NCBI GenBank assembly: GCA_017481825.1
Contig: JAFUOR010000064.1
Location: 1-54,677, forward strand
Reading direction: 5' to 3'
DNA length: 54,677 bases
Origin: Clostridia bacterium
Lineage (GTDB): Bacteria > Bacillota > Clostridia > Christensenellales > Aristaeellaceae
Under the pieces are notes generated by a model that did no database searches, was not told the origin of the DNA, and worked only from the letters and a program-made list of their open reading frames with translations. Numbering within the stretch: position 1 is the stretch's first letter; every line of letters starts with the position of its first letter. The translations under genes and the position numbers were made by a program. Shown piece after piece: positions 1 to 54,677 of the stretch.

Positions 1-47
1 CTCATTCGGAATTACTGTCTCTTGTTTGCGTTTCTTTGTTCTGTATC

Positions 48-60
48 GTTTTCAAGGTTC
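48..60 (-). promoter_or_regulatory. boxA-like leader element of a probable rRNA operon
   Basis: On the minus strand this reads GAACCTTGAAAAC, which resembles the boxA/leader sequences that precede 16S or 23S rRNA genes in Bacillota. It lies about 45 nt downstream of the strong leftward promoter at 104-132. The rRNA gene itself would lie outside the left edge, so this is an inference from position and sequence only. Confidence 0.45.
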
Positions 61-103
61 AGGCCGCCCCGCTTGGCTTCAGGCCGCGCGAGTCAGCTTG
101 TGT

Positions 104-132
104 ATCTTATCAAACTTCCGCCCCTTTGTCAA
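104..132 (-). promoter_or_regulatory. Strong sigma-A promoter with A-tract UP element, reading out of the window
   Basis: The minus strand shows a perfect -35 TTGACA (132-127), a 17-bp spacer and -10 TAAGAT (109-104). Just upstream (about 133-165) is an A/T-rich run with several A-tracts, as in UP elements of stable-RNA promoters. No ORF with a ribosome binding site follows before the left edge, which fits an rRNA or other stable-RNA operon. Confidence 0.75.
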
Positions 133-267
133 CACCTTTTTGAATCTTTTTTAAACTTTTTCACGTTCTTTTCAGAAACCCGAACCTTTCTCCCAAAAGT
201 CCTTCATCCAGCCATACAAACACGAACGTTTTTCTGTCGCATCATGTTCGTGTTTGCCATCAAATCA

Positions 268-295
268 AGGAACCCGGCATCAAGCCGGGTTCTTT
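268..295 (-). terminator. Terminator-like hairpin after the Eis-like gene
   Basis: A GC-rich stem (AACCCGGC / GCCGGGTT) with a five-base loop sits immediately past the stop codon of the acetyltransferase gene. The T-tract on the minus strand is weak. It is the likely end of the operon that begins near 8689. Confidence 0.65.
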
Positions 296-296
296 G

Positions 297-1481
297 TCAG
301 AAGTTCTCATTCATATGCAGCCTGCGCTGGGCAAACAACAGCTCAGCGAAACGCAAATTTTTGTTTCTCTTCACTTCTGCCATCCCTGCATTGATCGCAT
401 CGCCAAGACGCTCACGGCCAACAACCAATGCAGACAGGCCATTGATGCCGCAGCGCAGATCCGGTTCGGCGCGGTCATCCTTCTCCACCGTGATCGCGTA
501 TCCATCGCAGCGCACGGTGAAGCTGCCGCAGTTCTGCGCAATCTGCTCGTCCCTGACAGCAATGGTCACCGTGCCGGGCAGTGGCGGAGCAGGCAGCATG
601 GCCAGCGCCCGCTCAACGTTCATGACGCGCACCATCCCGGTGCAGGAGCCCTTCTCTTCCACATCGTAGGGCTCACGGGTCAGGTTGCGGGGTTCAAAAC
701 CGCTTTGGGCCTTGACGCGAATGGTTTCGAGCTCGTTCATACCGCGCAGCATGGCGAAGATGGCTTCAAGTCCCTGCTGGCACGTCCAGGCCATATCCTG
801 AATGGTCAGCGTGCAGCTGTATCCCTGCTTGTCCATCCTGCCGATCCAGTAAGCGGCCGGTTTGTCCGCAATCCGCAGAACATAGGCATGCTTGAGGCTG
901 TCCCAGGGCGTACCCCTGCGCAGATCGTTCCACATCCACTCGCTGCGGTGAAGCGCCAGATCCTTATCGGCGATGTACTGTTCGTACACAGCGTTCATCC
1001 CCTGATCGTCCTCTCCCGGAAGAACGCGTACGATCTCATCCGCCCCGCACAGATCGCTGCGGAGGGATTGCCGGCTGATTTCCGCATTCCGCCAGAACTC
1101 CGCCCATTCATAGCCGAATTTGCGGTAAAAGCAATGGCTGAAGGGATACAGCGCGCTGAACACATAGCCCTCCTGACAGAGTCTGGGCAGGCCTTCCTCA
1201 AAAAGGCGGCGAATGCCGCGCTGGCCGCGGCTTGTCGGATCAGTCACCACGCCGCCGATGCCCAGCAACTTCACGTCCGCCCCTTCAAAGCGGGCCGTGT
1301 AGGGAATCTGCATCATTGCACTGTGGAGCATGCCGTCTTCCCCAAAAACGCCCATGCGCTGGCGGAGCGCTTCCTCCGAAAGCACCTCAGGTGCAGATGT
1401 GTCGGTGTAGGTGTAGCAGATGGAGCACAGGTGCTTGTAGGCAAGCAGATCCTCATTGGTCATAGCGCGAATGATACTCAT
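297..1481 (-). CDS. Eis-like GNAT N-acetyltransferase with SCP2-type C-terminal domain
   Basis: A 394-residue protein of the Eis family. An N-terminal GNAT domain carries an acetyl-CoA loop of the form RGQRGI within the first 110 residues, a second GNAT-like half follows, and the last 110 residues form the sterol-carrier-like C-terminal domain (starting MVRVMNVERAL). Family members acetylate amines of small molecules or peptides; the substrate here is unknown. The start at 1481 was chosen over an upstream in-frame ATG because GAGGAG lies 8 nt before it. It is the last gene of the operon and follows the permease fusion by 39 bp. Its C-terminal domain is clearly related to the one fused to that permease, which suggests the two proteins act together. 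Cytoplasmic, no signal peptide. Confidence 0.82.
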   Translation of the reverse strand: MSIIRAMTNEDLLAYKHLCSICYTYTDTSAPEVLSEEALRQRMGVFGEDGMLHSAMMQIPYTARFEGADVKLLGIGGVVTDPTSRGQRGIRRLFEEGLPRLCQEGYVFSALYPFSHCFYRKFGYEWAEFWRNAEISRQSLRSDLCGADEIVRVLPGEDDQGMNAVYEQYIADKDLALHRSEWMWNDLRRGTPWDSLKHAYVLRIADKPAAYWIGRMDKQGYSCTLTIQDMAWTCQQGLEAIFAMLRGMNELETIRVKAQSGFEPRNLTREPYDVEEKGSCTGMVRVMNVERALAMLPAPPLPGTVTIAVRDEQIAQNCGSFTVRCDGYAITVEKDDRAEPDLRCGINGLSALVVGRERLGDAINAGMAEVKRNKNLRFAELLFAQRRLHMNENF

Positions 1482-1520
1482 ACACTTCTCCTCATTTGCA
1501 GCAGATGTTCTCATTATAGA

Positions 1521-3131
1521 TCACTTTCGGCCATACGTCAAATGGTGATCGAACATGCCGTCCATGGCGGGAGAGCGCATCTTCATGTCATAGCCCGCAT
1601 GGCTCTCCAGGAAATCAGCGAAGGTCTGATCGCCGTAAACGATATTGGCCAGCACCTGCACGGGCAACTGCAAATCCCAGTCGCGGTTGACCTCGCGGAT
1701 GGTCTTCACGCCATTTTGGCAGGCGATGTGCCAGCGCCCGTTATTTTGGGGAATGAGTTCATCCACAACCTCCAGCACAAAGCTGCCATCCCGCATGCCT
1801 GCCGGGAGCTGCTCCAGCACCCGGCGCACGTTGATGATGCGCACCATCGGCGCATCGGGCGCATCATGGCAAAGCACATATCCCAGCTCGCTCATGGCGA
1901 TGGGACGTGCCGCTGATACAGTTGAGACAATCACGCCTTCACGATACATCGCATGCAGACTTTCCGCCATACGCTCAGCGGATGTATGCCAGCGGGCGTA
2001 GAGGATCGCCAGCAGCACGCCCTCTGCCGCTGCGCAGCCCTGGGTCAGGAGCGTCAGCCAGCGAAGCCGCAACATCTCCGGCGTCCGCCATTCAACCATG
2101 ACCGCGGGAAGCTGCCACACGTTCCAGAATGCCGTGGCGATATCCTCCCATTCCACCAAAATGGCGGGAATCCACTCCGGGAAGGTATACACGGGCTGGA
2201 TGATATAGTTCATCAGCCAGGCCACCGCAATTGCACAGGCGCCATAGCCGATGGCAAACAGGAGCACCACACCGGTCACCTCCGGCATCATGCGGATGGC
2301 ATAGCGCACCTGCAGCTGCGCACGATAGCGCTTGGCATAGTAACGGACACGACCATTGAGCCAGCGGATGAGCCGCAGCACCAGCGTGATTCCCACCAGG
2401 AACAGCAGCACGCGCAGCCAGAGCCCGGCGCCCATGCTCTCTTTGCCCAAATCGTAGAGGGAGCCGCCCGCGCGCCAGTTCTCCACCACGGTCTCAAAGG
2501 AGACGTTCGCGCCCATTCCGGCGACGGGCACCGCCTCCACCAGCAGCGCATCCACCGTGAAATATTCATCAATCACCGCGTTCAGCGGCAGATATGCGCC
2601 ATAGTCCTGATTGTCGCCCACCTGCTTGCTGTGGCGGAGGATGCCGATCACCTCGCAGGTGATGCCGCCCACAGAAACCTCCCGGCCCAGCGGGTCCGCC
2701 ACACGGAAGAGCGTCAGGGCCAGCTGCTCGTCCAGCAGGATGACCTTGTCGCCCCGTTCGATTTCCTCCGTATAGGGCAGGCGGCCATATTGGAGATACA
2801 GTGGCCGCACCAGAAGGCCGTCCTCCCCGATCAGCTCCAGCCTGCCTGCCGCGCTGCCGGAGGAGGAAGAAAAGGCCGTACGCTCCACCACGCCGCCAGC
2901 CGTCCAACACTGCATGGTGGTGTCCCATTCAGAAGACTGCTCCTGCAGCTGCCTGACAGCGTCAGCAATGGGCTGATTGGGCTTGGCGTCCTCCCCCGAG
3001 GCCTGAGCCGGCGCAGGAACAATATACTGCATGTGGTTGCCCACCTGCTCGATCTCCCAAGCACCAAAGGCCAGTGCGATGGCAAAGCTCACAAGCAGCA
3101 GCCATTGCCACCAGGTGAAATGCTTCTTCAT
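1521..3131 (-). CDS. MacB/FtsX-like permease fused to an Eis-type C-terminal domain
   Basis: A 536-residue membrane protein with three parts. A first membrane helix (about 8-26) leads to an extracellular MacB-like core (about 30-230), recognisable from LLDEQLALTLF, DPLGREV and CEVIGIL at 132-165. Three more helices follow (about 236-256, 285-311, 359-379). Residues 427-520 then match the C-terminal domain of the neighbouring Eis-like enzyme: MVRIINVRRVLEQLPAG, DE.I.QN and a late G...FADFL segment. By topology this tail would be cytoplasmic. MacB/FtsX permeases normally need a LolD-type ATPase, and none is encoded nearby. The start overlaps the stop of the membrane-fusion gene (TGATG), implying translational coupling. 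Function is not known; a permease or sensor coupled to acetylation is my inference. Confidence 0.7.
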   Translation of the reverse strand: MKKHFTWWQWLLLVSFAIALAFGAWEIEQVGNHMQYIVPAPAQASGEDAKPNQPIADAVRQLQEQSSEWDTTMQCWTAGGVVERTAFSSSSGSAAGRLELIGEDGLLVRPLYLQYGRLPYTEEIERGDKVILLDEQLALTLFRVADPLGREVSVGGITCEVIGILRHSKQVGDNQDYGAYLPLNAVIDEYFTVDALLVEAVPVAGMGANVSFETVVENWRAGGSLYDLGKESMGAGLWLRVLLFLVGITLVLRLIRWLNGRVRYYAKRYRAQLQVRYAIRMMPEVTGVVLLFAIGYGACAIAVAWLMNYIIQPVYTFPEWIPAILVEWEDIATAFWNVWQLPAVMVEWRTPEMLRLRWLTLLTQGCAAAEGVLLAILYARWHTSAERMAESLHAMYREGVIVSTVSAARPIAMSELGYVLCHDAPDAPMVRIINVRRVLEQLPAGMRDGSFVLEVVDELIPQNNGRWHIACQNGVKTIREVNRDWDLQLPVQVLANIVYGDQTFADFLESHAGYDMKMRSPAMDGMFDHHLTYGRK

Positions 3132-4507
3132 CAGTTCACATACTCCATCACCGTCGCGCCGTCCTTCAGCGCGCGGTCTTCGCGGTCAGCAATCTGCTGC
3201 CAGGACAGGTCTTCCTCAATGGATACGACGCTGCTGCTCTTCTCGATCACCGTGACTGCCGTTTTCCGGATGGTCATCGTGGTCTGGGAAAGGAAGCCGC
3301 CGTACTGATTTTCAACGATGTAGACATAGTAATTCCCGCTGCCGTCATCGCGGACGCAGGAGGGGGAAAGCAGCGTCGTGGACTTCTTGGCGCGGTAGGT
3401 GATGCTCACATCCACGCCGCCGTCGCTGATAAAGGAGCGGATGGCCGCAGACTCCGTGCTGGCAAATTCCTCAGGAATGGGCAGCTGCAGATACTTCGTT
3501 CCGTCCTTCTCCGTCACGGTTTTCTCCACGGATGTGCGTTCCGTGCCGTAGGTTTCGCTGGTGATGTCCGCGCGGGTGCCGTCGGAGATCGTACGCTCGC
3601 TGTTTCCATCCAGCGGCGCGCGCAGCACGGGCATCGTGTCCTCCTTGTTCATCACGAAGGCCACAGCCGTACCGTCATAGGCATCGCCGTCGCTGACTTT
3701 CATTTCCACAATGTAGCCGTCCCGCGGTGCAACCACCTTCTGCAAGCTGGATTCCAGCATCGTCAGTTCGACCATCTTCTGATTCAGCTCGTCCAGCTCA
3801 TCCTGCAATTCGTTGCGCTTGACGATGTAGTTGAACGTTTCATCCTTCACGCGCAGCTGGCGATTATCCAGAATAGCAAAGTAGGCCGCCCGGGCGTCCT
3901 CGTAGGTCTTTTGAGCCGCCGCAGCCTTCGACACCGCAGCGCTCACCTCCGTGGAGGCACCGCCCAGCAGCGCGATCTGCTGGGGCCAGGTGGATACGTC
4001 GCCCGAAAGGGTCATTCCCTCCTGCGCAGCAGCAAAGCGCGCTTCATAGGTGGCGTCGGTCAGGTTGTCCTGAGCGGTGAGCATCTCATCGTAGAGGGTG
4101 TTCTGACGGCTCTCCTTGGAGAGCTTGCGGTTGCTCACATCCAGGTCAAGGAGCTCCTTGTTCTTGGTGTCATATTCCTCCCGGAGCTTCTCCATCTCCT
4201 CCTCATAGGACGGCGCCTTGGCCGTGAAAAGGGTCTCGCCCGCCTTCACATAATGGCCTGGCTTGACATACACACGATCCACCGTGATGGCCATATCCTC
4301 CGCCTCTTCCACGGTGAACTCCTCCGTTTCGGCAAAGTAGACCTCTGCCCGGAAGGTCATCTTCTCCTCAAAGCGGCCGGAGGACGCCGTGATGAGCTGC
4401 ACCTTGGGCGTGGTGATGGTCTGCACCGTGCGGGCAAAGAACATGCACAGCGCCACCGCCACAAACAGCGCGATCAGACCGCGCAGGGCAAAACGCTTCA
4501 GCTTCAT
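3131..4507 (-). CDS. HlyD/RND-type membrane-fusion (periplasmic adaptor) protein
   Basis: A 458-residue adaptor-type protein. One N-terminal membrane anchor (about 8-28) is followed by a first lipoyl half-motif (about 68-95, VKPGHYVKAGETLF), a long charged coiled-coil hairpin (about 100-265), a second lipoyl half (VVAPRDGYIVEMKVSDGD) and beta-rich C-terminal domains. In Gram-positive bacteria such proteins pair with MacB-like permeases to form extracellular parts of export machines. The next gene is exactly such a permease, with overlapping stop and start codons. The upstream permease gene ends 18 bp away. It may extend the permease outward; the substrate is unknown. Confidence 0.75.
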   Translation of the reverse strand: MKLKRFALRGLIALFVAVALCMFFARTVQTITTPKVQLITASSGRFEEKMTFRAEVYFAETEEFTVEEAEDMAITVDRVYVKPGHYVKAGETLFTAKAPSYEEEMEKLREEYDTKNKELLDLDVSNRKLSKESRQNTLYDEMLTAQDNLTDATYEARFAAAQEGMTLSGDVSTWPQQIALLGGASTEVSAAVSKAAAAQKTYEDARAAYFAILDNRQLRVKDETFNYIVKRNELQDELDELNQKMVELTMLESSLQKVVAPRDGYIVEMKVSDGDAYDGTAVAFVMNKEDTMPVLRAPLDGNSERTISDGTRADITSETYGTERTSVEKTVTEKDGTKYLQLPIPEEFASTESAAIRSFISDGGVDVSITYRAKKSTTLLSPSCVRDDGSGNYYVYIVENQYGGFLSQTTMTIRKTAVTVIEKSSSVVSIEEDLSWQQIADREDRALKDGATVMEYVN

Positions 4508-4525
4508 ATCAAATGTCGACCTCCG

Positions 4526-5413
4526 TCACTTCAGTTCGCTCAGCTGGATGCCGGCGACGATATCTTCCTGGAAATACAGATAAATCAGCAGCGTGGGCAG
4601 GATATACAACGCGCTGCCCGCAAAGGCCACATCAGCCCGATCGGTGCTGATCTGGTTGAACATGACCGACAGGGGCTGCATGTCCGTACGGTTGGCCAGA
4701 TAGACCAGCGGCTGCTCCACCATGTTCCAGCAATCGGCAAAGGACAGCGCCGCCGCCGCGCCGATGATGGGCTTGCACACCGGCAGAATCACATGCACAA
4801 ATCCGCGCACCGGGCCCACGCCATCCACCATGCCTGCCTCCAGCAGCTCGTTGGGGATGCTCACCATGAACTGGCGCAGGAGGAAAATGTAGAATGGCGA
4901 GAACCACATGGGCAAAATCACCGCCCAGGCCGTATCCATCAGCCCCAGCCATCTAAGCATGATGACGCTGGGCGCCATGGTCACCTGGAAGGGCAATATC
5001 ATCAGCACCAGAATGCAGAAGAACAGGAAGTCCCGCCCGCGGAACTGGAAGCGGCTCAGGCAGTAGGCTGTGAGCGGCACCACCAGCGCCTGACCGGCAA
5101 GGATGCCCGCCGTATACAGCATGCTGTTGCAGAACAGCTGCAGATAAGACGGCTCCTCGATAAAAATCTTGTAATACTGCCTGACCGAAAAGATCGCCGG
5201 GGAGAAAAGCACATCCAGCCACTTCTCCGCATCATAGCTGCCCCGTCCGCCCAGATACGCCTCAATCTCGCTCTGCGGGAAGAAGCTGTACAGGAATGTA
5301 AAGACGATCGGGATCAGAATGAGCGCTGACAGAGCCATCAGCAGGAGAAAGGATATCCTGCCGCCAAAGGAGAGCCTCCCCTGCCGGCGGCGAAAACATT
5401 TTTTGCGCGCCAT
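4526..5413 (-). CDS. Carbohydrate ABC transporter permease (MalG/AraQ-like)
   Basis: A 295-residue polytopic permease of the CUT1 type with about six membrane helices. A basic N-terminus precedes the first helix. The EAA loop that contacts the ATPase is visible as LLEAGMVDGVGPVRGFVHVI followed by LPVCKP. It starts 15 bp after the other permease, and together they would form the membrane pore for the upstream solute-binding protein. No ATPase is encoded in the operon, so a shared MsmX/UgpC-type ATPase from elsewhere is expected, as is common in Bacillota. Confidence 0.85.
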   Translation of the reverse strand: MARKKCFRRRQGRLSFGGRISFLLLMALSALILIPIVFTFLYSFFPQSEIEAYLGGRGSYDAEKWLDVLFSPAIFSVRQYYKIFIEEPSYLQLFCNSMLYTAGILAGQALVVPLTAYCLSRFQFRGRDFLFFCILVLMILPFQVTMAPSVIMLRWLGLMDTAWAVILPMWFSPFYIFLLRQFMVSIPNELLEAGMVDGVGPVRGFVHVILPVCKPIIGAAAALSFADCWNMVEQPLVYLANRTDMQPLSVMFNQISTDRADVAFAGSALYILPTLLIYLYFQEDIVAGIQLSELK

Positions 5414-5428
5414 AGCGAAGACCTCCTT

Positions 5429-6280
5429 TTATGTATTGGGCGAGCGCACGGCCTTGCTGGCATACATCATCGCAAAGAGCGCCATCACGCCCAGGGCGAA
5501 GAGGTAAGCCGCCGTGGTCACGTCCTGATAATCGAGCTTGGCAAACTTGTTGTTCATAAAATGCTGCAGGGTATAGATGGCCTCCGTCGGATAGGCGCCG
5601 CCGATGAAATAGACCTCCTTGAAAATCTTGAAGGCATTGACCCAGGCCAGCACAAACACGAGGAATGCCGTGGGCATGATCTGCGGCAGCGTGATGCGGA
5701 AGGACTGCGTCCACCAGCCCGCCCCCTCCAGGGAGGCATACTCATAGAGCGAGGGATGCACCGCCGCCAGCGCCGAGGCAAAGAGCACCACCGAAAAGCC
5801 CACGTTCTTCCAGATGTAAAGCAGCACGATGGGGAACCGCAGTGCATCGCCCTCCAGCCAGAGCACGCGCTCAAAGCCCATTTCCACCACCAGACGGTTG
5901 ATCACGCCGCCGTAATCAAACATCAGCGTCCAGATGAGCAGCATGGCAGAGGAAGGCATCAGGTAGGGCAGCAGCAGAATGTTGCGGAAGGCCGTCGATT
6001 TCTCCCTGAGCGTGCGCAGCATGGCAGCCAGAATAAACGCCAGCAGCCATATCACCGGCGCGCACAGGAGCGACAGCTCCCAGGTATTCTTCATGCCCAT
6101 CTGAAACATGGGGTTGTCAATGATCTGCCGATAATTCTCCAGCCCGACAAAGTTATTCTGGAACGATCCGTCCATCAGGGAAAAATAAACGCCCCCAAAA
6201 AACGGAATCACATAGAACATCATCAGGCCTGTCAGACCCGGCAGCAATAACAGCCACACGATCTTCTTTTTGCGAAACAT
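5429..6280 (-). CDS. Carbohydrate ABC transporter permease (MalF/UgpA-like)
   Basis: A 283-residue CUT1-type permease with six predicted helices. The EAA loop appears as YEYASLEGAGWWTQSFRITL followed by PQIMP. The start at 6280 (MFRKKK) is preferred over an ATG seven codons upstream because GGGAGG lies 6 nt before it. It follows the solute-binding gene by 72 bp and precedes its partner permease by 15 bp, so the three form the core of an importer. Confidence 0.85.
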   Translation of the reverse strand: MFRKKKIVWLLLLPGLTGLMMFYVIPFFGGVYFSLMDGSFQNNFVGLENYRQIIDNPMFQMGMKNTWELSLLCAPVIWLLAFILAAMLRTLREKSTAFRNILLLPYLMPSSAMLLIWTLMFDYGGVINRLVVEMGFERVLWLEGDALRFPIVLLYIWKNVGFSVVLFASALAAVHPSLYEYASLEGAGWWTQSFRITLPQIMPTAFLVFVLAWVNAFKIFKEVYFIGGAYPTEAIYTLQHFMNNKFAKLDYQDVTTAAYLFALGVMALFAMMYASKAVRSPNT

Positions 6281-6352
6281 GAGGCCTCCCATAAAATGCA
6301 AGGACGGACAGGCAGACGCATGCGCCCGCCCGTCCCTGCGAATTAACCAGGA

Positions 6353-8689
6353 TCAATAGTCTTCCATCTGCATCATGCGCAGCTTGCCGTCCGCCTCGCG
6401 GATGAACTGATCCAGCTTGATCTGTCCATCGAGATAGCGGTCGATGAGGGTTCGCAGTTCGCCCGAGCCCTCGTCATTCTGATCGATGACGCTGGGCAGA
6501 CGCACGCTCATCGCCGGTGCGAGAACGTTCACATAGTGCTCAATGGCAGCGGGGTGAATTTCGTACCGGTTCCTGGGCATTTCCTTCTCCATGTACTGCT
6601 TCTGGGCAGCAATGGAGTCCTCCAGATCCTTCTTGTCCGCCTCATCGGCCTCCGCCAGCATCTTCTCCAGCTCGTCAAGCCATTCCTGAGCGTTCTGCAC
6701 AAGCTCCTCGTAGTACTTGTACTCCACCGGCTCGGTCTCGCTCATGAGCAGGGTATGACGGTTGTTGTCGTACACCTCGTCCAGCTGCATTTCGATCAGC
6801 TTGATGGCGTATTCCGCATCGTCGCTGCGGGGATTGACGATGTAGAGGTTCATGTTCTCCACCTGGCAGAAATAATCCGTTCCCGCCGTGAGGGTCATGG
6901 GGATAAAGATGCGGTCACTGGTCTCCTCCATGTAGCCATTCCAGTTACCGATCAGGTTGGCGTCGTTCCAGATCAGGCCCTGCTTGTAATCAGAAACCTC
7001 CGGATCGGTGGACTTGGTTGAGGCGTCCAGGTCCTTGACCTCCATCTTTTCCAGCGCCGCCATCATCTCGCGGAAGATGGGATCGTCAAAGCGCAGCTCC
7101 ATATCATTGTGCTGGCAGTAGCCGATCCAACCCTCCAGCATGATATCGAACAGCTTCTGCTTATAGTCGCTGGTGTACTCCAGGAGGGAGTAGTTCGGGA
7201 AATCCTCGCAGAATTCGTCATTCCAGCGGGTGGCAAACTCGCACAGCTCCACGAGGTTCGTGGGCAGCTCCTCCGCGCTCAGGCCCATATCCTCCATGAC
7301 CTTTTTGTTGATGAACCAGCCGTCGTAGGAATAGGCGGTCACCGGTACGGCGTAGATCGCGCCATCTTTGGTCACCACATCCTTGAAGGCAGGGTACAGG
7401 TCATTGACATACGCACTGATCTTCTCGCTTGTAGACAGGTCAAGGCAGTAGCCCTTGTCCCTGAGAGTCTCAAAGGGCGCAGATTCGACGTACAGACGAA
7501 GCACATCCGGGGCTTCATCACCCGCGGACATCAGGCGATCGAATTCCTCCGCCGTAGACTGGCTGTCGTAGCCCTGCGTATACACGGGCACATCGGGATA
7601 CTGCTCGGCGAAGGCCTGCGTATCAACATAACCGCCAAAGAAATTGACGCTGTGCTCGGTGGTGAAGCCCTCCTTGAGCGTGCGGATACTGGTGGCCGTG
7701 TAGTTCATGGCAATGATGCTGTCACCCAGGAGTTCCAGCTCGCCGCTGCCATTCATCAGGAAACCATACTGCACGGCGGTCTTCATATCCTTCAGGCCCA
7801 TGATGCGGGAGCCTTCCACATAAAAGATGGTGTTGCTGTTCACATCGCAGACCACCTCGCCGCTGTTCAGCCAGTTAGTGCCGCTGAATTCGCCCAGCGT
7901 CGCGGTAATCTTATCCGCCGCCGGATCATAGGCCTGCATGATATAGGGCCGGTATTCGCCCGTCGCCTGGTCATATTCCGTCTCCGGGTCGCGGGAGAAC
8001 AGGAGCACCTGACCATCCTTGTAGGCCGTCATGGTATGCACATGCTCGGCGGAGGCCTTCTTGACGCTGCCGTCGGTCAGGTCAAAGGCATAAACCTCGT
8101 AGACCGTCTCGCGGCTGGCATTGTCCCAGCCGCTCTTGGACCAGAGCAGCTTTCCGCCCGCCATGACCACTGCCGTGGGATACTGATACCAGCGGTACTC
8201 CTCCTCCACCTGATACATGGGGGTGGTGTCCTTGAGGGTCACCACATCGGTGTAGTTGATCTTGCCATCAGCCACATCAATGGAGAAGACCAGGCCGCTC
8301 AGGTGATTGACGCTGTACAGCTTCTCGCCATCGGTAAAGATTTCGCCGATGGCATGCGCCATATCAGGCAGCGCGGACAATGCTCCGTCCTCCAGCAGAT
8401 ACTGATAGTGCTGCTCCATGGTTTCGAGGGAATCGTAGTTCTCCGCGTTGGCAAGGCCCTTGGCGAGGGGCTCAGCATCCGCCATGCCTTCCTTCCAGTG
8501 CCACAGCTCTGCGCCGCCGTCGGTATAGATACTGAAATAGGCCGTGTCGCCAATGGTCACCACAGCGCGCATCGAGCGCCAGTTCTCCTCATCCTCCTTG
8601 AGGATGGTCGCGTCCACCGCCAGCGCCGTGTTCATCATCAGCGCCAGCGTCAGGCAGAGGGTCAGCGTCCATAATATGATTCTCTTCAT
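6353..8689 (-). CDS. Extracellular solute-binding protein fused to an N-terminal propeller-like domain
   Basis: A 778-residue exported protein, about 350 residues longer than a usual family-1 sugar-binding protein. A signal peptide ends at TALA-VD and there is no lipobox cysteine, so attachment to the membrane is not explained. Residues about 30-330 contain repeated beta-strand units with YxVNxxSGLVFSID and YEVYAFDLTDGSVKK patterns, typical of WD40/PQQ-like propellers. The type-1 binding protein follows from about 335 (FFGGYVDTQAFAEQYPDV, later NKKVMEDMGL). A charged helical insert lies near 655-710. It is first in the operon with AAGGAG ahead of the start. The ligand cannot be read from sequence. 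Confidence 0.75.
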   Translation of the reverse strand: MKRIILWTLTLCLTLALMMNTALAVDATILKEDEENWRSMRAVVTIGDTAYFSIYTDGGAELWHWKEGMADAEPLAKGLANAENYDSLETMEQHYQYLLEDGALSALPDMAHAIGEIFTDGEKLYSVNHLSGLVFSIDVADGKINYTDVVTLKDTTPMYQVEEEYRWYQYPTAVVMAGGKLLWSKSGWDNASRETVYEVYAFDLTDGSVKKASAEHVHTMTAYKDGQVLLFSRDPETEYDQATGEYRPYIMQAYDPAADKITATLGEFSGTNWLNSGEVVCDVNSNTIFYVEGSRIMGLKDMKTAVQYGFLMNGSGELELLGDSIIAMNYTATSIRTLKEGFTTEHSVNFFGGYVDTQAFAEQYPDVPVYTQGYDSQSTAEEFDRLMSAGDEAPDVLRLYVESAPFETLRDKGYCLDLSTSEKISAYVNDLYPAFKDVVTKDGAIYAVPVTAYSYDGWFINKKVMEDMGLSAEELPTNLVELCEFATRWNDEFCEDFPNYSLLEYTSDYKQKLFDIMLEGWIGYCQHNDMELRFDDPIFREMMAALEKMEVKDLDASTKSTDPEVSDYKQGLIWNDANLIGNWNGYMEETSDRIFIPMTLTAGTDYFCQVENMNLYIVNPRSDDAEYAIKLIEMQLDEVYDNNRHTLLMSETEPVEYKYYEELVQNAQEWLDELEKMLAEADEADKKDLEDSIAAQKQYMEKEMPRNRYEIHPAAIEHYVNVLAPAMSVRLPSVIDQNDEGSGELRTLIDRYLDGQIKLDQFIREADGKLRMMQMEDY

Positions 8690-8858
8690 GGGATTCTCTC
8701 CTTCCGTTCCATACGCGGCGCGGATACGGCAAACGCCCCTCGGCCAGGTCGATCCCGTCCGGAGGAGCGCTGTCTGTCACGCACCGTCACCTATCAGACG
8801 GATGAGAGACTGGATTTGTTTCACTTTTCAGGAAATGTTTACAACTGTTACAATTGTA
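8690..8858. other. Intergenic region upstream of the transport operon
   Basis: This 169-bp gap carries the AAGGAG site of the solute-binding gene and an AT-richer part (about 8815-8858) with a direct repeat of TGTAAC/TGTAAA type on the minus strand. I could not assign a convincing -35/-10 pair. Confidence 0.3.
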
Positions 8859-9356
8859 TCATCGCAGCGCCGCGAGCTGCTCCTGCAGCGCCGTCAACGA
8901 GGCAGCCAGGTTGGTCTGCTCCTCGGTGATCACGCTGCCCACCGTCAGCTTATTGGAATAGCTGTCAATGATGGCATACAGGTTGGTGAAGGTCTCCACC
9001 GGCACAAGGTAGCCGCTGCCGCCATGCAAAGAGTTGTTCATCTCATTGATAACCTCCATCGCATGCACGCTGGCACGGATGCGGCCCAGAAGCGCAGCGG
9101 AATTGGAGCCGCCGTTCCGGCTCAGGGTATTCACCTGGCTGAGGGCGTCGCTGCACTCGGTCTGCATGCGGTTGACAAAGGTGTTTTCCGTATCGCTGCG
9201 GAAGGCCATGGCCTGCCCGCCGGTGATTCCCACACCCAGCAGCGCCACCGTCAGCAAAATCAGCGCAATGTTGCGGATGCGATCCAGCAGCGCCGAATCC
9301 GCTGCGCGCACACCCTCGCGCGGACGTGAATAACGCGTAGACCATTTGTCCATCAT
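8859..9356 (-). CDS. Single-pass membrane protein of unknown function
   Basis: A 165-residue protein. A basic N-terminus is followed by one hydrophobic helix (about 28-50), then a polar extracellular part rich in Ser, Asn and Thr with helical, heptad-like stretches. The architecture recalls small four-helix-bundle sensor ectodomains, but I do not recognise the family. The start was set at the first of two adjacent ATGs, 8 nt after GGAGG. It has its own promoter (9400-9428) and is divergent from the forespore operon. Role unknown. Confidence 0.6.
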   Translation of the reverse strand: MMDKWSTRYSRPREGVRAADSALLDRIRNIALILLTVALLGVGITGGQAMAFRSDTENTFVNRMQTECSDALSQVNTLSRNGGSNSAALLGRIRASVHAMEVINEMNNSLHGGSGYLVPVETFTNLYAIIDSYSNKLTVGSVITEEQTNLAASLTALQEQLAALR

Positions 9357-9399
9357 AACAAAAACCTCCATAAAAACAGAAGCGATGGTTGACGCCCTC

Positions 9400-9428
9400 A
9401 TCTTATCACAATTCTTTGTTTGCGTAAA
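9400..9428 (-). promoter_or_regulatory. Sigma-A promoter of the small membrane protein gene
   Basis: Minus strand: -35 TTTACG (9428-9423), 17-bp spacer, -10 TAAGAT (9405-9400). The gene starts about 45 bp downstream at 9356. Confidence 0.55.
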
Positions 9429-9443
9429 GGCGAACAGGCCTCT

Positions 9444-9494
9444 TTGCACGATGTTTGAGAGAACTGTATAAACCTTGCCCCTCCCGGACATGCT
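9444..9494 (+). promoter_or_regulatory. Overlapping sigma-A-like and forespore-type promoters of the spoIIR operon
   Basis: A sigma-A-like pair TTGCAC (9444-9449), 17 bp, TATAAA (9467-9472) overlaps a second pair GTATAA (9466-9471), 17 bp, CATGCT (9489-9494). The second resembles the sigma-G/sigma-F consensus, which would fit genes needed in the forespore. The leader to 9627 (about 130 nt) contains several short GC-rich inverted repeats of no known class. Confidence 0.45.
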
Positions 9495-9626
9495 CTTTTT
9501 AGGAATTATGACCCGTACAGGCCGTGAGGCGTAAGCCTGAGCAAGGCAGTCCACGACCTGCAGCAGGCAAGCGCTGCCAGTGCCGCCCATGCCAGTGAGG
9601 GCCTAAAAAAAGGAGGGTACTGCCAC

Positions 9627-10190
9627 ATGATCACCACCATCGTTAGCCTTTTGGCTGCTGCAACGATCTTCTTTTCCACTTCGATCTCCGCACAGGATAT
9701 CACCACCTGGCAGCTGAAAACCGGCTACCGGCTACGCATGCACGTCGTGGCTCACGATGACACAGAGGAAATGCAGCGCATCAAGCTCTGCGTCCGCGAT
9801 GCGGTGCAGGCCTGCTATACCCAGAATGCGCCCGCCTCCGGCACCTCATTGCAAAAGACCCGCGCCATCCTGCCGGAGCTGACGGAGGCAGCCACTGCCG
9901 CCGCCCGCGCCGAGGGCTTCACCGGCGATGTGGCGGTGACGCTGGAAACCTGCTACTTCGATGACCGCGAGCTGTCCACCATGACGATTCCCGCAGGCGA
10001 TTACCCGGCGCTGATGATTCGCCTGGGCGATGCGCAGGGGCAGAACTGGTGGGGGCTGATCGATCCCCTATTGTCCCTGTGGTGCGCCCGCGTACCGGAT
10101 ATGGAAGCAGAGCCCATCACCTGGGACTGGTCATGGCAGGCCTTCATCGCCGCCCTGACAGGCCGCACACTGGCGGAGGTGTCGTTCTAA
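9627..10190 (+). CDS. spoIIR: Stage II sporulation protein R (SpoIIR)
   Basis: A 187-residue exported signalling protein. An N-terminal signal sequence is followed by the family signature RMHVVAHDDTEEMQRIKLCV then RDAV, and by GQNWWGL with LWC near residues 144-155. In known sporulators SpoIIR is made in the forespore and triggers SpoIIGA to process pro-sigma-E in the mother cell. The start is set by AAAGGAGGG upstream of the ATG. It is the first gene of the forespore operon and ends one base before sleB. Confidence 0.9.
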   Translation: MITTIVSLLAAATIFFSTSISAQDITTWQLKTGYRLRMHVVAHDDTEEMQRIKLCVRDAVQACYTQNAPASGTSLQKTRAILPELTEAATAAARAEGFTGDVAVTLETCYFDDRELSTMTIPAGDYPALMIRLGDAQGQNWWGLIDPLLSLWCARVPDMEAEPITWDWSWQAFIAALTGRTLAEVSF

Positions 10191-10191
10191 C

Positions 10192-10854
10192 ATGCGCAGC
10201 ATCAAACGAATCACTGCCCTGCTGCTGGTCATCCTCCTCACCGGCGTCGCCGTCACCGGCGAGTGCGCTCCCATCCTCGCCCGGGGCAGCCGTGGGGAGA
10301 AGGTTGCGCTGATCCAGCAGACCCTCAAGCAGTGGGGCTACTACCAGGGCGATGTGGACGGCGTATTCGGGCGCGCCACCTACAATGCGGTGGTTGCCTT
10401 CCAGCGCAAGAACGGCCTTGCCGTAGACGGCCGCGTCGGCAGTGCCACGGCCTCTGCCATGGGCATCAACCTCACCGGCAGCGTCTCCTCGCCCCTGTAC
10501 TGGGAGACGGAGCTGTCCCTTCTGGCACGACTGGTCAGCGGCGAGGCCCGCGGGGAGCCTTACATCGGCCAGGTGGCCGTTGCCGCGGTGGTGCTCAACC
10601 GGGTGCGGTCGAGCGCCTTTCCCAACACGGTATCCGGCGTCATCTTTCAACAAGGGGCCTTTGATGCTGTCTGGGACGGGCAGTTCGACATGACGCCCAC
10701 CGAGAGTTGCATCCGCGCCGCCCGCGACGCGCTCAACGGCTGGGATCCTACCGGCGGCTGTCTCTACTATTATAATCCCGCCACCGCCACCAACGAATGG
10801 ATCTGGACACGCCAGGTGCAGCTGACCATCGGCCAGCACGCTTTCGCCATATAA
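10192..10854 (+). CDS. sleB: Spore cortex-lytic enzyme SleB
   Basis: A 220-residue enzyme with a signal peptide, a peptidoglycan-binding domain (about residues 24-85, RGSRGEKVALIQQTLKQWGY) and a Hydrolase_2 catalytic domain (about 105-220) starting LARLVSGEARGEPYIGQVAV, with the catalytic Glu expected in the GEARGE segment. SleB is a lytic transglycosylase that degrades muramic-lactam cortex during germination. It lies directly after spoIIR and 9 bp before its partner ypeB. Confidence 0.93.
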   Translation: MRSIKRITALLLVILLTGVAVTGECAPILARGSRGEKVALIQQTLKQWGYYQGDVDGVFGRATYNAVVAFQRKNGLAVDGRVGSATASAMGINLTGSVSSPLYWETELSLLARLVSGEARGEPYIGQVAVAAVVLNRVRSSAFPNTVSGVIFQQGAFDAVWDGQFDMTPTESCIRAARDALNGWDPTGGCLYYYNPATATNEWIWTRQVQLTIGQHAFAI

Positions 10855-10863
10855 GGAGTCCAT

Positions 10864-12090
10864 ATGAAGAAATGGATCGTCTATATCGCACTGGCAGTGC
10901 TGGTGCTTTCACTCCTGCTGTCGCTCATGGTGCAGTACCGACGTGCCGCCGCTGCCGAGCACACTATCCACGAGACAACGCTCGCCGCCCTGTCCGAGGC
11001 CAGCGAGGAGCTTCAGGTGCTGACCTCTTCCATGGAGAAGCTGCTCATCGCCTCCTCCGGCCACAGCGCCCTGCTGACGGATATGGCCCTGTCCGCCGAA
11101 AATGCCCGCCACGCCCTGGCGTCGCTGCCGCTCTCCCAGGAGGAGGCCGCGCCCGTGCTGCAATATCTGGCGGATGTCTCGGCCCGAACCACAGCTCACC
11201 TTGCCCAGGGAACGGATGTATCAGCTGACGGACTCCCGGCGCTGGAGGAGGCCCTCAGCGGGCTGCGGCTGCTGCATGCAGAGCTCGATCTGGCCCGCGC
11301 CTCTCTGCTGACCGGCGCAAGCCTTGCAGAGGCCCTGCCCTCCACCGCACTGACCAACGCGCCCACCGCCGCCGAGCTGGTATCCTACAAGGCGCTGCCT
11401 TCCCAGGAGATCGGCAGCGGCGCCGCGATGCAGATCGCCAAGGAATTCGTCGGCGAAGACCGGGTTGTGCAGGTCTATCCCGCACCTAACACCAGCGGTG
11501 CACTGCCCGCCTTTGGCGTGACTGTTCAGACGGCCGATGTTCAGCTGAATGTCGAGGTCACCCAAAGGGGCGGCAAGGTTCTGCTGATGGTGCCGGAAAC
11601 AGCCTCCTTCCCCACGCTCAGGACAGTGGACGACTGCCGTCAGGCCGCCCTGGATTTCCTGACCTCCCGCGGTTTTGCCAGCATGGAGGCCGTGTACCAT
11701 CAGGTTTACGACGGGCTGTGCGTGCTGACCCTCGCCCATGTGCAAAACGGCGTGCTGATCTGGCCTGACCGGGTAATGGTGCAGGTTCGCATGGATACGG
11801 CGGAGGTCGTTGGCATTGAAGCCCGCAACTACTGGAAAAATCACGCTCCCAGAAAACTCTCCGCCCCCGCGCTCTCCGCGGAGGAGGCCCGCAGCGCGCT
11901 CTCCGCATCTGTCAGCGAGCAAAGCGTCCGGCTCTGCCTGCTGCCTGTCGGTCAGCAGGAGGTGCTGTGTTATCAGTTCACCGTGACGTGGACGGATGAC
12001 ACCTATCTGGTCTACATTGACGCCAACACAGGCCGTCAGGTGCTGCTTGAGAAGGTCATGACCCTTGACAACGGTTCGCTGGCCGCATAA
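10864..12090 (+). CDS. ypeB: Germination protein YpeB
   Basis: A 408-residue protein with one N-terminal membrane helix (about 5-22), a helical N-terminal half (about 30-170) and C-terminal PepSY-type repeats (about 190-400), ending in TYLVYIDANTGRQVLLEKV. It matches YpeB, which is needed to keep SleB stable in the spore. It follows sleB by 9 bp, the usual arrangement. The family is often around 450 residues, so this is a slightly short member. Confidence 0.9.
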   Translation: MKKWIVYIALAVLVLSLLLSLMVQYRRAAAAEHTIHETTLAALSEASEELQVLTSSMEKLLIASSGHSALLTDMALSAENARHALASLPLSQEEAAPVLQYLADVSARTTAHLAQGTDVSADGLPALEEALSGLRLLHAELDLARASLLTGASLAEALPSTALTNAPTAAELVSYKALPSQEIGSGAAMQIAKEFVGEDRVVQVYPAPNTSGALPAFGVTVQTADVQLNVEVTQRGGKVLLMVPETASFPTLRTVDDCRQAALDFLTSRGFASMEAVYHQVYDGLCVLTLAHVQNGVLIWPDRVMVQVRMDTAEVVGIEARNYWKNHAPRKLSAPALSAEEARSALSASVSEQSVRLCLLPVGQQEVLCYQFTVTWTDDTYLVYIDANTGRQVLLEKVMTLDNGSLAA

Positions 12091-12105
12091 GACAGGAGGC
12101 GCTGC

Positions 12106-12663
12106 ATGATCTATATTCAACTGCAGAACCGCGCCAAAGTCCCCATGGGGCAGACGCTCCGCCTGTGCGACGCAGCCCGTCTCATCGCCCCCGAGGGCGC
12201 CGAGCACATCGAACTCCCCTGTCCCGACCAGCAGGGCGTGTGGAAGCTGGAGGCCATCGCTGTCACCCGCGCGGTACAGGCGAAATACCCCCAGGAGGGC
12301 ATTACCCTCATGGGCGCGGACATCTGCTACGTCCACCGGGTGAAATCCCCGGCTCGCGATTTGACCAAGCCCCTGCGCACGCTGGCAGCCTTTCTCATCC
12401 TCTGCCTGGGCGGCGCGCTGGGCCTGGCCTGGTTTCACGCAGACGTCAACATGCCCCAGGCGCAGTACGCCGTCTACGAAACCCTCACCGGCGAAGAGCC
12501 GCGCACCGCATCCCTCATCACCGTGCCTTACTGCATCGGCGTAGCCCTTGGCGTGGCCGTGTTCTACGCCCTGCCCAGCCGCCGCAGCACCACGCCGCTG
12601 GAGGTCAAGCTTACCGAATATCAGGAGGATATGGAAAAGACGGAGGGGCGCGACATTGAATGA
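12106..12663 (+). CDS. spoVAA: Stage V sporulation protein AA
   Basis: A 185-residue protein with a soluble N-terminal domain (about 1-85) and two membrane helices (about 95-115 and 140-160), matching SpoVAA. SpoVA proteins form the dipicolinate channel of the inner spore membrane. AGGAGG precedes the ATG. Its 3' end overlaps spoVAB by 8 bp. Confidence 0.88.
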   Translation: MIYIQLQNRAKVPMGQTLRLCDAARLIAPEGAEHIELPCPDQQGVWKLEAIAVTRAVQAKYPQEGITLMGADICYVHRVKSPARDLTKPLRTLAAFLILCLGGALGLAWFHADVNMPQAQYAVYETLTGEEPRTASLITVPYCIGVALGVAVFYALPSRRSTTPLEVKLTEYQEDMEKTEGRDIE

Positions 12664-13066
12664 TCTGCTGGCCGTGCTCATCGGCCTTGTGAGCGGCAGC
12701 GCCATGAGCGTGGCAGTCAGCTGCGTGTGGATCGTGCTGCTCATCCCCGCCCGCGTGCAGGACCGTTTCAACGCCGCCTCCGCGCGCATCCTGACCTGGG
12801 CCATCTGCACCGGGCTGATGCTCACCACCCTGGGGGACATGCTGGACCTCTCCCTCATGCTGCCCGGCTGGGCCGGCTCCCTGGGCATCCTGCTGGGCGG
12901 CATGTTCGTGGGCATGCTGGCCTCGGCGCTGGGCGAGATTCTGGAGGTTGCGCCGGTGCTCATGCGTCGCTTCCGCCTGGGGAATGTGTCCACGGGCGTG
13001 CGCTGGGTCATGATGATCGGCAAGGGCGTGGGCGCGGTGCTGGCGTCACTGGTTTTCACATTGTAA
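12656..13066 (+). CDS. spoVAB: Stage V sporulation protein AB
   Basis: A 136-residue membrane protein with about four hydrophobic helices and GGMFVGMLASALGEILEV near the middle, as in SpoVAB. I place the start at a TTG (12656) because GGAGGGG lies 7 nt before it and no ATG fits the family length; upstream in-frame sequence is a shadow of spoVAA. The overlap with spoVAA suggests coupled translation. Confidence 0.85.
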   Translation: MNDLLAVLIGLVSGSAMSVAVSCVWIVLLIPARVQDRFNAASARILTWAICTGLMLTTLGDMLDLSLMLPGWAGSLGILLGGMFVGMLASALGEILEVAPVLMRRFRLGNVSTGVRWVMMIGKGVGAVLASLVFTL

Positions 13067-13088
13067 CACAAAGAAGGAGGCATCCTGT

Positions 13089-13220
13089 ATGCAGCGATAT
13101 GATTCGCCTCAATACATCCTGATCCGACAGCCCCGTCCCGCTGACCGGGAGAGCCGATTCCGCATGCCCAAGGATCGCACCATGCAGCGCCCCCGAAAGG
13201 AGGCAGGCCGGTATGTTTGA
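13089..13220 (+). CDS. Small Arg/Pro-rich ORF inside the spoVA operon
   Basis: A 43-residue ORF starting MQRYDSPQYILIRQPRPADR, with eleven Arg residues and no hydrophobic helix. AAGGAGG lies 8 nt before the ATG. Its stop overlaps the spoVAC start region, and the spoVAC ribosome binding site lies inside it. It could be a real small basic spore protein or a translational coupling device. I do not recognise a family. The strong ribosome binding site and in-operon position are the only support. Confidence 0.5.
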   Translation: MQRYDSPQYILIRQPRPADRESRFRMPKDRTMQRPRKEAGRYV

Positions 13221-13689
13221 GAAAAAAGCCAAGCCTTCCCCCCGTCGCCAGCAGCAGCTGGATCGTTACAGCCAGCTGGTGGATGAGCTGTCGCCCAAGT
13301 CCAACATGGTGCAGGGGCTCCTGCGCGCCTTTTGGGTCGGCGGGGCCATCTGCTGCCTGGGACAGGTGCTCATTGAAATTGGCCTTGGCTGGCTGGATAT
13401 GACGAGCTCAGCCGCCTCGACCTTCGCCAGCACCATTCTGGTTTTCCTCACCGCGTTGCTCACCGGTCTGGGTGTTTTTGACAAGATCGGCCAATACGCG
13501 GGCGCAGGCGCTTTCGTGCCCATCAGCGGCTTTGCCAACGCCATGGTGTCCCCCGCCATGGAGTTCCGCACCGAAGGCATGGTGCTGGGCCTTGGCGCAA
13601 AGCTTTTCACCATTGCCGGCCCCGTGCTGGTATGGGGCACCAGCGCCAGCGTGGTGGTGGGCATCCTCTACGCACTCTTCCCATGGTAA
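13213..13689 (+). CDS. spoVAC: Stage V sporulation protein AC
   Basis: A 158-residue membrane protein with a basic, polar N-terminus and about four helices, including AGAFVPISGFANAMVSPAME, a signature shared by SpoVAC and SpoVAE. SpoVAC is the mechanosensitive core of the dipicolinate channel in model species. AAAGGAGG precedes the ATG, inside the preceding small ORF. Confidence 0.93.
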   Translation: MFEKKAKPSPRRQQQLDRYSQLVDELSPKSNMVQGLLRAFWVGGAICCLGQVLIEIGLGWLDMTSSAASTFASTILVFLTALLTGLGVFDKIGQYAGAGAFVPISGFANAMVSPAMEFRTEGMVLGLGAKLFTIAGPVLVWGTSASVVVGILYALFPW

Positions 13690-13701
13690 GGAGGGATCAG
13701 C

Positions 13702-14727
13702 ATGCACCTGAACCGCATCGGGCAGTCCACCATCATGCTGCCCCATCGCCCGCGCATCCTTGCGGGCGCTGCCATCGTCGGCCCCAAGGAGGGCGAAGGC
13801 CCGCTCCGTGATGATTTCGATGCCATCATCCAGGACGATCTTTTCGGCGAGGAAACCTGGGAAAAGGCCGAAAGCCGCTTCCAATATACCGCCGCTGACA
13901 CCTGCATCAAGAAAGCAGGCCTCACGCCCGAGCAGATCGACATCTCCCTGGGCGGCGATTTGCTCAATCAGATCATGGCCTCCGCGCTGGCGGCGCGCGA
14001 GCTGCACATCCCCTTTCTGGGACTCTACGGCGCCTGCTCCACCATGGCGGAAAGCCTTTGCGTGGGCAGCATGCTGGTGGACGGCGGCTACGCAGAGCAG
14101 GTTGTATGCACCGCCAGCAGTCACTTCTGCTCAGCGGAGCGCCAATACCGCTTTCCGCTGGAATACGGCAATCAGCGCCCGCCCACGGCCCAGTGGACGG
14201 TGACCGGCGCTGGTTCGACCATCGTCTCCAGCAATGAAAAGGCCCCTGCCATCTGCTGCGCCACCCATGTGACCCTCGGGCGCATCGTCGATATGGCCAT
14301 CAAGGACGCCAACAACATGGGTGCTGCCATGGCGCCTGCCGCTGCGGATACCATTACCCGCCACTTGCAGGATACAGGGCGTACCCCTGCAGATTATGAC
14401 CTGATCATCACCGGCGACCTGGGCCGCGTGGGCCATGACGTGCTGCTGGCGCTGATGAGCGAGCGCGGCGTCCCCCTTGACCCCACACGCTATATCGACT
14501 GCGGGCTGGAGGTTTTCAGCGAAGATCAGGACACCCATGCCGGCGGCTCCGGCTGCGGCTGTTCCGCCGTGGTGCTGGGCGGTCACATCTTCCGGCGCTT
14601 CCGCGAAGGAGATCTGCGCCGGGTGCTCTTCATGGCCACAGGTGCGCTGCTCTCGCCCACCAGCAATCAGCAGGGCGAATCCATCCCCGGCATCGCCCAT
14701 GCTATCGTATTGGAGGCAGACGCATGA
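13702..14727 (+). CDS. spoVAD: Stage V sporulation protein AD
   Basis: A 341-residue soluble protein with the thiolase-like fold of SpoVAD (FLGLYGACSTMAESL, later HAGGSGCGCSAVVLGGHI). SpoVAD binds dipicolinic acid in the spore. It starts 12 bp after spoVAC behind AAGGAGG and overlaps spoVAE by 4 bp (ATGA). Confidence 0.95.
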   Translation: MHLNRIGQSTIMLPHRPRILAGAAIVGPKEGEGPLRDDFDAIIQDDLFGEETWEKAESRFQYTAADTCIKKAGLTPEQIDISLGGDLLNQIMASALAARELHIPFLGLYGACSTMAESLCVGSMLVDGGYAEQVVCTASSHFCSAERQYRFPLEYGNQRPPTAQWTVTGAGSTIVSSNEKAPAICCATHVTLGRIVDMAIKDANNMGAAMAPAAADTITRHLQDTGRTPADYDLIITGDLGRVGHDVLLALMSERGVPLDPTRYIDCGLEVFSEDQDTHAGGSGCGCSAVVLGGHIFRRFREGDLRRVLFMATGALLSPTSNQQGESIPGIAHAIVLEADA

Positions 14728-15092
14728 CCATCTTTCTCAATCTCCTGAAAGCCTTTGTCGTGGGCGGAGCCATCTGCGTGGTTGGCGAGGCGCTGGTGCT
14801 CAAAACAAAGCTGACGCCCGCGCGTATCCTTGTGGGATATATCGTCGCAGGCGTCATCCTCAGCGCGGTGGGGCTTTACGGCCCTCTGGCGGAATTCGCA
14901 GGCGCGGGCGCATCCGTCCCCCTGACCGGCTTCGGACATGCCCTCACCACCGGCGTGAAGCGTGCCGTGCAGGAAATTGGCTTCATGGGTGCCTTCACCG
15001 GCGGCCTGACCAACACAGCCGCTGGCATCGCCGCAGCCGTATTCTTCGGCACGCTCGTCGCCATGCTCTTCAAGCCCAAGGCCAAACATTAA
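14724..15092 (+). CDS. spoVAE: Stage V sporulation protein AE (SpoVAEb type)
   Basis: A 122-residue membrane protein with four helices and FAGAGASVPLTGFGHALTTG, homologous to the core of SpoVAC. It ends the forespore operon. Its start overlaps the spoVAD stop by 4 bp. No clear terminator follows before the degV promoter, so some read-through into degV is possible. Confidence 0.92.
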   Translation: MTIFLNLLKAFVVGGAICVVGEALVLKTKLTPARILVGYIVAGVILSAVGLYGPLAEFAGAGASVPLTGFGHALTTGVKRAVQEIGFMGAFTGGLTNTAAGIAAAVFFGTLVAMLFKPKAKH

Positions 15093-15118
15093 CGTTTGCT
15101 GAGTCAAAGTATTTTCTG

Positions 15119-15147
15119 TTGCAATTTTGCCGTTTTCAGTATACAAT
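15119..15147 (+). promoter_or_regulatory. Sigma-A promoter of degV
   Basis: TTGCAA (15119-15124), 17-bp spacer, TACAAT (15142-15147). The degV start is 66 bp downstream. Confidence 0.7.
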
Positions 15148-15213
15148 AGGCATGGTATCCTCTGTTCATACTAATTTCATATCATTCATTTGGATTTATT
15201 CAGGAGGTACGCC

Positions 15214-16089
15214 ATGCAGCCTTACATTCTCATGACAGACAGCGACAGTGATCTGCCGCTGACGCTCAAGGAACAATACGACATTCCCGTGGTTTACATG
15301 CCCTACACGCTGGACGGCAAGGAATATTTTGATGATCTGGGCCAGACGCTGGACTCCAAGTCCTTCTACGACAAGATGCGTGCCGGCGCTATGCCCACCA
15401 CATCGGCCCTCAACCAGACGGTGTACGAGGAGTACTTCGAGCCCATCCTGGCCGATGGCAAGGATCTGCTGTTCCTGGCCTTTTCCAGCCAGCTCTCCAT
15501 GACCATCAACGCCATCCGTGCCGCCCGCGAGGAGCTGCTGCAGAAGTATCCCGAGCGCAAGTTCATCGTGGTGGATACGCTGTCCATCTCCGCGCCCCAG
15601 ACCCTGCTGGTGCTCAAGGCTCACGAGATGTATCGCGAGGGTGCGGATATTGAGACCGTCGCCCAGTGGGTGGAGGATAACAAGCTGCGCGCCCAGGCCT
15701 TCTTTACCGTCAACGATCTGACCTACCTCAAGCGCGGCGGCCGCATCTCCCCCGCCGTAGCCGCTGTGGGTACGCTGCTTGACCTCAAGCCCATCCTCAT
15801 CGAGACCCGCGAGGGCAAGCTGGATTCCACCGCCAAGGTTCGCGGCCGCAAGAAAGCCATGAACTTCATCGTGGAGAAATCTGTTGAGAACATCGTTGAC
15901 CCCAGGGAATCCATCGCGATTCTGCTTCACGCTGATTGCCGGGAGGATGCAGAGAAGCTCGCTGCGCAGGTTCAGGCCAAGCTGCCCGATCTGACCATCC
16001 GCATCGAAAACATCGGCCCGGTCATCGGCGCACACGTCGGCCCCGGTGCGCTGGCCTTCTGCTTCATCGGCAAGGAACGCGCACAGTAA
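15214..16089 (+). CDS. DegV family fatty-acid-binding protein
   Basis: A 291-residue cytoplasmic protein with the DegV signature: TDSDSDLPLTLKEQYDIPVV at the N-terminus, GAMPTTSALNQTVYEEYFEP near 55, and FTVNDLTYLKRGGRISPAVA near 170. DegV/FakB proteins hold a fatty acid for phosphorylation by FakA. The start is fixed by AGGAGG 7 nt before the ATG at 15214. Single gene with its own promoter and terminator. Confidence 0.92.
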   Translation: MQPYILMTDSDSDLPLTLKEQYDIPVVYMPYTLDGKEYFDDLGQTLDSKSFYDKMRAGAMPTTSALNQTVYEEYFEPILADGKDLLFLAFSSQLSMTINAIRAAREELLQKYPERKFIVVDTLSISAPQTLLVLKAHEMYREGADIETVAQWVEDNKLRAQAFFTVNDLTYLKRGGRISPAVAAVGTLLDLKPILIETREGKLDSTAKVRGRKKAMNFIVEKSVENIVDPRESIAILLHADCREDAEKLAAQVQAKLPDLTIRIENIGPVIGAHVGPGALAFCFIGKERAQ

Positions 16090-16101
16090 AATCACACGCC
16101 A

Positions 16102-16127
16102 AAGGCTCCAACATCCGTTGGAGCCTT
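16102..16127. terminator. Bidirectional terminator between degV and the GH20 gene
   Basis: Perfect 11-bp stem AAGGCTCCAAC / GTTGGAGCCTT with an ATCC loop, placed between two convergent genes. Confidence 0.85.
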
Positions 16128-16132
16128 ATCAT

Positions 16133-17965
16133 TTACCTCAATTGATCCACGTACCACGCTGCCACATCCCGGATTCGCCACAGTTCGCTCTCCTGCGAGA
16201 CGGTGCGCCACTGCTTTTCGTAGCGGTGCAGCCATCTCTCCATCCTCACCGCCAGCGCAGCATCCTTGCGCCCCTCGCGCACGGCATGGGCTGTTTCGTT
16301 CCACAGGCCAATGGCCTCCGCGGCCAGCTGCCAGCGCATCAGCATGGGACGTGCCGATGCATCCATGTGTATGCAGCATGCCCGCAACCCAGCCGCAGCT
16401 GCATCAAGGCGCTCCCGGGCAGCCTGCACCGCTGTTCCGGCTGACTGGTATGAATCCCCCACCTGTTGCAGGGGCGGCTGCGAAGGTGCACCCACCAGCA
16501 TCCCCTGCGCCCAATCCTTGTGGCGCACGATGAACCACCATTTGTATACCGCGCAGCCATCCAGATCATTCAGATGACCCACGCACTTTCCGCTGCGGTC
16601 AAGATAGGCAAGGCGCGAGATGCTCTCATTGATAGCCTCGAAAGGCGGCAGTCCTCCACTCCATGCCGCACATGCGCCGTAAATCATCCCAGGCAGGGAA
16701 AAGCGCGGATCGTTGATGTGTCCGTAATCACCCCAGTCGGTATTGAGCAGGCCCACCGCATGCCATTTGCGCCCATAAGCGGCCATGCGGCTGATGTTTT
16801 CATAGCTGGCGCCCAGCCGGGGCATCCACTGATTCCACCCATTCACGCCAGGGCAGACGTACTGGGTTGCTCCTGCCTGCGCCAGGATGCAGGTGTTGTC
16901 CTCACTTTCAGAAGCGCTGTAACCCCAGTTGAGGCAAATCGTCCCCTGGGGCAACTCGCTCAGAGCGTCGGCAAAGCGTACCACGATATCACCCCAGAAC
17001 ATCGGCTGACAGCCGCGCGAAACCACATGCCCGCAGAGCTTCTTCACAAAGCCGATGTAATGGGCGCGCTCGCCGACCTCAGCCATGATATCGGCGCTCC
17101 GGCCCTTGCCAAGGTCGTAGGTTTCGTCCGCGCAGATGTTGAACTTCCGCGAACGGAACAACGCCATATACTCGTCGATCATCGCTGCAATCTGCTCAAA
17201 CGCCGCCGGATCGCTGACGTTCACCGTATGATGCTCCATGCGGTGGGGCATGGTGGAGGGCATCTGATCGCTTCCTTCCATCTCGCACAGATGGCAGAAG
17301 GACTTTGACCGCAGCAGCTCCAGCAGATGCCCGAAGGATGACAGCGACGGCACCAGCTCCACGCCGCGGGCGGCGCAGTAATCGTCCAGCGCCATGATGT
17401 CCTCCGCCGTTAGAGGCGTGCCGATGCGCCACAGCTCCGTCACATCCCGGAAGAGGTAGGAGTGCTCGACGTACAGCTGCAGCTGGTTGAGTTTGTAAAA
17501 GCAGGCCTGATCCGCCAGATGCCTGAGCCAGTCCAGCGTCGGCACGCGCCCCCGGGTCACGTCATGATAAAAGCCGCGAGCCCGGAAGACAGGCGCATCC
17601 TCCACGATCAGTTCCGGAAGCATCCACCCGCTTTGACGGACGATCTGGCGCAGCGTCTGCACGCCATGCAGCAGTCCTTCTGCATCACAGCCTGTCACAC
17701 AGGCACCCTCCGGGTTGATCAGCAGAACATAGCCTGCATCAGCAGCATGCTTCTCCTGCAGGCAGATATCCCCCGCCCGGGCCGTACCGCAGCGGATATC
17801 CAGCGTCAGCCCGCAGTCCGCAGCGATCTCCGCCTGCAGCTGCGAGGCCGCCGTGCGGGCCAGAGCGTCATTTGTCCCCTGGAGCACAATGCATGCATCC
17901 GGGGTCAGCAAAAACGCGCCCTTCCCCATATGAAGATGGCGCGGATAGGGCAGCAAATGCAGCAT
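16133..17965 (-). CDS. GH20 beta-N-acetylhexosaminidase (cytoplasmic type)
   Basis: A 610-residue glycoside hydrolase. A GH20b-like N-terminal domain (about 1-120) precedes the TIM barrel, which carries GFYHDVTRGRVPTL at 131-144 and the catalytic Asp-Glu pair at 280-281 (NICADETYDLG). There is no signal peptide, so it probably acts inside the cell on imported GlcNAc- or GalNAc-containing oligosaccharides, like GcnA-type enzymes. AAGGAG lies 8 nt before the ATG. It is the last gene of a three-gene unit with the deaminase and the SH3 protein, an unexpected combination. Confidence 0.88.
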   Translation of the reverse strand: MLHLLPYPRHLHMGKGAFLLTPDACIVLQGTNDALARTAASQLQAEIAADCGLTLDIRCGTARAGDICLQEKHAADAGYVLLINPEGACVTGCDAEGLLHGVQTLRQIVRQSGWMLPELIVEDAPVFRARGFYHDVTRGRVPTLDWLRHLADQACFYKLNQLQLYVEHSYLFRDVTELWRIGTPLTAEDIMALDDYCAARGVELVPSLSSFGHLLELLRSKSFCHLCEMEGSDQMPSTMPHRMEHHTVNVSDPAAFEQIAAMIDEYMALFRSRKFNICADETYDLGKGRSADIMAEVGERAHYIGFVKKLCGHVVSRGCQPMFWGDIVVRFADALSELPQGTICLNWGYSASESEDNTCILAQAGATQYVCPGVNGWNQWMPRLGASYENISRMAAYGRKWHAVGLLNTDWGDYGHINDPRFSLPGMIYGACAAWSGGLPPFEAINESISRLAYLDRSGKCVGHLNDLDGCAVYKWWFIVRHKDWAQGMLVGAPSQPPLQQVGDSYQSAGTAVQAARERLDAAAAGLRACCIHMDASARPMLMRWQLAAEAIGLWNETAHAVREGRKDAALAVRMERWLHRYEKQWRTVSQESELWRIRDVAAWYVDQLR

Positions 17966-17980
17966 ATCAGCAGCTCCTTA

Positions 17981-18451
17981 TCATGCCGTGGGCGGCGCCG
18001 TCTCCGGGTCGAAGCGCTCCAGCAGAATGCCAGCTTCCCCAAAGAGCTCCAGGGTGAAATCGTCCGGGTAGCCCTCCTGATACACCACGCGCTTGATGCC
18101 GGCGTTGATGATCATCCTCGCGCAGACGCTGCAGGGCTGATGGGTGCAGTACAATGTCGCACCATCGATGGATACGCCCAGCTTCGCCGCCTGAATGATG
18201 GCGTTCTGCTCCGCATGGATGGCATAGCACACCTCGGCACGGGTGCCGGAGGCAATGCCCAGCTTGCGGCGGAGGCATTCGCCGCGCTCCCTGCAGGTCT
18301 TCAGTCCCGCCGGTGCGCCATTGTAGCCCGTGGTCATGATGCGCTTGTCCTTCACAATCACGCAGCCGATGGCACGCCCGGGCGTATTACAGCTCGTCCA
18401 GGTTGCGATCACATGCGCCATCTCCATAAACCGGCTGTCCCACTTGTTCAT
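17981..18451 (-). CDS. Deoxycytidylate (dCMP) deaminase
   Basis: A 156-residue zinc-dependent deaminase. The zinc and catalytic motifs are HAE (79-81) and QPCSVC (105-110), and NTPGRAIGC matches the nucleotide-binding part of dCMP deaminases. It converts dCMP to dUMP for thymidylate synthesis. The start at 18451 is preferred to an upstream ATG because AAGGAGG is well spaced. It follows the SH3 gene by 16 bp. Confidence 0.93.
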   Translation of the reverse strand: MNKWDSRFMEMAHVIATWTSCNTPGRAIGCVIVKDKRIMTTGYNGAPAGLKTCRERGECLRRKLGIASGTRAEVCYAIHAEQNAIIQAAKLGVSIDGATLYCTHQPCSVCARMIINAGIKRVVYQEGYPDDFTLELFGEAGILLERFDPETAPPTA

Positions 18452-18467
18452 TCGTAGATCCTCCTTG

Positions 18468-19544
18468 TTATCGCAAGCCCTGCCAGAGGGCTTCATTTTC
18501 TTTGGTCAGGGTATCACGGAAATCCGCATCCTCGGTGGAGACCATCGCTTCAAAGATGAGCGTTCCGCCGTATTCGTCCGCCTGATAGTCGCGCACGGTG
18601 ATGTGCAGCACATCGCTGTGCGTCACCTGCGTATGGATACCGGCCTCAAAGGACCGTTCCGTCCACTCCTCAGACACCGCGCGGCGGATGAGCACGAGCT
18701 CATTTCCTTCCCAGCGGAAGAGGCAGTCCTCATGCAGAGCACCTGCATAGCCGTTGTTCGCGCCGGAGTGCACGATGCCCAGCTCCGGATCAAGCCCATA
18801 ATTGCAAATGCCGTAGTCAATTCCGGGATGCTCAGCACGGACGTAGGTATCCGACGCCTTGTCGTAGACAAAGAACTCGGCGAAGAAATTGCTCGCGCCC
18901 AAGGAGACGAACACGACGATATCCGCCATGCCGTCAAAGTTCACATCCCTGAAAACAATGGGTGGTTCCTCTTCGAGGGCTGTCAAGTAAATCTCCTCAC
19001 CGCCCGGCGCAGTGTAGCGGTGAATGTAATCCCTGTCCGCCGTTGTACCAAGGATGGTCGTGCGCTGCTGCGGAATTTCAGCGAGGTAATCCGTGACCAT
19101 GTATCCCGTCACACTGCCAAACGCAACATAGCTCCAACCCGTCGACGTTTCACCCAGCACCTGCACCAGCTCCCCGTTGTCAGGGCAGAGGGCGACCAAA
19201 CCGTCCATCGAGGGCGACAGGCGCAGATTGACCCAGGTGCCGTTGGGGTTGTCCACCAGCCTCCAGGCATTCACGCTCTCGGGCATGCTTTGCGTCAGAT
19301 ACCTGCGCATCATACAGCCGGTTTCCGCGCCGATGCGCACCCAGCACCAGTCTTCTGCGGCATTTTCCAGCAGAATCACCGGCGTCCCTGTCAGGTACAG
19401 TCCCAGCGATTCCTCCTCCGAGGAGGGCCCGACACGCAGATGCACGCGGTCAGAATCGTCCCCGTCAACATAGAGCACCGTCTCTGCCTGGGCGAAGGGG
19501 AAGCACAGCATCAGCGTCAACAGGCATGCAAGCAGCTTTTTCAT
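18468..19544 (-). CDS. Exported SH3-domain protein with an FG-GAP-like C-terminal part
   Basis: A 358-residue secreted protein. A signal peptide (about 1-20, ending AQA) is followed by two bacterial SH3-like units (about 22-85 and 95-155, each with VxLRxxPS.. and WxxVRIG/YVAFG patterns). Residues about 195-265 contain DVNFDGMADIVVF, typical of calcium-binding FG-GAP/VCBS units. SH3b domains usually bind cell-wall peptide stems. It is the first gene of the unit, behind the promoter at 19631-19660. The role is not known. Confidence 0.75.
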   Translation of the reverse strand: MKKLLACLLTLMLCFPFAQAETVLYVDGDDSDRVHLRVGPSSEEESLGLYLTGTPVILLENAAEDWCWVRIGAETGCMMRRYLTQSMPESVNAWRLVDNPNGTWVNLRLSPSMDGLVALCPDNGELVQVLGETSTGWSYVAFGSVTGYMVTDYLAEIPQQRTTILGTTADRDYIHRYTAPGGEEIYLTALEEEPPIVFRDVNFDGMADIVVFVSLGASNFFAEFFVYDKASDTYVRAEHPGIDYGICNYGLDPELGIVHSGANNGYAGALHEDCLFRWEGNELVLIRRAVSEEWTERSFEAGIHTQVTHSDVLHITVRDYQADEYGGTLIFEAMVSTEDADFRDTLTKENEALWQGLR

Positions 19545-19630
19545 TCGTCAGCACCTCAAATACGGATTTGCTATTGAAACGATCCGGCCTTGCATTTTCA
19601 TCCATACACGGCGCATTCTTCCATCGGTTT

Positions 19631-19660
19631 ATTATACGGCAGAGCATGGGGTGCTGTCAA
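19631..19660 (-). promoter_or_regulatory. Sigma-A promoter of the SH3-dCMP deaminase-GH20 operon
   Basis: Minus strand: TTGACA (19660-19655), 18-bp spacer, TATAAT (19636-19631). Both hexamers are perfect. Confidence 0.82.
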
Positions 19661-19712
19661 CGGAAAGTCCTGCATATGCTCCCGTGAAACCGAAGTGAAA
19701 GGGAGTGCCGCC

Positions 19713-20987
19713 ATGCCCTCGCTCAAACGTCAGGCACTGACGCTGACCCTTGCCAATGCCTACACCCGCGCGCTGGGGTTTGCGCTGCGGCTCATCTCCG
19801 CCCGGTGGATGGGCGCAGAGGCCATGGGCGTCATGGAGCTGGCTTCCTCCGCCGTGATGCTGGCGATCACCCCCGTTACCGCAGGATTGCCCACCGCCAT
19901 CAGTCGCCTCGCTGCCCAGAAAAACGCTGACAGCCATGCCGTCCTTCGCGCCGGACTGCATGTGGTGAAGCGCCTCAGCGCGTTTCTGATCCCCGCCGTT
20001 GTGCTGCTTTCGCCCGCGATGGCCTGGCTCCTGGGCGACATGCGCACACTGCCGACCATCCTCATGAGTGCGCCAAGCATTCTGCTGCTGGGACTGTGCG
20101 CCGTTTACAGCGGCTGGTTCTATGCTCAGGGTGACGCTCGCATCCCCGCCCGCAGCGAATGCGTGGAGCAGACGGTACGCATCGTGCTCTCAGCCGTCCT
20201 GCTCCTGAGCCTGGCCGGAGGGAGCGTCGCCATCACGGCAGCGCTGCCCGGCGTGGCGGAGATTGCAGCAGGCATTGTCGTCTGGATGCTTTTTCGCGCC
20301 AGCTCGCCCAGGCTTCCCCGGCAAAGGGCGGATTCGTCCCTTTCGCGCTCCCTCCTGCGCCTTGCTGCGCCTACCACCGCCTCCCGCCTCGTCCAGACAG
20401 CGATGCGGGCACTCAATGCCGTGGTTCTGCCCGTGTGCCTGCGGCATTCCGGGCTGAGCGCCGCTGCTGCCACGGCCCAATTCGGCATGCTGGGCGGCAT
20501 GGCCATGCCGCTGATGATGCTGCCCGGCATCGTCACCGGCGCCATCTGCATGGTTGCTACGCCCGCCGTCTCCCGGCAGGAGGGCAATGCATGCCAGCTG
20601 CGTCGGACGATGCGGATGCTCCTTGCCGCAGCAGGCGGCATCGGCATCACAGCAAGCATCCTTCTATTCCTCGCATCGGATTTCATCAGCACCCGCCTGT
20701 ATTCAGAAGCCGCCCTCGCGCCGCTTTTGCGCCTGATGAGTCCCGCCGCCCTGCTCTTTGCAGTGCAGCAGGTACAGTTTGGTATGATCACCGGGCTTGG
20801 CCTCCAGCGCAAGGCCCTCACGGCGACCATTGCAACCTCTGCGCTGTCGCTGGTGCTCACCGCCGCGCTTTGTCCCATTCCGCGCATCCGCCTCTATGGC
20901 GCAGCCATCGCTTCGGTCATCACAGCATTGGTGCGCGTCGTGTGGAATCAGGCCCTCCTGCATCGGGCCATGCGCAGTTCCTGCTGA
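19713..20987 (+). CDS. SpoVB/MurJ-like oligosaccharide flippase
   Basis: A 424-residue membrane protein of the MATE-like/MVF superfamily with about 12-14 helices, similar to stage V sporulation protein B and other polysaccharide exporters. The N-terminus (LTLTLANAYTRALGFALRLI) and the repeated halves fit. The start at 19713 follows AAAGGGAG; upstream codons overlap the divergent promoter and are not credible. SpoVB acts in spore cortex or envelope assembly, but the family also includes general lipid-linked oligosaccharide flippases, so the exact role is open. Confidence 0.8.
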   Translation: MPSLKRQALTLTLANAYTRALGFALRLISARWMGAEAMGVMELASSAVMLAITPVTAGLPTAISRLAAQKNADSHAVLRAGLHVVKRLSAFLIPAVVLLSPAMAWLLGDMRTLPTILMSAPSILLLGLCAVYSGWFYAQGDARIPARSECVEQTVRIVLSAVLLLSLAGGSVAITAALPGVAEIAAGIVVWMLFRASSPRLPRQRADSSLSRSLLRLAAPTTASRLVQTAMRALNAVVLPVCLRHSGLSAAAATAQFGMLGGMAMPLMMLPGIVTGAICMVATPAVSRQEGNACQLRRTMRMLLAAAGGIGITASILLFLASDFISTRLYSEAALAPLLRLMSPAALLFAVQQVQFGMITGLGLQRKALTATIATSALSLVLTAALCPIPRIRLYGAAIASVITALVRVVWNQALLHRAMRSSC

Positions 20988-20993
20988 ATTCCT

Positions 20994-21028
20994 TCACCGG
21001 CGGTACGGATGCTCTCCGGTGATTTTTT
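20994..21028 (+). terminator. Terminator of the SpoVB-like gene
   Basis: Stem TCACCGG / CCGGTGA followed by six T residues, 6 bp past the stop codon. Confidence 0.88.
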
Positions 21029-21050
21029 GCAACAAAATTCAAAAAAGGGG

Positions 21051-21079
21051 TTGACATCCAGACTGATTTGGTGTAAGAT
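21051..21079 (+). promoter_or_regulatory. tRNA promoter
   Basis: TTGACA (21051-21056), 17-bp spacer, TAAGAT (21074-21079), 32 bp before the first tRNA. The hexamers match those of the rRNA-like promoter at 104-132. Confidence 0.85.
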
Positions 21080-21111
21080 ATCACTTGTCGCCGAACGAGC
21101 GGCAAGGATGA

Positions 21112-21188
<77 letters not shown>

Positions 21189-21191
21189 TTT

Positions 21192-21265
21192 GGCTCAATA
21201 GCTCAGCTGGCCAGAGCGTCCGGTTCATACCCGGCAGGTCATAGGTTCGAATCCTATTTGAGCCA
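21192..21265 (+). tRNA. tRNA-Met (CAU), elongator type
   Basis: A 74-nt tRNA with acceptor GGCTCAA / TTGAGCC, anticodon loop TTCATAC (CAU) and T-arm ATAGG / CCTAT. CCA is not encoded (CAC follows). Base 27:43 appears unpaired (T/C). It lacks the initiator hallmarks. From sequence alone a lysidine-modified tRNA-Ile cannot be fully excluded, but overall it resembles clostridial elongator Met tRNAs. Confidence 0.88.
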
Positions 21266-21271
21266 CACGTC

Positions 21272-21299
21272 AACGCAAGTCGAAAGGCTTGCGTTTTTT
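21272..21299 (+). terminator. Terminator of the tRNA pair
   Basis: Stem AACGCAAG / CTTGCGTT followed by a T-tract, 6 bp after the second tRNA. Confidence 0.88.
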
Positions 21300-21319
21300 C
21301 TTGTCTTTGGGCATAAAGC

Positions 21320-21349
21320 AACCCGCTGTCATGAATCTGACAGCGGGTT
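21320..21349 (-). terminator. Terminator of the MarR gene
   Basis: Perfect 12-bp stem AACCCGCTGTCA / TGACAGCGGGTT with a six-base loop, 5 bp after the marR stop. T residues exist on both sides, so it may work in both directions. Confidence 0.75.
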
Positions 21350-21354
21350 ATTTC

Positions 21355-21828
21355 TTATCCTTGTTCCTTCTCCGCCAAGGCCTTCCCCATTTCGATAAGG
21401 GTAGCCAGGGCATTGTTCAGGCGCTTGATATCGCTGAGGCTGAAGCCCTCCGGCCATTCGCGAACCTGCTTGCTGATGCTCTGGCGAATCTCCGCCGCCA
21501 TCGCCTCGCCCTCGGGCAGCAGATGGACATTCACAATGCGGCGATCCTTCTCGCTCCGCACGCGCTCCAGCAGCCCGCGCTCCCGCAGACTGTCCAACAG
21601 GGGCGTGATGTTGGGCTTGGCAATGCCCAGGCTGGCGCTGATCTCACTGATGCTCATGCTGCCGCCAGAAAGCATCACCATGATCTGAATGTGGGAAAAG
21701 GGCATTTTAAACTCATGGGATACCTGATCAATATGCACCAACCGCTTGGGCAGCAGCGGCAGCGCATCATATAGGTTGCCGGTAATCGCATCCACTAACG
21801 CTGTATCATCCATCCAGTTTCTAGCCAT
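21355..21828 (-). CDS. MarR family transcriptional regulator
   Basis: A 157-residue winged-helix regulator. The recognition region SISEISASLGIAKPNITPLL (about 60-79) and the wing RSEKDRRIVNVHLL (about 91-104) are typical. MarR proteins are dimeric repressors released by small ligands. GGAGG lies 9 nt before the ATG. It is a single gene with its own promoter and a palindrome over the predicted transcription start, so it may regulate itself; no target gene is divergently placed. Confidence 0.88.
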   Translation of the reverse strand: MARNWMDDTALVDAITGNLYDALPLLPKRLVHIDQVSHEFKMPFSHIQIMVMLSGGSMSISEISASLGIAKPNITPLLDSLRERGLLERVRSEKDRRIVNVHLLPEGEAMAAEIRQSISKQVREWPEGFSLSDIKRLNNALATLIEMGKALAEKEQG

Positions 21829-21880
21829 TCTTCCGTCCCTCCGTATCTCTTATGAATATCATCACATCAATAGTCATCAA

Positions 21881-21898
21881 TTATCAATAAATCGATAA
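21881..21898. promoter_or_regulatory. Candidate MarR operator palindrome
   Basis: An 18-bp imperfect palindrome, TTATC...GATAA at its ends, 14 of 18 positions symmetric. It overlaps the predicted transcription start of marR, in an AT-rich 130-bp leader. Confidence 0.45.
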
Positions 21899-21906
21899 GC
21901 ATTATT

Positions 21907-21935
21907 ATCATATCATATTGCAAAGATTCTGACAA
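21907..21935 (-). promoter_or_regulatory. Sigma-A promoter of marR
   Basis: Minus strand: TTGTCA (21935-21930), 17-bp spacer, TATGAT (21912-21907). Confidence 0.7.
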
Positions 21936-21964
21936 TCGTTTCTGTACACAAATCCATGTGTTTT

Positions 21965-23443
21965 TTACACCGCATTCATCATCTGTTCCAACGCAGCGCG
22001 GGTTTCTGCGGGCGACAGCACATGCTTGCGCAGCAGCTCATTGACAAAATAGCTCCGGAATTTCTGCATGAAGGCAGGCAGCGTGATAAGCGCCTCGGAG
22101 TGATTCTCGCTCAGCTCATACCCGGTATAGGCGTCCAGCATCAGCACGCCCTTGCCCTCGTAGAGGGTGATTTCATTCTGCACCTCCGGGAAGTCCGCCC
22201 GAAGGAGATGGATATGGAAGAACGGATTTTCCGCCGCCACCTGCAGCAAATGCCGGATGATCGCCTTGCGCTCCTCCACCGTATAGGCACGCTGAATGAA
22301 GAAGTGATCCGTCTGCACGCCGGTCTGCATGAAGCGCTCCAGAGCCGGCATGCTGTATACCAGATGCGTCGGCCGGTGCTTGGTGAACATGTTGGCGTTG
22401 CGGGCGTCGTGGATCTTCACCAGTGCCGCCATAAGCTCGTTGAGCTCAGCGCCTTCTGCCAGGCCAGCCTGCTCGAAGCCCTCGGTCACGGCGCCCAGCA
22501 GAAGCTGCGTCGGCAGACAGTTGAAATGCACATCCGGCTTGATGGAATAGATCGCACACTCCTCTTCCAGCGCTGCATACTGGGCAGTGTAGGCCACAAA
22601 GTCTTCCGCCCTGCCCTCCAGCCTTAGAACGGGCTTGAGGAGCTCCAGCTTGTACCGCCAGGTATCCAGAATATGAATGACCGGAACAAGCAGTCCGCCC
22701 TTTTTGCCATAGGCAAAGCGCCCCTTGTCATAGAGCACAAACTGATGCTGCTGCTTGCCGCCCTGCTCATCCTCCACAATAATGAACAAACAGCCTGTCC
22801 GATACAGCGCTACCATCTCCGGCGGACAGCTGTCATGATCGATCAGACGCGCATTGTACCAGATTTTGCTCACCAGGGGCAGGATGCCCGTGATGTTCTG
22901 GGCCACTTCGTCATCGCCAATATACACATAATGCCGCATGCTGACCCGACCTTCCTCCCCGGCCCGGTTGAAGGCCTCGGCCAGCGTCCAGCTGATGGCG
23001 CTCTGGCAGCAGGAGGACATAACGATCTCCACCTTTGCGCATTGCGCCATGGGCTGGAGCAGCTCCAGCAGCGCATGCTCCTCGTCTGTGCCATCCGCAT
23101 TGATGCTGCGCACCAGAACCGGCTCGGAGGTTTCCTGATCGTTGATCATCGCGCCGATGGCCTGATAGCTGCGATATTCATTCATGCCCACGCGTTTGAT
23201 GTTCAGCGCTTCCTCCAGCGCATCAAAGCGCTCTTTGGGCCATGCATCGCCAATGGCTTCCCGGAAGGCCGCAAGGAACTTCGCATCCACCTCGTGGCTC
23301 GTATCGCCTGCAAGAATGCGGAACATGCTGTTGCGGCTCCGGAATCCCACCAGCCGGGCAGCCTCCGACGCCGACATATGCTCTTCGTCCAGAGTTCTTT
23401 GCAGGCATTCGCTGAAGCTTTCGACTTTCATCCTTTGCATCAT
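21965..23443 (-). CDS. Large HTH-domain protein of unknown function
   Basis: A 492-residue soluble protein. The N-terminus (about 8-75) resembles a degenerate XRE/lambda-type helix-turn-helix: EHMSASEAARLVGFRSRNSM followed by FRILAGDTS. The remaining 400 residues match nothing I recognise and show no membrane segment. It probably acts as a transcriptional regulator with a large sensory part. Two ATGs lie very close to GGAGG and a third four codons later; I kept the first, but the start is uncertain by a few codons. It has its own promoter and is divergent from a small XRE gene. Confidence 0.6.
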   Translation of the reverse strand: MMQRMKVESFSECLQRTLDEEHMSASEAARLVGFRSRNSMFRILAGDTSHEVDAKFLAAFREAIGDAWPKERFDALEEALNIKRVGMNEYRSYQAIGAMINDQETSEPVLVRSINADGTDEEHALLELLQPMAQCAKVEIVMSSCCQSAISWTLAEAFNRAGEEGRVSMRHYVYIGDDEVAQNITGILPLVSKIWYNARLIDHDSCPPEMVALYRTGCLFIIVEDEQGGKQQHQFVLYDKGRFAYGKKGGLLVPVIHILDTWRYKLELLKPVLRLEGRAEDFVAYTAQYAALEEECAIYSIKPDVHFNCLPTQLLLGAVTEGFEQAGLAEGAELNELMAALVKIHDARNANMFTKHRPTHLVYSMPALERFMQTGVQTDHFFIQRAYTVEERKAIIRHLLQVAAENPFFHIHLLRADFPEVQNEITLYEGKGVLMLDAYTGYELSENHSEALITLPAFMQKFRSYFVNELLRKHVLSPAETRAALEQMMNAV

Positions 23444-23497
23444 TCCTCCATCTCATGAGGTTCGCGCCAAATTTCCTGCTTAGTCATCATTGGGATA

Positions 23498-23526
23498 ATA
23501 ATATCACCGAATGATGCTAAAGTCAA
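23498..23526 (-). promoter_or_regulatory. Sigma-A promoter of the large HTH protein gene
   Basis: Minus strand: TTGACT (23526-23521), 17-bp spacer, TATTAT (23503-23498). Confidence 0.68.
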
Positions 23527-23571
23527 TCAGGTAAACTAATCGTGTTACACGCCAGGAAGGAAGGCGCGCGT

Positions 23572-23808
23572 ATGAAAATATACACCTACAACGGTAAAAG
23601 CAACCTGTGCGGGCCGCGCATCCGCATGGAGCGCGAACGGCAGGGGCTGACGCAGGAGCAGTTGGCTGCCCGCCTGCAGGTGGTTGATATTCAGCTGAAC
23701 CAAAAGGCCATCAGCCGCATTGAAAACGGCGAACGCCTTGTAGCCGACTTTGAACTGAAGATGCTCGCTCAGGTTCTCTGCGTGACTGCGGAGCAGCTGC
23801 TGAGCTGA
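23572..23808 (+). CDS. Small XRE-family HTH regulator
   Basis: A 78-residue single-domain protein. The XRE helix-turn-helix spans about 18-75: IRMERERQGLTQEQLAARLQ, then NQKAISRIENGERLVADFEL. The start at 23572 is chosen from the AGGAAGGAAGG site; ten further upstream codons are possible. It is divergent from the large HTH gene and has no obvious partner such as a toxin. Confidence 0.85.
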   Translation: MKIYTYNGKSNLCGPRIRMERERQGLTQEQLAARLQVVDIQLNQKAISRIENGERLVADFELKMLAQVLCVTAEQLLS

Positions 23809-23843
23809 CGCAAGCACCATTATACCACATTTTTTTGTGTACA

Positions 23844-23877
23844 GCCGCATGATTTGCAAATAATCTGTGGCTTTTTT
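23844..23877 (+). terminator. Terminator of the XRE gene
   Basis: Stem GCCGCA / TGTGGC (one G-U pair) with a 16-base loop, followed by six T residues. Confidence 0.65.
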
Positions 23878-23988
23878 ATGTTTTCGGGGCTAAGATTAAC
23901 CATTCCTCATGGATTTCTAATCCATTCGCACTGGTTTTTGACCATCCGCCGTGATATCATCATAGCCGTAGACAGGAGGTAAGCTACA

Positions 23989-24252
23989 ATGATCGAACTG
24001 CTTGGTAATATCATCGACTTTGCCTTTGATATCGTGGGTATGGTTCTGGACATCGTCTTTGAGGGTGTGGGGCTGGTTTTCAGCCTCATCGGCGGACTGT
24101 TCTCCCTGGCGCTGTCGCTGGGCGGGATCGCGCTGGTGGTGGGACTAATCGTGGTGCTGGTCAAGCGCAGCAGAAGGAAGCAGGCAGAGAATACCAACAC
24201 CTTCGAGTACGAAGGCGAAACGTTTGTCAGCTTCTACGACAAGGAGAATTAA
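23989..24252 (+). CDS. Small membrane protein of unknown function
   Basis: An 87-residue protein with two long hydrophobic stretches (about 5-30 and 32-60), then a basic cluster (KRSRRK) and an acidic tail with a Phe/Tyr-rich end. No family recognised. AGGAGG precedes the ATG. It has a terminator overlapping its stop codon and stands alone; no clear promoter hexamers were found in the gap before it. Confidence 0.6.
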   Translation: MIELLGNIIDFAFDIVGMVLDIVFEGVGLVFSLIGGLFSLALSLGGIALVVGLIVVLVKRSRRKQAENTNTFEYEGETFVSFYDKEN

Positions 24253-24274
24253 GTGAGGGACGCCTCACTTTTTC
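24251..24274 (+). terminator. Terminator overlapping the small membrane protein stop codon
   Basis: Stem AAGTGAGG / CCTCACTT with a GACG loop, then a T-rich run. Confidence 0.82.
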
Positions 24275-24303
24275 TTTACCAACCACGGCATTCATGCTAT
24301 AAT
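24275..24303 (+). promoter_or_regulatory. Promoter of the AAA+ operon
   Basis: Perfect -10 TATAAT (24298-24303) with a 17-bp spacer to a weak -35 TTTACC (24275-24280). Start codon 38 bp downstream. Confidence 0.6.
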
Positions 24304-24340
24304 GGATACAAATGACGAATTTTCAGGAAGGTGATGTCTC

Positions 24341-26236
24341 ATGGCGCCCCTTATCTCCAAATGGCACCGGGAGCTGGAGCTTTTCAGCGCCGTCAAGCCA
24401 CTGATCATCCTGGAGGGCAATGTGCTCGACCAGTACCGCTATCCCATTGCAGGCTCCATCCCGGAGGACACCCTGGTTCCCCTGCCGGAATACCTGCAGG
24501 GCTTTTTGGCTGACAGCGGCTACGGACAGGTGGTATTCTACTCCAACCTTGTAGGCTTTGTGAACCCCTATCAGCCTGCGATGCTGGAGGCCTTTGCACG
24601 GCAGAATGGCTGCAAGGTGCAGTCTGGAGCCATTCCGGCGGAGTTCAAGGGCAATGGTCAGGATACGGCTCCCAATGTCATCCGCCGCGCCATGAGCCAG
24701 ACCAGCGCCGCCACCGCCGTCATTCTGGAGCTGGCCAGCCACTATATCGTAACGCCCGAGCGCATGGATCAGCACGACGTGAACAGCTTCAACCTGCTCA
24801 TGCAAAGCGCGCTGGCTGCCTCCGCCGTTCGCACGTCCCAGGGTCGCAGGCAGAATCTGCTGATTCTCCTGGTATCCAAGCTCAACGATCTGCCCGCCTG
24901 GTTCTACCTGAACAATCCTTCCTGCAAGACCATCGTGCTGGAAGCTCCCGACCGCGAGGAACGCAAGCGCCTCATCAGCGGCAGCGCCTGGCCGACCTTC
25001 TTTGACAGTACGGTCTACCGCACGGATATGCCCTTCTATGAGGAGCACCCGGAGGAATTGAACCGTCTGCGCGAGCGCTTCGTGGGCCTGACCGAGGGGC
25101 TCACCTTTACCGAGCTGGACGCGATGCGCCGCCTGTCCAAGCAGGAGTGCACGCCCATTCGTGATCTGTGCACCATCGTTGATCTGTACAAGTACGGCAT
25201 CAAGGAGAATCCCTGGAGCACCCTTTCCATGGAAAGCCTGCGCAGCGCCAAACAGGATTTCCAGAAGCGCATCAAGGGTCAGGATCCCGCGCTTGAGCGT
25301 ACCCTTGACGTGGTCAAGCGCGCCGTCACGGGCATGAACGGCCTGTCCTCGTCCTCCACCTCCAAGCCCAAGGGCGTGCTGTTCTTTGCCGGCCCCACCG
25401 GCACCGGCAAGACGGAAACCGCCAAGGCCCTGGCAGAGAAGCTCTTTGGTGATGAATCCGCCTGCATCCGCTTTGATATGTCCGAATACGGGCAGAGCCA
25501 CTCCGATCAGAAGCTCATGGGCGCGCCTCCCGGCTATGTGGGCTACGAGGCTGGCGGTCAGCTGACCAACGCCATCAAGAAGAATCCCTTTGCCATCCTG
25601 CTCTTTGATGAAATTGAAAAGGCTCACCCCTCCATTCTGGATAAGTTCCTTCAGATTCTGGAGGATGGCCGCCTGACGGATGGTCAGGGACATACGGTGT
25701 ATTTCTCCGAAACCATCATCATCTTCACCAGCAACCTGGGCATGTATGTCAAGGACGCGCTGGGCCGCCGCAGCCCCAATGTCACCATTGATATGGATTA
25801 CGCCCATGTGGAAAAGCATCTGCGCAGCGCCATCGAGGAATATTTCAAGCTGGAACTGGGCCGTCCGGAAATCCTCAACCGCATCGGCGAGAACATCGTA
25901 ATTTTCGACTTCATACGCCGCGAGGCCGGCGAGGCCATTCTCCGCGCACAGGTGGACAAGATCATCCGCCGCATGGAGGAGCAGAAGAACATCCGCATCC
26001 GCATGGAAGACTTTGCCTACGACGCTCTGCGCGAGGCCGCCCTGTTCGATCTCTCCAACGGCGGACGCGGCATCGGCAATCAGGTGGAAGCCCTTTTGAT
26101 CAACCCGCTCTCCCGCTGGCTCTTCGACAACGGCGTGACGGAAAACGCCGACGTGGTCATCGAGGGCTTTGATGTGACGGCCAAGCCGCCCTGTGTGCGC
26201 TGCCGCGTGGAAAAGGAGGATGAACCCCATGACTAA
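24341..26236 (+). CDS. ClpB-like AAA+ ATPase with a degenerate first ATPase domain
   Basis: A 631-residue protein. Residues about 310-625 form a class-2 Clp/HSP100 ATPase: Walker A GPTGTGKT (351-358), pore loop GYVGYE (398-403), Walker B LLFDEIEKAH (420-429), sensor FTSN (462-465), and a C-terminal D2-small domain. Residues about 1-300 keep AAA-like order (a hydrophobic strand AVILELASHYI, a sensor-like LLILLVSK, then APDREERKRLI) but have no Walker A and no catalytic acid pair, so the first ring is probably structural. No Clp N-domain, M-domain or ClpP loop was recognised. It probably remodels or unfolds a specific protein. It leads a five-gene operon and overlaps the next gene by 8 bp. Confidence 0.82.
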   Translation: MAPLISKWHRELELFSAVKPLIILEGNVLDQYRYPIAGSIPEDTLVPLPEYLQGFLADSGYGQVVFYSNLVGFVNPYQPAMLEAFARQNGCKVQSGAIPAEFKGNGQDTAPNVIRRAMSQTSAATAVILELASHYIVTPERMDQHDVNSFNLLMQSALAASAVRTSQGRRQNLLILLVSKLNDLPAWFYLNNPSCKTIVLEAPDREERKRLISGSAWPTFFDSTVYRTDMPFYEEHPEELNRLRERFVGLTEGLTFTELDAMRRLSKQECTPIRDLCTIVDLYKYGIKENPWSTLSMESLRSAKQDFQKRIKGQDPALERTLDVVKRAVTGMNGLSSSSTSKPKGVLFFAGPTGTGKTETAKALAEKLFGDESACIRFDMSEYGQSHSDQKLMGAPPGYVGYEAGGQLTNAIKKNPFAILLFDEIEKAHPSILDKFLQILEDGRLTDGQGHTVYFSETIIIFTSNLGMYVKDALGRRSPNVTIDMDYAHVEKHLRSAIEEYFKLELGRPEILNRIGENIVIFDFIRREAGEAILRAQVDKIIRRMEEQKNIRIRMEDFAYDALREAALFDLSNGGRGIGNQVEALLINPLSRWLFDNGVTENADVVIEGFDVTAKPPCVRCRVEKEDEPHD

Positions 26237-26864
26237 CAACCCTCGTCGCGGACTGCTGGATGGCATGGCCGACATCGTGGGTGATCTTTGGGGCGCGCCC
26301 GAGGCTCCCGCCCCGACCCCGGCTCCGGAATCGACCTATACCGCGCCGCCCGTCGTACTGCCCTTTGCGCAGCTATGGAAGACCGCCGACGAACCCATCG
26401 ACTGGACGGATGCCCTCGCCTCCCCCACCCCAACGGATGGCCTGACCTCGCCTGAAAAATGGACGCTGTATCATCAGCACGCCGCATCCGTCCTGCGCGG
26501 CGACCTCAAGGCGTATCTGGCCGTGCTGCGGGCCGCCAACCCCATGGCTGACCTCACGCCCTACGCCGATACCATTGATGTGACCGCGCAAAATGCCGAT
26601 ACCCTGCGCGCGACCTTCACCGCCCGGGCGGACCTGCTGACAGAGGACCGCAAGGGGTACCTGTGCGGCATGGCGGTTCGCATCGCCCGTGACCTGTTTG
26701 CGGTGCTGCCAGTGACCCGTGTTGCCGTGGAGGCCGCCTACGAGAGCGCGTCGCTGCTGAGCGTCACCTTTGATAAAGCCGACATGAACAAGGTACGTTT
26801 CGCCTTTATCGACCCGGTGGAATTTACCGTGCAGTGCGGAGGCGTCTTCACCAAGGAGGAATAA
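26229..26864 (+). CDS. Hypothetical protein coupled to the AAA+ ATPase
   Basis: A 211-residue soluble protein. The N-terminus (about 20-45) is Pro/Ala-rich and probably disordered; the rest is an alpha/beta domain with LTSPEKWTLYHQHAASVLRG near 70-90. No family recognised. The start at 26229 is set by GGAGG 9 nt upstream and overlaps the ATPase stop by 8 bp, so the two are probably translated together and may form an ATPase-adaptor pair. It ends 2 bp before the methyltransferase. Confidence 0.6.
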   Translation: MTNNPRRGLLDGMADIVGDLWGAPEAPAPTPAPESTYTAPPVVLPFAQLWKTADEPIDWTDALASPTPTDGLTSPEKWTLYHQHAASVLRGDLKAYLAVLRAANPMADLTPYADTIDVTAQNADTLRATFTARADLLTEDRKGYLCGMAVRIARDLFAVLPVTRVAVEAAYESASLLSVTFDKADMNKVRFAFIDPVEFTVQCGGVFTKEE

Positions 26865-26866
26865 GC

Positions 26867-27655
26867 ATGAAAGCCGACAGCTACCTCAATCAATATTACA
26901 GCAGCTATGACGAGGAGGGCCGCCTCCTGACCCGCTTTGGCCGCGTGGAATACGAGACCACCATGCGCTACATCGTCAAATACCTGCGTCCCGGCATGCG
27001 CGTGATGGAAATCGGCGCTGCCACAGGTCGCTACAGCCATGCTCTGGCCCGCGCAGGCTATCAGGTGGATGCGGTGGAGTTGGTGGAGCACAACATCGAG
27101 CAGTTCAAGGCCCTTACCCAGCCTGGCGAGAACGTCACCATCGCGCAGGGCAATGCATGCGATCTCTCCGCCTATGCGGACAACACCTATGATATCACCC
27201 TGCTCCTTGGCCCCATGTACCACCTTTTCACCCAGGAGGAGAAGCATGCCGCGCTCTCCGAGGCCATCCGCGTCACCAGGCCCGGTGGGGTGATCTTCGC
27301 CGCCTACTGCATGGGGGATGCTTCCGTCCTCAGCTACGGCTTCATCCGCGGCAAGATTCACGAGATCATTGAGAAGTGCATGATTGACCCGGAGACCTTC
27401 GACACCTTCTCCAACCCCTGGAATCTGTTTGAGCTGCACCGCAAGGAGGACATCGACGCCCTGCGCGCTGCCTTCCCCGTGACGCAGCTGCACTTCGTCG
27501 CCTCCGACGGCTATGCCAACCACATGCGCGACACCCTTGTCAGCATGGATGACGCGACCTTCGACCTCTACCTCCGCTATCATTTTGCCACCTGTGAGCG
27601 GCTGGACATGATCGGCTACTCCCATCACACCCTTGACATTTTCCGGAAGGACTGA
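26867..27655 (+). CDS. Class I SAM-dependent methyltransferase
   Basis: A 262-residue enzyme with motif I VMEIGAATGRYSHALARAGY (about 45-64), an acidic motif II (VDAVELVE) and YDITLLLGPMYHL at motif IV. The fold is Methyltransf_25-like; the substrate cannot be told. AAGGAGG precedes the ATG. Third gene of the AAA+ operon. Confidence 0.83.
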   Translation: MKADSYLNQYYSSYDEEGRLLTRFGRVEYETTMRYIVKYLRPGMRVMEIGAATGRYSHALARAGYQVDAVELVEHNIEQFKALTQPGENVTIAQGNACDLSAYADNTYDITLLLGPMYHLFTQEEKHAALSEAIRVTRPGGVIFAAYCMGDASVLSYGFIRGKIHEIIEKCMIDPETFDTFSNPWNLFELHRKEDIDALRAAFPVTQLHFVASDGYANHMRDTLVSMDDATFDLYLRYHFATCERLDMIGYSHHTLDIFRKD

Positions 27656-27661
27656 GCCGCG

Positions 27662-28537
27662 ATGGATCACCGCCAGAGCCGATGGGCGCAGGAAATCCTT
27701 GCCCTCCAACGTGAGGACGGCACCTGGGGCGCCTGCTTCCATTCCCTTGCACAGCCAGGGAAAGCGCCCCTGACCACCGAGCAGGCAATGCGCCGGTTGA
27801 AGGCGCTGGGCTTCACCATCGCCGACGAGCCCATCCGGCGCATCGTGAATACCATGTCCTCCTGCCTGCGAGGCGAGCGCCGCATCGACGGCTACTGGGA
27901 AAAGGGCGTCGATTGGGCGCTGTACATCAAGCTCATGCTGGGCAGCTGGATCCGGCAATTCGACCTGCAAAACGCCGACGCGCTGGCCCTGGCCCGCCGC
28001 TGGGCAGGAGTGATCGAAGCCGCCTTCGCACACGGCGCTTATGACGAGGCCGCCTACCTGGCCGCATATGACAGAGAATTCACCGAGCGAAACCCCGCCT
28101 GTCACAGAATCGGCTTCACATCCTTCTACCACGCACCGCTGCTGGTGGGCATGCTGTCTGGCAACACCGAGCGTGCCATGCTGGATTACATCCTCACCCG
28201 TCCCGACGGCATGTACTACATCTATGCCAAGCCGCTCATTTACCCGCCCGCCGCCTTTGCCGCAAAGGAAACCAGCTACTGGCTTGCTGCGCTGGAGCTC
28301 CTTGCCGACTATGCCTGTGCGGGTGAGAAGCTCGATTTCGCCGCCGCATGGCTGTACCTGTGCACCAGCCCGGACGGGCAATGGGATTTCGGTCCCAAGG
28401 CCAACGACAAGGTGTACTTTCCCCTTTCCGATTCATGGCGCAGCGCTGAGTGGCGCAAGGCCGACTGCACCGGGCGCGTCACCGCATTCCTTACCCGCAT
28501 CACATCAGATCAGCGCACAATGGAGGCCCCATGCTGA
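27662..28537 (+). CDS. Alpha/alpha-toroid protein with terpene-cyclase-like QW repeats
   Basis: A 291-residue, all-helical protein. Two copies of a QW-like motif are visible, LQREDGTWG near residue 18 and SPDGQWDFGP near 240, as in squalene-hopene cyclases and prenyltransferase beta subunits. The catalytic DxDD motif of type II cyclases is not present, and the length is half that of a cyclase. It may bind or modify a polypeptide or isoprenoid. It starts 6 bp after the methyltransferase and overlaps the next gene by 7 bp. Confidence 0.6.
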   Translation: MDHRQSRWAQEILALQREDGTWGACFHSLAQPGKAPLTTEQAMRRLKALGFTIADEPIRRIVNTMSSCLRGERRIDGYWEKGVDWALYIKLMLGSWIRQFDLQNADALALARRWAGVIEAAFAHGAYDEAAYLAAYDREFTERNPACHRIGFTSFYHAPLLVGMLSGNTERAMLDYILTRPDGMYYIYAKPLIYPPAAFAAKETSYWLAALELLADYACAGEKLDFAAAWLYLCTSPDGQWDFGPKANDKVYFPLSDSWRSAEWRKADCTGRVTAFLTRITSDQRTMEAPC

Positions 28538-29061
28538 AGGACATTATCTCCATGCCCGAAACAACGTATCTGGGCTTGGGCATCATGATGCCCTGGGAAA
28601 ACAATCTGGACATGCAGTTTGCGCACTGGAAAGAAGCCTTTGCTTCCGGCAAGGTCGACCAGCTGAAGAAAATCTGCGGCAGTGACCGGGTGCTGGGTAT
28701 TTTCTGCTACCGCTGCGATATGGAGGCGCAAACCTTCTCCTATCACATCGCCTGCGAAAACAAGCGGCATGCTGCAAGCCCTGAGTTTGAGGAGCTGCGC
28801 CTGGAGGCGCTCACCTTTGCCCGTTTTGAACGCAGCTGCACCGATGCCAGCCAAAGGTTCTCCGAATACCACGCCCTGTGCGAGGAAATCTGGAGACAAT
28901 GGCTTGCAAATTCCAGTTTCATTTCACTGATCGAACCTGAAACATGCGGCTGTGTTGAGGGCTACGCATCGCTTGAAATCTACACCCCGGAGAATCCCAC
29001 CGCCGCAGCGTACACCCTGGAGATGCTGCTGCCGGTTGCAAAAAAGCAGGATATGGCCTGA
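28531..29061 (+). CDS. GyrI/AraC-effector-like small-molecule-binding protein
   Basis: A 176-residue protein resembling the GyrI-like effector-binding domain: an early beta strand TTYLGLGIMMPW, an internal GIFCYRC segment, and a C-terminal GYASLEIYTPENP...YTLEMLLPV strand-helix pair. Such domains bind small hydrophobic or cationic compounds. It has no DNA-binding domain. It overlaps the toroid gene and ends the operon inside the terminator hairpin. Confidence 0.6.
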   Translation: MLKDIISMPETTYLGLGIMMPWENNLDMQFAHWKEAFASGKVDQLKKICGSDRVLGIFCYRCDMEAQTFSYHIACENKRHAASPEFEELRLEALTFARFERSCTDASQRFSEYHALCEEIWRQWLANSSFISLIEPETCGCVEGYASLEIYTPENPTAAAYTLEMLLPVAKKQDMA

Positions 29062-29073
29062 ACCATATCCTGC
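29046..29073. terminator. Bidirectional terminator
   Basis: Perfect 11-bp stem GCAGGATATGG / CCATATCCTGC flanked by an A-run on the left and a T-run on the right, between convergent operons. The left arm is coding sequence of the preceding gene. Confidence 0.9.
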
Positions 29074-29087
29074 CTTTTTTGATTGAT

Positions 29088-29996
29088 TCACTTTCTGCGC
29101 TTGCGTATCTTCGCCACGAAGAATCCCTCAAAGAGCGCGGTGGGCTTGACGCACATGACCCCCGGAATCGTCACCGGCAACAGCGGCGCGCTTTCCAGCA
29201 TCGGATGCTCAATGGGGACGATCTCTGCATTCATGGCCGGAAGGACGCTGCTTAGCACGTCCTCATTCTCCTGGCGCAGAATGGAGCAGGTCGAATAGAC
29301 CATCTCGTGTCCGGCAGAAAGCAGCGTGAGCGCCTTTTTCAGCATGGACTTCTGCGTCGCGGCAGTTTTGGCAACCCATTCTTCCGTCATGCGGCGCTCC
29401 TGCTCCCCTTCGGCAATGAGGATGGTGCCGCTGCCCGTGCAGGGGGCATCCAGGAGAACCTTGTCGAATTTGAACAGATCATTCAGCTGCCGTGCATCCT
29501 GGCACATGACATTCACGCGCGTAGCGCCCTGGCGGTCAAGATTGAACTGCAGCCGTTCGGCGCGGATCTTGTTCTTCTCGCAGGCCGTGATCAGCGCAGC
29601 ATTGGCCGAGAGCGCTGCCATCTGCGTGGTTTTGCCGCCGGGGGCCGCCGCCATATCCAGAATGGACTCCCCCTTTTTCGGCTCCATCACCAGCGCAGGC
29701 ATCATGGAGGACAGGGACTGCAGATACATATGCCCGGCCTCGTATTCCGGCAGGGCACGCACCGCATCCTCGCGAACCTCCGGCAGTATCAGCGCCTCCT
29801 CATACCACGGCACCGCCTCATAGGCGATGCCCGCAGCCGTCAGGCGCGCTTTTACGTCCTCCACCGTACTCTTGAGCGTGTTGACCCGCAGCGTCACCGG
29901 GCGGCGGACAAATCCGGCTTCAATCTCCCTGGCAGGTTCTTCGCCGTACTGGGCAATGAGGCGCTCCGTCAGCAGCGCGGGAATAGCAGGCAGCAT
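29088..29996 (-). CDS. RsmB/RsmF-family RNA m5C methyltransferase
   Basis: A 302-residue methyltransferase of the NOP2/NSUN type. Motif I is MAAAPGGKT, motif IV DAPCTGSG carries one catalytic Cys and motif VI YSTCS the other. It lacks the NusB-like N-domain of RsmB and the C-terminal PUA-like domain of long RsmF proteins. The target is probably rRNA or tRNA. AAAGGAG lies 9 nt before the chosen ATG at 29996; another ATG two codons upstream is too close to it. It lies downstream of rpe in the housekeeping operon and after the 24-codon ORF. Confidence 0.87.
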   Translation of the reverse strand: MLPAIPALLTERLIAQYGEEPAREIEAGFVRRPVTLRVNTLKSTVEDVKARLTAAGIAYEAVPWYEEALILPEVREDAVRALPEYEAGHMYLQSLSSMMPALVMEPKKGESILDMAAAPGGKTTQMAALSANAALITACEKNKIRAERLQFNLDRQGATRVNVMCQDARQLNDLFKFDKVLLDAPCTGSGTILIAEGEQERRMTEEWVAKTAATQKSMLKKALTLLSAGHEMVYSTCSILRQENEDVLSSVLPAMNAEIVPIEHPMLESAPLLPVTIPGVMCVKPTALFEGFFVAKIRKRRK

Positions 29997-30017
29997 GGGC
30001 ATGTTCTCCTTTGTGCA

Positions 30018-30092
30018 TCATTGTCGGACGGGTCGGCGCGTCATACGACGCTTCTTCTCCGGCGCTGTAAAAAGCGGCTTGCGTTCGGGCAT
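30018..30092 (-). CDS. 24-residue basic ORF with a sequestered start
   Basis: A 24-codon ORF, MPERKPLFTAPEKKRRMTRR followed by PVRQ, preceded by AAGGAGGG at good spacing. The start codon lies in the stem and the ribosome binding site in the loop of the hairpin at 30086-30124. It lies between rpe and the methyltransferase, near the position where Bacillus carries thiN-spoVM, but it has none of the amphipathic pattern of SpoVM. It could be a real small basic protein or a regulatory ORF. Confidence 0.4.
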   Translation of the reverse strand: MPERKPLFTAPEKKRRMTRRPVRQ

Positions 30093-30124
30093 GCTTCTCC
30101 CTCCTTACAGGGATAGCATGCCCG
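30086..30124 (-). promoter_or_regulatory. 10-bp perfect hairpin masking a start codon
   Basis: Stem CGGGCATGCT / AGCATGCCCG with a 19-nt loop. On the minus strand the loop contains AAGGAGGG and the distal stem contains the ATG of the 24-codon ORF. No T-run follows on that strand, so it is unlikely to be a terminator and more likely controls translation or processing. Confidence 0.55.
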
Positions 30125-30137
30125 TTTTGATATTCTC

Positions 30138-30773
30138 TTACAGCCTGTGAATGAAATCCATATCCTCTTTGGGCGTGGCGCTGCCAAGCATCGCCGTCCC
30201 CATCACCGCCACATCCAGCCCATGGGCGCGCAACGTTTCGATATTCTTCATGGATACGCCGCCGTCGGCCTCAAGCAGACCGGTATAGCCCATATGGCGC
30301 AGCGCATCGAGCTTCCCGAGCATGTCGGCGTTGAACTTCTGTCCGCCAAAGCCAGGCTCGACGGTCATCACCAGCACCATATCCGCCAGGGGCAGCCAGG
30401 GACGGATGGTCTCCGCAGGCGTTCCGGGCTTCACGGACAGGCCCGCCAGCACACCGCGGGCGCGGATGCGTTCCAGCAGCGTCGCCACGTCACCCGGGAT
30501 CTCCGCGTGAATGGTCAGCACCGATGCACCGGCGTCACAGAATACATCAATGTACTTTTCCGGATTGTCCATCATCAGGTGAACGTCCAGCGGCAGCGCC
30601 GGAAAGCGCTTATGCAGCGCGGCTGTCAGCGCAGGGCTGAAGGACAGGTTCGGCACAAAATGCGCATCCATGATATCCACATGGAGCCAATCGGTACCGG
30701 CCTCCACCATACGCTGCACATCCCGCTCCATATTCAGCACATCCGCCGCCAGAATTGAGGGTGCCACCTTCAT
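30138..30773 (-). CDS. rpe: Ribulose-phosphate 3-epimerase
   Basis: A 211-residue TIM-barrel enzyme interconverting ribulose-5-P and xylulose-5-P in the pentose phosphate pathway. Visible motifs are ILAADVLNMERDV, VDIMDAHFVPNLSFSP, VHLMMDNPEKYID and MTVEPGFGGQKF. AAGGAGG precedes the ATG. It follows rsgA by 13 bp, the standard order of this operon. Confidence 0.96.
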   Translation of the reverse strand: MKVAPSILAADVLNMERDVQRMVEAGTDWLHVDIMDAHFVPNLSFSPALTAALHKRFPALPLDVHLMMDNPEKYIDVFCDAGASVLTIHAEIPGDVATLLERIRARGVLAGLSVKPGTPAETIRPWLPLADMVLVMTVEPGFGGQKFNADMLGKLDALRHMGYTGLLEADGGVSMKNIETLRAHGLDVAVMGTAMLGSATPKEDMDFIHRL

Positions 30774-30786
30774 GATCGTATCCTCC

Positions 30787-31680
30787 TTAGCTATATCGCT
30801 GCTTCCATGTTTCCCGCACTTCGGCCAGCAGCTGGCGGTAGCGCTCCACGCGCCCGGCGTCGATCTCCCCGGCTTCCACCGCCGCAGTCACCGCGCAGCC
30901 GGGTTCCCTGTCATGCAGGCAGGGCGTGAAACGGCAGCAGCCCTCATGTTCGGTGAATTCCGGATACACATGGCGCAGGCTCTCCGGCTCCATCTTCGCA
31001 TCCAGCTCCAGCAGGGAGAAGCCCGCCGTATCCAGCACACGGATGCCGTCGCGAATGAGCAGCTGCGCATGGCGTGTCGTGTTCTTGCCGCGCTGAATCT
31101 TCTGGCTGATATCGCCCGTTTCAAGGTTGAGACCCAGCAGGGTGTTGAGCAGCGTTGACTTGCCCACGCCGGATTGTCCCGTCAAGCAGCAGCAGCTTTC
31201 GTCCTGCATCAGCGCGCGCACCGCCTCCAGGCCCGTTGCCTCCCTGGCGCTTACCGCCAGCACGGGACACTCCGCGCCTGCATAGGCCGCGCGAATCTCC
31301 TCCGCAAGGGATGCATCCATGTCGCACTTGTTCACCACGATGGCAGTCTTCATGCCCTGCAGCCTTGCACGCACCAGCAGGCGATCCACCAGCAGCATGT
31401 CAGGTTCCGGCGAGGGGCAGATCACCACCAGCAGCAGCGTTACATTGGCCACTGGCGGACGGATGCACTCCGTCTTGCGGGGCAGGATTTCCTCCAGCCA
31501 GCCATGCTCCTCACCCTCGCCGGGAATAAAGAGGATCTCATCCCCCACCAGAGGCGAGAGGTGCATGCGGCGGAATTTCTTTTTACAGCGCAGGGTGTAC
31601 TCCGTGCCGTCTGGGGCGGCGGCCACATAGAATCCGCCAAAGCCCCGTACCAGCACGCCCTGCATCATTCCATCACTCAT
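30787..31680 (-). CDS. rsgA: Ribosome small subunit GTPase RsgA
   Basis: A 297-residue circularly permuted GTPase with an N-terminal OB fold, G4 VVNKCD, then G1 LTGQSGVGKSTLLN, G3 DTAGF, and a zinc site in EGCCRFTPCLHDREPGC. It checks 30S assembly. Its start overlaps the prkC stop by 4 bp. Confidence 0.96.
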   Translation of the reverse strand: MSDGMMQGVLVRGFGGFYVAAAPDGTEYTLRCKKKFRRMHLSPLVGDEILFIPGEGEEHGWLEEILPRKTECIRPPVANVTLLLVVICPSPEPDMLLVDRLLVRARLQGMKTAIVVNKCDMDASLAEEIRAAYAGAECPVLAVSAREATGLEAVRALMQDESCCCLTGQSGVGKSTLLNTLLGLNLETGDISQKIQRGKNTTRHAQLLIRDGIRVLDTAGFSLLELDAKMEPESLRHVYPEFTEHEGCCRFTPCLHDREPGCAVTAAVEAGEIDAGRVERYRQLLAEVRETWKQRYS

Positions 31681-33551
31681 TCAAGCGTCACCTGCTGCTG
31701 ATAAGCAAACACATTGTTGAAATACACGCGGTAGGTATAGCTGCCCGCGTCATTGGCCACCAGCTCCACCACAGGGTGGCGGCTGGCATTGGCCGGGAAA
31801 TCGCTCTGATAGACGGTATATTCACCGCCTTCGTCCGAAAGGGTCACGCGGACGCTGGTCAGGCTGTCGCTCTGGGGCAGATCAAGGGAGATCTCCGCCC
31901 GCGCCAGCATGGCGGGCACGCGGCAGACCGTCAGCGTCACGCTGGTACCCTGAATAACCTGCGTGTCCGCCGCCGGGGACTGACTTGCCACCAGGCCGTG
32001 CAGGGACGGCTCCGTGGTTTCGATGTACTGAATGGAGGCGTTGACGGACAGACCTGCCGCGAGGATGAGGTCACGTGCTTCACCCAGCGTCTTCCCCGTG
32101 GTGCGCGGCACATAGGCCACGCCGCCGGAAACCGTCACCTGAATGATATCGCCACTCTGGCACACGCTTCCTTCCTCGGGATACTGGCTGATAACAAAGT
32201 CGGCCGCCTGGGTCTTGGATACGACGCGTTCCACCACCGTCAGGGTTAGCCCATAGGGCTTAAGGGTCGCGGCGGCATCCTGGATGGTCATGTTCACAAT
32301 GCGCGGAACGGACTGGCTGGCCGGGCCCTTTGATACCGTGAGTACCACCGCATCACCCTTGCGCAGCGTGGTATCCTCCTGGGGCGCCTGCATGATGACC
32401 GTCCCTGCCGTGATGGACGGATGGTTGATTTCCACCACCTCCGCCTTCAGGCCGATGCGTGAGACCGCCTTTTGGGCCGAGCCCACATCCAGGCCGACAT
32501 AGTCATCCACCGTGGCGCTGTTGACCACCTTTTCATAGATCGCCATCGTGCCTACGTAAATGCCATAGACCACCACCAGCGCCACGATCGCAGTCATGAT
32601 CCAGACCTTTGTGTTCGGCTTCTGGCTGCGACTGCGCCCGGTTGTCTGACGTACCGCCGTCTGGCGGGAGGGGGCCGTCTGGCCCTGGGGGGCAGGCATG
32701 TGCTCCACCAGGCGGGGCTGCATATCGCTCACGCGGCCCTCCAGCGCCATGCGCAGCTCGCTTGCCATCTCCCTTGCAGAGTGGTAGCGGTACTGCGGGT
32801 TCTTCTCCATGGCCTTCAGGCACACATGGCAGATAGCCTCCGGCACCTCAGGGGCAAATTTACGGATGTTCTCCGGCACCGCGTGCACATGCTGCATGGC
32901 AATGGCCACGGGGCTGTCTCCATCAAAGGGCACACGCCCGGTAAGCATCTCGTAGAGCGTCACGCCCACACTGTACAGGTCGCTGGTGACGTCCGTTCCC
33001 TGTCCCTGGGCCTGCTCGGGGCTGAAATAGTGCACCGAGCCCATGACGGAATCACCACGGGTGAGGGTTGAGGAATTGGCCATGCGCGCAATGCCGAAGT
33101 CCGCCACCTTGATGTGGCCGTCAGCATGCACGAGGATATTCTGGGGCTTGATATCGCGATGGATAATGCCATTTTGATGGGCATGCTGGAGCGCCGAGAG
33201 GATGCGGATGGTGATCTGCACCGCCACGGGCGCGCTGATGCGGCCCTTCTCCTGAATGACCTCCTTGAGCGTCTTACCCTTGACGTACTCCATGATGAGG
33301 TAGCGGTTTTCACCGTCCATACCCACATCAAGAAGGTTGACAATGTTGTGATGCGTCATCTTCGAGGCGGCCTCGGCCTCGCGCTGGAAGCGGCTGACGA
33401 ATTCCGCGTCCCGGTTGAATTCGGGCTTTAGAACCTTCACGGCGACGGAGTGCCCGGTATTACGGTCAATGGCCCGGTACACGATGGCCATGCCGCCAAT
33501 GCCGATCTGCTCCACCAGCACGTAGCGCCCGGCGAGTATCTTCTCCCTCAT
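31677..33551 (-). CDS. prkC: Ser/Thr protein kinase with PASTA repeats (PrkC/Stk1)
   Basis: A 624-residue membrane kinase. The kinase domain (about 1-265) has IGIGGMAIVYRA, the lysine in VAVKVLKPE, HRDIKPQNIL and DFGIARM. A linker with basic, Gln/Thr-rich sequence leads to one membrane helix (about 320-345), then three PASTA repeats (about 352-550) and a C-terminal beta domain. PrkC senses muropeptides and signals germination and wall state. It overlaps its phosphatase by 4 bp. Confidence 0.96.
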   Translation of the reverse strand: MREKILAGRYVLVEQIGIGGMAIVYRAIDRNTGHSVAVKVLKPEFNRDAEFVSRFQREAEAASKMTHHNIVNLLDVGMDGENRYLIMEYVKGKTLKEVIQEKGRISAPVAVQITIRILSALQHAHQNGIIHRDIKPQNILVHADGHIKVADFGIARMANSSTLTRGDSVMGSVHYFSPEQAQGQGTDVTSDLYSVGVTLYEMLTGRVPFDGDSPVAIAMQHVHAVPENIRKFAPEVPEAICHVCLKAMEKNPQYRYHSAREMASELRMALEGRVSDMQPRLVEHMPAPQGQTAPSRQTAVRQTTGRSRSQKPNTKVWIMTAIVALVVVYGIYVGTMAIYEKVVNSATVDDYVGLDVGSAQKAVSRIGLKAEVVEINHPSITAGTVIMQAPQEDTTLRKGDAVVLTVSKGPASQSVPRIVNMTIQDAAATLKPYGLTLTVVERVVSKTQAADFVISQYPEEGSVCQSGDIIQVTVSGGVAYVPRTTGKTLGEARDLILAAGLSVNASIQYIETTEPSLHGLVASQSPAADTQVIQGTSVTLTVCRVPAMLARAEISLDLPQSDSLTSVRVTLSDEGGEYTVYQSDFPANASRHPVVELVANDAGSYTYRVYFNNVFAYQQQVTLE

Positions 33552-34372
33552 CGTGCGCCCTCCTCATCCCGGAGGATCACAAGGCTGATGTTATCCCGTC
33601 CGCCAGCCTTAAGCGCTGCCTCCAGCAGAAGATCAGCCGCAGCCTCGGGCGTATTGACGCTCAGAATGGACTCCATCGCCCGGTCGGATACCAGTCCGTG
33701 CAGACCGTCGGAGCAGATCAGCCACAGATCGCCGGACTTCCGCTCCTCCACCGCCAGGTCAGCGTCGATGCCCTCCTCCGTGCCCACAGCGCGGGTGATG
33801 ACATTCTTCATGGGATGGTTGGCCGCCTGCTCCTGGGTGAGCATGCCAGCGCGCACCAGCTCCTCAACAAGGCTATGATCGTCCGTCATCTGGCTGAGCT
33901 TGCCATCCCGCATGCGGTAGATGCGGCTGTCGCCCACGTGACCAAGGTACATGAAATGCTCGCTCATCCAAAGAACGGAGAGCGTGGTTCCCATACCGGA
34001 GAGCTTCTCATCCTCCGCCTGCTGGCGGAAGAGACGGCTGTTGACCTCCGCGATGGCGCCGCGCAGGTTGTCCAGCGAGGGCTCCTTGCCCTGCAGAAGT
34101 TCGATCATGCCGTCTCTCGCGCCTGCAGAGGCTGTCTCGCCGCCATTGTGCCCGCCCATACCGTCCGCCACGCCATAGAGGCGCAGGGTATCGTCCACAA
34201 CCAGCGCATCCTGATTGCTGGCGCGCATCTTGCCCACATCCGTGCGGGCATACACGGCAAAGGCAGCCTTTTCAGGAGCCTGCGCGGCTTCCTCGTCTGC
34301 GGGCTCCTTATCGGCTACGAAGTCCTTCAGGCGCTTCATGGTGTCCTTGGTGAAGTGAAACTTACGACTCAT
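33548..34372 (-). CDS. prpC: PP2C-type Ser/Thr phosphatase (PrpC/Stp)
   Basis: A 274-residue phosphatase with metal-binding motifs RASNQDALVV, YGVADGMGGHNGGE and the final GGRDNISLVIL. It reverses PrkC phosphorylation. About 40 extra N-terminal residues, charged and Ala/Glu-rich, precede the catalytic domain. Start overlaps the rlmN stop by 4 bp (ATGA). Confidence 0.95.
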   Translation of the reverse strand: MSRKFHFTKDTMKRLKDFVADKEPADEEAAQAPEKAAFAVYARTDVGKMRASNQDALVVDDTLRLYGVADGMGGHNGGETASAGARDGMIELLQGKEPSLDNLRGAIAEVNSRLFRQQAEDEKLSGMGTTLSVLWMSEHFMYLGHVGDSRIYRMRDGKLSQMTDDHSLVEELVRAGMLTQEQAANHPMKNVITRAVGTEEGIDADLAVEERKSGDLWLICSDGLHGLVSDRAMESILSVNTPEAAADLLLEAALKAGGRDNISLVILRDEEGAR

Positions 34373-35406
34373 TGCTGTTCTCCAATAATCGTCTTACGGC
34401 GCAGCTGACCGCACGCGCCCTCGATATCGTCGCCCATCTCGCGGCGGCGGGTCACCGAGATATGCAGCCCCTCCAGCACCGACATAAAGCGGCGCACGGT
34501 GGCCTCGGTCACGCCCTTCAAATCGCGCTCCTCCACCACATTCAGTGGGATGAGGTTGACGTGGCACTGCATGCCCCGCAGCTTCGAGGCAAGCTCAATG
34601 GCGTGCCTGTCCTCGCAATTCACACCGCCCACCAGCGCGTATTCAAAAATCACGCGGCGGCCGGTCTTTTCAATATAGTTTCGACATGCGCACAGCAAAT
34701 CCTCCATGGGATGCGCCTTGGCGATGGGCATCGTCTGGCGGCGGATCTCATCATTGGGCGCATGGAGCGATACCGACAGCGTAACAGGCAGATCTTCCTG
34801 GGCAAGATCATACATCTTCGGCACAATGCCGCAGGTGGACAAACTCACATTGCGAAGGCCGATCTGAATGCCGTCCGGCTCGCGCAGCAAACGCAGAAAG
34901 CGCATCACATTATCGTAATTGTCCAGCGGCTCACCACTGCCCATGAGGACGAGATTGTGCACGCGATCCTTGCCGCCAAGGTAATTGTTCGCACACAGGA
35001 CCTCGCCCAGCATCTCGCCCGCCGTCAGCGAGCGGACGCACCCCTCCAGCGTGGAGGCGCAGAAGGTGCAGCCCATCCGGCAGCCCACCTGGGTGGAGAT
35101 ACACAGCGTATACCCGTGATGGTAGTGCATCAGCACGCCCTCGACGCAGTTACCGTCCCGCAGACCAAAGAGGAACTTCACCGTGTCGTCGATCTTTGAC
35201 CGGCGCTCGGTGAGAATCTGCACCGGCTGGGCGACGGCCTCAGCCTTGAGCTGCTCGCGCAGATTCAGCGGCAGGTTCGTCATGCCGTCAAAGTCCGCGC
35301 CCTGATGAATCCAACGAAAGATCTGCTTGGCGCGGAAGGCGGGCAGCTTGCGCTCCTTGCACCAGTCGATGAGCTCCTGCTGGAACATTCCCGTCAGCTC
35401 TATCAT
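34369..35406 (-). CDS. rlmN: Dual-specificity 23S rRNA/tRNA A2503/A37 methyltransferase RlmN
   Basis: A 345-residue radical-SAM enzyme with the cluster motif CRMGCTFC (Cx3Cx2C), LMGSGEPLDNYDNV, and the late Cys in EGACGQLRRK. The N-terminal RlmN domain is complete. It overlaps rsmB and prpC by 4 bp each. Confidence 0.96.
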   Translation of the reverse strand: MIELTGMFQQELIDWCKERKLPAFRAKQIFRWIHQGADFDGMTNLPLNLREQLKAEAVAQPVQILTERRSKIDDTVKFLFGLRDGNCVEGVLMHYHHGYTLCISTQVGCRMGCTFCASTLEGCVRSLTAGEMLGEVLCANNYLGGKDRVHNLVLMGSGEPLDNYDNVMRFLRLLREPDGIQIGLRNVSLSTCGIVPKMYDLAQEDLPVTLSVSLHAPNDEIRRQTMPIAKAHPMEDLLCACRNYIEKTGRRVIFEYALVGGVNCEDRHAIELASKLRGMQCHVNLIPLNVVEERDLKGVTEATVRRFMSVLEGLHISVTRRREMGDDIEGACGQLRRKTIIGEQQ

Positions 35407-37028
35407 AGACGCTTCCTCCGCATGCGGCAGATATAGAAGCCCTCCACGCCATCGCGGTGCGGCAGCAGCTGGAGGCCAATGCCCTCATGCTGACGGAATT
35501 TCTCCGGGATGCTTTCCGGCAGTTTGACCAGTTCAAACTCAGGATGGCGCGCCAGGAACTTCTCCGCCTGGCGGACGTTCTCATCCTTCAACACGGAACA
35601 GGTGGAATACACCAGCGTACCGCCCTTCTTGACATAGGGCGCAACGGTGTCCAGAAGCTTTTCCTGCAGCGCCGTCAGCTCCTGCACGCTCTCCTCGCTC
35701 GCCCGATACTTCACATCGGGCTTGTCCGCCATCACGCCCAGGCCGGAGCAGGGCGCATCCAGCAGCACCGCATCCATGGTGGACGCCAGATCGGGGCGGG
35801 GCTTAACGGCGTCACGGGTCATGGGGCGCACGTTTTCAAGGCCAAGACGCTTGGCCTGGGCGGTGATCAGGTTCGTGCGGTGCTCATGGAGTTCCCACGC
35901 CTGCACGCGGCCCGTGCCGCCCATCAATTCCGCCATCAGGCAGCTTTTGCCGCCCGGCGCCGCGCAGCAGTCAAGAATCTGCATGCCGCGTTTGGGCTCC
36001 ACCGCCATCGCAGCCATCATCGAGGATTCGGACTGAATGGAGAACTTGCCGCCCACAAAGCCCGCATCATGAGCGATCTCCGCCATGTTGCGGATGCGCC
36101 AGGAATGCGCCACCTTGCCCTTTTCATGCTCCCAGACCTTCTCATTCAGGAAGGCCTCAAAGGCCTCGTCATCAAGCCGGGTCAAGTTGGGGCGCACGGT
36201 GATGTAGGAATCATGGCTGCGGCAGCTCATCAGCGCCTGCGCATCCTCGCCCCAGTCAGCCTGCAGGCGCTCCACCAGCCACTGCGGCACGCTGTACTTG
36301 ATGGACAGCGCCTTTACCATTTCGGTTTCGGGATCAGGCCATTTCAGCTCGTCCTTCTGCCGGATGAGGTTGCGCAAAATGCCGTTGCACACGCCTGCAA
36401 GACCCTCCATCCCCAGCTCTTTGCACAGCACAACCGAGGTATTGCACGCCGCGCTTTCGGGGATGCGATCCTCCATAAGAATCTGGCAGGCGCCAAGGCG
36501 CAGGACATTGCGGAGCTTGATGTCACAGTCCGGCTTGGCCATGATCTGATCCAGCGCATGATCGAGGTACATCTTGTTCTCAATCGTATCGTAGGCCAGA
36601 CGCGAGGCCAGGCGGCGGTCAATCACCGGCAAACCGCAGTTGCGCAGCTTTTCATCCAGCGCAAGGGAAATGTAGGAATCCTTCTCCGTCACCGCACGGA
36701 TGACCTCCAGTGCGATGCGGCGGGCCGGGAGGCCCTCCTGCTGCTCAGGACGCGCCTTGCGGGGGCGATCTTCCACACCGTTACCACCAAACCCAGGTTT
36801 TACTCCCGGTTTTCCATAGTTTTTACCACCAAAGGCAGGTTTTTTGCCGTCAAAACGGTGTTTTGCGCCACCAAAGGACGGTTTCGGCTCCTCCCCTTGT
36901 CTTCCTTTACCACCAAAAGGCTTCTTTTCGCCCAATTTACGTTCGCTATTTCCACCAAAAGACCGTTTCTGCGTGCCGTTCGCATCCTTATTCCCACGGA
37001 AACCCTGTTTCTTCCCGTTTTCCATCAC
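35403..37028 (-). CDS. rsmB: 16S rRNA m5C967 methyltransferase RsmB with a repetitive FGG-rich N-terminal extension
   Basis: A 541-residue protein. Residues about 98-235 are the NusB-like RNA-binding domain (RRIALEVIRAVTEKDSYISL) and about 240-541 the methyltransferase (CCAAPGGKSCLM, DAPCSGLGV, YSTCSVL). The first 95 residues are unusual: a basic, low-complexity tract with at least six FGG-K/N/A units and no predicted fold. The start is supported by the 4-bp overlap with fmt. Ordinary RsmB proteins are about 440 residues. Confidence 0.93.
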   Translation of the reverse strand: MMENGKKQGFRGNKDANGTQKRSFGGNSERKLGEKKPFGGKGRQGEEPKPSFGGAKHRFDGKKPAFGGKNYGKPGVKPGFGGNGVEDRPRKARPEQQEGLPARRIALEVIRAVTEKDSYISLALDEKLRNCGLPVIDRRLASRLAYDTIENKMYLDHALDQIMAKPDCDIKLRNVLRLGACQILMEDRIPESAACNTSVVLCKELGMEGLAGVCNGILRNLIRQKDELKWPDPETEMVKALSIKYSVPQWLVERLQADWGEDAQALMSCRSHDSYITVRPNLTRLDDEAFEAFLNEKVWEHEKGKVAHSWRIRNMAEIAHDAGFVGGKFSIQSESSMMAAMAVEPKRGMQILDCCAAPGGKSCLMAELMGGTGRVQAWELHEHRTNLITAQAKRLGLENVRPMTRDAVKPRPDLASTMDAVLLDAPCSGLGVMADKPDVKYRASEESVQELTALQEKLLDTVAPYVKKGGTLVYSTCSVLKDENVRQAEKFLARHPEFELVKLPESIPEKFRQHEGIGLQLLPHRDGVEGFYICRMRRKRL

Positions 37029-37960
37029 TCTTCATCCTCTTTCAACACAGTTCCCACAGCCATAGGATGGCCGCGCAGATAGTCCTTGGCATTCATGGGC
37101 TTGCCGCCAGGAGCCTGCAGCTGGAGTACCTGCACAGCTCCCTGACCCGCTGCAATGACAAGGCCGCCCTTGGTATCCGCCTTGATGATCTCACCCGGCA
37201 TGCCGCTGCCCTCGGCAGCCTCCGCCCGCAGCACCTTCAGCCGTCCTCCGGGGATCGCCGTGGAGCAGCCCGGCCACGGATTCAGCCCATGCACCCGGTT
37301 CACGATCTCCCCGGCCGACATCGACCAGTCGATCACGCCCATTTCCTTGGTCAGCATGGGATCGTAGGTCATGTCCTCCTCATTTTGCGGGATGCGCACG
37401 AGCGTCCCGGCTTCAAGGGCCTTGAGCGTATCGATGAGCAGCGCTGCGCCCATGTCACTCAGACGCAGGGTCAGCTCTCCCGCGGTCTCACCCTTTTGGA
37501 TGGACGTTTCACTCTTAAGCAGCATATCGCCGTTATCGATGCCCCGCGCGGTCATCATGGTGGTCACACCGGCAACTGCATCGCCCTGCAGAATGGCCCA
37601 GTTGATGGGCGCGCTGCCGCGGTGCCGGGGAAGCAGGGAGGCATGGACGTTGATCGTCCCCAGCGGCGGGATATCGAGAATCTCCTGGGACAGAATCTGC
37701 CCGAACGCCGCCGTGACGCACAGGTCGGGGGCAAGAGATTTTAAGTCCTCCACGCCATCCTTCTTGATGCGCTGGGGCTGAAAGACCGGGATGCCGCGCT
37801 CCATCGCATACTGCTTCACCGGGGATGCGATTACCTTGTTGCCGCGTCCCTTGGGACGGTCGGGCTGGGTGAACACGCCCACGACTTCATAGCCGTTTTC
37901 ACACATTGCCTTCAGGCTCGGCACGGCGAAATCCGGCGTGCCCATGAATACGATCCTCAC
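37025..37960 (-). CDS. fmt: Methionyl-tRNA formyltransferase
   Basis: A 311-residue enzyme that formylates initiator Met-tRNA. Motifs include RIVFMGTPDFAVPSLKAM, QPDRPKGRGNK and the catalytic NVHASLLPRHRGSAPINWAI region. A C-terminal tRNA-binding domain follows. It overlaps def by 4 bp. Confidence 0.97.
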   Translation of the reverse strand: MRIVFMGTPDFAVPSLKAMCENGYEVVGVFTQPDRPKGRGNKVIASPVKQYAMERGIPVFQPQRIKKDGVEDLKSLAPDLCVTAAFGQILSQEILDIPPLGTINVHASLLPRHRGSAPINWAILQGDAVAGVTTMMTARGIDNGDMLLKSETSIQKGETAGELTLRLSDMGAALLIDTLKALEAGTLVRIPQNEEDMTYDPMLTKEMGVIDWSMSAGEIVNRVHGLNPWPGCSTAIPGGRLKVLRAEAAEGSGMPGEIIKADTKGGLVIAAGQGAVQVLQLQAPGGKPMNAKDYLRGHPMAVGTVLKEDEE

Positions 37961-38448
37961 TCCGCATCATCCTCCGGGATATGTCCCTCGATCTCCTCCG
38001 GGGTCAGCTCGCGATCCATCACGTCGATATAGACCGTGCCGTCCAGATGATCCAGCTCATGGCACACCGCGCGGGCGAAGAAGCCCTCCGCCGTCAGCTC
38101 GCAGTGATTGCCCTTGCGGTCCTGATATTCCACCGTGACCTTGTTGGGACGCGTCACCACGCCCTGACGGCCCGGCAGGGACAGGCAGCCCTCGCGGCCC
38201 GTCTGACTGCCCTCGCGGCTGGTAATCACCGGGTTGATGAACTCATGCAATCCCTCACCGATATCGATCACCGCTACCCGGCGCAGCACGCCCACCTGAG
38301 GCGCCGCCAGGCCCACGCCCTCCGCGCGATACATGGTATCCGCCATATCCTTCAAAAGAATCGCCAGGCGCAGATCAAACTTCTCCTGCGTACGGCAAAC
38401 CTTGCGCAGGGTCTCATCCCCCAGCTTCACAATTTTACGAATCGCCAT
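37957..38448 (-). CDS. def: Peptide deformylase
   Basis: A 163-residue metallo-enzyme with GVGLAAPQVG, EGCLSLPG and HELDHLDG, which provide the Cys and two His metal ligands and the catalytic Glu/Asp environment. It removes the formyl group from new proteins. It lies 77 bp after priA. Confidence 0.96.
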   Translation of the reverse strand: MAIRKIVKLGDETLRKVCRTQEKFDLRLAILLKDMADTMYRAEGVGLAAPQVGVLRRVAVIDIGEGLHEFINPVITSREGSQTGREGCLSLPGRQGVVTRPNKVTVEYQDRKGNHCELTAEGFFARAVCHELDHLDGTVYIDVMDRELTPEEIEGHIPEDDAE

Positions 38449-38525
38449 AACTATACTTCTCCTTCATACAACACTTTTGCCGCATGCATACCGCACGCGT
38501 ATATCTATTCCGAATCATATTTCCA

Positions 38526-40781
38526 TCACATCATCGTCGTCGGATTATACTCAAAGTACACGTCCGCGCCCTCGAAGGGCTCCCGCGCCATCTCGGTCAG
38601 CGCGGCCACGAAGGCTTCCGTCTCCGGATGCACCAGCAGCTTGAACATCACGTGCCAGCGCGCCTTTCCCCGCAGAACCTTGACGCTGGGCTGATCCAAC
38701 AGCATCATCAGCACACGCTTTTTCCACTGGGGATGCTTTTCCAGCAGCGCCAGGCAGCGCGCATGAAGCGCCGAGGCCGCGATCTGGGCGGCGCGTTCTG
38801 ACTGGCTCTCCACCAGCAGACGCGACAGGATCGTGAAGGGCGGATACAGGCCTGTGCGCCGCCGGTCAAACTCCATCTGGAAGAACGCGCGGTAATCCTG
38901 CTGCGCCGCTGCCACGATGACCTCATCCTCGGGCTTGTAGGTCTGCACGATCACCTGCCCCGGGAGTGTTCCGCGCCCCGCACGGCCCGCGACCTGCGTC
39001 AGCAGCTGGAAGGTGCGCTCCCGACTGCGGTAGTCGGGCAGGTTCAGCGTCATGTCCGCCGCTACCACGCCCACCAGCGTGACCCTGGGGAAATCCAGCC
39101 CCTTGGCGATCATCTGTGTCCCCACAAGGATGCGCGCCCGCCCGGAGCGGAATTCATCCAGCAGCTTGGCATGGCCTTCCTTGCCGGAGGTGGTGTCGAT
39201 GTCCATGCGCACCACGCTCACATTGGGGAATAGCTTGTGCAGCTCCTCCTCGATCTTCTGCGTACCGGCCCCGAAATAGCGGATATACCGGCCGGCGCAG
39301 GAGGGGCATTTCTCCGGCTGGGGCGCCACATGCCCGCAATAGTGACAATGCAGCTGACCATCGCCGCCATAGAGGTGATAGGTCAGCGCCACATCGCAGT
39401 TGGGGCATTTCATCACCAGACCGCAGCTGCGGCAGCTGATGAAGGAATTGTATCCTCGCCGGTTCATCAGCAGCATGGCCTGCTCGCCGCGCTGCATGCA
39501 CTCGTGGAGCTTTTGCGTCAGCAGCCCGGAAAACACACTCCGGTTGCCGTTTTCGATCTCCTTGCGCATGTCCACCAGCGTGACCTCCGGCATGGGGCGG
39601 TTGCCCACGCGGTGGGGCATTTCAAGCAGCGTATAATCGCCGCGCCTTGCTTTGGCAAAGGATAATATGCTCGGCGTGGCAGAGGCCAGCAGGAGCGTCG
39701 CTCCCTCATGCTCGCAGCGCCACGCAGCCACATCCCGCGCGTCGTAGCGGGGATGACGGTCACTGAGGTAGGTTGTTTCATGCTCCTCGTCCACAACGAT
39801 GAGCCCAAGGCCTTCACAGGGCGCAAACACTGCGCTGCGTGCGCCGATGATCACCCGCGCATCGCCCCGGCGGATGCGCCGCCACTCGTCGAAGCGCTCA
39901 CCCGCCGACAGGCGCGAATGCAGCACCGCCGCCACCGCACCGAATCTCGCACGGAACCAGCTTACCATCTGTGGCGTCAGGGCGATCTCCGGCACAAGGA
40001 TCATCGCAGCTTTCCCCTGCGACAGGACATGGCGCACCAGCCGGATGAAGACCTCCGTCTTGCCGCTGCCCGTCACGCCATGGAGAAGATACTTCCCCCG
40101 TCCCTGCGCGATATCCGGCAGCATCACATCCAGCACCTCCTGCTGGGAGGCGGTCAGCACAGGATCCGGCACGGGCTCCTCCGGCGCATCACCGCCGGGG
40201 CGCCGCAGCACCTCCTGCAATGTCATGCGGATGAGCCCTGCCGCTTCCAGCTGGCGGATAGCCTCCAGGGGCTCGCGGACCAGCATTTTGAGGTCGCCCA
40301 CAGTGTGGATTTCGCCATCCCGCAGCAGCGTCAGAAGCATCCGCCTTTTCTGGGAGCGGCCCTGTTTGGCAATGGCCTCGTCAACATCCGTTACCGGAAT
40401 GGCCAGTTGCACCACAGGCTGCTGCTTGACCTGAATGCGTCCGCCGCGCATTTCAGCGGGGAGCATCAGGCGGAGCGTCTCGGCCAGGGAGCAGTGGCTG
40501 TCCTCGGCCATGCGCCTGGCAAGGGTCAGCAGGCAGGGCAGGATCGCAGCGTAATCCTCCAGAGGGGCCCGCACGGATTTGAGCTTATCCGGCGGCACAT
40601 CGCACTCCTCCGTAAAGCCGACCACCACGCCCTCCTTGATCATGCGGGCAAAGGGAACCTCCACCCGCTGGCCCACGGACAGCTTCATATCAGGCGGCAC
40701 CAGGTAGGAGAAGGTGCGGGGGTGAGCCGCAGAGCCTGCCACGTTTTCATGCACGATGTCCACGATGACCTGGGCGTACAT
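38526..40781 (-). CDS. priA: Primosomal replication restart helicase PriA
   Basis: A 751-residue helicase. An N-terminal 3'-end-binding domain (about 1-200), Walker A GVTGSGKTEV, DEEH box VVDEEHETTY, and the zinc-binding insert CRSCGLVMKCPNCD with later CHYC and CPSC pairs are present. The start at 40781 (MYAQVIVDIV) follows GGAGG; the upstream in-frame codons extend into the promoter. First gene of the def-to-rpe operon. Confidence 0.95.
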   Translation of the reverse strand: MYAQVIVDIVHENVAGSAAHPRTFSYLVPPDMKLSVGQRVEVPFARMIKEGVVVGFTEECDVPPDKLKSVRAPLEDYAAILPCLLTLARRMAEDSHCSLAETLRLMLPAEMRGGRIQVKQQPVVQLAIPVTDVDEAIAKQGRSQKRRMLLTLLRDGEIHTVGDLKMLVREPLEAIRQLEAAGLIRMTLQEVLRRPGGDAPEEPVPDPVLTASQQEVLDVMLPDIAQGRGKYLLHGVTGSGKTEVFIRLVRHVLSQGKAAMILVPEIALTPQMVSWFRARFGAVAAVLHSRLSAGERFDEWRRIRRGDARVIIGARSAVFAPCEGLGLIVVDEEHETTYLSDRHPRYDARDVAAWRCEHEGATLLLASATPSILSFAKARRGDYTLLEMPHRVGNRPMPEVTLVDMRKEIENGNRSVFSGLLTQKLHECMQRGEQAMLLMNRRGYNSFISCRSCGLVMKCPNCDVALTYHLYGGDGQLHCHYCGHVAPQPEKCPSCAGRYIRYFGAGTQKIEEELHKLFPNVSVVRMDIDTTSGKEGHAKLLDEFRSGRARILVGTQMIAKGLDFPRVTLVGVVAADMTLNLPDYRSRERTFQLLTQVAGRAGRGTLPGQVIVQTYKPEDEVIVAAAQQDYRAFFQMEFDRRRTGLYPPFTILSRLLVESQSERAAQIAASALHARCLALLEKHPQWKKRVLMMLLDQPSVKVLRGKARWHVMFKLLVHPETEAFVAALTEMAREPFEGADVYFEYNPTTMM

Positions 40782-40821
40782 GGCGCTCCCACCTCCTTGA
40801 TGCCGATAATTCGCCATAATG

Positions 40822-40850
40822 ATTATACCTTTTTCAGCCCCATGAAGCAA
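40822..40850 (-). promoter_or_regulatory. Sigma-A promoter of the priA operon
   Basis: Minus strand: TTGCTT (40850-40845), 17-bp spacer, TATAAT (40827-40822), about 40 bp before the priA start. Confidence 0.72.
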
Positions 40851-40956
40851 GGGGAAATCCACATTATTGTAGAAATGATTTATTCAGAATTTTTTCCGGA
40901 CGATCAGTCAAACACCCCACCCCCTGCGTCTAAGAAAGTGAAAGGAGGCGATGCTG

Positions 40957-41514
40957 ATGGAAGCTGTCAAGCGCGCTGACAGCCGTGACGATACCCTGCT
41001 TCGCCTGATGACCGAATACGAGATTCCCATTCGCCGCATGTGCTGCGTGTACCTGCGGGATGAAGCCCTCGCCGCAGACGCCGTGCAGGAGACCTTCCTC
41101 AAAGCTTACCTCGCCCTGCAGCACTTTCGTGCACAGGCCAGCGAGAAGACCTGGCTTACCCGCATCGCCATCAACGTGTGCAAGGACATGCGCCGCAGCG
41201 GATGGCTGCGGTTCGTCGATCGCCGCGTCACGCTGGACAAGCTGCCCGAGCCCGTCTCCGACGCGCCCTACGCGCTGATGGAGCTGACCCTGGATATCAT
41301 GCGTCTGCCGCAAAAGCACCTGGATGTGGTGCTGCTGCACGATTATCAGGGCCTGACCGTCCGCGAAGCCGCAGAGGTTCTGGGTATCCCGCATCAAACC
41401 GTCATCAGCAGGCTGAACACCGCCCACAAAAAACTCCGCATGGCATTCTCGGAGTCTGAACACAGCCCGACCAGCCAGCGCATGACCCGAAAGAAAGGAG
41501 GCGCACCTGAATGA
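40957..41514 (+). CDS. ECF-type RNA polymerase sigma factor
   Basis: A 185-residue sigma-70 family protein with region 2 (about 15-85, LADADAVQETFLKAYLAL-like, here AADAVQETFLKAYLAL) and region 4 (about 120-170, LTVREAAEVLGIPHQTVISR). AAAGGAGG supports the ATG at 40957. The next gene starts 4 bp inside it and encodes the probable anti-sigma partner. Confidence 0.9.
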   Translation: MEAVKRADSRDDTLLRLMTEYEIPIRRMCCVYLRDEALAADAVQETFLKAYLALQHFRAQASEKTWLTRIAINVCKDMRRSGWLRFVDRRVTLDKLPEPVSDAPYALMELTLDIMRLPQKHLDVVLLHDYQGLTVREAAEVLGIPHQTVISRLNTAHKKLRMAFSESEHSPTSQRMTRKKGGAPE

Positions 41515-42596
41515 CCCGTCAACCCGAGGATATCCGTACAGCATTAGATGCCGTCCTCTCCGGTGCGTCCCACGATCCGACGCTTTTCAATCGCGTCGTG
41601 AACGCATCGAAAGGAGATACACCCCCGGTGAAAAAGAAGCTGACCCTGTCCTTTGCCCTGGTGCTTGTCCTGATGCTGCTGACGGCCACTGCCGCCATCG
41701 CAGCGACCTACCACGGCGTATCCTATTTCCTGACCGACAAGACCTGCGAGCCCACCACGCTTGACCCTGAGCTGCTGATGGACGCGCTTCAGCAGAACCA
41801 CACCAGCAAGCAGCTCAACGCCACCGTGGAGGACGCATACTGGGACGGCACTACCCTCTCCATCGCCTTCCATATCACCGCCGGCGACCCGTCCATGGTC
41901 GTCGTCATCCCCTGCGATACGGAAACCCATGAACACTACCGTGCCGTGAGGGATGCGGACATCCTGCTGGAAATGCCTGAATTCATCAACATCACCGTTG
42001 GCAATGAAATCATCCGCCCCCTCGGCAGCTCCTTCAACTGGCTGTACGAGGAGGACGGAACACTGACCATCATGCACAGCTTTGCCGTGAACAGCATGTC
42101 CGCCCCCATCAGTCTCTCCATCCCGATTGTCAGCACCATGGTGTCCAACGGCAGTGAGGAATTTGCCATGCTCCACTGCAGCCTGCCTGCGATGGTCGAT
42201 CCCATCGAAGAACATGTGCACGATTGGGCCCCTGCAACCTGCGTCAGCCCCACGACCTGCCGCATCTGCGGGCGCTATACCGGCGTACTGGGCAATCACA
42301 ATTACCAACCCGCAGCGGACACGAATGTGCTGGCGTGCATCATGTGCGGCATCGAGTTGTCTCCCCCGGTTGATGATGTCCGCATGCTCAATGCAGGAAG
42401 CATCTGCCCCGGTGAAAGGAGCAATTACGTGGCTACGCTTCAGCTCCGCCTGCAGGCTCTGGGCTACTACAACGGAAACATCACCGGCCAGTACGACGAG
42501 GAAACCGCCGCAGCTGTGAAGACCTATCAGACGGATACCGGTCTTGTTCCCGACGGCATATGCGGCCCTGATACCCTCGCCCTGATGTTCAACTAA
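41511..42596 (+). CDS. Probable membrane-bound anti-sigma factor with a peptidoglycan-binding C-terminus
   Basis: A 361-residue protein. A short cytoplasmic N-terminus (about 1-43), as in ECF anti-sigma factors, is followed by one helix (about 44-66), an extracellular beta domain (about 70-230), a Cys-rich stretch with CRICG and CIMCG pairs (about 245-275), and a peptidoglycan-binding domain at about 298-361 (YVATLQLRLQALGYYNG, then GICGPDTLALMF). The gene order and 4-bp overlap with the sigma gene suggest a wall-sensing pair. Binding of the sigma factor is inferred, not seen. Confidence 0.72.
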   Translation: MTRQPEDIRTALDAVLSGASHDPTLFNRVVNASKGDTPPVKKKLTLSFALVLVLMLLTATAAIAATYHGVSYFLTDKTCEPTTLDPELLMDALQQNHTSKQLNATVEDAYWDGTTLSIAFHITAGDPSMVVVIPCDTETHEHYRAVRDADILLEMPEFINITVGNEIIRPLGSSFNWLYEEDGTLTIMHSFAVNSMSAPISLSIPIVSTMVSNGSEEFAMLHCSLPAMVDPIEEHVHDWAPATCVSPTTCRICGRYTGVLGNHNYQPAADTNVLACIMCGIELSPPVDDVRMLNAGSICPGERSNYVATLQLRLQALGYYNGNITGQYDEETAAAVKTYQTDTGLVPDGICGPDTLALMFN

Positions 42597-42606
42597 ACAC
42601 AAACCA

Positions 42607-42645
42607 GGCGGTATGCCAGTCATCACGACCTGCATACCGCCCTTT
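42607..42645. terminator. Terminator between the anti-sigma gene and serS
   Basis: Stem GGCGGTATGC / GCATACCGCC with a 15-base loop and a short pyrimidine tail, between convergent genes. Confidence 0.75.
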
Positions 42646-42662
42646 CATTATACAATTCCGAA

Positions 42663-43985
42663 TTAGCCGATATACTCCTTGCCGCCCATGTACATCCGCA
42701 GCGCCTCGGGAATGCGCACGCGGTAGCCACAGGGGCTCCCGGCATCCGCCTGCAGGTTGTTCTCCAGGAAGGCGATCAGCATGCGCGGCGGAGCGACGCA
42801 GGTGTTGTTGAGAGTATGGGCAAAGTACTTCTGCTTACCAGCTTCGCCGCCCTTGACGCGGATCTGCAGGCGGCGGGCCTGCGCATCGCCCAGGTTGGAG
42901 CAGCTGCCGACCTCGAAGTACTTCTGCTGACGGGGGCTCCAGGCTTCCACGTCAATGGACTTGACCTTCAGGTCAGCCAGGTCACCGGAGCAGCACTCCA
43001 GCGTACGCACGGGAATGTCGAGGCTGCGGAAGAAATCAACGGTGTTCTGCCAGAGCTTGTCGAACCACATGGGGCTGTCCTCGGGCTTGCAGACCACGAT
43101 CATCTCCTGCTTCTCAAACTGGTGGATGCGGTACACGCCGCGCTCCTCGATGCCATGGGCTCCAACCTCCTTGCGGAAGCAGGGGGAATAGCTGGTCAGC
43201 GTCTGGGGCAGCTCCTTCTCCTCCAGGATGGTGTCGATGAACTTGCCGATCATCGAATGCTCGGACGTGCCGATCAGGTACAGATCCTCGCCCTCAATCT
43301 TGTACATCATGTTTTCCATCTCGGCAAAGGACATCACGCCCGTCACCACATCGCCATGGATCATGTAGGGCGGGATGCAGTAGGTAAAGCCGCGGTCGAT
43401 CATGAAATCGCGGGCATAGGACAGCACCGCGCTGTGCAGACGGGCAATATCACCCATGAGGTAGTAGAAGCCGTTGCCACTGGTCTTGCGGGCGCTGTCC
43501 AGATCGATGCCGCTCAGGCGCTCCATGATTTCCACATGGTAGGGGACCTCAAAGTCCGGCACGACGGGCTCGCCGTAACGCTGCACTTCCACGTTCTCGC
43601 TGTCATCCTTGCCAATGGGCACGGTGGGGTCGATGATGTTGGGGATGACCAGCATGCGCTTGCGGATCTCCGCCTGCAGCTCATCCTCCTTGGCAGCCAG
43701 GCCTTCCAGCTCCGCCTTGCAGGCAGCAACCTTTTCCTTCGCGGCCTCGGCAGCCTCAGCAGCGCCTTCCTCACCCTTCTTTGCCTTGCCCATCAGCGCG
43801 CCGATCTCCTTGGACACAACCTTGATCTGGTTGCGCAGCGCATCGGCCTGCTGAATCGCGGCGCGGTACTCCTTGTCCATGGCGATGACTTCATCCACCA
43901 GAGGGAGCTTCGCGTCCTGGAACTTCTTGCGGATGTTCTCGCGCACCACATCGGGGTTGGTACGCAGAAGATTGATGTCCAGCAT
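42663..43985 (-). CDS. serS: Seryl-tRNA synthetase
   Basis: A 440-residue class II synthetase. The N-terminal coiled-coil tRNA-binding arm spans about 30-110. Motif 2 appears as CFRKEVGAHGIEERGVYRIH and motif 3 as LNNTCVAPPRMLIAFLENN. Motif 3 differs from the usual bacterial NGSGLAVGR form and follows the NNT..A.PR variant seen in some clostridia. The start at 43985 (MLDINLLR) follows AAGGAGG; upstream in-frame codons are T-box RNA. Confidence 0.95.
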   Translation of the reverse strand: MLDINLLRTNPDVVRENIRKKFQDAKLPLVDEVIAMDKEYRAAIQQADALRNQIKVVSKEIGALMGKAKKGEEGAAEAAEAAKEKVAACKAELEGLAAKEDELQAEIRKRMLVIPNIIDPTVPIGKDDSENVEVQRYGEPVVPDFEVPYHVEIMERLSGIDLDSARKTSGNGFYYLMGDIARLHSAVLSYARDFMIDRGFTYCIPPYMIHGDVVTGVMSFAEMENMMYKIEGEDLYLIGTSEHSMIGKFIDTILEEKELPQTLTSYSPCFRKEVGAHGIEERGVYRIHQFEKQEMIVVCKPEDSPMWFDKLWQNTVDFFRSLDIPVRTLECCSGDLADLKVKSIDVEAWSPRQQKYFEVGSCSNLGDAQARRLQIRVKGGEAGKQKYFAHTLNNTCVAPPRMLIAFLENNLQADAGSPCGYRVRIPEALRMYMGGKEYIG

Positions 43986-44019
43986 GTTCTTTTCCTCCTT
44001 AAATGTTCTTGCAGCAATG

Positions 44020-44269
44020 AAAAAGGCCTCTCCTCCCATGAAAGGGTCGAAGACCCCCGGGACGAGAAGCTCGCGTTGCCACCCGGTTTGCTCACCGAAT
44101 GCCCCGGCGAACCACCTTGATCGTGCTGTATCGGGCACCCCCGGCAGACTCCTCGCCTGCGCCCCTCCGGAAATGGAAAACGCTCCGATGTCTGCTGATT
44201 CGCACCACCCATCAGCTCTCTGAAAGACCAGGTAGAAGCGCCGTTCTCCGTCAAACGGGCATTTGTACA
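44020..44269 (-). promoter_or_regulatory. T-box riboswitch upstream of serS
   Basis: The T-box core GGGTGGCAACGCG lies at 44084-44072 (minus). Stem I starts with AGAGAG and has an apical CTGAT / ATCAG stem. The terminator pairs TCTCGTCCC (44067-44059) with GGGAGGAGA (44037-44029), one mismatch, and is followed by five T residues. Uncharged tRNA-Ser should favour read-through. I could not fix the specifier codon with certainty. Confidence 0.85.
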
Positions 44270-44275
44270 AAAGAT

Positions 44276-44304
44276 ATTATACAACGCCTCGCCGAAGATT
44301 GCAA
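44276..44304 (-). promoter_or_regulatory. Sigma-A promoter of serS
   Basis: Minus strand: TTGCAA (44304-44299), 17-bp spacer, TATAAT (44281-44276). Confidence 0.83.
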
Positions 44305-44348
44305 GAGCAATCTTTCTAAATTTGGAATAGGAAATGGTGAAAGCGCAA

Positions 44349-44429
44349 GGCGCAAGGAGCGCTGCCCCTGGACCCCGGAAGGGCGCTGCCCTCTACCTGT
44401 TTAGGAGCGCTTCGCCCCTAAGAACCCCG
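44349..44429. repeat. GC-rich palindromic intergenic repeat
   Basis: Contains nested short palindromes: AGGGCGCTGCCCT around 44380-44392 and TTAGGAGCGC...CCCTAA at 44401-44421, plus GCGCTGCCCC at about 44360. A related unit with GGCGCTGCCCCG occurs at 54551-54575. This looks like a dispersed intergenic repeat family. Confidence 0.55.
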
Positions 44430-44763
44430 TTTCGCGATCTTGCTTGCTTTCCTCCAGTTGGAATTGAGCTCGCGTGGTTATTGAGGGGATGAAAGCTTGT
44501 GGTGCTTTGTTGGTCACGCTTTGGCTCGACTCCCCTGCGGTCGTCTCTCATCACCCGCAGCCCGCGCGTGCCTTTGCTGCAGCAGGAGGTGTCCCCCCTC
44601 CTGCGGAGGGAGGGGGCGGGAGTAAGTGGTCACTAAAGCCTTCCCGCCACCGGGATTCCCAGCTCTGAGGAAGGTGGCAGCAACCACAGGGGCGCTGAGG
44701 GATGAAATTCCTCCCGCAACAATTTTCCTCATCTCAAAAGGCAATCGTCCCAGCCTCCCCATA
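44430..44763. other. Gene-free spacer with further hairpins
   Basis: No ORF with a ribosome binding site is visible on either strand. It holds a GC-rich hairpin at 44582-44604 (GCAGGAGG / CCTCCTGC) and several G- or C-runs. Base composition and short palindromes look like repeat debris rather than a gene. No promoter found. Confidence 0.5.
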
Positions 44764-44797
44764 AAAATTCCCCCACAGCCTTTCGGCAGCAGGGGAA
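44764..44797 (-). terminator. Terminator after jag
   Basis: Minus strand hairpin with CCCC / GGGG ends, a GCC-GAAA-GGC tip and internal mismatches, followed by AATTTTTA. It ends the rpmH-to-jag operon. Confidence 0.6.
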
Positions 44798-44805
44798 AAG
44801 CACAC

Positions 44806-45828
44806 TTACTTGCGCAGGGTAATCACCACATGACGGTTCGGCTCGTCACCCTCGGAGTGGGTGTCCACCGCCTCGTTGGCCTGCAGGGCGCTGTGAATGA
44901 TGCGGCGCTCATAGGGGTTCATGGGCTCCAGGGACACCTTGCGGCCAGTCTTCACCGCGCGGTTGGCCATGCGGTTCGCCAGACGGATCAGCGTGTCCTC
45001 ACGCTTGGCACGGTAGTTCTCCGTGTCCAGGGTCACACGGGTGTAGCCCTCCTGACCGCGATTCACCTTCAGGCTGGTCAGGTATTGGAGCGCATCCAGC
45101 GTCTCGCCCCGGCGACCGATCAGAATGCCCAGGGTATCGCCGGTCATCTGCACGAAGACGTTATTCTCCGCATCAGTGCCGACGGCAACCTCCACGTCCA
45201 CGCCCATCAGGTGGGTCAGCTCCTTGAGGAAGGCCTGGGCCTTGCCGGGCGCGGAATCCGCCACAACCTCCGCATCGGGGATCATGGTCACAACGGGCTT
45301 TTCAAGGGGCTTGGCCTCGGGCTTGGGAGGCAGGGGCTTCTTCTCAGCCTTCTCCTCGGCGGGCTTTTCAGCCTTGGCAGCGGGCTTCTTCTCCTTGCGA
45401 GGCTTGCGCTCCTGCTTGGGCTTGTCGGTGTGCTCGCCATCCTGCTTGGCCTTACGCTGCACCGGCAGGGGCTTCTTCTCGGCCTTCTCCTCGGCAGGCT
45501 GCTCCTCCACCTTGGCGGGAGCGGGCTTCTCGGCCTTGGGTTCGGACTTCTTTTCCTGCTTGGGCTCAGGCTTCTTCTCGGCCTTGGGCGCTTTGGGGGC
45601 CTTGGGCTGCTCGGGCTTGACGAACAGATCAGCCAGCGGATCGTCCTCGATCTCTTCCTTCACGGTCAGGCGCAGCTTGAAGGGGCGGCTGCCGAAGAGG
45701 CCAAACAGACCCTTGCTGCCCTCTTCCAGCACATCGATGGTCACATCGCTGATGGTCGCACCCAGAGCGGTCAGGCCGTTCTGTAGCGCTTCTTCATAAG
45801 TTTTGCCAGTGGCTTCGTAATTCTTCAT
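44806..45828 (-). CDS. jag: RNA-binding protein Jag/KhpB (SpoIIIJ-associated)
   Basis: A 340-residue protein. The Jag-N domain (1-55) contains EALQNGLTALGA and GSKGLFGLFG. A Lys/Glu/Pro/Ala-rich linker spans about 65-195 and repeats EEKAEKKPLP twice. A KH domain (about 205-275, LGILIGRRGETLDALQYLTS) and an R3H domain (about 280-340, ending NRHVVITLRK) follow. Ordinary members are 200-260 residues; the extra length is the linker. It lies downstream of yidC as usual. Confidence 0.93.
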   Translation of the reverse strand: MKNYEATGKTYEEALQNGLTALGATISDVTIDVLEEGSKGLFGLFGSRPFKLRLTVKEEIEDDPLADLFVKPEQPKAPKAPKAEKKPEPKQEKKSEPKAEKPAPAKVEEQPAEEKAEKKPLPVQRKAKQDGEHTDKPKQERKPRKEKKPAAKAEKPAEEKAEKKPLPPKPEAKPLEKPVVTMIPDAEVVADSAPGKAQAFLKELTHLMGVDVEVAVGTDAENNVFVQMTGDTLGILIGRRGETLDALQYLTSLKVNRGQEGYTRVTLDTENYRAKREDTLIRLANRMANRAVKTGRKVSLEPMNPYERRIIHSALQANEAVDTHSEGDEPNRHVVITLRK

Positions 45829-45870
45829 GATGGTTACTTACTCCCTTTAACTCCAGAATGGTTGACCGGA

Positions 45871-46920
45871 TTACTTCAGGCCCTTGCCAGAAACATCGGT
45901 GGTTGCCTCGGGATTCGCGGCAGCCTTGGCTTCCTTCATGTCCAGATACTTATTGATGCCGTAGTTCTGGGCCATGGCGATGAGGTTGCTGGTGACCCAG
46001 TAGGCGGCGAAGGCCGCGTTGTAGCTCAAGCAGATCCACAGGGAGAACAGCGGGAAGAACCACTTCATGAAGTTGTTGGTGCTGTTCTGCTGGGCAGCCT
46101 GGTCACCGGTGGCGGCAGGCGCAGCCGTGCTGGGATTGATCTTGCTCATGAGGAACTGGCTGGCCGCAGACAGCAGGGGCAGAATGAAGAAGCCGTTGTA
46201 GTTCACCGCCACGGACATCTGCGTCACCAGCAGGTTCAGGGTCAGATTGGTGTTCACAGCGGTGTTGGCCGCATATTCCGGCACCGTCTGCAAGGTGAGG
46301 CCAATGTTGGCGATGGTGGACTTCAGCGCATCACCAGCGAAGGACGCCGCCGTCAGCTCCATGCCGGAGGCAGCCAACACCTTCTCCTGCAGCACCGCGA
46401 GGGTCTCGGCAGGCAGGGCGTTGAACATGCGCAGCCATTCGCCCTCCGGGATCAGGTTGAGGCTCTGCAGATCAGGCCAGGCAGAGGTAAAGGGGCTGTC
46501 GGGCATCCACAGGTTCTTCACCCACAGGAAGGGCTCCAGCGTGGGCGCTCCAGCGGTGATGATGTCAAAGGTCTGCTGCACCAGCTGCTCGTTGGCCATC
46601 ATTCTCATGGCCGCAAACATGGCAAACAGGATGGGCATCGACACCAGCATCGGCCAGCAGGAAGACATGGGCGACACCTGTTCCTTGCGATACAGCTCGC
46701 TCAGCTTGCGCTGGAACTTCTCCTGATCCTTGGCATACTTCTTCTGCAGCTCAGCCTGCTTGGGGGCCAGCTTGGATATCTTGCGCATGCCCACGCGGCT
46801 CTTGTAGTCCAGCGGCATCAGGACCAGGCGGATGAGGATCGTAAAGGCCACGATGCTCCAGCCGTAGCTGGGGATGACCATGTGGATCCCGTCGAGGATG
46901 GATTTGAGGAACTCATTCAT
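45871..46920 (-). CDS. yidC: Membrane protein insertase YidC/SpoIIIJ
   Basis: A 349-residue Oxa1-family insertase. The conserved cytoplasmic loop follows the first helix (RVGMRKISKLAPKQAELQKK) and leads to QVSPMSSCWPMLVSMPILFA. There are about five helices with a large extracellular loop. No lipobox Cys is evident at the N-terminus. It inserts membrane proteins and, in sporulators, supports SpoIIIA function. It is 9 bp from yidD and 42 bp from jag. Confidence 0.94.
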   Translation of the reverse strand: MNEFLKSILDGIHMVIPSYGWSIVAFTILIRLVLMPLDYKSRVGMRKISKLAPKQAELQKKYAKDQEKFQRKLSELYRKEQVSPMSSCWPMLVSMPILFAMFAAMRMMANEQLVQQTFDIITAGAPTLEPFLWVKNLWMPDSPFTSAWPDLQSLNLIPEGEWLRMFNALPAETLAVLQEKVLAASGMELTAASFAGDALKSTIANIGLTLQTVPEYAANTAVNTNLTLNLLVTQMSVAVNYNGFFILPLLSAASQFLMSKINPSTAAPAATGDQAAQQNSTNNFMKWFFPLFSLWICLSYNAAFAAYWVTSNLIAMAQNYGINKYLDMKEAKAAANPEATTDVSGKGLK

Positions 46921-46929
46921 GTGCGGGGG

Positions 46930-47187
46930 TCACTCCTTCCGAAAGGTCAGGCAGGGATCCTCCGGCACCGGATCGTAGCCGCCCCTGGACCATGGATTGC
47001 AGCGCGCAAGCCGCCATGCCGCCAACCGTGCGCCCTTCACCGCGCCATAGCGCTCAATGGCGGTTCTGGCATACTGGGAACACGTCGGTACATAGCGACA
47101 GCAGGGCCCGCCCTTGTTGGGGCTGACAGCGCTGCGGTAGAAATCAACCGATTTGAGCATTGCCCGGGAAAGAAAGGAACGTTTCAT
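46930..47187 (-). CDS. yidD: Membrane protein insertion efficiency factor YidD
   Basis: An 85-residue protein with the family pattern [20 protein letters not shown] and [17 protein letters not shown]. It helps YidC. Start overlaps the rnpA stop by 4 bp. Confidence 0.95.
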
Positions 47188-47579
47188 TGTGCGCTTGAGC
47201 CTTTCGCGGCGGGAGCCTGGGGGCTCTTTTCGCCTGAGGGCTGCTTATCCTTGGGCGGAATGGCGCCAAGCTTCCTGAGAAGATAGCGCACATCCCTTTG
47301 CAGCGATTGAAAGGAGGCCTGAGCGGCTGAGGGTCTGGCGACCACCACGTACAGGCCGTTTTTCGCGTCCCCCAGATAGGGCCGGAAGCATTCACGCAGG
47401 CGGCGCTTGACCAGATTGCGGGTCACGGCATTACCTACCTTCTTGCTGACGGAAAAGCCGACCTTCATGCCGCGGCCCTTGGCCTGCAGCATGACCAGAT
47501 CCCGACAAGTCACGCTCTTTCCGCGATGATACACGTACTGGAACGCCTTGTTTTTTTGCAGCCGATAACGTCTTTCCAT
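47184..47579 (-). CDS. rnpA: Ribonuclease P protein component
   Basis: A 131-residue basic protein with [20 protein letters not shown], the RNA-binding signature. It starts at 47579 (MERRYRLQ); longer in-frame extension is intergenic. The last 20 residues are a Ser/Pro/Ala tail beyond the usual end. It follows rpmH with a hairpin between them. Confidence 0.95.
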
Positions 47580-47645
47580 GGTTGATTTCCTCCGTGGTTC
47601 AAGAGGATACGACGGTGCAGGATATGCCCTGCAGTTTAACAGGAA

Positions 47646-47686
47646 AAGCCCGCCCGTTTTCGTGCCGGTAGCACACGGGCGGGCTT
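47646..47686 (-). terminator. Hairpin between rpmH and rnpA
   Basis: A 12-bp stem AAGCCCGCCCGT / ACGGGCGGGCTT with a 17-base loop, followed by a short T-run on the minus strand. It probably acts as a partial terminator that lowers rnpA relative to rpmH. Confidence 0.72.
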
Positions 47687-47747
47687 CATCCAACTGAATT
47701 GGGTGCATGCGTCGCACAGGGCACATGCGCATCTGCTGACAGCAGAA

Positions 47748-47882
47748 TCAGACAGTCAGCTCCTTGCGGCCACGACGACGGCGGGCGGCCAGGACGCGAC
47801 GGCCATTCTTGGTGGACATACGGGCGCGGAAGCCGTGCACCTTGCTGCGCTGACGCTTCTTGGGCTGGTAGGTACGGAACAT
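47748..47882 (-). CDS. rpmH: 50S ribosomal protein L34
   Basis: A 44-residue protein with the invariant sequence [20 protein letters not shown] then [19 protein letters not shown] and ending KELTV. Start at 47882. First gene of the rpmH-rnpA-yidD-yidC-jag operon. In most Bacillota dnaA and oriC lie just upstream; here a uracil permease gene does. Confidence 0.97.
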
Positions 47883-47952
47883 GTGTCAACACTCCTCACG
47901 TTTTGTCAATCAGGACATCGCTGTCCTGCATCGCTAACTTTACAGCCTGTAT

Positions 47953-47981
47953 AGTATACCTTTTTCTTTCTCACTTGTCAA
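47953..47981 (-). promoter_or_regulatory. Sigma-A promoter of rpmH
   Basis: Minus strand: TTGACA (47981-47976), 17-bp spacer, TATACT (47958-47953). The leader is about 65 nt. Confidence 0.83.
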
Positions 47982-48049
47982 GGGATTCTGATTGACTTTT
48001 CTCCTGTTTCGGCAAAATTCTGCGGAGGTGCCCGGCAGGATAGGCATTC

Positions 48050-48077
48050 AAAAGGCGGCAGACCGAAGTCCGCCGCC
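48050..48077 (-). terminator. Terminator of the pyrR-uraA operon
   Basis: Minus strand stem GGCGGCGGAC / GTCTGCCGCC (one G-U pair) with a UUCG tetraloop and TTTT tail, 20 bp after the uraA stop. Confidence 0.88.
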
Positions 48078-48097
48078 GGATGTACAGATCGAAACGC

Positions 48098-49447
48098 TTA
48101 CACCTTGAAGTTGACCGCCTGATCGCCCTGCTCGTTGTCGCCGAACTTGTAGTCGTTGCCAGGCAGAACAGCATTCAGGATGATGCCCACCAGAGAGGCC
48201 ACAGCCAGACCGGACAGGCGGATGGTCACCTCGCCAATGTTGAAGATGATCGCGCCAGCGCTGGAGAAGTTGATGCCCAGCGCCAGGGACATGATCAGAG
48301 CCGCGATGATGACGTTGCGGGACTTAGAGAAGTCCACCTGATTCTCAACGATGTTGCGCACGCCAACAGCGGAGATCATGCCGTAGAGGATCATGGACAC
48401 GCCGCCGATGGTGGCAGCAGGCATGCAGGAGATCAGGGCCGCAAACTTCGGGCAGAAGGAGAACACGATAGCGATCACTGCCGCCAGGCGGACAACACCG
48501 GGGTTGTACACGCGGGTCAGGGCCAGCACACCAGTGTTCTCGCCGTAGGTAGTGTTTGCAGGAGCGCCGAACAACGCAGCCAGAGAAGTCGCCAGACCGT
48601 CACCCAGCAGGGTACGATGCAGGCCGGGTTCCTTGACGAAGTTCTTGCCAACGGTGGAAGAGATAGCGCAGATATCGCCGATGTGCTCCATCATGGTCGC
48701 CAGAGCAATCGGAACCATGGTGATCAGAGCGGAAATCAGCAGGGAGATGTCCACATTGCCGAACAGGGAGAACGCAGTGTCTTCCATCTTCAGGGGGAAG
48801 CCAACCCACGCAGCCTGCGCCACGGGAGTGAAGTCCACCAGACCGCAGATGGCAGCCACAGCGTAGGAGCCCACAACGCCCAGCAGGATCGGAATGATCT
48901 TGAACATGCCCTTGCCCCAGATATTGAAGGCAATGACGATGCCCACCGCCAGGATAGCAATCCACCAGTTATTGGCGCAGTTGTTGATAGCGCTGTTGGC
49001 CAGGGTAATACCGATGCAGATGATGATGGGGCCGGTAACAATCGGCGGGAAGAACCGCATGACCTTCTCAGCACCACAAACCTTGAACAGCGCAGACAGC
49101 AGCACATACAGCAGGCCAGCCGCCGCAACACCCAGACCCGCATCGGGAATCCAGTTAGCGCCAGTGCCGCTGTCAGCCACCAGGGCCTTCACAGCCTCAT
49201 AGCCGCCCAGGAAAGCAAAGGAGGAACCCAGGAAGGCAGGCACCTTCCACTTGGTCAGGAAATGGAACAGCAGCGTGCCCAGGCCAGCCCAGAACAGCGT
49301 TGCTGCCACGGAGATACCCGCCACGGTGTCGGGGGCATAGATCTGGGTCAGCGCAGGCACCAACACGGTTGCGCCGAACATGGCAAACATGTGCTGGAAG
49401 CCCAGCAGGCCAAACTTGGCAGGAGAAAGCTTCTGATTCTCGCTCAT
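48098..49447 (-). CDS. uraA: Uracil permease (NCS2 family)
   Basis: A 449-residue transporter with about 14 helices. NCS2 signatures include GFQHMFAMFGATVLVP, the conserved Glu in MMEHIGDICA, and FGAPANTTYGENTGVLALTR. It imports uracil with protons. It lies 111 bp after pyrR and is probably in the same transcript, under pyrimidine control. Confidence 0.94.
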   Translation of the reverse strand: MSENQKLSPAKFGLLGFQHMFAMFGATVLVPALTQIYAPDTVAGISVAATLFWAGLGTLLFHFLTKWKVPAFLGSSFAFLGGYEAVKALVADSGTGANWIPDAGLGVAAAGLLYVLLSALFKVCGAEKVMRFFPPIVTGPIIICIGITLANSAINNCANNWWIAILAVGIVIAFNIWGKGMFKIIPILLGVVGSYAVAAICGLVDFTPVAQAAWVGFPLKMEDTAFSLFGNVDISLLISALITMVPIALATMMEHIGDICAISSTVGKNFVKEPGLHRTLLGDGLATSLAALFGAPANTTYGENTGVLALTRVYNPGVVRLAAVIAIVFSFCPKFAALISCMPAATIGGVSMILYGMISAVGVRNIVENQVDFSKSRNVIIAALIMSLALGINFSSAGAIIFNIGEVTIRLSGLAVASLVGIILNAVLPGNDYKFGDNEQGDQAVNFKV

Positions 49448-49492
49448 TGGTAAAACTTCCCTTCCTCAGTCATGTAGTAAACAGGTGCTATG

Positions 49493-49511
49493 TACTCCGG
49501 CGAAACGCCGG
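49493..49511 (-). other. Hairpin between pyrR and uraA
   Basis: An 8-bp stem (CCCCGGCG / CGCCGGAG with one G-U pair) and a TTT loop, without a T-run behind it. It might be part of a second attenuator or an RNA-processing site; the PyrR-binding consensus was not found here. Confidence 0.35.
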
Positions 49512-49558
49512 GGAACATCAAGGTTAATTCGGAGGCACGCCGCCAGAGTCTCCCCGGC

Positions 49559-50122
49559 TTAGCGGTTCATCCGGCCGTCGTAGAGGGCTACGCCGTCGCC
49601 GCCATCGATTTCCTCCATCTGCACGCCGATACGCTCGTTACCCGAGGTGGGCACGTTCTTGCCCACGAAATCCGCGCGGATAGGCAGCTCGCGGTGACCG
49701 CGGTCGATGAGTACCGCCAGACAGATGCGGGCGGCACGACCCTGATCGAGGATGGCATCCATCGCAGCGCGAACCGTGCGGCCAGTGTGCAGCACATCGT
49801 CCACCAGCACCACGGTGCGGCCAGTCACATCCACAGGCAACTGCTGTTCCTGCACCTTGATTTTGAGCTCAGCAGGATCAAGGTCATCGCGATACATGGC
49901 AATATCCACCTCGCCCACGGGGCACTTGACATGCTCGTACTTCTCGATAATATCCGCCAGACGCTGCGCCAGCGGCACGCCCCGACGACGGATGCCCACA
50001 AACACCAGATTGTTCAGATCCAGCTGCTCCATCATCTCATGCGCCATGCGGGTCAGCGCGCGGTTCATCGCGTCGCCCGCCATCAACTGCGCCTTGGGAA
50101 TTCCGTATGCCATATTCGCCAT
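49559..50122 (-). CDS. pyrR: Bifunctional pyr operon regulator/uracil phosphoribosyltransferase PyrR
   Basis: A 187-residue protein with the PRPP-binding motif VVLVDDVLHTGRTVRAA and the PyrR region VFVGIRRRGVPLAQRLA. PyrR binds UMP-loaded to pyr leader RNA and causes termination. The start at 50122 follows GAGGAGG. The leader at 50175-50234 has the expected loop and terminator. Confidence 0.95.
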   Translation of the reverse strand: MANMAYGIPKAQLMAGDAMNRALTRMAHEMMEQLDLNNLVFVGIRRRGVPLAQRLADIIEKYEHVKCPVGEVDIAMYRDDLDPAELKIKVQEQQLPVDVTGRTVVLVDDVLHTGRTVRAAMDAILDQGRAARICLAVLIDRGHRELPIRADFVGKNVPTSGNERIGVQMEEIDGGDGVALYDGRMNR

Positions 50123-50174
50123 CTCTGTTTCCTCCTCAGCCAAAATAAAACGCCTTTTCCACACATTACTTGCA

Positions 50175-50234
50175 GAAAAAGCGCTCTCTACCTATTATAA
50201 CGAATCCGCGCGCCTTTTCAGCCTCTCGTGCTGA
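50175..50234 (-). promoter_or_regulatory. PyrR-type attenuator leader
   Basis: Minus strand: a small stem-loop TCAGC-ACGAGAG-GCTGA (50234-50218) contains the GAGAGGCT core of PyrR binding loops. It abuts a 10-bp terminator stem GAAAAGGCGC (50219-50210) / GCGCTTTTTC (50184-50175). The order loop-then-terminator before pyrR is as expected for PyrR attenuation. The binding loop is only a partial match to the consensus. Confidence 0.6.
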
Positions 50235-50265
50235 GTTAAAGGGATCGCCGTGATTTCCGCCGATG

Positions 50266-50295
50266 ATTATAGCACACAAACCTGCTTCTTGTAAA
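50266..50295 (-). promoter_or_regulatory. Sigma-A promoter of pyrR-uraA
   Basis: Minus strand: TTTACA (50295-50290), 18-bp spacer, TATAAT (50271-50266). It gives a leader of about 137 nt that includes the attenuator. Confidence 0.72.
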
Positions 50296-50447
50296 GAGGG
50301 AGACGGAATTTCTTTTCGGCTTTTCCCGCAGCGGAAAGGACGCATCCCCCTCCAGCACCCCCTCCCCCATCCCGTCATACGCTGTAACAGCAGGCGTCCT
50401 CCGTCTGCAAATTTCCCTTGACAACCCGAAAAGAGTGTGACAATATA

Positions 50448-50846
50448 ATGAAACGTGGAGATATTTACCGCGCCGATCTGGATCCAGTGATCGGCTCTGA
50501 ACAAGGCGGTATACGACCGGTGCTGATCATCCAGAATGATAAGGGCAACCTGCACTCGCCCACAGTGATCGTGGCAGCCATCACCACCAAACGCAAGAAA
50601 ATCGAGCTGCCCGTCCATGTGCCCATCACCGCGCAGGAGAGCGGCCTTGCCCGCGACTCCGTGGTGCTGACAGAGCAGGTGCGCACGCTGGAGAAATCCC
50701 GGCTGACACGATACCTCGGCACCCTGGACGCCCGCGCCATGGCCCGCATTGACGAGGCGCTGCGCCAAAGCCTTGGCACGCATGAACACGATGGAGGAAA
50801 AACCGATGAACCTGATGACAAAGCTGCAAAAGCTGAGCAAACATGA
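50448..50846 (+). CDS. MazF/PemK-family toxin endoribonuclease
   Basis: A 132-residue protein. The core (1-112) matches MazF/EndoA: MKRGDIYRADLDPVIGSEQG, GIRPVLIIQND, AAITTKRKK and the late LTEQVRTLEKSRL. The catalytic Arg and Thr are in RPVLI and ITTKRK. No antitoxin gene lies upstream. The C-terminus has a charged extra tail that overlaps the next gene. The ATG has no ribosome binding site and lies inside a TATAATG sequence, so the mRNA may be leaderless or the start misread. The strong homology fixes the frame. Confidence 0.87.
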   Translation: MKRGDIYRADLDPVIGSEQGGIRPVLIIQNDKGNLHSPTVIVAAITTKRKKIELPVHVPITAQESGLARDSVVLTEQVRTLEKSRLTRYLGTLDARAMARIDEALRQSLGTHEHDGGKTDEPDDKAAKAEQT

Positions 50847-51681
50847 ACAGATCATGGCCTGGGGGCAGATCGTGCTGGGATGTCTGATCGGCGGCGCGGC
50901 TTATCCGCTGTTTCTGGATCCCGGCAAGATCGCCCCCGGCGGTCTGACCGGTGTGGCGATGATCCTCAAGCACCTCTTTGGCTTTGATATCGGCATCACC
51001 AGCCTGTGCCTGAACGTCCCGCTGTTTTTGCTGGGCTACAAGGTCATGGGCGGCGTATTCGTCTTCCGCAGCCTGGCGGCAACGGTGCTGTTCTCCCTGT
51101 CCATCGATCTGCTCAAACTCCCGGCGATGGATGTGGAGCCCCTGCTGGGGGCCATCTACGGCGGCGTGCTGCTGGGCATCGGCCTGGGCCTGATCCTTCG
51201 CGGAGGCGCCACCACCGGCGGCACGGACATGGCCGCCCGCATGGTACATCGCAGACTGCCCTTTATGAGCGTGGGCATGTTCCTGTTCCTGATCGACTGC
51301 GTGGTGGTGCTGGCGGCGGGCTTCTTCATCGGCTCAAGTGAGGCCATGTACGCGCTGATCTGCATCTTCGTATCGGACAAGGTGGTCGATGCCGTGATGC
51401 TCGGCCCGTCGAAGAACAAAGCCTGCTTCATCATGACGGAGAAGTGGGAGCGAGTGAATGCACGCGTTCTGGAGGAAATGGAGCGCGGCGTGACGCTGAT
51501 GGAAGCCCGCGGCGGTTACACAGGCGTGGAGCGTCCAGTGGTGATGTGCGTGCTCAGCCCCCAGGAGGTCGCCAAGATCAAGGCGATCATACGTGAGGAG
51601 GACGACAAGGCGTTTATGTTCATCACCGAAGCCCACGAGGCCCTTGGCGAGGGCTTCTCCCATCTCAATACCGAGGATTGA
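50806..51681 (+). CDS. YitT family membrane protein (DUF161/DUF2179)
   Basis: A 291-residue protein with five or six helices (about 15-185) containing LDPGKIAPGGLTGVAMILK and GGATTGGTDMAARMVHRRLP, then a cytoplasmic DUF2179 domain (about 215-285, MTEKWERVNARVLEEMERGV). Function of the family is not settled. The start at 50806 has GGAGG 8 nt upstream, inside the toxin gene, with a 41-bp overlap. Confidence 0.9.
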   Translation: MNLMTKLQKLSKHEQIMAWGQIVLGCLIGGAAYPLFLDPGKIAPGGLTGVAMILKHLFGFDIGITSLCLNVPLFLLGYKVMGGVFVFRSLAATVLFSLSIDLLKLPAMDVEPLLGAIYGGVLLGIGLGLILRGGATTGGTDMAARMVHRRLPFMSVGMFLFLIDCVVVLAAGFFIGSSEAMYALICIFVSDKVVDAVMLGPSKNKACFIMTEKWERVNARVLEEMERGVTLMEARGGYTGVERPVVMCVLSPQEVAKIKAIIREEDDKAFMFITEAHEALGEGFSHLNTED

Positions 51682-51692
51682 CAAACATGCGA

Positions 51693-51726
51693 AAGGCCAT
51701 CTGCAACGCAGCAGATGGCCCTTTTT
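51693..51726. terminator. Bidirectional terminator
   Basis: 10-bp stem GGCCATCTGC / GCAGATGGCC with a six-base loop and T-runs on both strands, between convergent yitT and the ABC ATPase gene. Confidence 0.9.
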
Positions 51727-51739
51727 ATATACAGATGTC

Positions 51740-52735
51740 TTACCCTTCCTTCTTCCAGTCCCGGTACAGCCGGGCAATCACCTGCTCAATGGCTTCATGC
51801 CCCAGCTCGACGTCCTCCACCTGAGGAATGCCGGAGATTGCGCCGAAGATCTGCTGAGCGCTGGTCACGCTGGCGTCGTAGCGGTAGAGGTGCTTCCCCT
51901 CCTCCGTACCGGCGTAGATTGCGCCATCAATCCGAGGGGCATCGCCCTTCATCGTCAGCCGGATGATGCGGTTGTCGCCCGCCATGCGGATGAGATGCTC
52001 ATAGTCGCCATCAAAAGCGAGGCGTCCGCTGTTGATGAGCAGGATGCGGTTGGCCATTTCGGTCAGGTCGTCCATATCGTGGGAGGTGACCAACAGCGTC
52101 ACCTGCTTTTCCCGGTTGATCCGCTTGAGGAAATCGATCATCTGGCGCTTGGCCAGCACATCCAGGCCCAGGGTGGGCTCGTCCAGCAGTACCAGCTCCG
52201 GATCATGTAGGAGAGTCAGGGCCAGATTGGCGCGCATCCGCTGTCCCAATGACAGCTCCCGGGCAAAGCTGTTCCAGATTTCGCCGATACCCAGCAGCTC
52301 CCGCATCTCGCCGCAGACGCGCTCATAGGTGGCGTCATCGATATCCCACACAGCCTTCTTCCACTCAAAGGATGCGCGGATGGGATGATCCCACCACAGC
52401 TCGCTCCTGTTGCCAAAAAGCACGCCCGTACGGCGCATCACGGGGATGCGCATATCGCTCGGATCCATGCCGAAAATCCGCACGCTGCCCTTCTGCGGAC
52501 GCAGCATGCCGCTGAGCAGCTTGAAGGTAGTCGATTTTCCTGCGCCGTTTGGCCCTGCATAGGCAGCAAACTCACCCCTTTGCAGGGAAAAGGAGACGTC
52601 ATTGAGGGCATAGATGCGATGGTTTTCCCTTTTGACCAGCGACACCGGACGCTTCTGATCGAAAAACTTGGTCACGCCGGAAATCTCAACAACGGTGTCC
52701 CATTTCCTTGTAACGGTTGCAGCTGTATTCTTCAT
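51740..52735 (-). CDS. ABC-2-type transporter ATPase (COG4586-like)
   Basis: A 331-residue ATPase with Walker A GPNGAGKST, signature LSLGQ, Walker B LVLLDEPTLGLD and the switch His in LVTSHDMDDL. The long C-terminal part is typical of the uncharacterised exporter class paired with PF06182 permeases. AAAGGA precedes the ATG, which lies 50 bp inside the preceding permease gene; a shorter TTG start nearer the domain boundary is possible. Confidence 0.9.
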   Translation of the reverse strand: MKNTAATVTRKWDTVVEISGVTKFFDQKRPVSLVKRENHRIYALNDVSFSLQRGEFAAYAGPNGAGKSTTFKLLSGMLRPQKGSVRIFGMDPSDMRIPVMRRTGVLFGNRSELWWDHPIRASFEWKKAVWDIDDATYERVCGEMRELLGIGEIWNSFARELSLGQRMRANLALTLLHDPELVLLDEPTLGLDVLAKRQMIDFLKRINREKQVTLLVTSHDMDDLTEMANRILLINSGRLAFDGDYEHLIRMAGDNRIIRLTMKGDAPRIDGAIYAGTEEGKHLYRYDASVTSAQQIFGAISGIPQVEDVELGHEAIEQVIARLYRDWKKEG

Positions 52736-53531
52736 AGTGTTTCAATCCTTTCTTAAAACAGATGATGGCGGCGGTCACAAACACGCCTGCCACGACAAAA
52801 GGCAGCGCGATTTCAACCTCCCTGCCCAAATCGCGCAGGAGGGCAAGGGCGGGAAGATACCCCAGCAGACCGATGGGCAGCACCGTATGCAGCACGGTCA
52901 GCAGCCATTGCGGCAGTCCGAACAACGGAAACTTCCCCAGCTGATGATTCAGGTCAAGAATCATGGAGGATATCTCCTCGCAGGCCACGGGCCTCCAGAA
53001 GGCCATCGACCCATAAAACGCGCACTGGGACAATTGCAGCGCCATGTGGATGATCAGGTAATATCCCAGCATCAGGAACCAGGCAGGCGTCAGGGTGATA
53101 TGCAGTCTGGACACGGCGATGCCCGTCAGGATTGCCCCGATGACCATCCCGTGGCTACCGGACACGGGCATGAAGCCCTCCGTCGCCAGCTGCATCCACA
53201 GCGGGCGCGGCTGGATCAGCATGTGATCCACCTGACCGCGTCCAATGCGGCGGCTCAGGTGCATGACGTTGTAGTTGCCAAAGAGCATCCAGCCGATACC
53301 ATCCGCCAGTTCAAAGAAGCCCAGCATGAACAGCACCTCGTCAGCACTCAGCCCGCCCACGCCGCCAAAACGAATTGCCAGCAGCAGCACCCCCACCATG
53401 GAGGAGAGGTTCTGCAGCGTCTCCGAAAGCACGATGATGACCACGCTGATCCAGTCCTGCAAAAGCCAGTTAATATCCATGCGTGCGTAGATTTTCCACA
53501 GCCTGAACAGGCTCCTGAGGTTATCCGCCAT
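52686..53531 (-). CDS. ABC-2 family permease, second subunit
   Basis: A 281-residue membrane protein with six helices, matching ABC_2-like PF06182 permeases (COG3694). The N-terminus is MADNLRSLFRLWKIYARMD. The start at 53531 is chosen because AAAGGA lies 9 nt upstream and overlaps the first permease by 11 bp; a long in-frame upstream stretch is a shadow of that gene. Confidence 0.85.
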   Translation of the reverse strand: MADNLRSLFRLWKIYARMDINWLLQDWISVVIIVLSETLQNLSSMVGVLLLAIRFGGVGGLSADEVLFMLGFFELADGIGWMLFGNYNVMHLSRRIGRGQVDHMLIQPRPLWMQLATEGFMPVSGSHGMVIGAILTGIAVSRLHITLTPAWFLMLGYYLIIHMALQLSQCAFYGSMAFWRPVACEEISSMILDLNHQLGKFPLFGLPQWLLTVLHTVLPIGLLGYLPALALLRDLGREVEIALPFVVAGVFVTAAIICFKKGLKHYEEYSCNRYKEMGHRC

Positions 53532-54303
53532 AGGACACCATCCTTTCCCTTGATGCATGAAAGCAGCCGATGGCCAGCGGCCATAGCACAATGTTCCACC
53601 CGATCTGCGCGATGAGGATCGTCCCCGGCTCTGCCAGACCCGTGTAGATGCCCAGCGGCGCACCCGCCAGCGTCCCAAAGGGCGAGAGCTGCAGGAATTC
53701 GCCAATGCCCCAGGGCAGCGCTGCAAAGGGAATCAGCGAACCCGTCAGCAGCGCTGTCAGCGCCTCCCGCAGGCTGTGGACGCACCATTCCAGGTTCCTT
53801 AGCCGGATGAGCAGGCAGGCAAAGAGGAAATCCACCGCAAAGCCCTGCGCCACCGCCAGCGGCAGTGACAGGATGAACCACATGCTCCTGGGCCGCATAT
53901 CCACGCCGCACAAAACAGCAATCGCCGTGACCGGCACCGACAGACACAAAAGCCGCATCGCCCATCCGCCGATGGTATGCGCCGCCAATTGCATGAACAC
54001 CCCTGCCGGACGCTGATACAGCCCGAGCAGCGCTCCGTCATGCAGCCAGCCGGATACGGGCGTCTGCACGTTCAGCATGGGCGCGAGGGCGGTGGAAAGA
54101 ATGGTGTACACATAGAGCTGGTTGAGGGTCAGGCCCTGCTGATCTACGCCCTGCAGGAACAGCGAACGCCAGATCATCAGCAGCGCTGCCAGCGCACTGG
54201 CCTGCAGAAGATACTGCGCCAGCTGGTTGAAGAATCCGAAATAGCTTTTTTCCTTCAGGCACAGCTTCATGGTCGCAAAGCTCGCCCGGATGATTTGTCT
54301 CAT
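53521..54303 (-). CDS. ABC-2 family permease, first subunit
   Basis: A 260-residue membrane protein with six helices, of the COG4587/PF06182 type. The start at 54303 (MRQIIRASF) has GGAGG 8 nt upstream; a GTG seven codons earlier lies in the leader hairpin tail. It is the first structural gene of the exporter and follows two terminator-like hairpins. Confidence 0.85.
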   Translation of the reverse strand: MRQIIRASFATMKLCLKEKSYFGFFNQLAQYLLQASALAALLMIWRSLFLQGVDQQGLTLNQLYVYTILSTALAPMLNVQTPVSGWLHDGALLGLYQRPAGVFMQLAAHTIGGWAMRLLCLSVPVTAIAVLCGVDMRPRSMWFILSLPLAVAQGFAVDFLFACLLIRLRNLEWCVHSLREALTALLTGSLIPFAALPWGIGEFLQLSPFGTLAGAPLGIYTGLAEPGTILIAQIGWNIVLWPLAIGCFHASRERMVSYGG

Positions 54304-54329
54304 AAATGTTGCCTCCAAAAACACAAAAA

Positions 54330-54357
54330 ATCAGCGCCCCCTTATCGGAACGCTGAT
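54330..54357 (-). terminator. Second leader hairpin (attenuator) before the exporter
   Basis: Stem ATCAGCG / CGCTGAT with a 14-base loop and six T residues, directly ahead of the first permease's ribosome binding site. Confidence 0.75.
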
Positions 54358-54376
54358 GACTCTACAATTCAAAAAA

Positions 54377-54434
54377 TTGCACAGTTATCGGCAAACTGAC
54401 CCGAAAAAGGGCATAGTTATCCCGTTCTGTGCAA
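54377..54434 (-). promoter_or_regulatory. First leader hairpin overlapping the 34-codon ORF
   Basis: Stem TTGCACAG (54434-54427) / CTGTGCAA (54384-54377) encloses 42 nt with alternative GGG/CCC pairings (GGG...CCC and CCC...GGG). Six T residues follow. The left arm lies within the ORF and the right arm just after its stop, so translation would compete with hairpin formation. Confidence 0.55.
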
Positions 54435-54489
54435 AAATGTACGCAAAACAACGAGCCACACGCGTCAGATACTGCTGCTGTTCGCTCAT
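54385..54489 (-). CDS. 34-codon leader peptide ORF
   Basis: A short ORF, MSEQQQYLTRVARCFAYIFA then QNGITMPFFGSVCR. GGGAGG lies 8 nt before the ATG, and the promoter at 54520-54549 places transcription start about 24 nt upstream. It sits ahead of an ABC-2 exporter and spans a terminator-like hairpin, the layout of ribosome-controlled attenuation. It has no family I recognise. Confidence 0.55.
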   Translation of the reverse strand: MSEQQQYLTRVARCFAYIFAQNGITMPFFGSVCR

Positions 54490-54519
54490 GGATAACCCTC
54501 CCTTCATCGTGTTGAAGCG

Positions 54520-54549
54520 ATTATAACACATGGAGGGAGGGTTTGTCAA
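54520..54549 (-). promoter_or_regulatory. Sigma-A promoter of the leader ORF and exporter operon
   Basis: Minus strand: TTGACA (54549-54544), 18-bp spacer, TATAAT (54525-54520). Both hexamers are perfect. Confidence 0.85.
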
Positions 54550-54550
54550 G

Positions 54551-54569
54551 GGGGCAGAGGCGCTGCCCC
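54551..54569. repeat. GC-rich hairpin, related to the intergenic repeat at 44349
   Basis: GGGGCAG / CTGCCCC with a five-base loop, followed by GCACCCCGC. It shares GCGCTGCCCC with the repeat near 44360. Confidence 0.5.
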
Positions 54570-54677
54570 GCACCCCGCGATGTAGCGTTACAATAGAAGT
54601 GAGACTGAAGGTATAGAAAAAGACGATTGAGATCATTAGAATAAAGCTACCACACCCAAACTAATGAAAGGACTCAA
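54570..54677. other. Right-edge region without a recognisable gene
   Basis: AT-richer sequence with no complete ORF and no clear promoter. The end reads GAAAGGA, which could be a ribosome binding site for a gene starting outside the window. Confidence 0.3.

Follow-up and report, generated by a model that had tools for sequence, protein, structure and literature searches.

A conserved Bacillota gene block joins putative CUT1 importer genes to MacA/MacB-like components

Gene organization of the block

How would a transport operon work that combines parts of an importer with parts of an exporter and encodes an ATPase for neither? The question is raised by six minus-strand genes at positions 297 to 8689 of contig JAFUOR010000064.1 from a gut bacterium of the Clostridia (GCA_017481825.1), of which positions 1 to 54,677 of the forward strand (the window) were analyzed. 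An earlier, sequence-only reading had listed these genes as a solute-binding protein (SBP), two CUT1 permeases, a membrane-fusion protein (MFP), a MacB/FtsX-like permease, and an acetyltransferase, here assigned to the Eis type. We confirmed this content, the order, the strand, and the absence of an ATPase gene from the six-gene block. The main features are as follows.

8859..9356, minus strand: small one-helix membrane protein, upstream of the block
6353..8689, minus strand: SBP, 778 aa; signal peptide, N-terminal beta-propeller-like region, SBP_bac_8/SBP_bac_1 domain at residues 358-588
6298..6339, minus strand: intercistronic hairpin of 17 pairs between the SBP and first permease genes; weak U tail
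5429..6301, minus strand: CUT1 permease a (CUTa), UgpA-like; EAA loop EYASLEGAG...ITLPQ; TTG start
4526..5413, minus strand: CUT1 permease b (CUTb), UgpE-like; EAA loop EAGMVDGVG...ILPVCKP
3131..4507, minus strand: membrane-fusion/adaptor protein (MFP), 458 aa; one N-terminal membrane helix
1521..3131, minus strand: MacB/FtsX-like (PCD) protein, 536 aa; MacB_PCD at 97-199, four predicted membrane helices, SCP2_2 tail at 435-506
297..1514, minus strand: Eis-type GNAT acetyltransferase; Acetyltransf_9 and SCP2_2, C-terminal Phe kept
270..292, minus strand: terminator-like hairpin of 9 pairs after the acetyltransferase stop, closing the block

From the SBP onward, successive genes are separated by 51 to 72 (depending on the start codon; permease a has alternative in-frame ATGs at 6292 and 6280), 15, 18, -1, and 6 bp. 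The hairpin between the SBP and permease genes is more likely a stabilizer or attenuator than a full stop, because stems with other sequences occupy the same place in the three relatives that were folded (L031, L032, and L037). Elsewhere on the window contig, ABC_tran matches were found near 31 and 52 kb only. The missing ATPase is not an artifact of the contig end, because the block is followed by its closing hairpin and then by an rRNA leader: window positions 1 to 296 contain a promoter-like TTGACA/TAAGAT and a sequence resembling the 16S rRNA leader of relatives, and the 16S gene starts 0.3 to 0.4 kb past the last gene of the block in L031, L035, and L037. The small upstream membrane protein, which has no Pfam match, is possibly a seventh gene with an uncertain start codon; similar proteins were aligned from six loci (the window, L031, L033, L034, L037, and L038), and L032 and L035 showed none at this position. 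No riboswitch was matched in window positions 1 to 9700 by Rfam at an E value of 0.1.

A five-gene core conserved across Bacillota

The conserved unit consists of five genes, SBP-CUT-CUT-MFP-PCD protein. We collected 91 distinct close loci, window included. Among 200 genomes from the window's family, the MFP occurs in 91; another 36 diverged loci of the five-gene block lie elsewhere in Bacillota. Adjacency was scored in two overlapping sets, which together with the window make up the 91 distinct loci. The MacB-like gene adjoins the MFP gene in 40/40 and 66/67 testable loci, CUTb is in place in 38/40 and 69/69, CUTa in 36/38 and 64/64, and the SBP in 29/34 and 50/56. The SBP was not detected in place in the remaining 5/34 and 6/56 testable loci, some of which have longer or diverged SBPs; in L042, the gene in front is, by eye, no SBP. 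Two loci in which the MFP is cut off (L139 and L142) were left out of the count, and three with merged or split frames (L048, L060, and L109) were scored as misses.

Because this gene neighborhood is conserved in relatives, a chance grouping of genes can be excluded, and the proposal of a single unit that joins importer and exporter-type parts without an ATPase of its own, a nonstandard arrangement, is supported. Relatives carrying the two halves independently were not seen in 110 close loci, a check that started from the MFP or MacB-like protein and would not reveal a lone CUT half. Of the proposed six-gene unit, the SBP-CUT-CUT-MFP-PCD part stands, and the acetyltransferase does not hold as a core member.

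The block may be more common than our counts suggest, because most class-list matches to profile A7 at 140 to 190 bits were left out. This profile is partly a general MFP profile, matching 224/391 class genomes at 1e-9 and 331/398 phylum genomes; among the classified loci, those above 190 bits are the block. The first 14 out-of-family matches comprised 10 with the CUT-MFP order, three canonical MFP-ATPase-FtsX loci, and one (L204) with neither. We found no description of the block in the literature searched.

The importer half and a probable source of its ATPase

Residues 358-588 of the SBP match an SBP_bac_1/8-type domain (E value of 1.2e-9), and a profile built from 55 relatives matches sugar-binding SBPs, including sugar SBP structures. 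Positions 159-289 of the same profile match beta-propeller surface-layer proteins (E value of about 5e-5). The block would probably import oligosaccharides; a scan of ten neighboring genes gave no consistent sugar signal. The window encodes two different BPD_transp_1 permeases, both with EAA coupling loops, and by inspection these loops are kept in 41/41 CUTa and 41/41 CUTb sequences of the close set, window included. Our first EAA pattern matched 5/34 distant CUTa and 30/35 distant CUTb sequences and was, as the aligned rows demonstrate, too strict on the final LP; an EAA loop is recognizable in all 34 CUTa and 35 CUTb sequences aligned, with its Gly replaced (EN, EK, or ES) in 7/34 CUTa.

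A search with six ATPase query types, covering the block and 500 bp of same-strand sequence around it, was negative at all 110 close loci. The distant blocks differ in that 8 of 36 have an ATPase within 400 bp, beside the PCD gene, and all eight are of the MsmX type, scoring 436 to 476 bits against the MsmX of the window's genome versus 87 to 94 bits against LolD. Four of these were scanned, and all four lie above the UgpC cutoff. In seven of the eight, the ATPase gene overlaps the last gene of the block or lies no more than 12 bp from it; the eighth is 277 bp away.

A lone MsmX-like ATPase, which the sequence-only reading had suggested looking for, is encoded elsewhere in the window's genome as an orphan MsmX/UgpC-type protein. 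Close homologues (E value of 1e-120 or better) occur in 177/200 family genomes and in 100/103 of the good ones. A caution is that family genomes lacking the block have homologues too, and that some of the weaker matches (about 1e-120 to 1e-140) could represent paralogues; the distribution is thus no more than compatible with a pairing of the orphan MsmX with the window's permeases. A published account (PMC7658222) describes a shared MsmX in Bacillus subtilis that energizes several sugar importers lacking their own ATPase. These shared-MsmX/MsmK CUT1 importers (AraNPQ, GanSPQ, and MdxEFG) resemble the block in having an SBP, two BPD_transp_1 permeases with EAA loops, no adjoining ATPase gene, and an orphan UgpC/MsmX elsewhere. 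In contrast to them, the block adds an MFP and a MacB-PCD protein as fixed operon parts, and its SBPs carry the N-terminal beta-propeller-like region. Taken together, the retained EAA loops, the orphan MsmX, and the MsmX-type ATPases in 8/36 distant blocks give the missing ATPase a likely explanation, in which the orphan MsmX/UgpC protein would act on the window's permeases.

An adaptor and a MacB-like protein without recognizable motor coupling

The window MFP matches Pfam HlyD and the NCBIfam models CzcB, RND_mfp, and EmrA, each under its curated cutoff. The possibility that the host is diderm and supplies the MFP with a partner in an outer membrane is not supported, as Omp85 was found in 0/7 genomes (control positive in 7/14). 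MacB_PCD was matched by all 27 block members scanned, and structural matches of the PCD protein include MacB and YknZ. The block thus resembles MacAB and YknWXYZ (type VII) exporters in having an MFP and a membrane protein with the MacB periplasmic core domain.

Unlike these exporters, the block has no LolD/MacB-type ATPase in or beside it, its parts are associated with importer permeases, and the FtsX permease domain and the motifs of both coupling helices, CH1 and CH2, are missing. The FtsX domain (PF02687) was matched by none of the 27 block MacB-like proteins scanned at an E value of 0.1. In MacB, the coupling helices lie in the TM2-TM3 loop and after TM4 (PMC8277102). The CH1 and CH2 patterns were found in 0/64 close block members, whereas in canonical FtsX proteins from the same family of genomes, the set from which the patterns were written, they occur in 9/9 and 8/9. 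Among distant PCD proteins, neither the strict CH1 nor the CH2 pattern matched (0/35 each), and there was one loose CH1 match (L289); two helices are predicted in the PCD protein of 17/35 distant blocks. As judged from these motifs, the MacB-like protein appears to have lost motor coupling, although an interface too diverged for these patterns might still engage an ATPase.

Acetyltransferase and SCP2 tail

Among the 91 distinct close loci, to which this count is confined, four have the acetyltransferase next to the block (the window, L031, L032, and L033); some of the others are cut by contig ends. By gene neighborhood, this enzyme is a lineage-specific addition outside the conserved core. Like Eis-type GNAT acetyltransferases, it has Acetyltransf_9, SCP2_2, and a C-terminal Phe, which is present in all four block-linked proteins; the Phe carboxylate is catalytic in Eis. 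Two differences from Eis-type enzymes are its transporter-operon context and the SCP2 tail fused to a membrane protein of the same block. The SCP2_2 C terminus of the window's MacB-like protein resembles the C-terminal part of the neighboring acetyltransferase, with 28% identity between the two regions. This degree of identity, together with the presence of such tails in 7/27 members (window included) across four genera, rules out an assembly chimera as the source of the fusion. The PCD protein of the window's lineage would have gained, at its cytoplasmic end, a truncated C-terminal segment of Eis-like type, and the intact acetyltransferase, held at the membrane, might speculatively acetylate the incoming substrate or regulate the complex. 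L034 and L037, which have the tail and no acetyltransferase behind it, count against this idea.

Competing explanations

We consider it probable, on comparative sequence evidence, that the block is a CUT1 importer powered by MsmX, with a fixed, decoupled extracytoplasmic module derived from MacA/MacB. The MFP and PCD protein would then perform no ATP-driven work; outside the membrane, they would assemble as a passive ring or dock that may receive the SBP with its beta-propeller extension or lead large ligands across the wall to the mouth of the permease.

An unlikely but better-surviving alternative is that two machines share one operon, an MsmX-powered CUT1 importer and a separate MFP-FtsX exporter served by a LolD-type ATPase encoded elsewhere, with cotranscription doing no more than linking the uptake of a compound to its efflux. 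Both the MFP and MacB_PCD are parts of exporters, and a second MFP-FtsX pair in the same genus has no adjoining LolD gene, so ATPase-less pairs do occur. Among the ten best LolD-like matches in the genome (at least 176 bits), seven adjoin an FtsX match and one lies beside what is by eye an amino-acid importer, leaving two on contig C7, in longer frames, as candidates. However, the FtsX domain and coupling motifs were not found in the block members tested, and the two predicted helices of many distant PCD proteins are too few for a type VII permease. Moreover, none of the 36 distant blocks has a same-strand LolD-type ATPase within 400 bp; in L199, one is located 4.3 kb away, beside its own FtsX-type frame.

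It is quite improbable that MsmX drives both halves, pairing with the CUT permeases in some complexes and with the MacB-like protein in others. The tight linkage of ATPase and block in seven of the eight distant loci would fit, yet an ATPase that works for the permeases would be expected just as much to lie this close. A canonical FtsX gene also lies upstream of the orphan MsmX gene in 8/30 loci, but at a distance of roughly 180 to 370 bp. Furthermore, the coupling surfaces of type I and type VII transporters differ, and the MacB-like protein has no recognizable one.

The least probable reading, proposed from the sequence initially, is a machine that would use the SBP, the permease-like proteins, and the acetyltransferase to detect or modify a membrane-side ligand and would transport nothing; the ATPase-less block and the acetyltransferase and SCP2 fusion of the window's lineage would suit it, but it is not supported given the retained EAA loops, the importer ATPases of distant blocks, and the rarity of the acetyltransferase beside the block.

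Implications

The importer reading can be extended, tentatively and at somewhat less than even confidence, to a widespread, previously undescribed type I sugar importer of Bacillota in which a MacA-like adaptor ring and an uncoupled MacB core, both as fixed subunits, would form a dock or conduit through the thick wall, the outer half of an exporter being run passively for import. If this is true, two components regarded as hallmarks of tripartite export, the adaptor and the MacB core domain, would also serve import in single-membrane bacteria, and the MacB core domain would function without its ATPase. It would also give a purpose to the orphan MFP and FtsX-like genes that neighbor sugar ABC genes in Clostridia of the gut and rumen.

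Gene content and limits of the block

The window forms the beginning of contig C25 in a 3.16-Mb source genome (163 contigs, 91% complete, 5.4% contaminated). The genes of the block, separated by gaps of -1 to 72 bp, are as follows.

297-8689, minus strand: six-gene block of a solute-binding protein (SBP), two CUT1 permeases (CUTa and CUTb), a membrane-fusion protein (MFP, or adaptor), a MacB/FtsX-like protein, and an Eis-type acetyltransferase
6353-8689: SBP, 778 aa
Adaptor (MFP), 458 aa
MacB/FtsX-like protein, 536 aa
Eis-type acetyltransferase, 405 aa

Because a 9-bp stem directly after the acetyltransferase stop codon and sequence at positions 1-296 that resembles the region 5' of 16S rRNA in relatives close the block, a further block gene hidden beyond the contig end is not likely. 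In the fetched loci L031, L035, and L037, the 16S rRNA gene (Rfam) starts 0.3 to 0.4 kb past the last gene of the block. In the genus of the window and in some relatives, an rRNA operon follows the block immediately, which would account for many contigs breaking at that point. A 17-bp stem separates the SBP gene from the permease gene; since stems of different sequence occupy the same junction in all three relatives folded (L031, L032, and L037), it suggests dosage control rather than a split operon. Upstream of the block, positions 8859-9356 encode a small one-helix membrane protein, alike in six aligned loci and without a Pfam match.

Conservation among close relatives

When the MacB-like protein was queried against 200 genomes of the family Aristaeellaceae, 118 matched, some solely through the Eis-like SCP2 region, and 40 matches were picked for neighborhood analysis. 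Scanning the MFP alignment against named genome contigs gave 72 loci, 20 of which were, judged by their MFP, loci already found. These loci are titled as uncultured Clostridia, Clostridiales, or Eubacteriales, including Candidatus Pullichristensenella, Ventricola, Faecivicinus, and Alectryocaccomicrobium, with family membership not confirmed locus by locus. The order SBP-CUTa-CUTb-MFP-MacB-like is repeated across the examined neighborhoods. At testable loci of these two overlapping sets, respectively, the MacB-like gene was in place in 40/40 and 66/67, CUTb in 38/40 and 69/69, CUTa in 36/38 and 64/64, and the SBP in 29/34 and 50/56. Distinct close loci number 91, window counted, and the MFP (E value of 1e-20) is present in 91 of the 200 genomes from the family, spread over 35 of 50 genera.

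Downstream neighbors vary, those scanned including UvrC, an MFS transporter, an aldolase, and a response regulator. Of the close loci, the window, L031, L032, and L033 alone were found to have the acetyltransferase next to the block, with a few other contigs ending too early to tell; in L035 and L037 the block leads directly to 16S without it.

The SBP carries an additional region matching beta-propeller proteins, within which one distant SBP has a weak PQQ_2 match. By eye, the SBP of the window and those of the close set have seemingly plain signal peptides without a lipobox, and several distant SBPs (L272, L275, and L277) start with a lipobox-like Cys motif. At L065:12297-15999, the genes directly upstream of the SBP encode another MFP and a secreted protein of low complexity that is rich in Pro, Thr, and Glu; a similar low-complexity protein is visible by eye in L070 and L067, and frames of like size occur in L064, L066, L067, and L070.

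Blocks outside the family

Fourteen weak matches in other Clostridia comprised 10 in CUT-MFP order, 3 canonical MFP-ATPase-FtsX arrangements, and 1 that was neither. A second MFP profile (A7) was run against 391 class genomes and 398 phylum genomes, and the 58 loci returned for its matches were scored on whole frames. All 36 loci above 190 bits (the window and one family member counted) represented the block: in 35 the 1.5-kb flanks include a CUT permease, and in the remaining locus, L234, both CUT permeases lie further downstream (longer stretch L278). None of the 22 loci below 140 bits had a CUT permease, and 8 were canonical. Stretches above 190 bits were listed for 28 out-of-family genomes in the class sample and for two outside the class (G726 and G894); three others outside the class (G923, G736, and G786) were listed at 150 to 169 bits and reached 258 to 265 bits for the whole frame. 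Our distant set, taken as longer stretches, consists of 36 loci in 35 genomes, namely those 33 plus two lower-scoring ones (G556 and G364), and leaves out most other class matches of 140 to 190 bits. CUTa and CUTb were each found in 34/36 of these loci and the MacB-like protein in 35/36.

A probable importer and its candidate ATPase

Queries with six types of ATPase found none inside the block or up to 500 bp from it on its own strand at 110 close loci; 10 of these loci had an ATPase anywhere in the fetched stretch, the closest 87 bp off on the opposite strand (L050). EAA loops, through which such permeases couple to an ATPase, are retained in 41/41 CUTa and 41/41 CUTb sequences, so both permeases look designed for driving by an ATPase. 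The sequence-only reading had proposed looking for a lone MsmX-like ATPase elsewhere in the genome, and one was found: a UgpC-type protein that comprises ABC_tran, OB_MalK, and TOBE_2 domains and scores above the UgpC cutoff. A close homologue occurs in 177/200 family genomes and 100/103 good ones (E value of 1e-120; the weakest may be paralogues). As the flanks of the 30 MsmX-type loci fetched hold no CUT permease up to ~1.5 kb, this ATPase is, on gene neighborhood, an orphan, the same situation as that of Bacillus subtilis MsmX, which powers several sugar importers lacking an ATPase of their own (PMC7658222). Genomes without the block carry it too, and it would thus be a shared component.

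In the distant set, 8/36 loci have a same-strand ATPase no more than 400 bp away, always of the MsmX type and never of the LolD type (0/36), and in 7 of the 8 its gene overlaps the block or is within 12 bp. These eight loci represent seven genomes and four families and are not all independent. Eight of the source genome's ten top-scoring LolD-like matches were examined: seven adjoin an FtsX match and one a seeming amino acid importer.

At L155:8490-11999 (G000:C73), the orphan MsmX is immediately preceded by a canonical MFP-FtsX pair that has an intact FtsX domain and no LolD gene; a canonical FtsX gene holds that position in 8 of the 30 MsmX loci, 7 of those 8 from the genus of the window.

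A MacB-like protein with a conserved core domain

MacB and YknZ are among the solved relatives of the MacB-like protein. The 27 scanned members all matched the periplasmic core domain MacB_PCD, and none matched the FtsX domain (E value of 0.1). PMC8277102 places the MacB coupling helices in the TM2-TM3 loop and in the C terminus past TM4. Patterns for these two sites were found in 0/64 block proteins and in 9/9 and 8/9 canonical FtsX proteins from genomes of the same family, the set from which the patterns were derived. Profile comparison aligns the block family with the canonical FtsX family across the core domain and transmembrane region (probability 97.9). By crude hydropathy, distant MacB-like proteins have two predicted membrane helices in 17/35 cases, four to six in 16/35, and one or three in 2/35; by these predictions a type VII permease is therefore not conserved across blocks, and the core domain is. 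MacB_PCD was the sole match in the seven distant proteins scanned (five plus two), one of the five falling under the curated cutoff.

In the lineage of the window, a tail of 150 residues bearing an SCP2_2 domain stands where the second coupling helix would be; this tail is present in 7/27 members and is cytoplasmic by topology. One speculative role is tethering of the Eis-type enzyme to the complex, an idea weakened by L034 and L037, which have the tail without the enzyme. This Eis-like tail (positions 1521-2000) is seen in four genera and in some comparisons is closer to other Eis proteins than to the neighboring Eis-type protein.

Proposed role

Judged by its SBP, its permeases, and, where present, the type of ATPase, the unit would work like a CUT1 importer. 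It differs from a MacAB exporter in the features that define one, having no FtsX domain, coupling helices, or adjoining cognate ATPase. The exporter parts that the unit does retain, adaptor and core domain, are those that lie outside the membrane. We found no description of a CUT1 importer with these two proteins, although our literature search covered few subscription journals and is weak evidence of absence. Since Omp85 was absent from all seven genomes tested, a monoderm host is probable. In the simplest view of their role, the adaptor and core domain would form a passive structure in the region of the wall, which would dock the SBP or hand large ligands to the permeases. Several close relatives encode two or three SBPs in tandem, an arrangement to be expected of a single dock shared by multiple binders.
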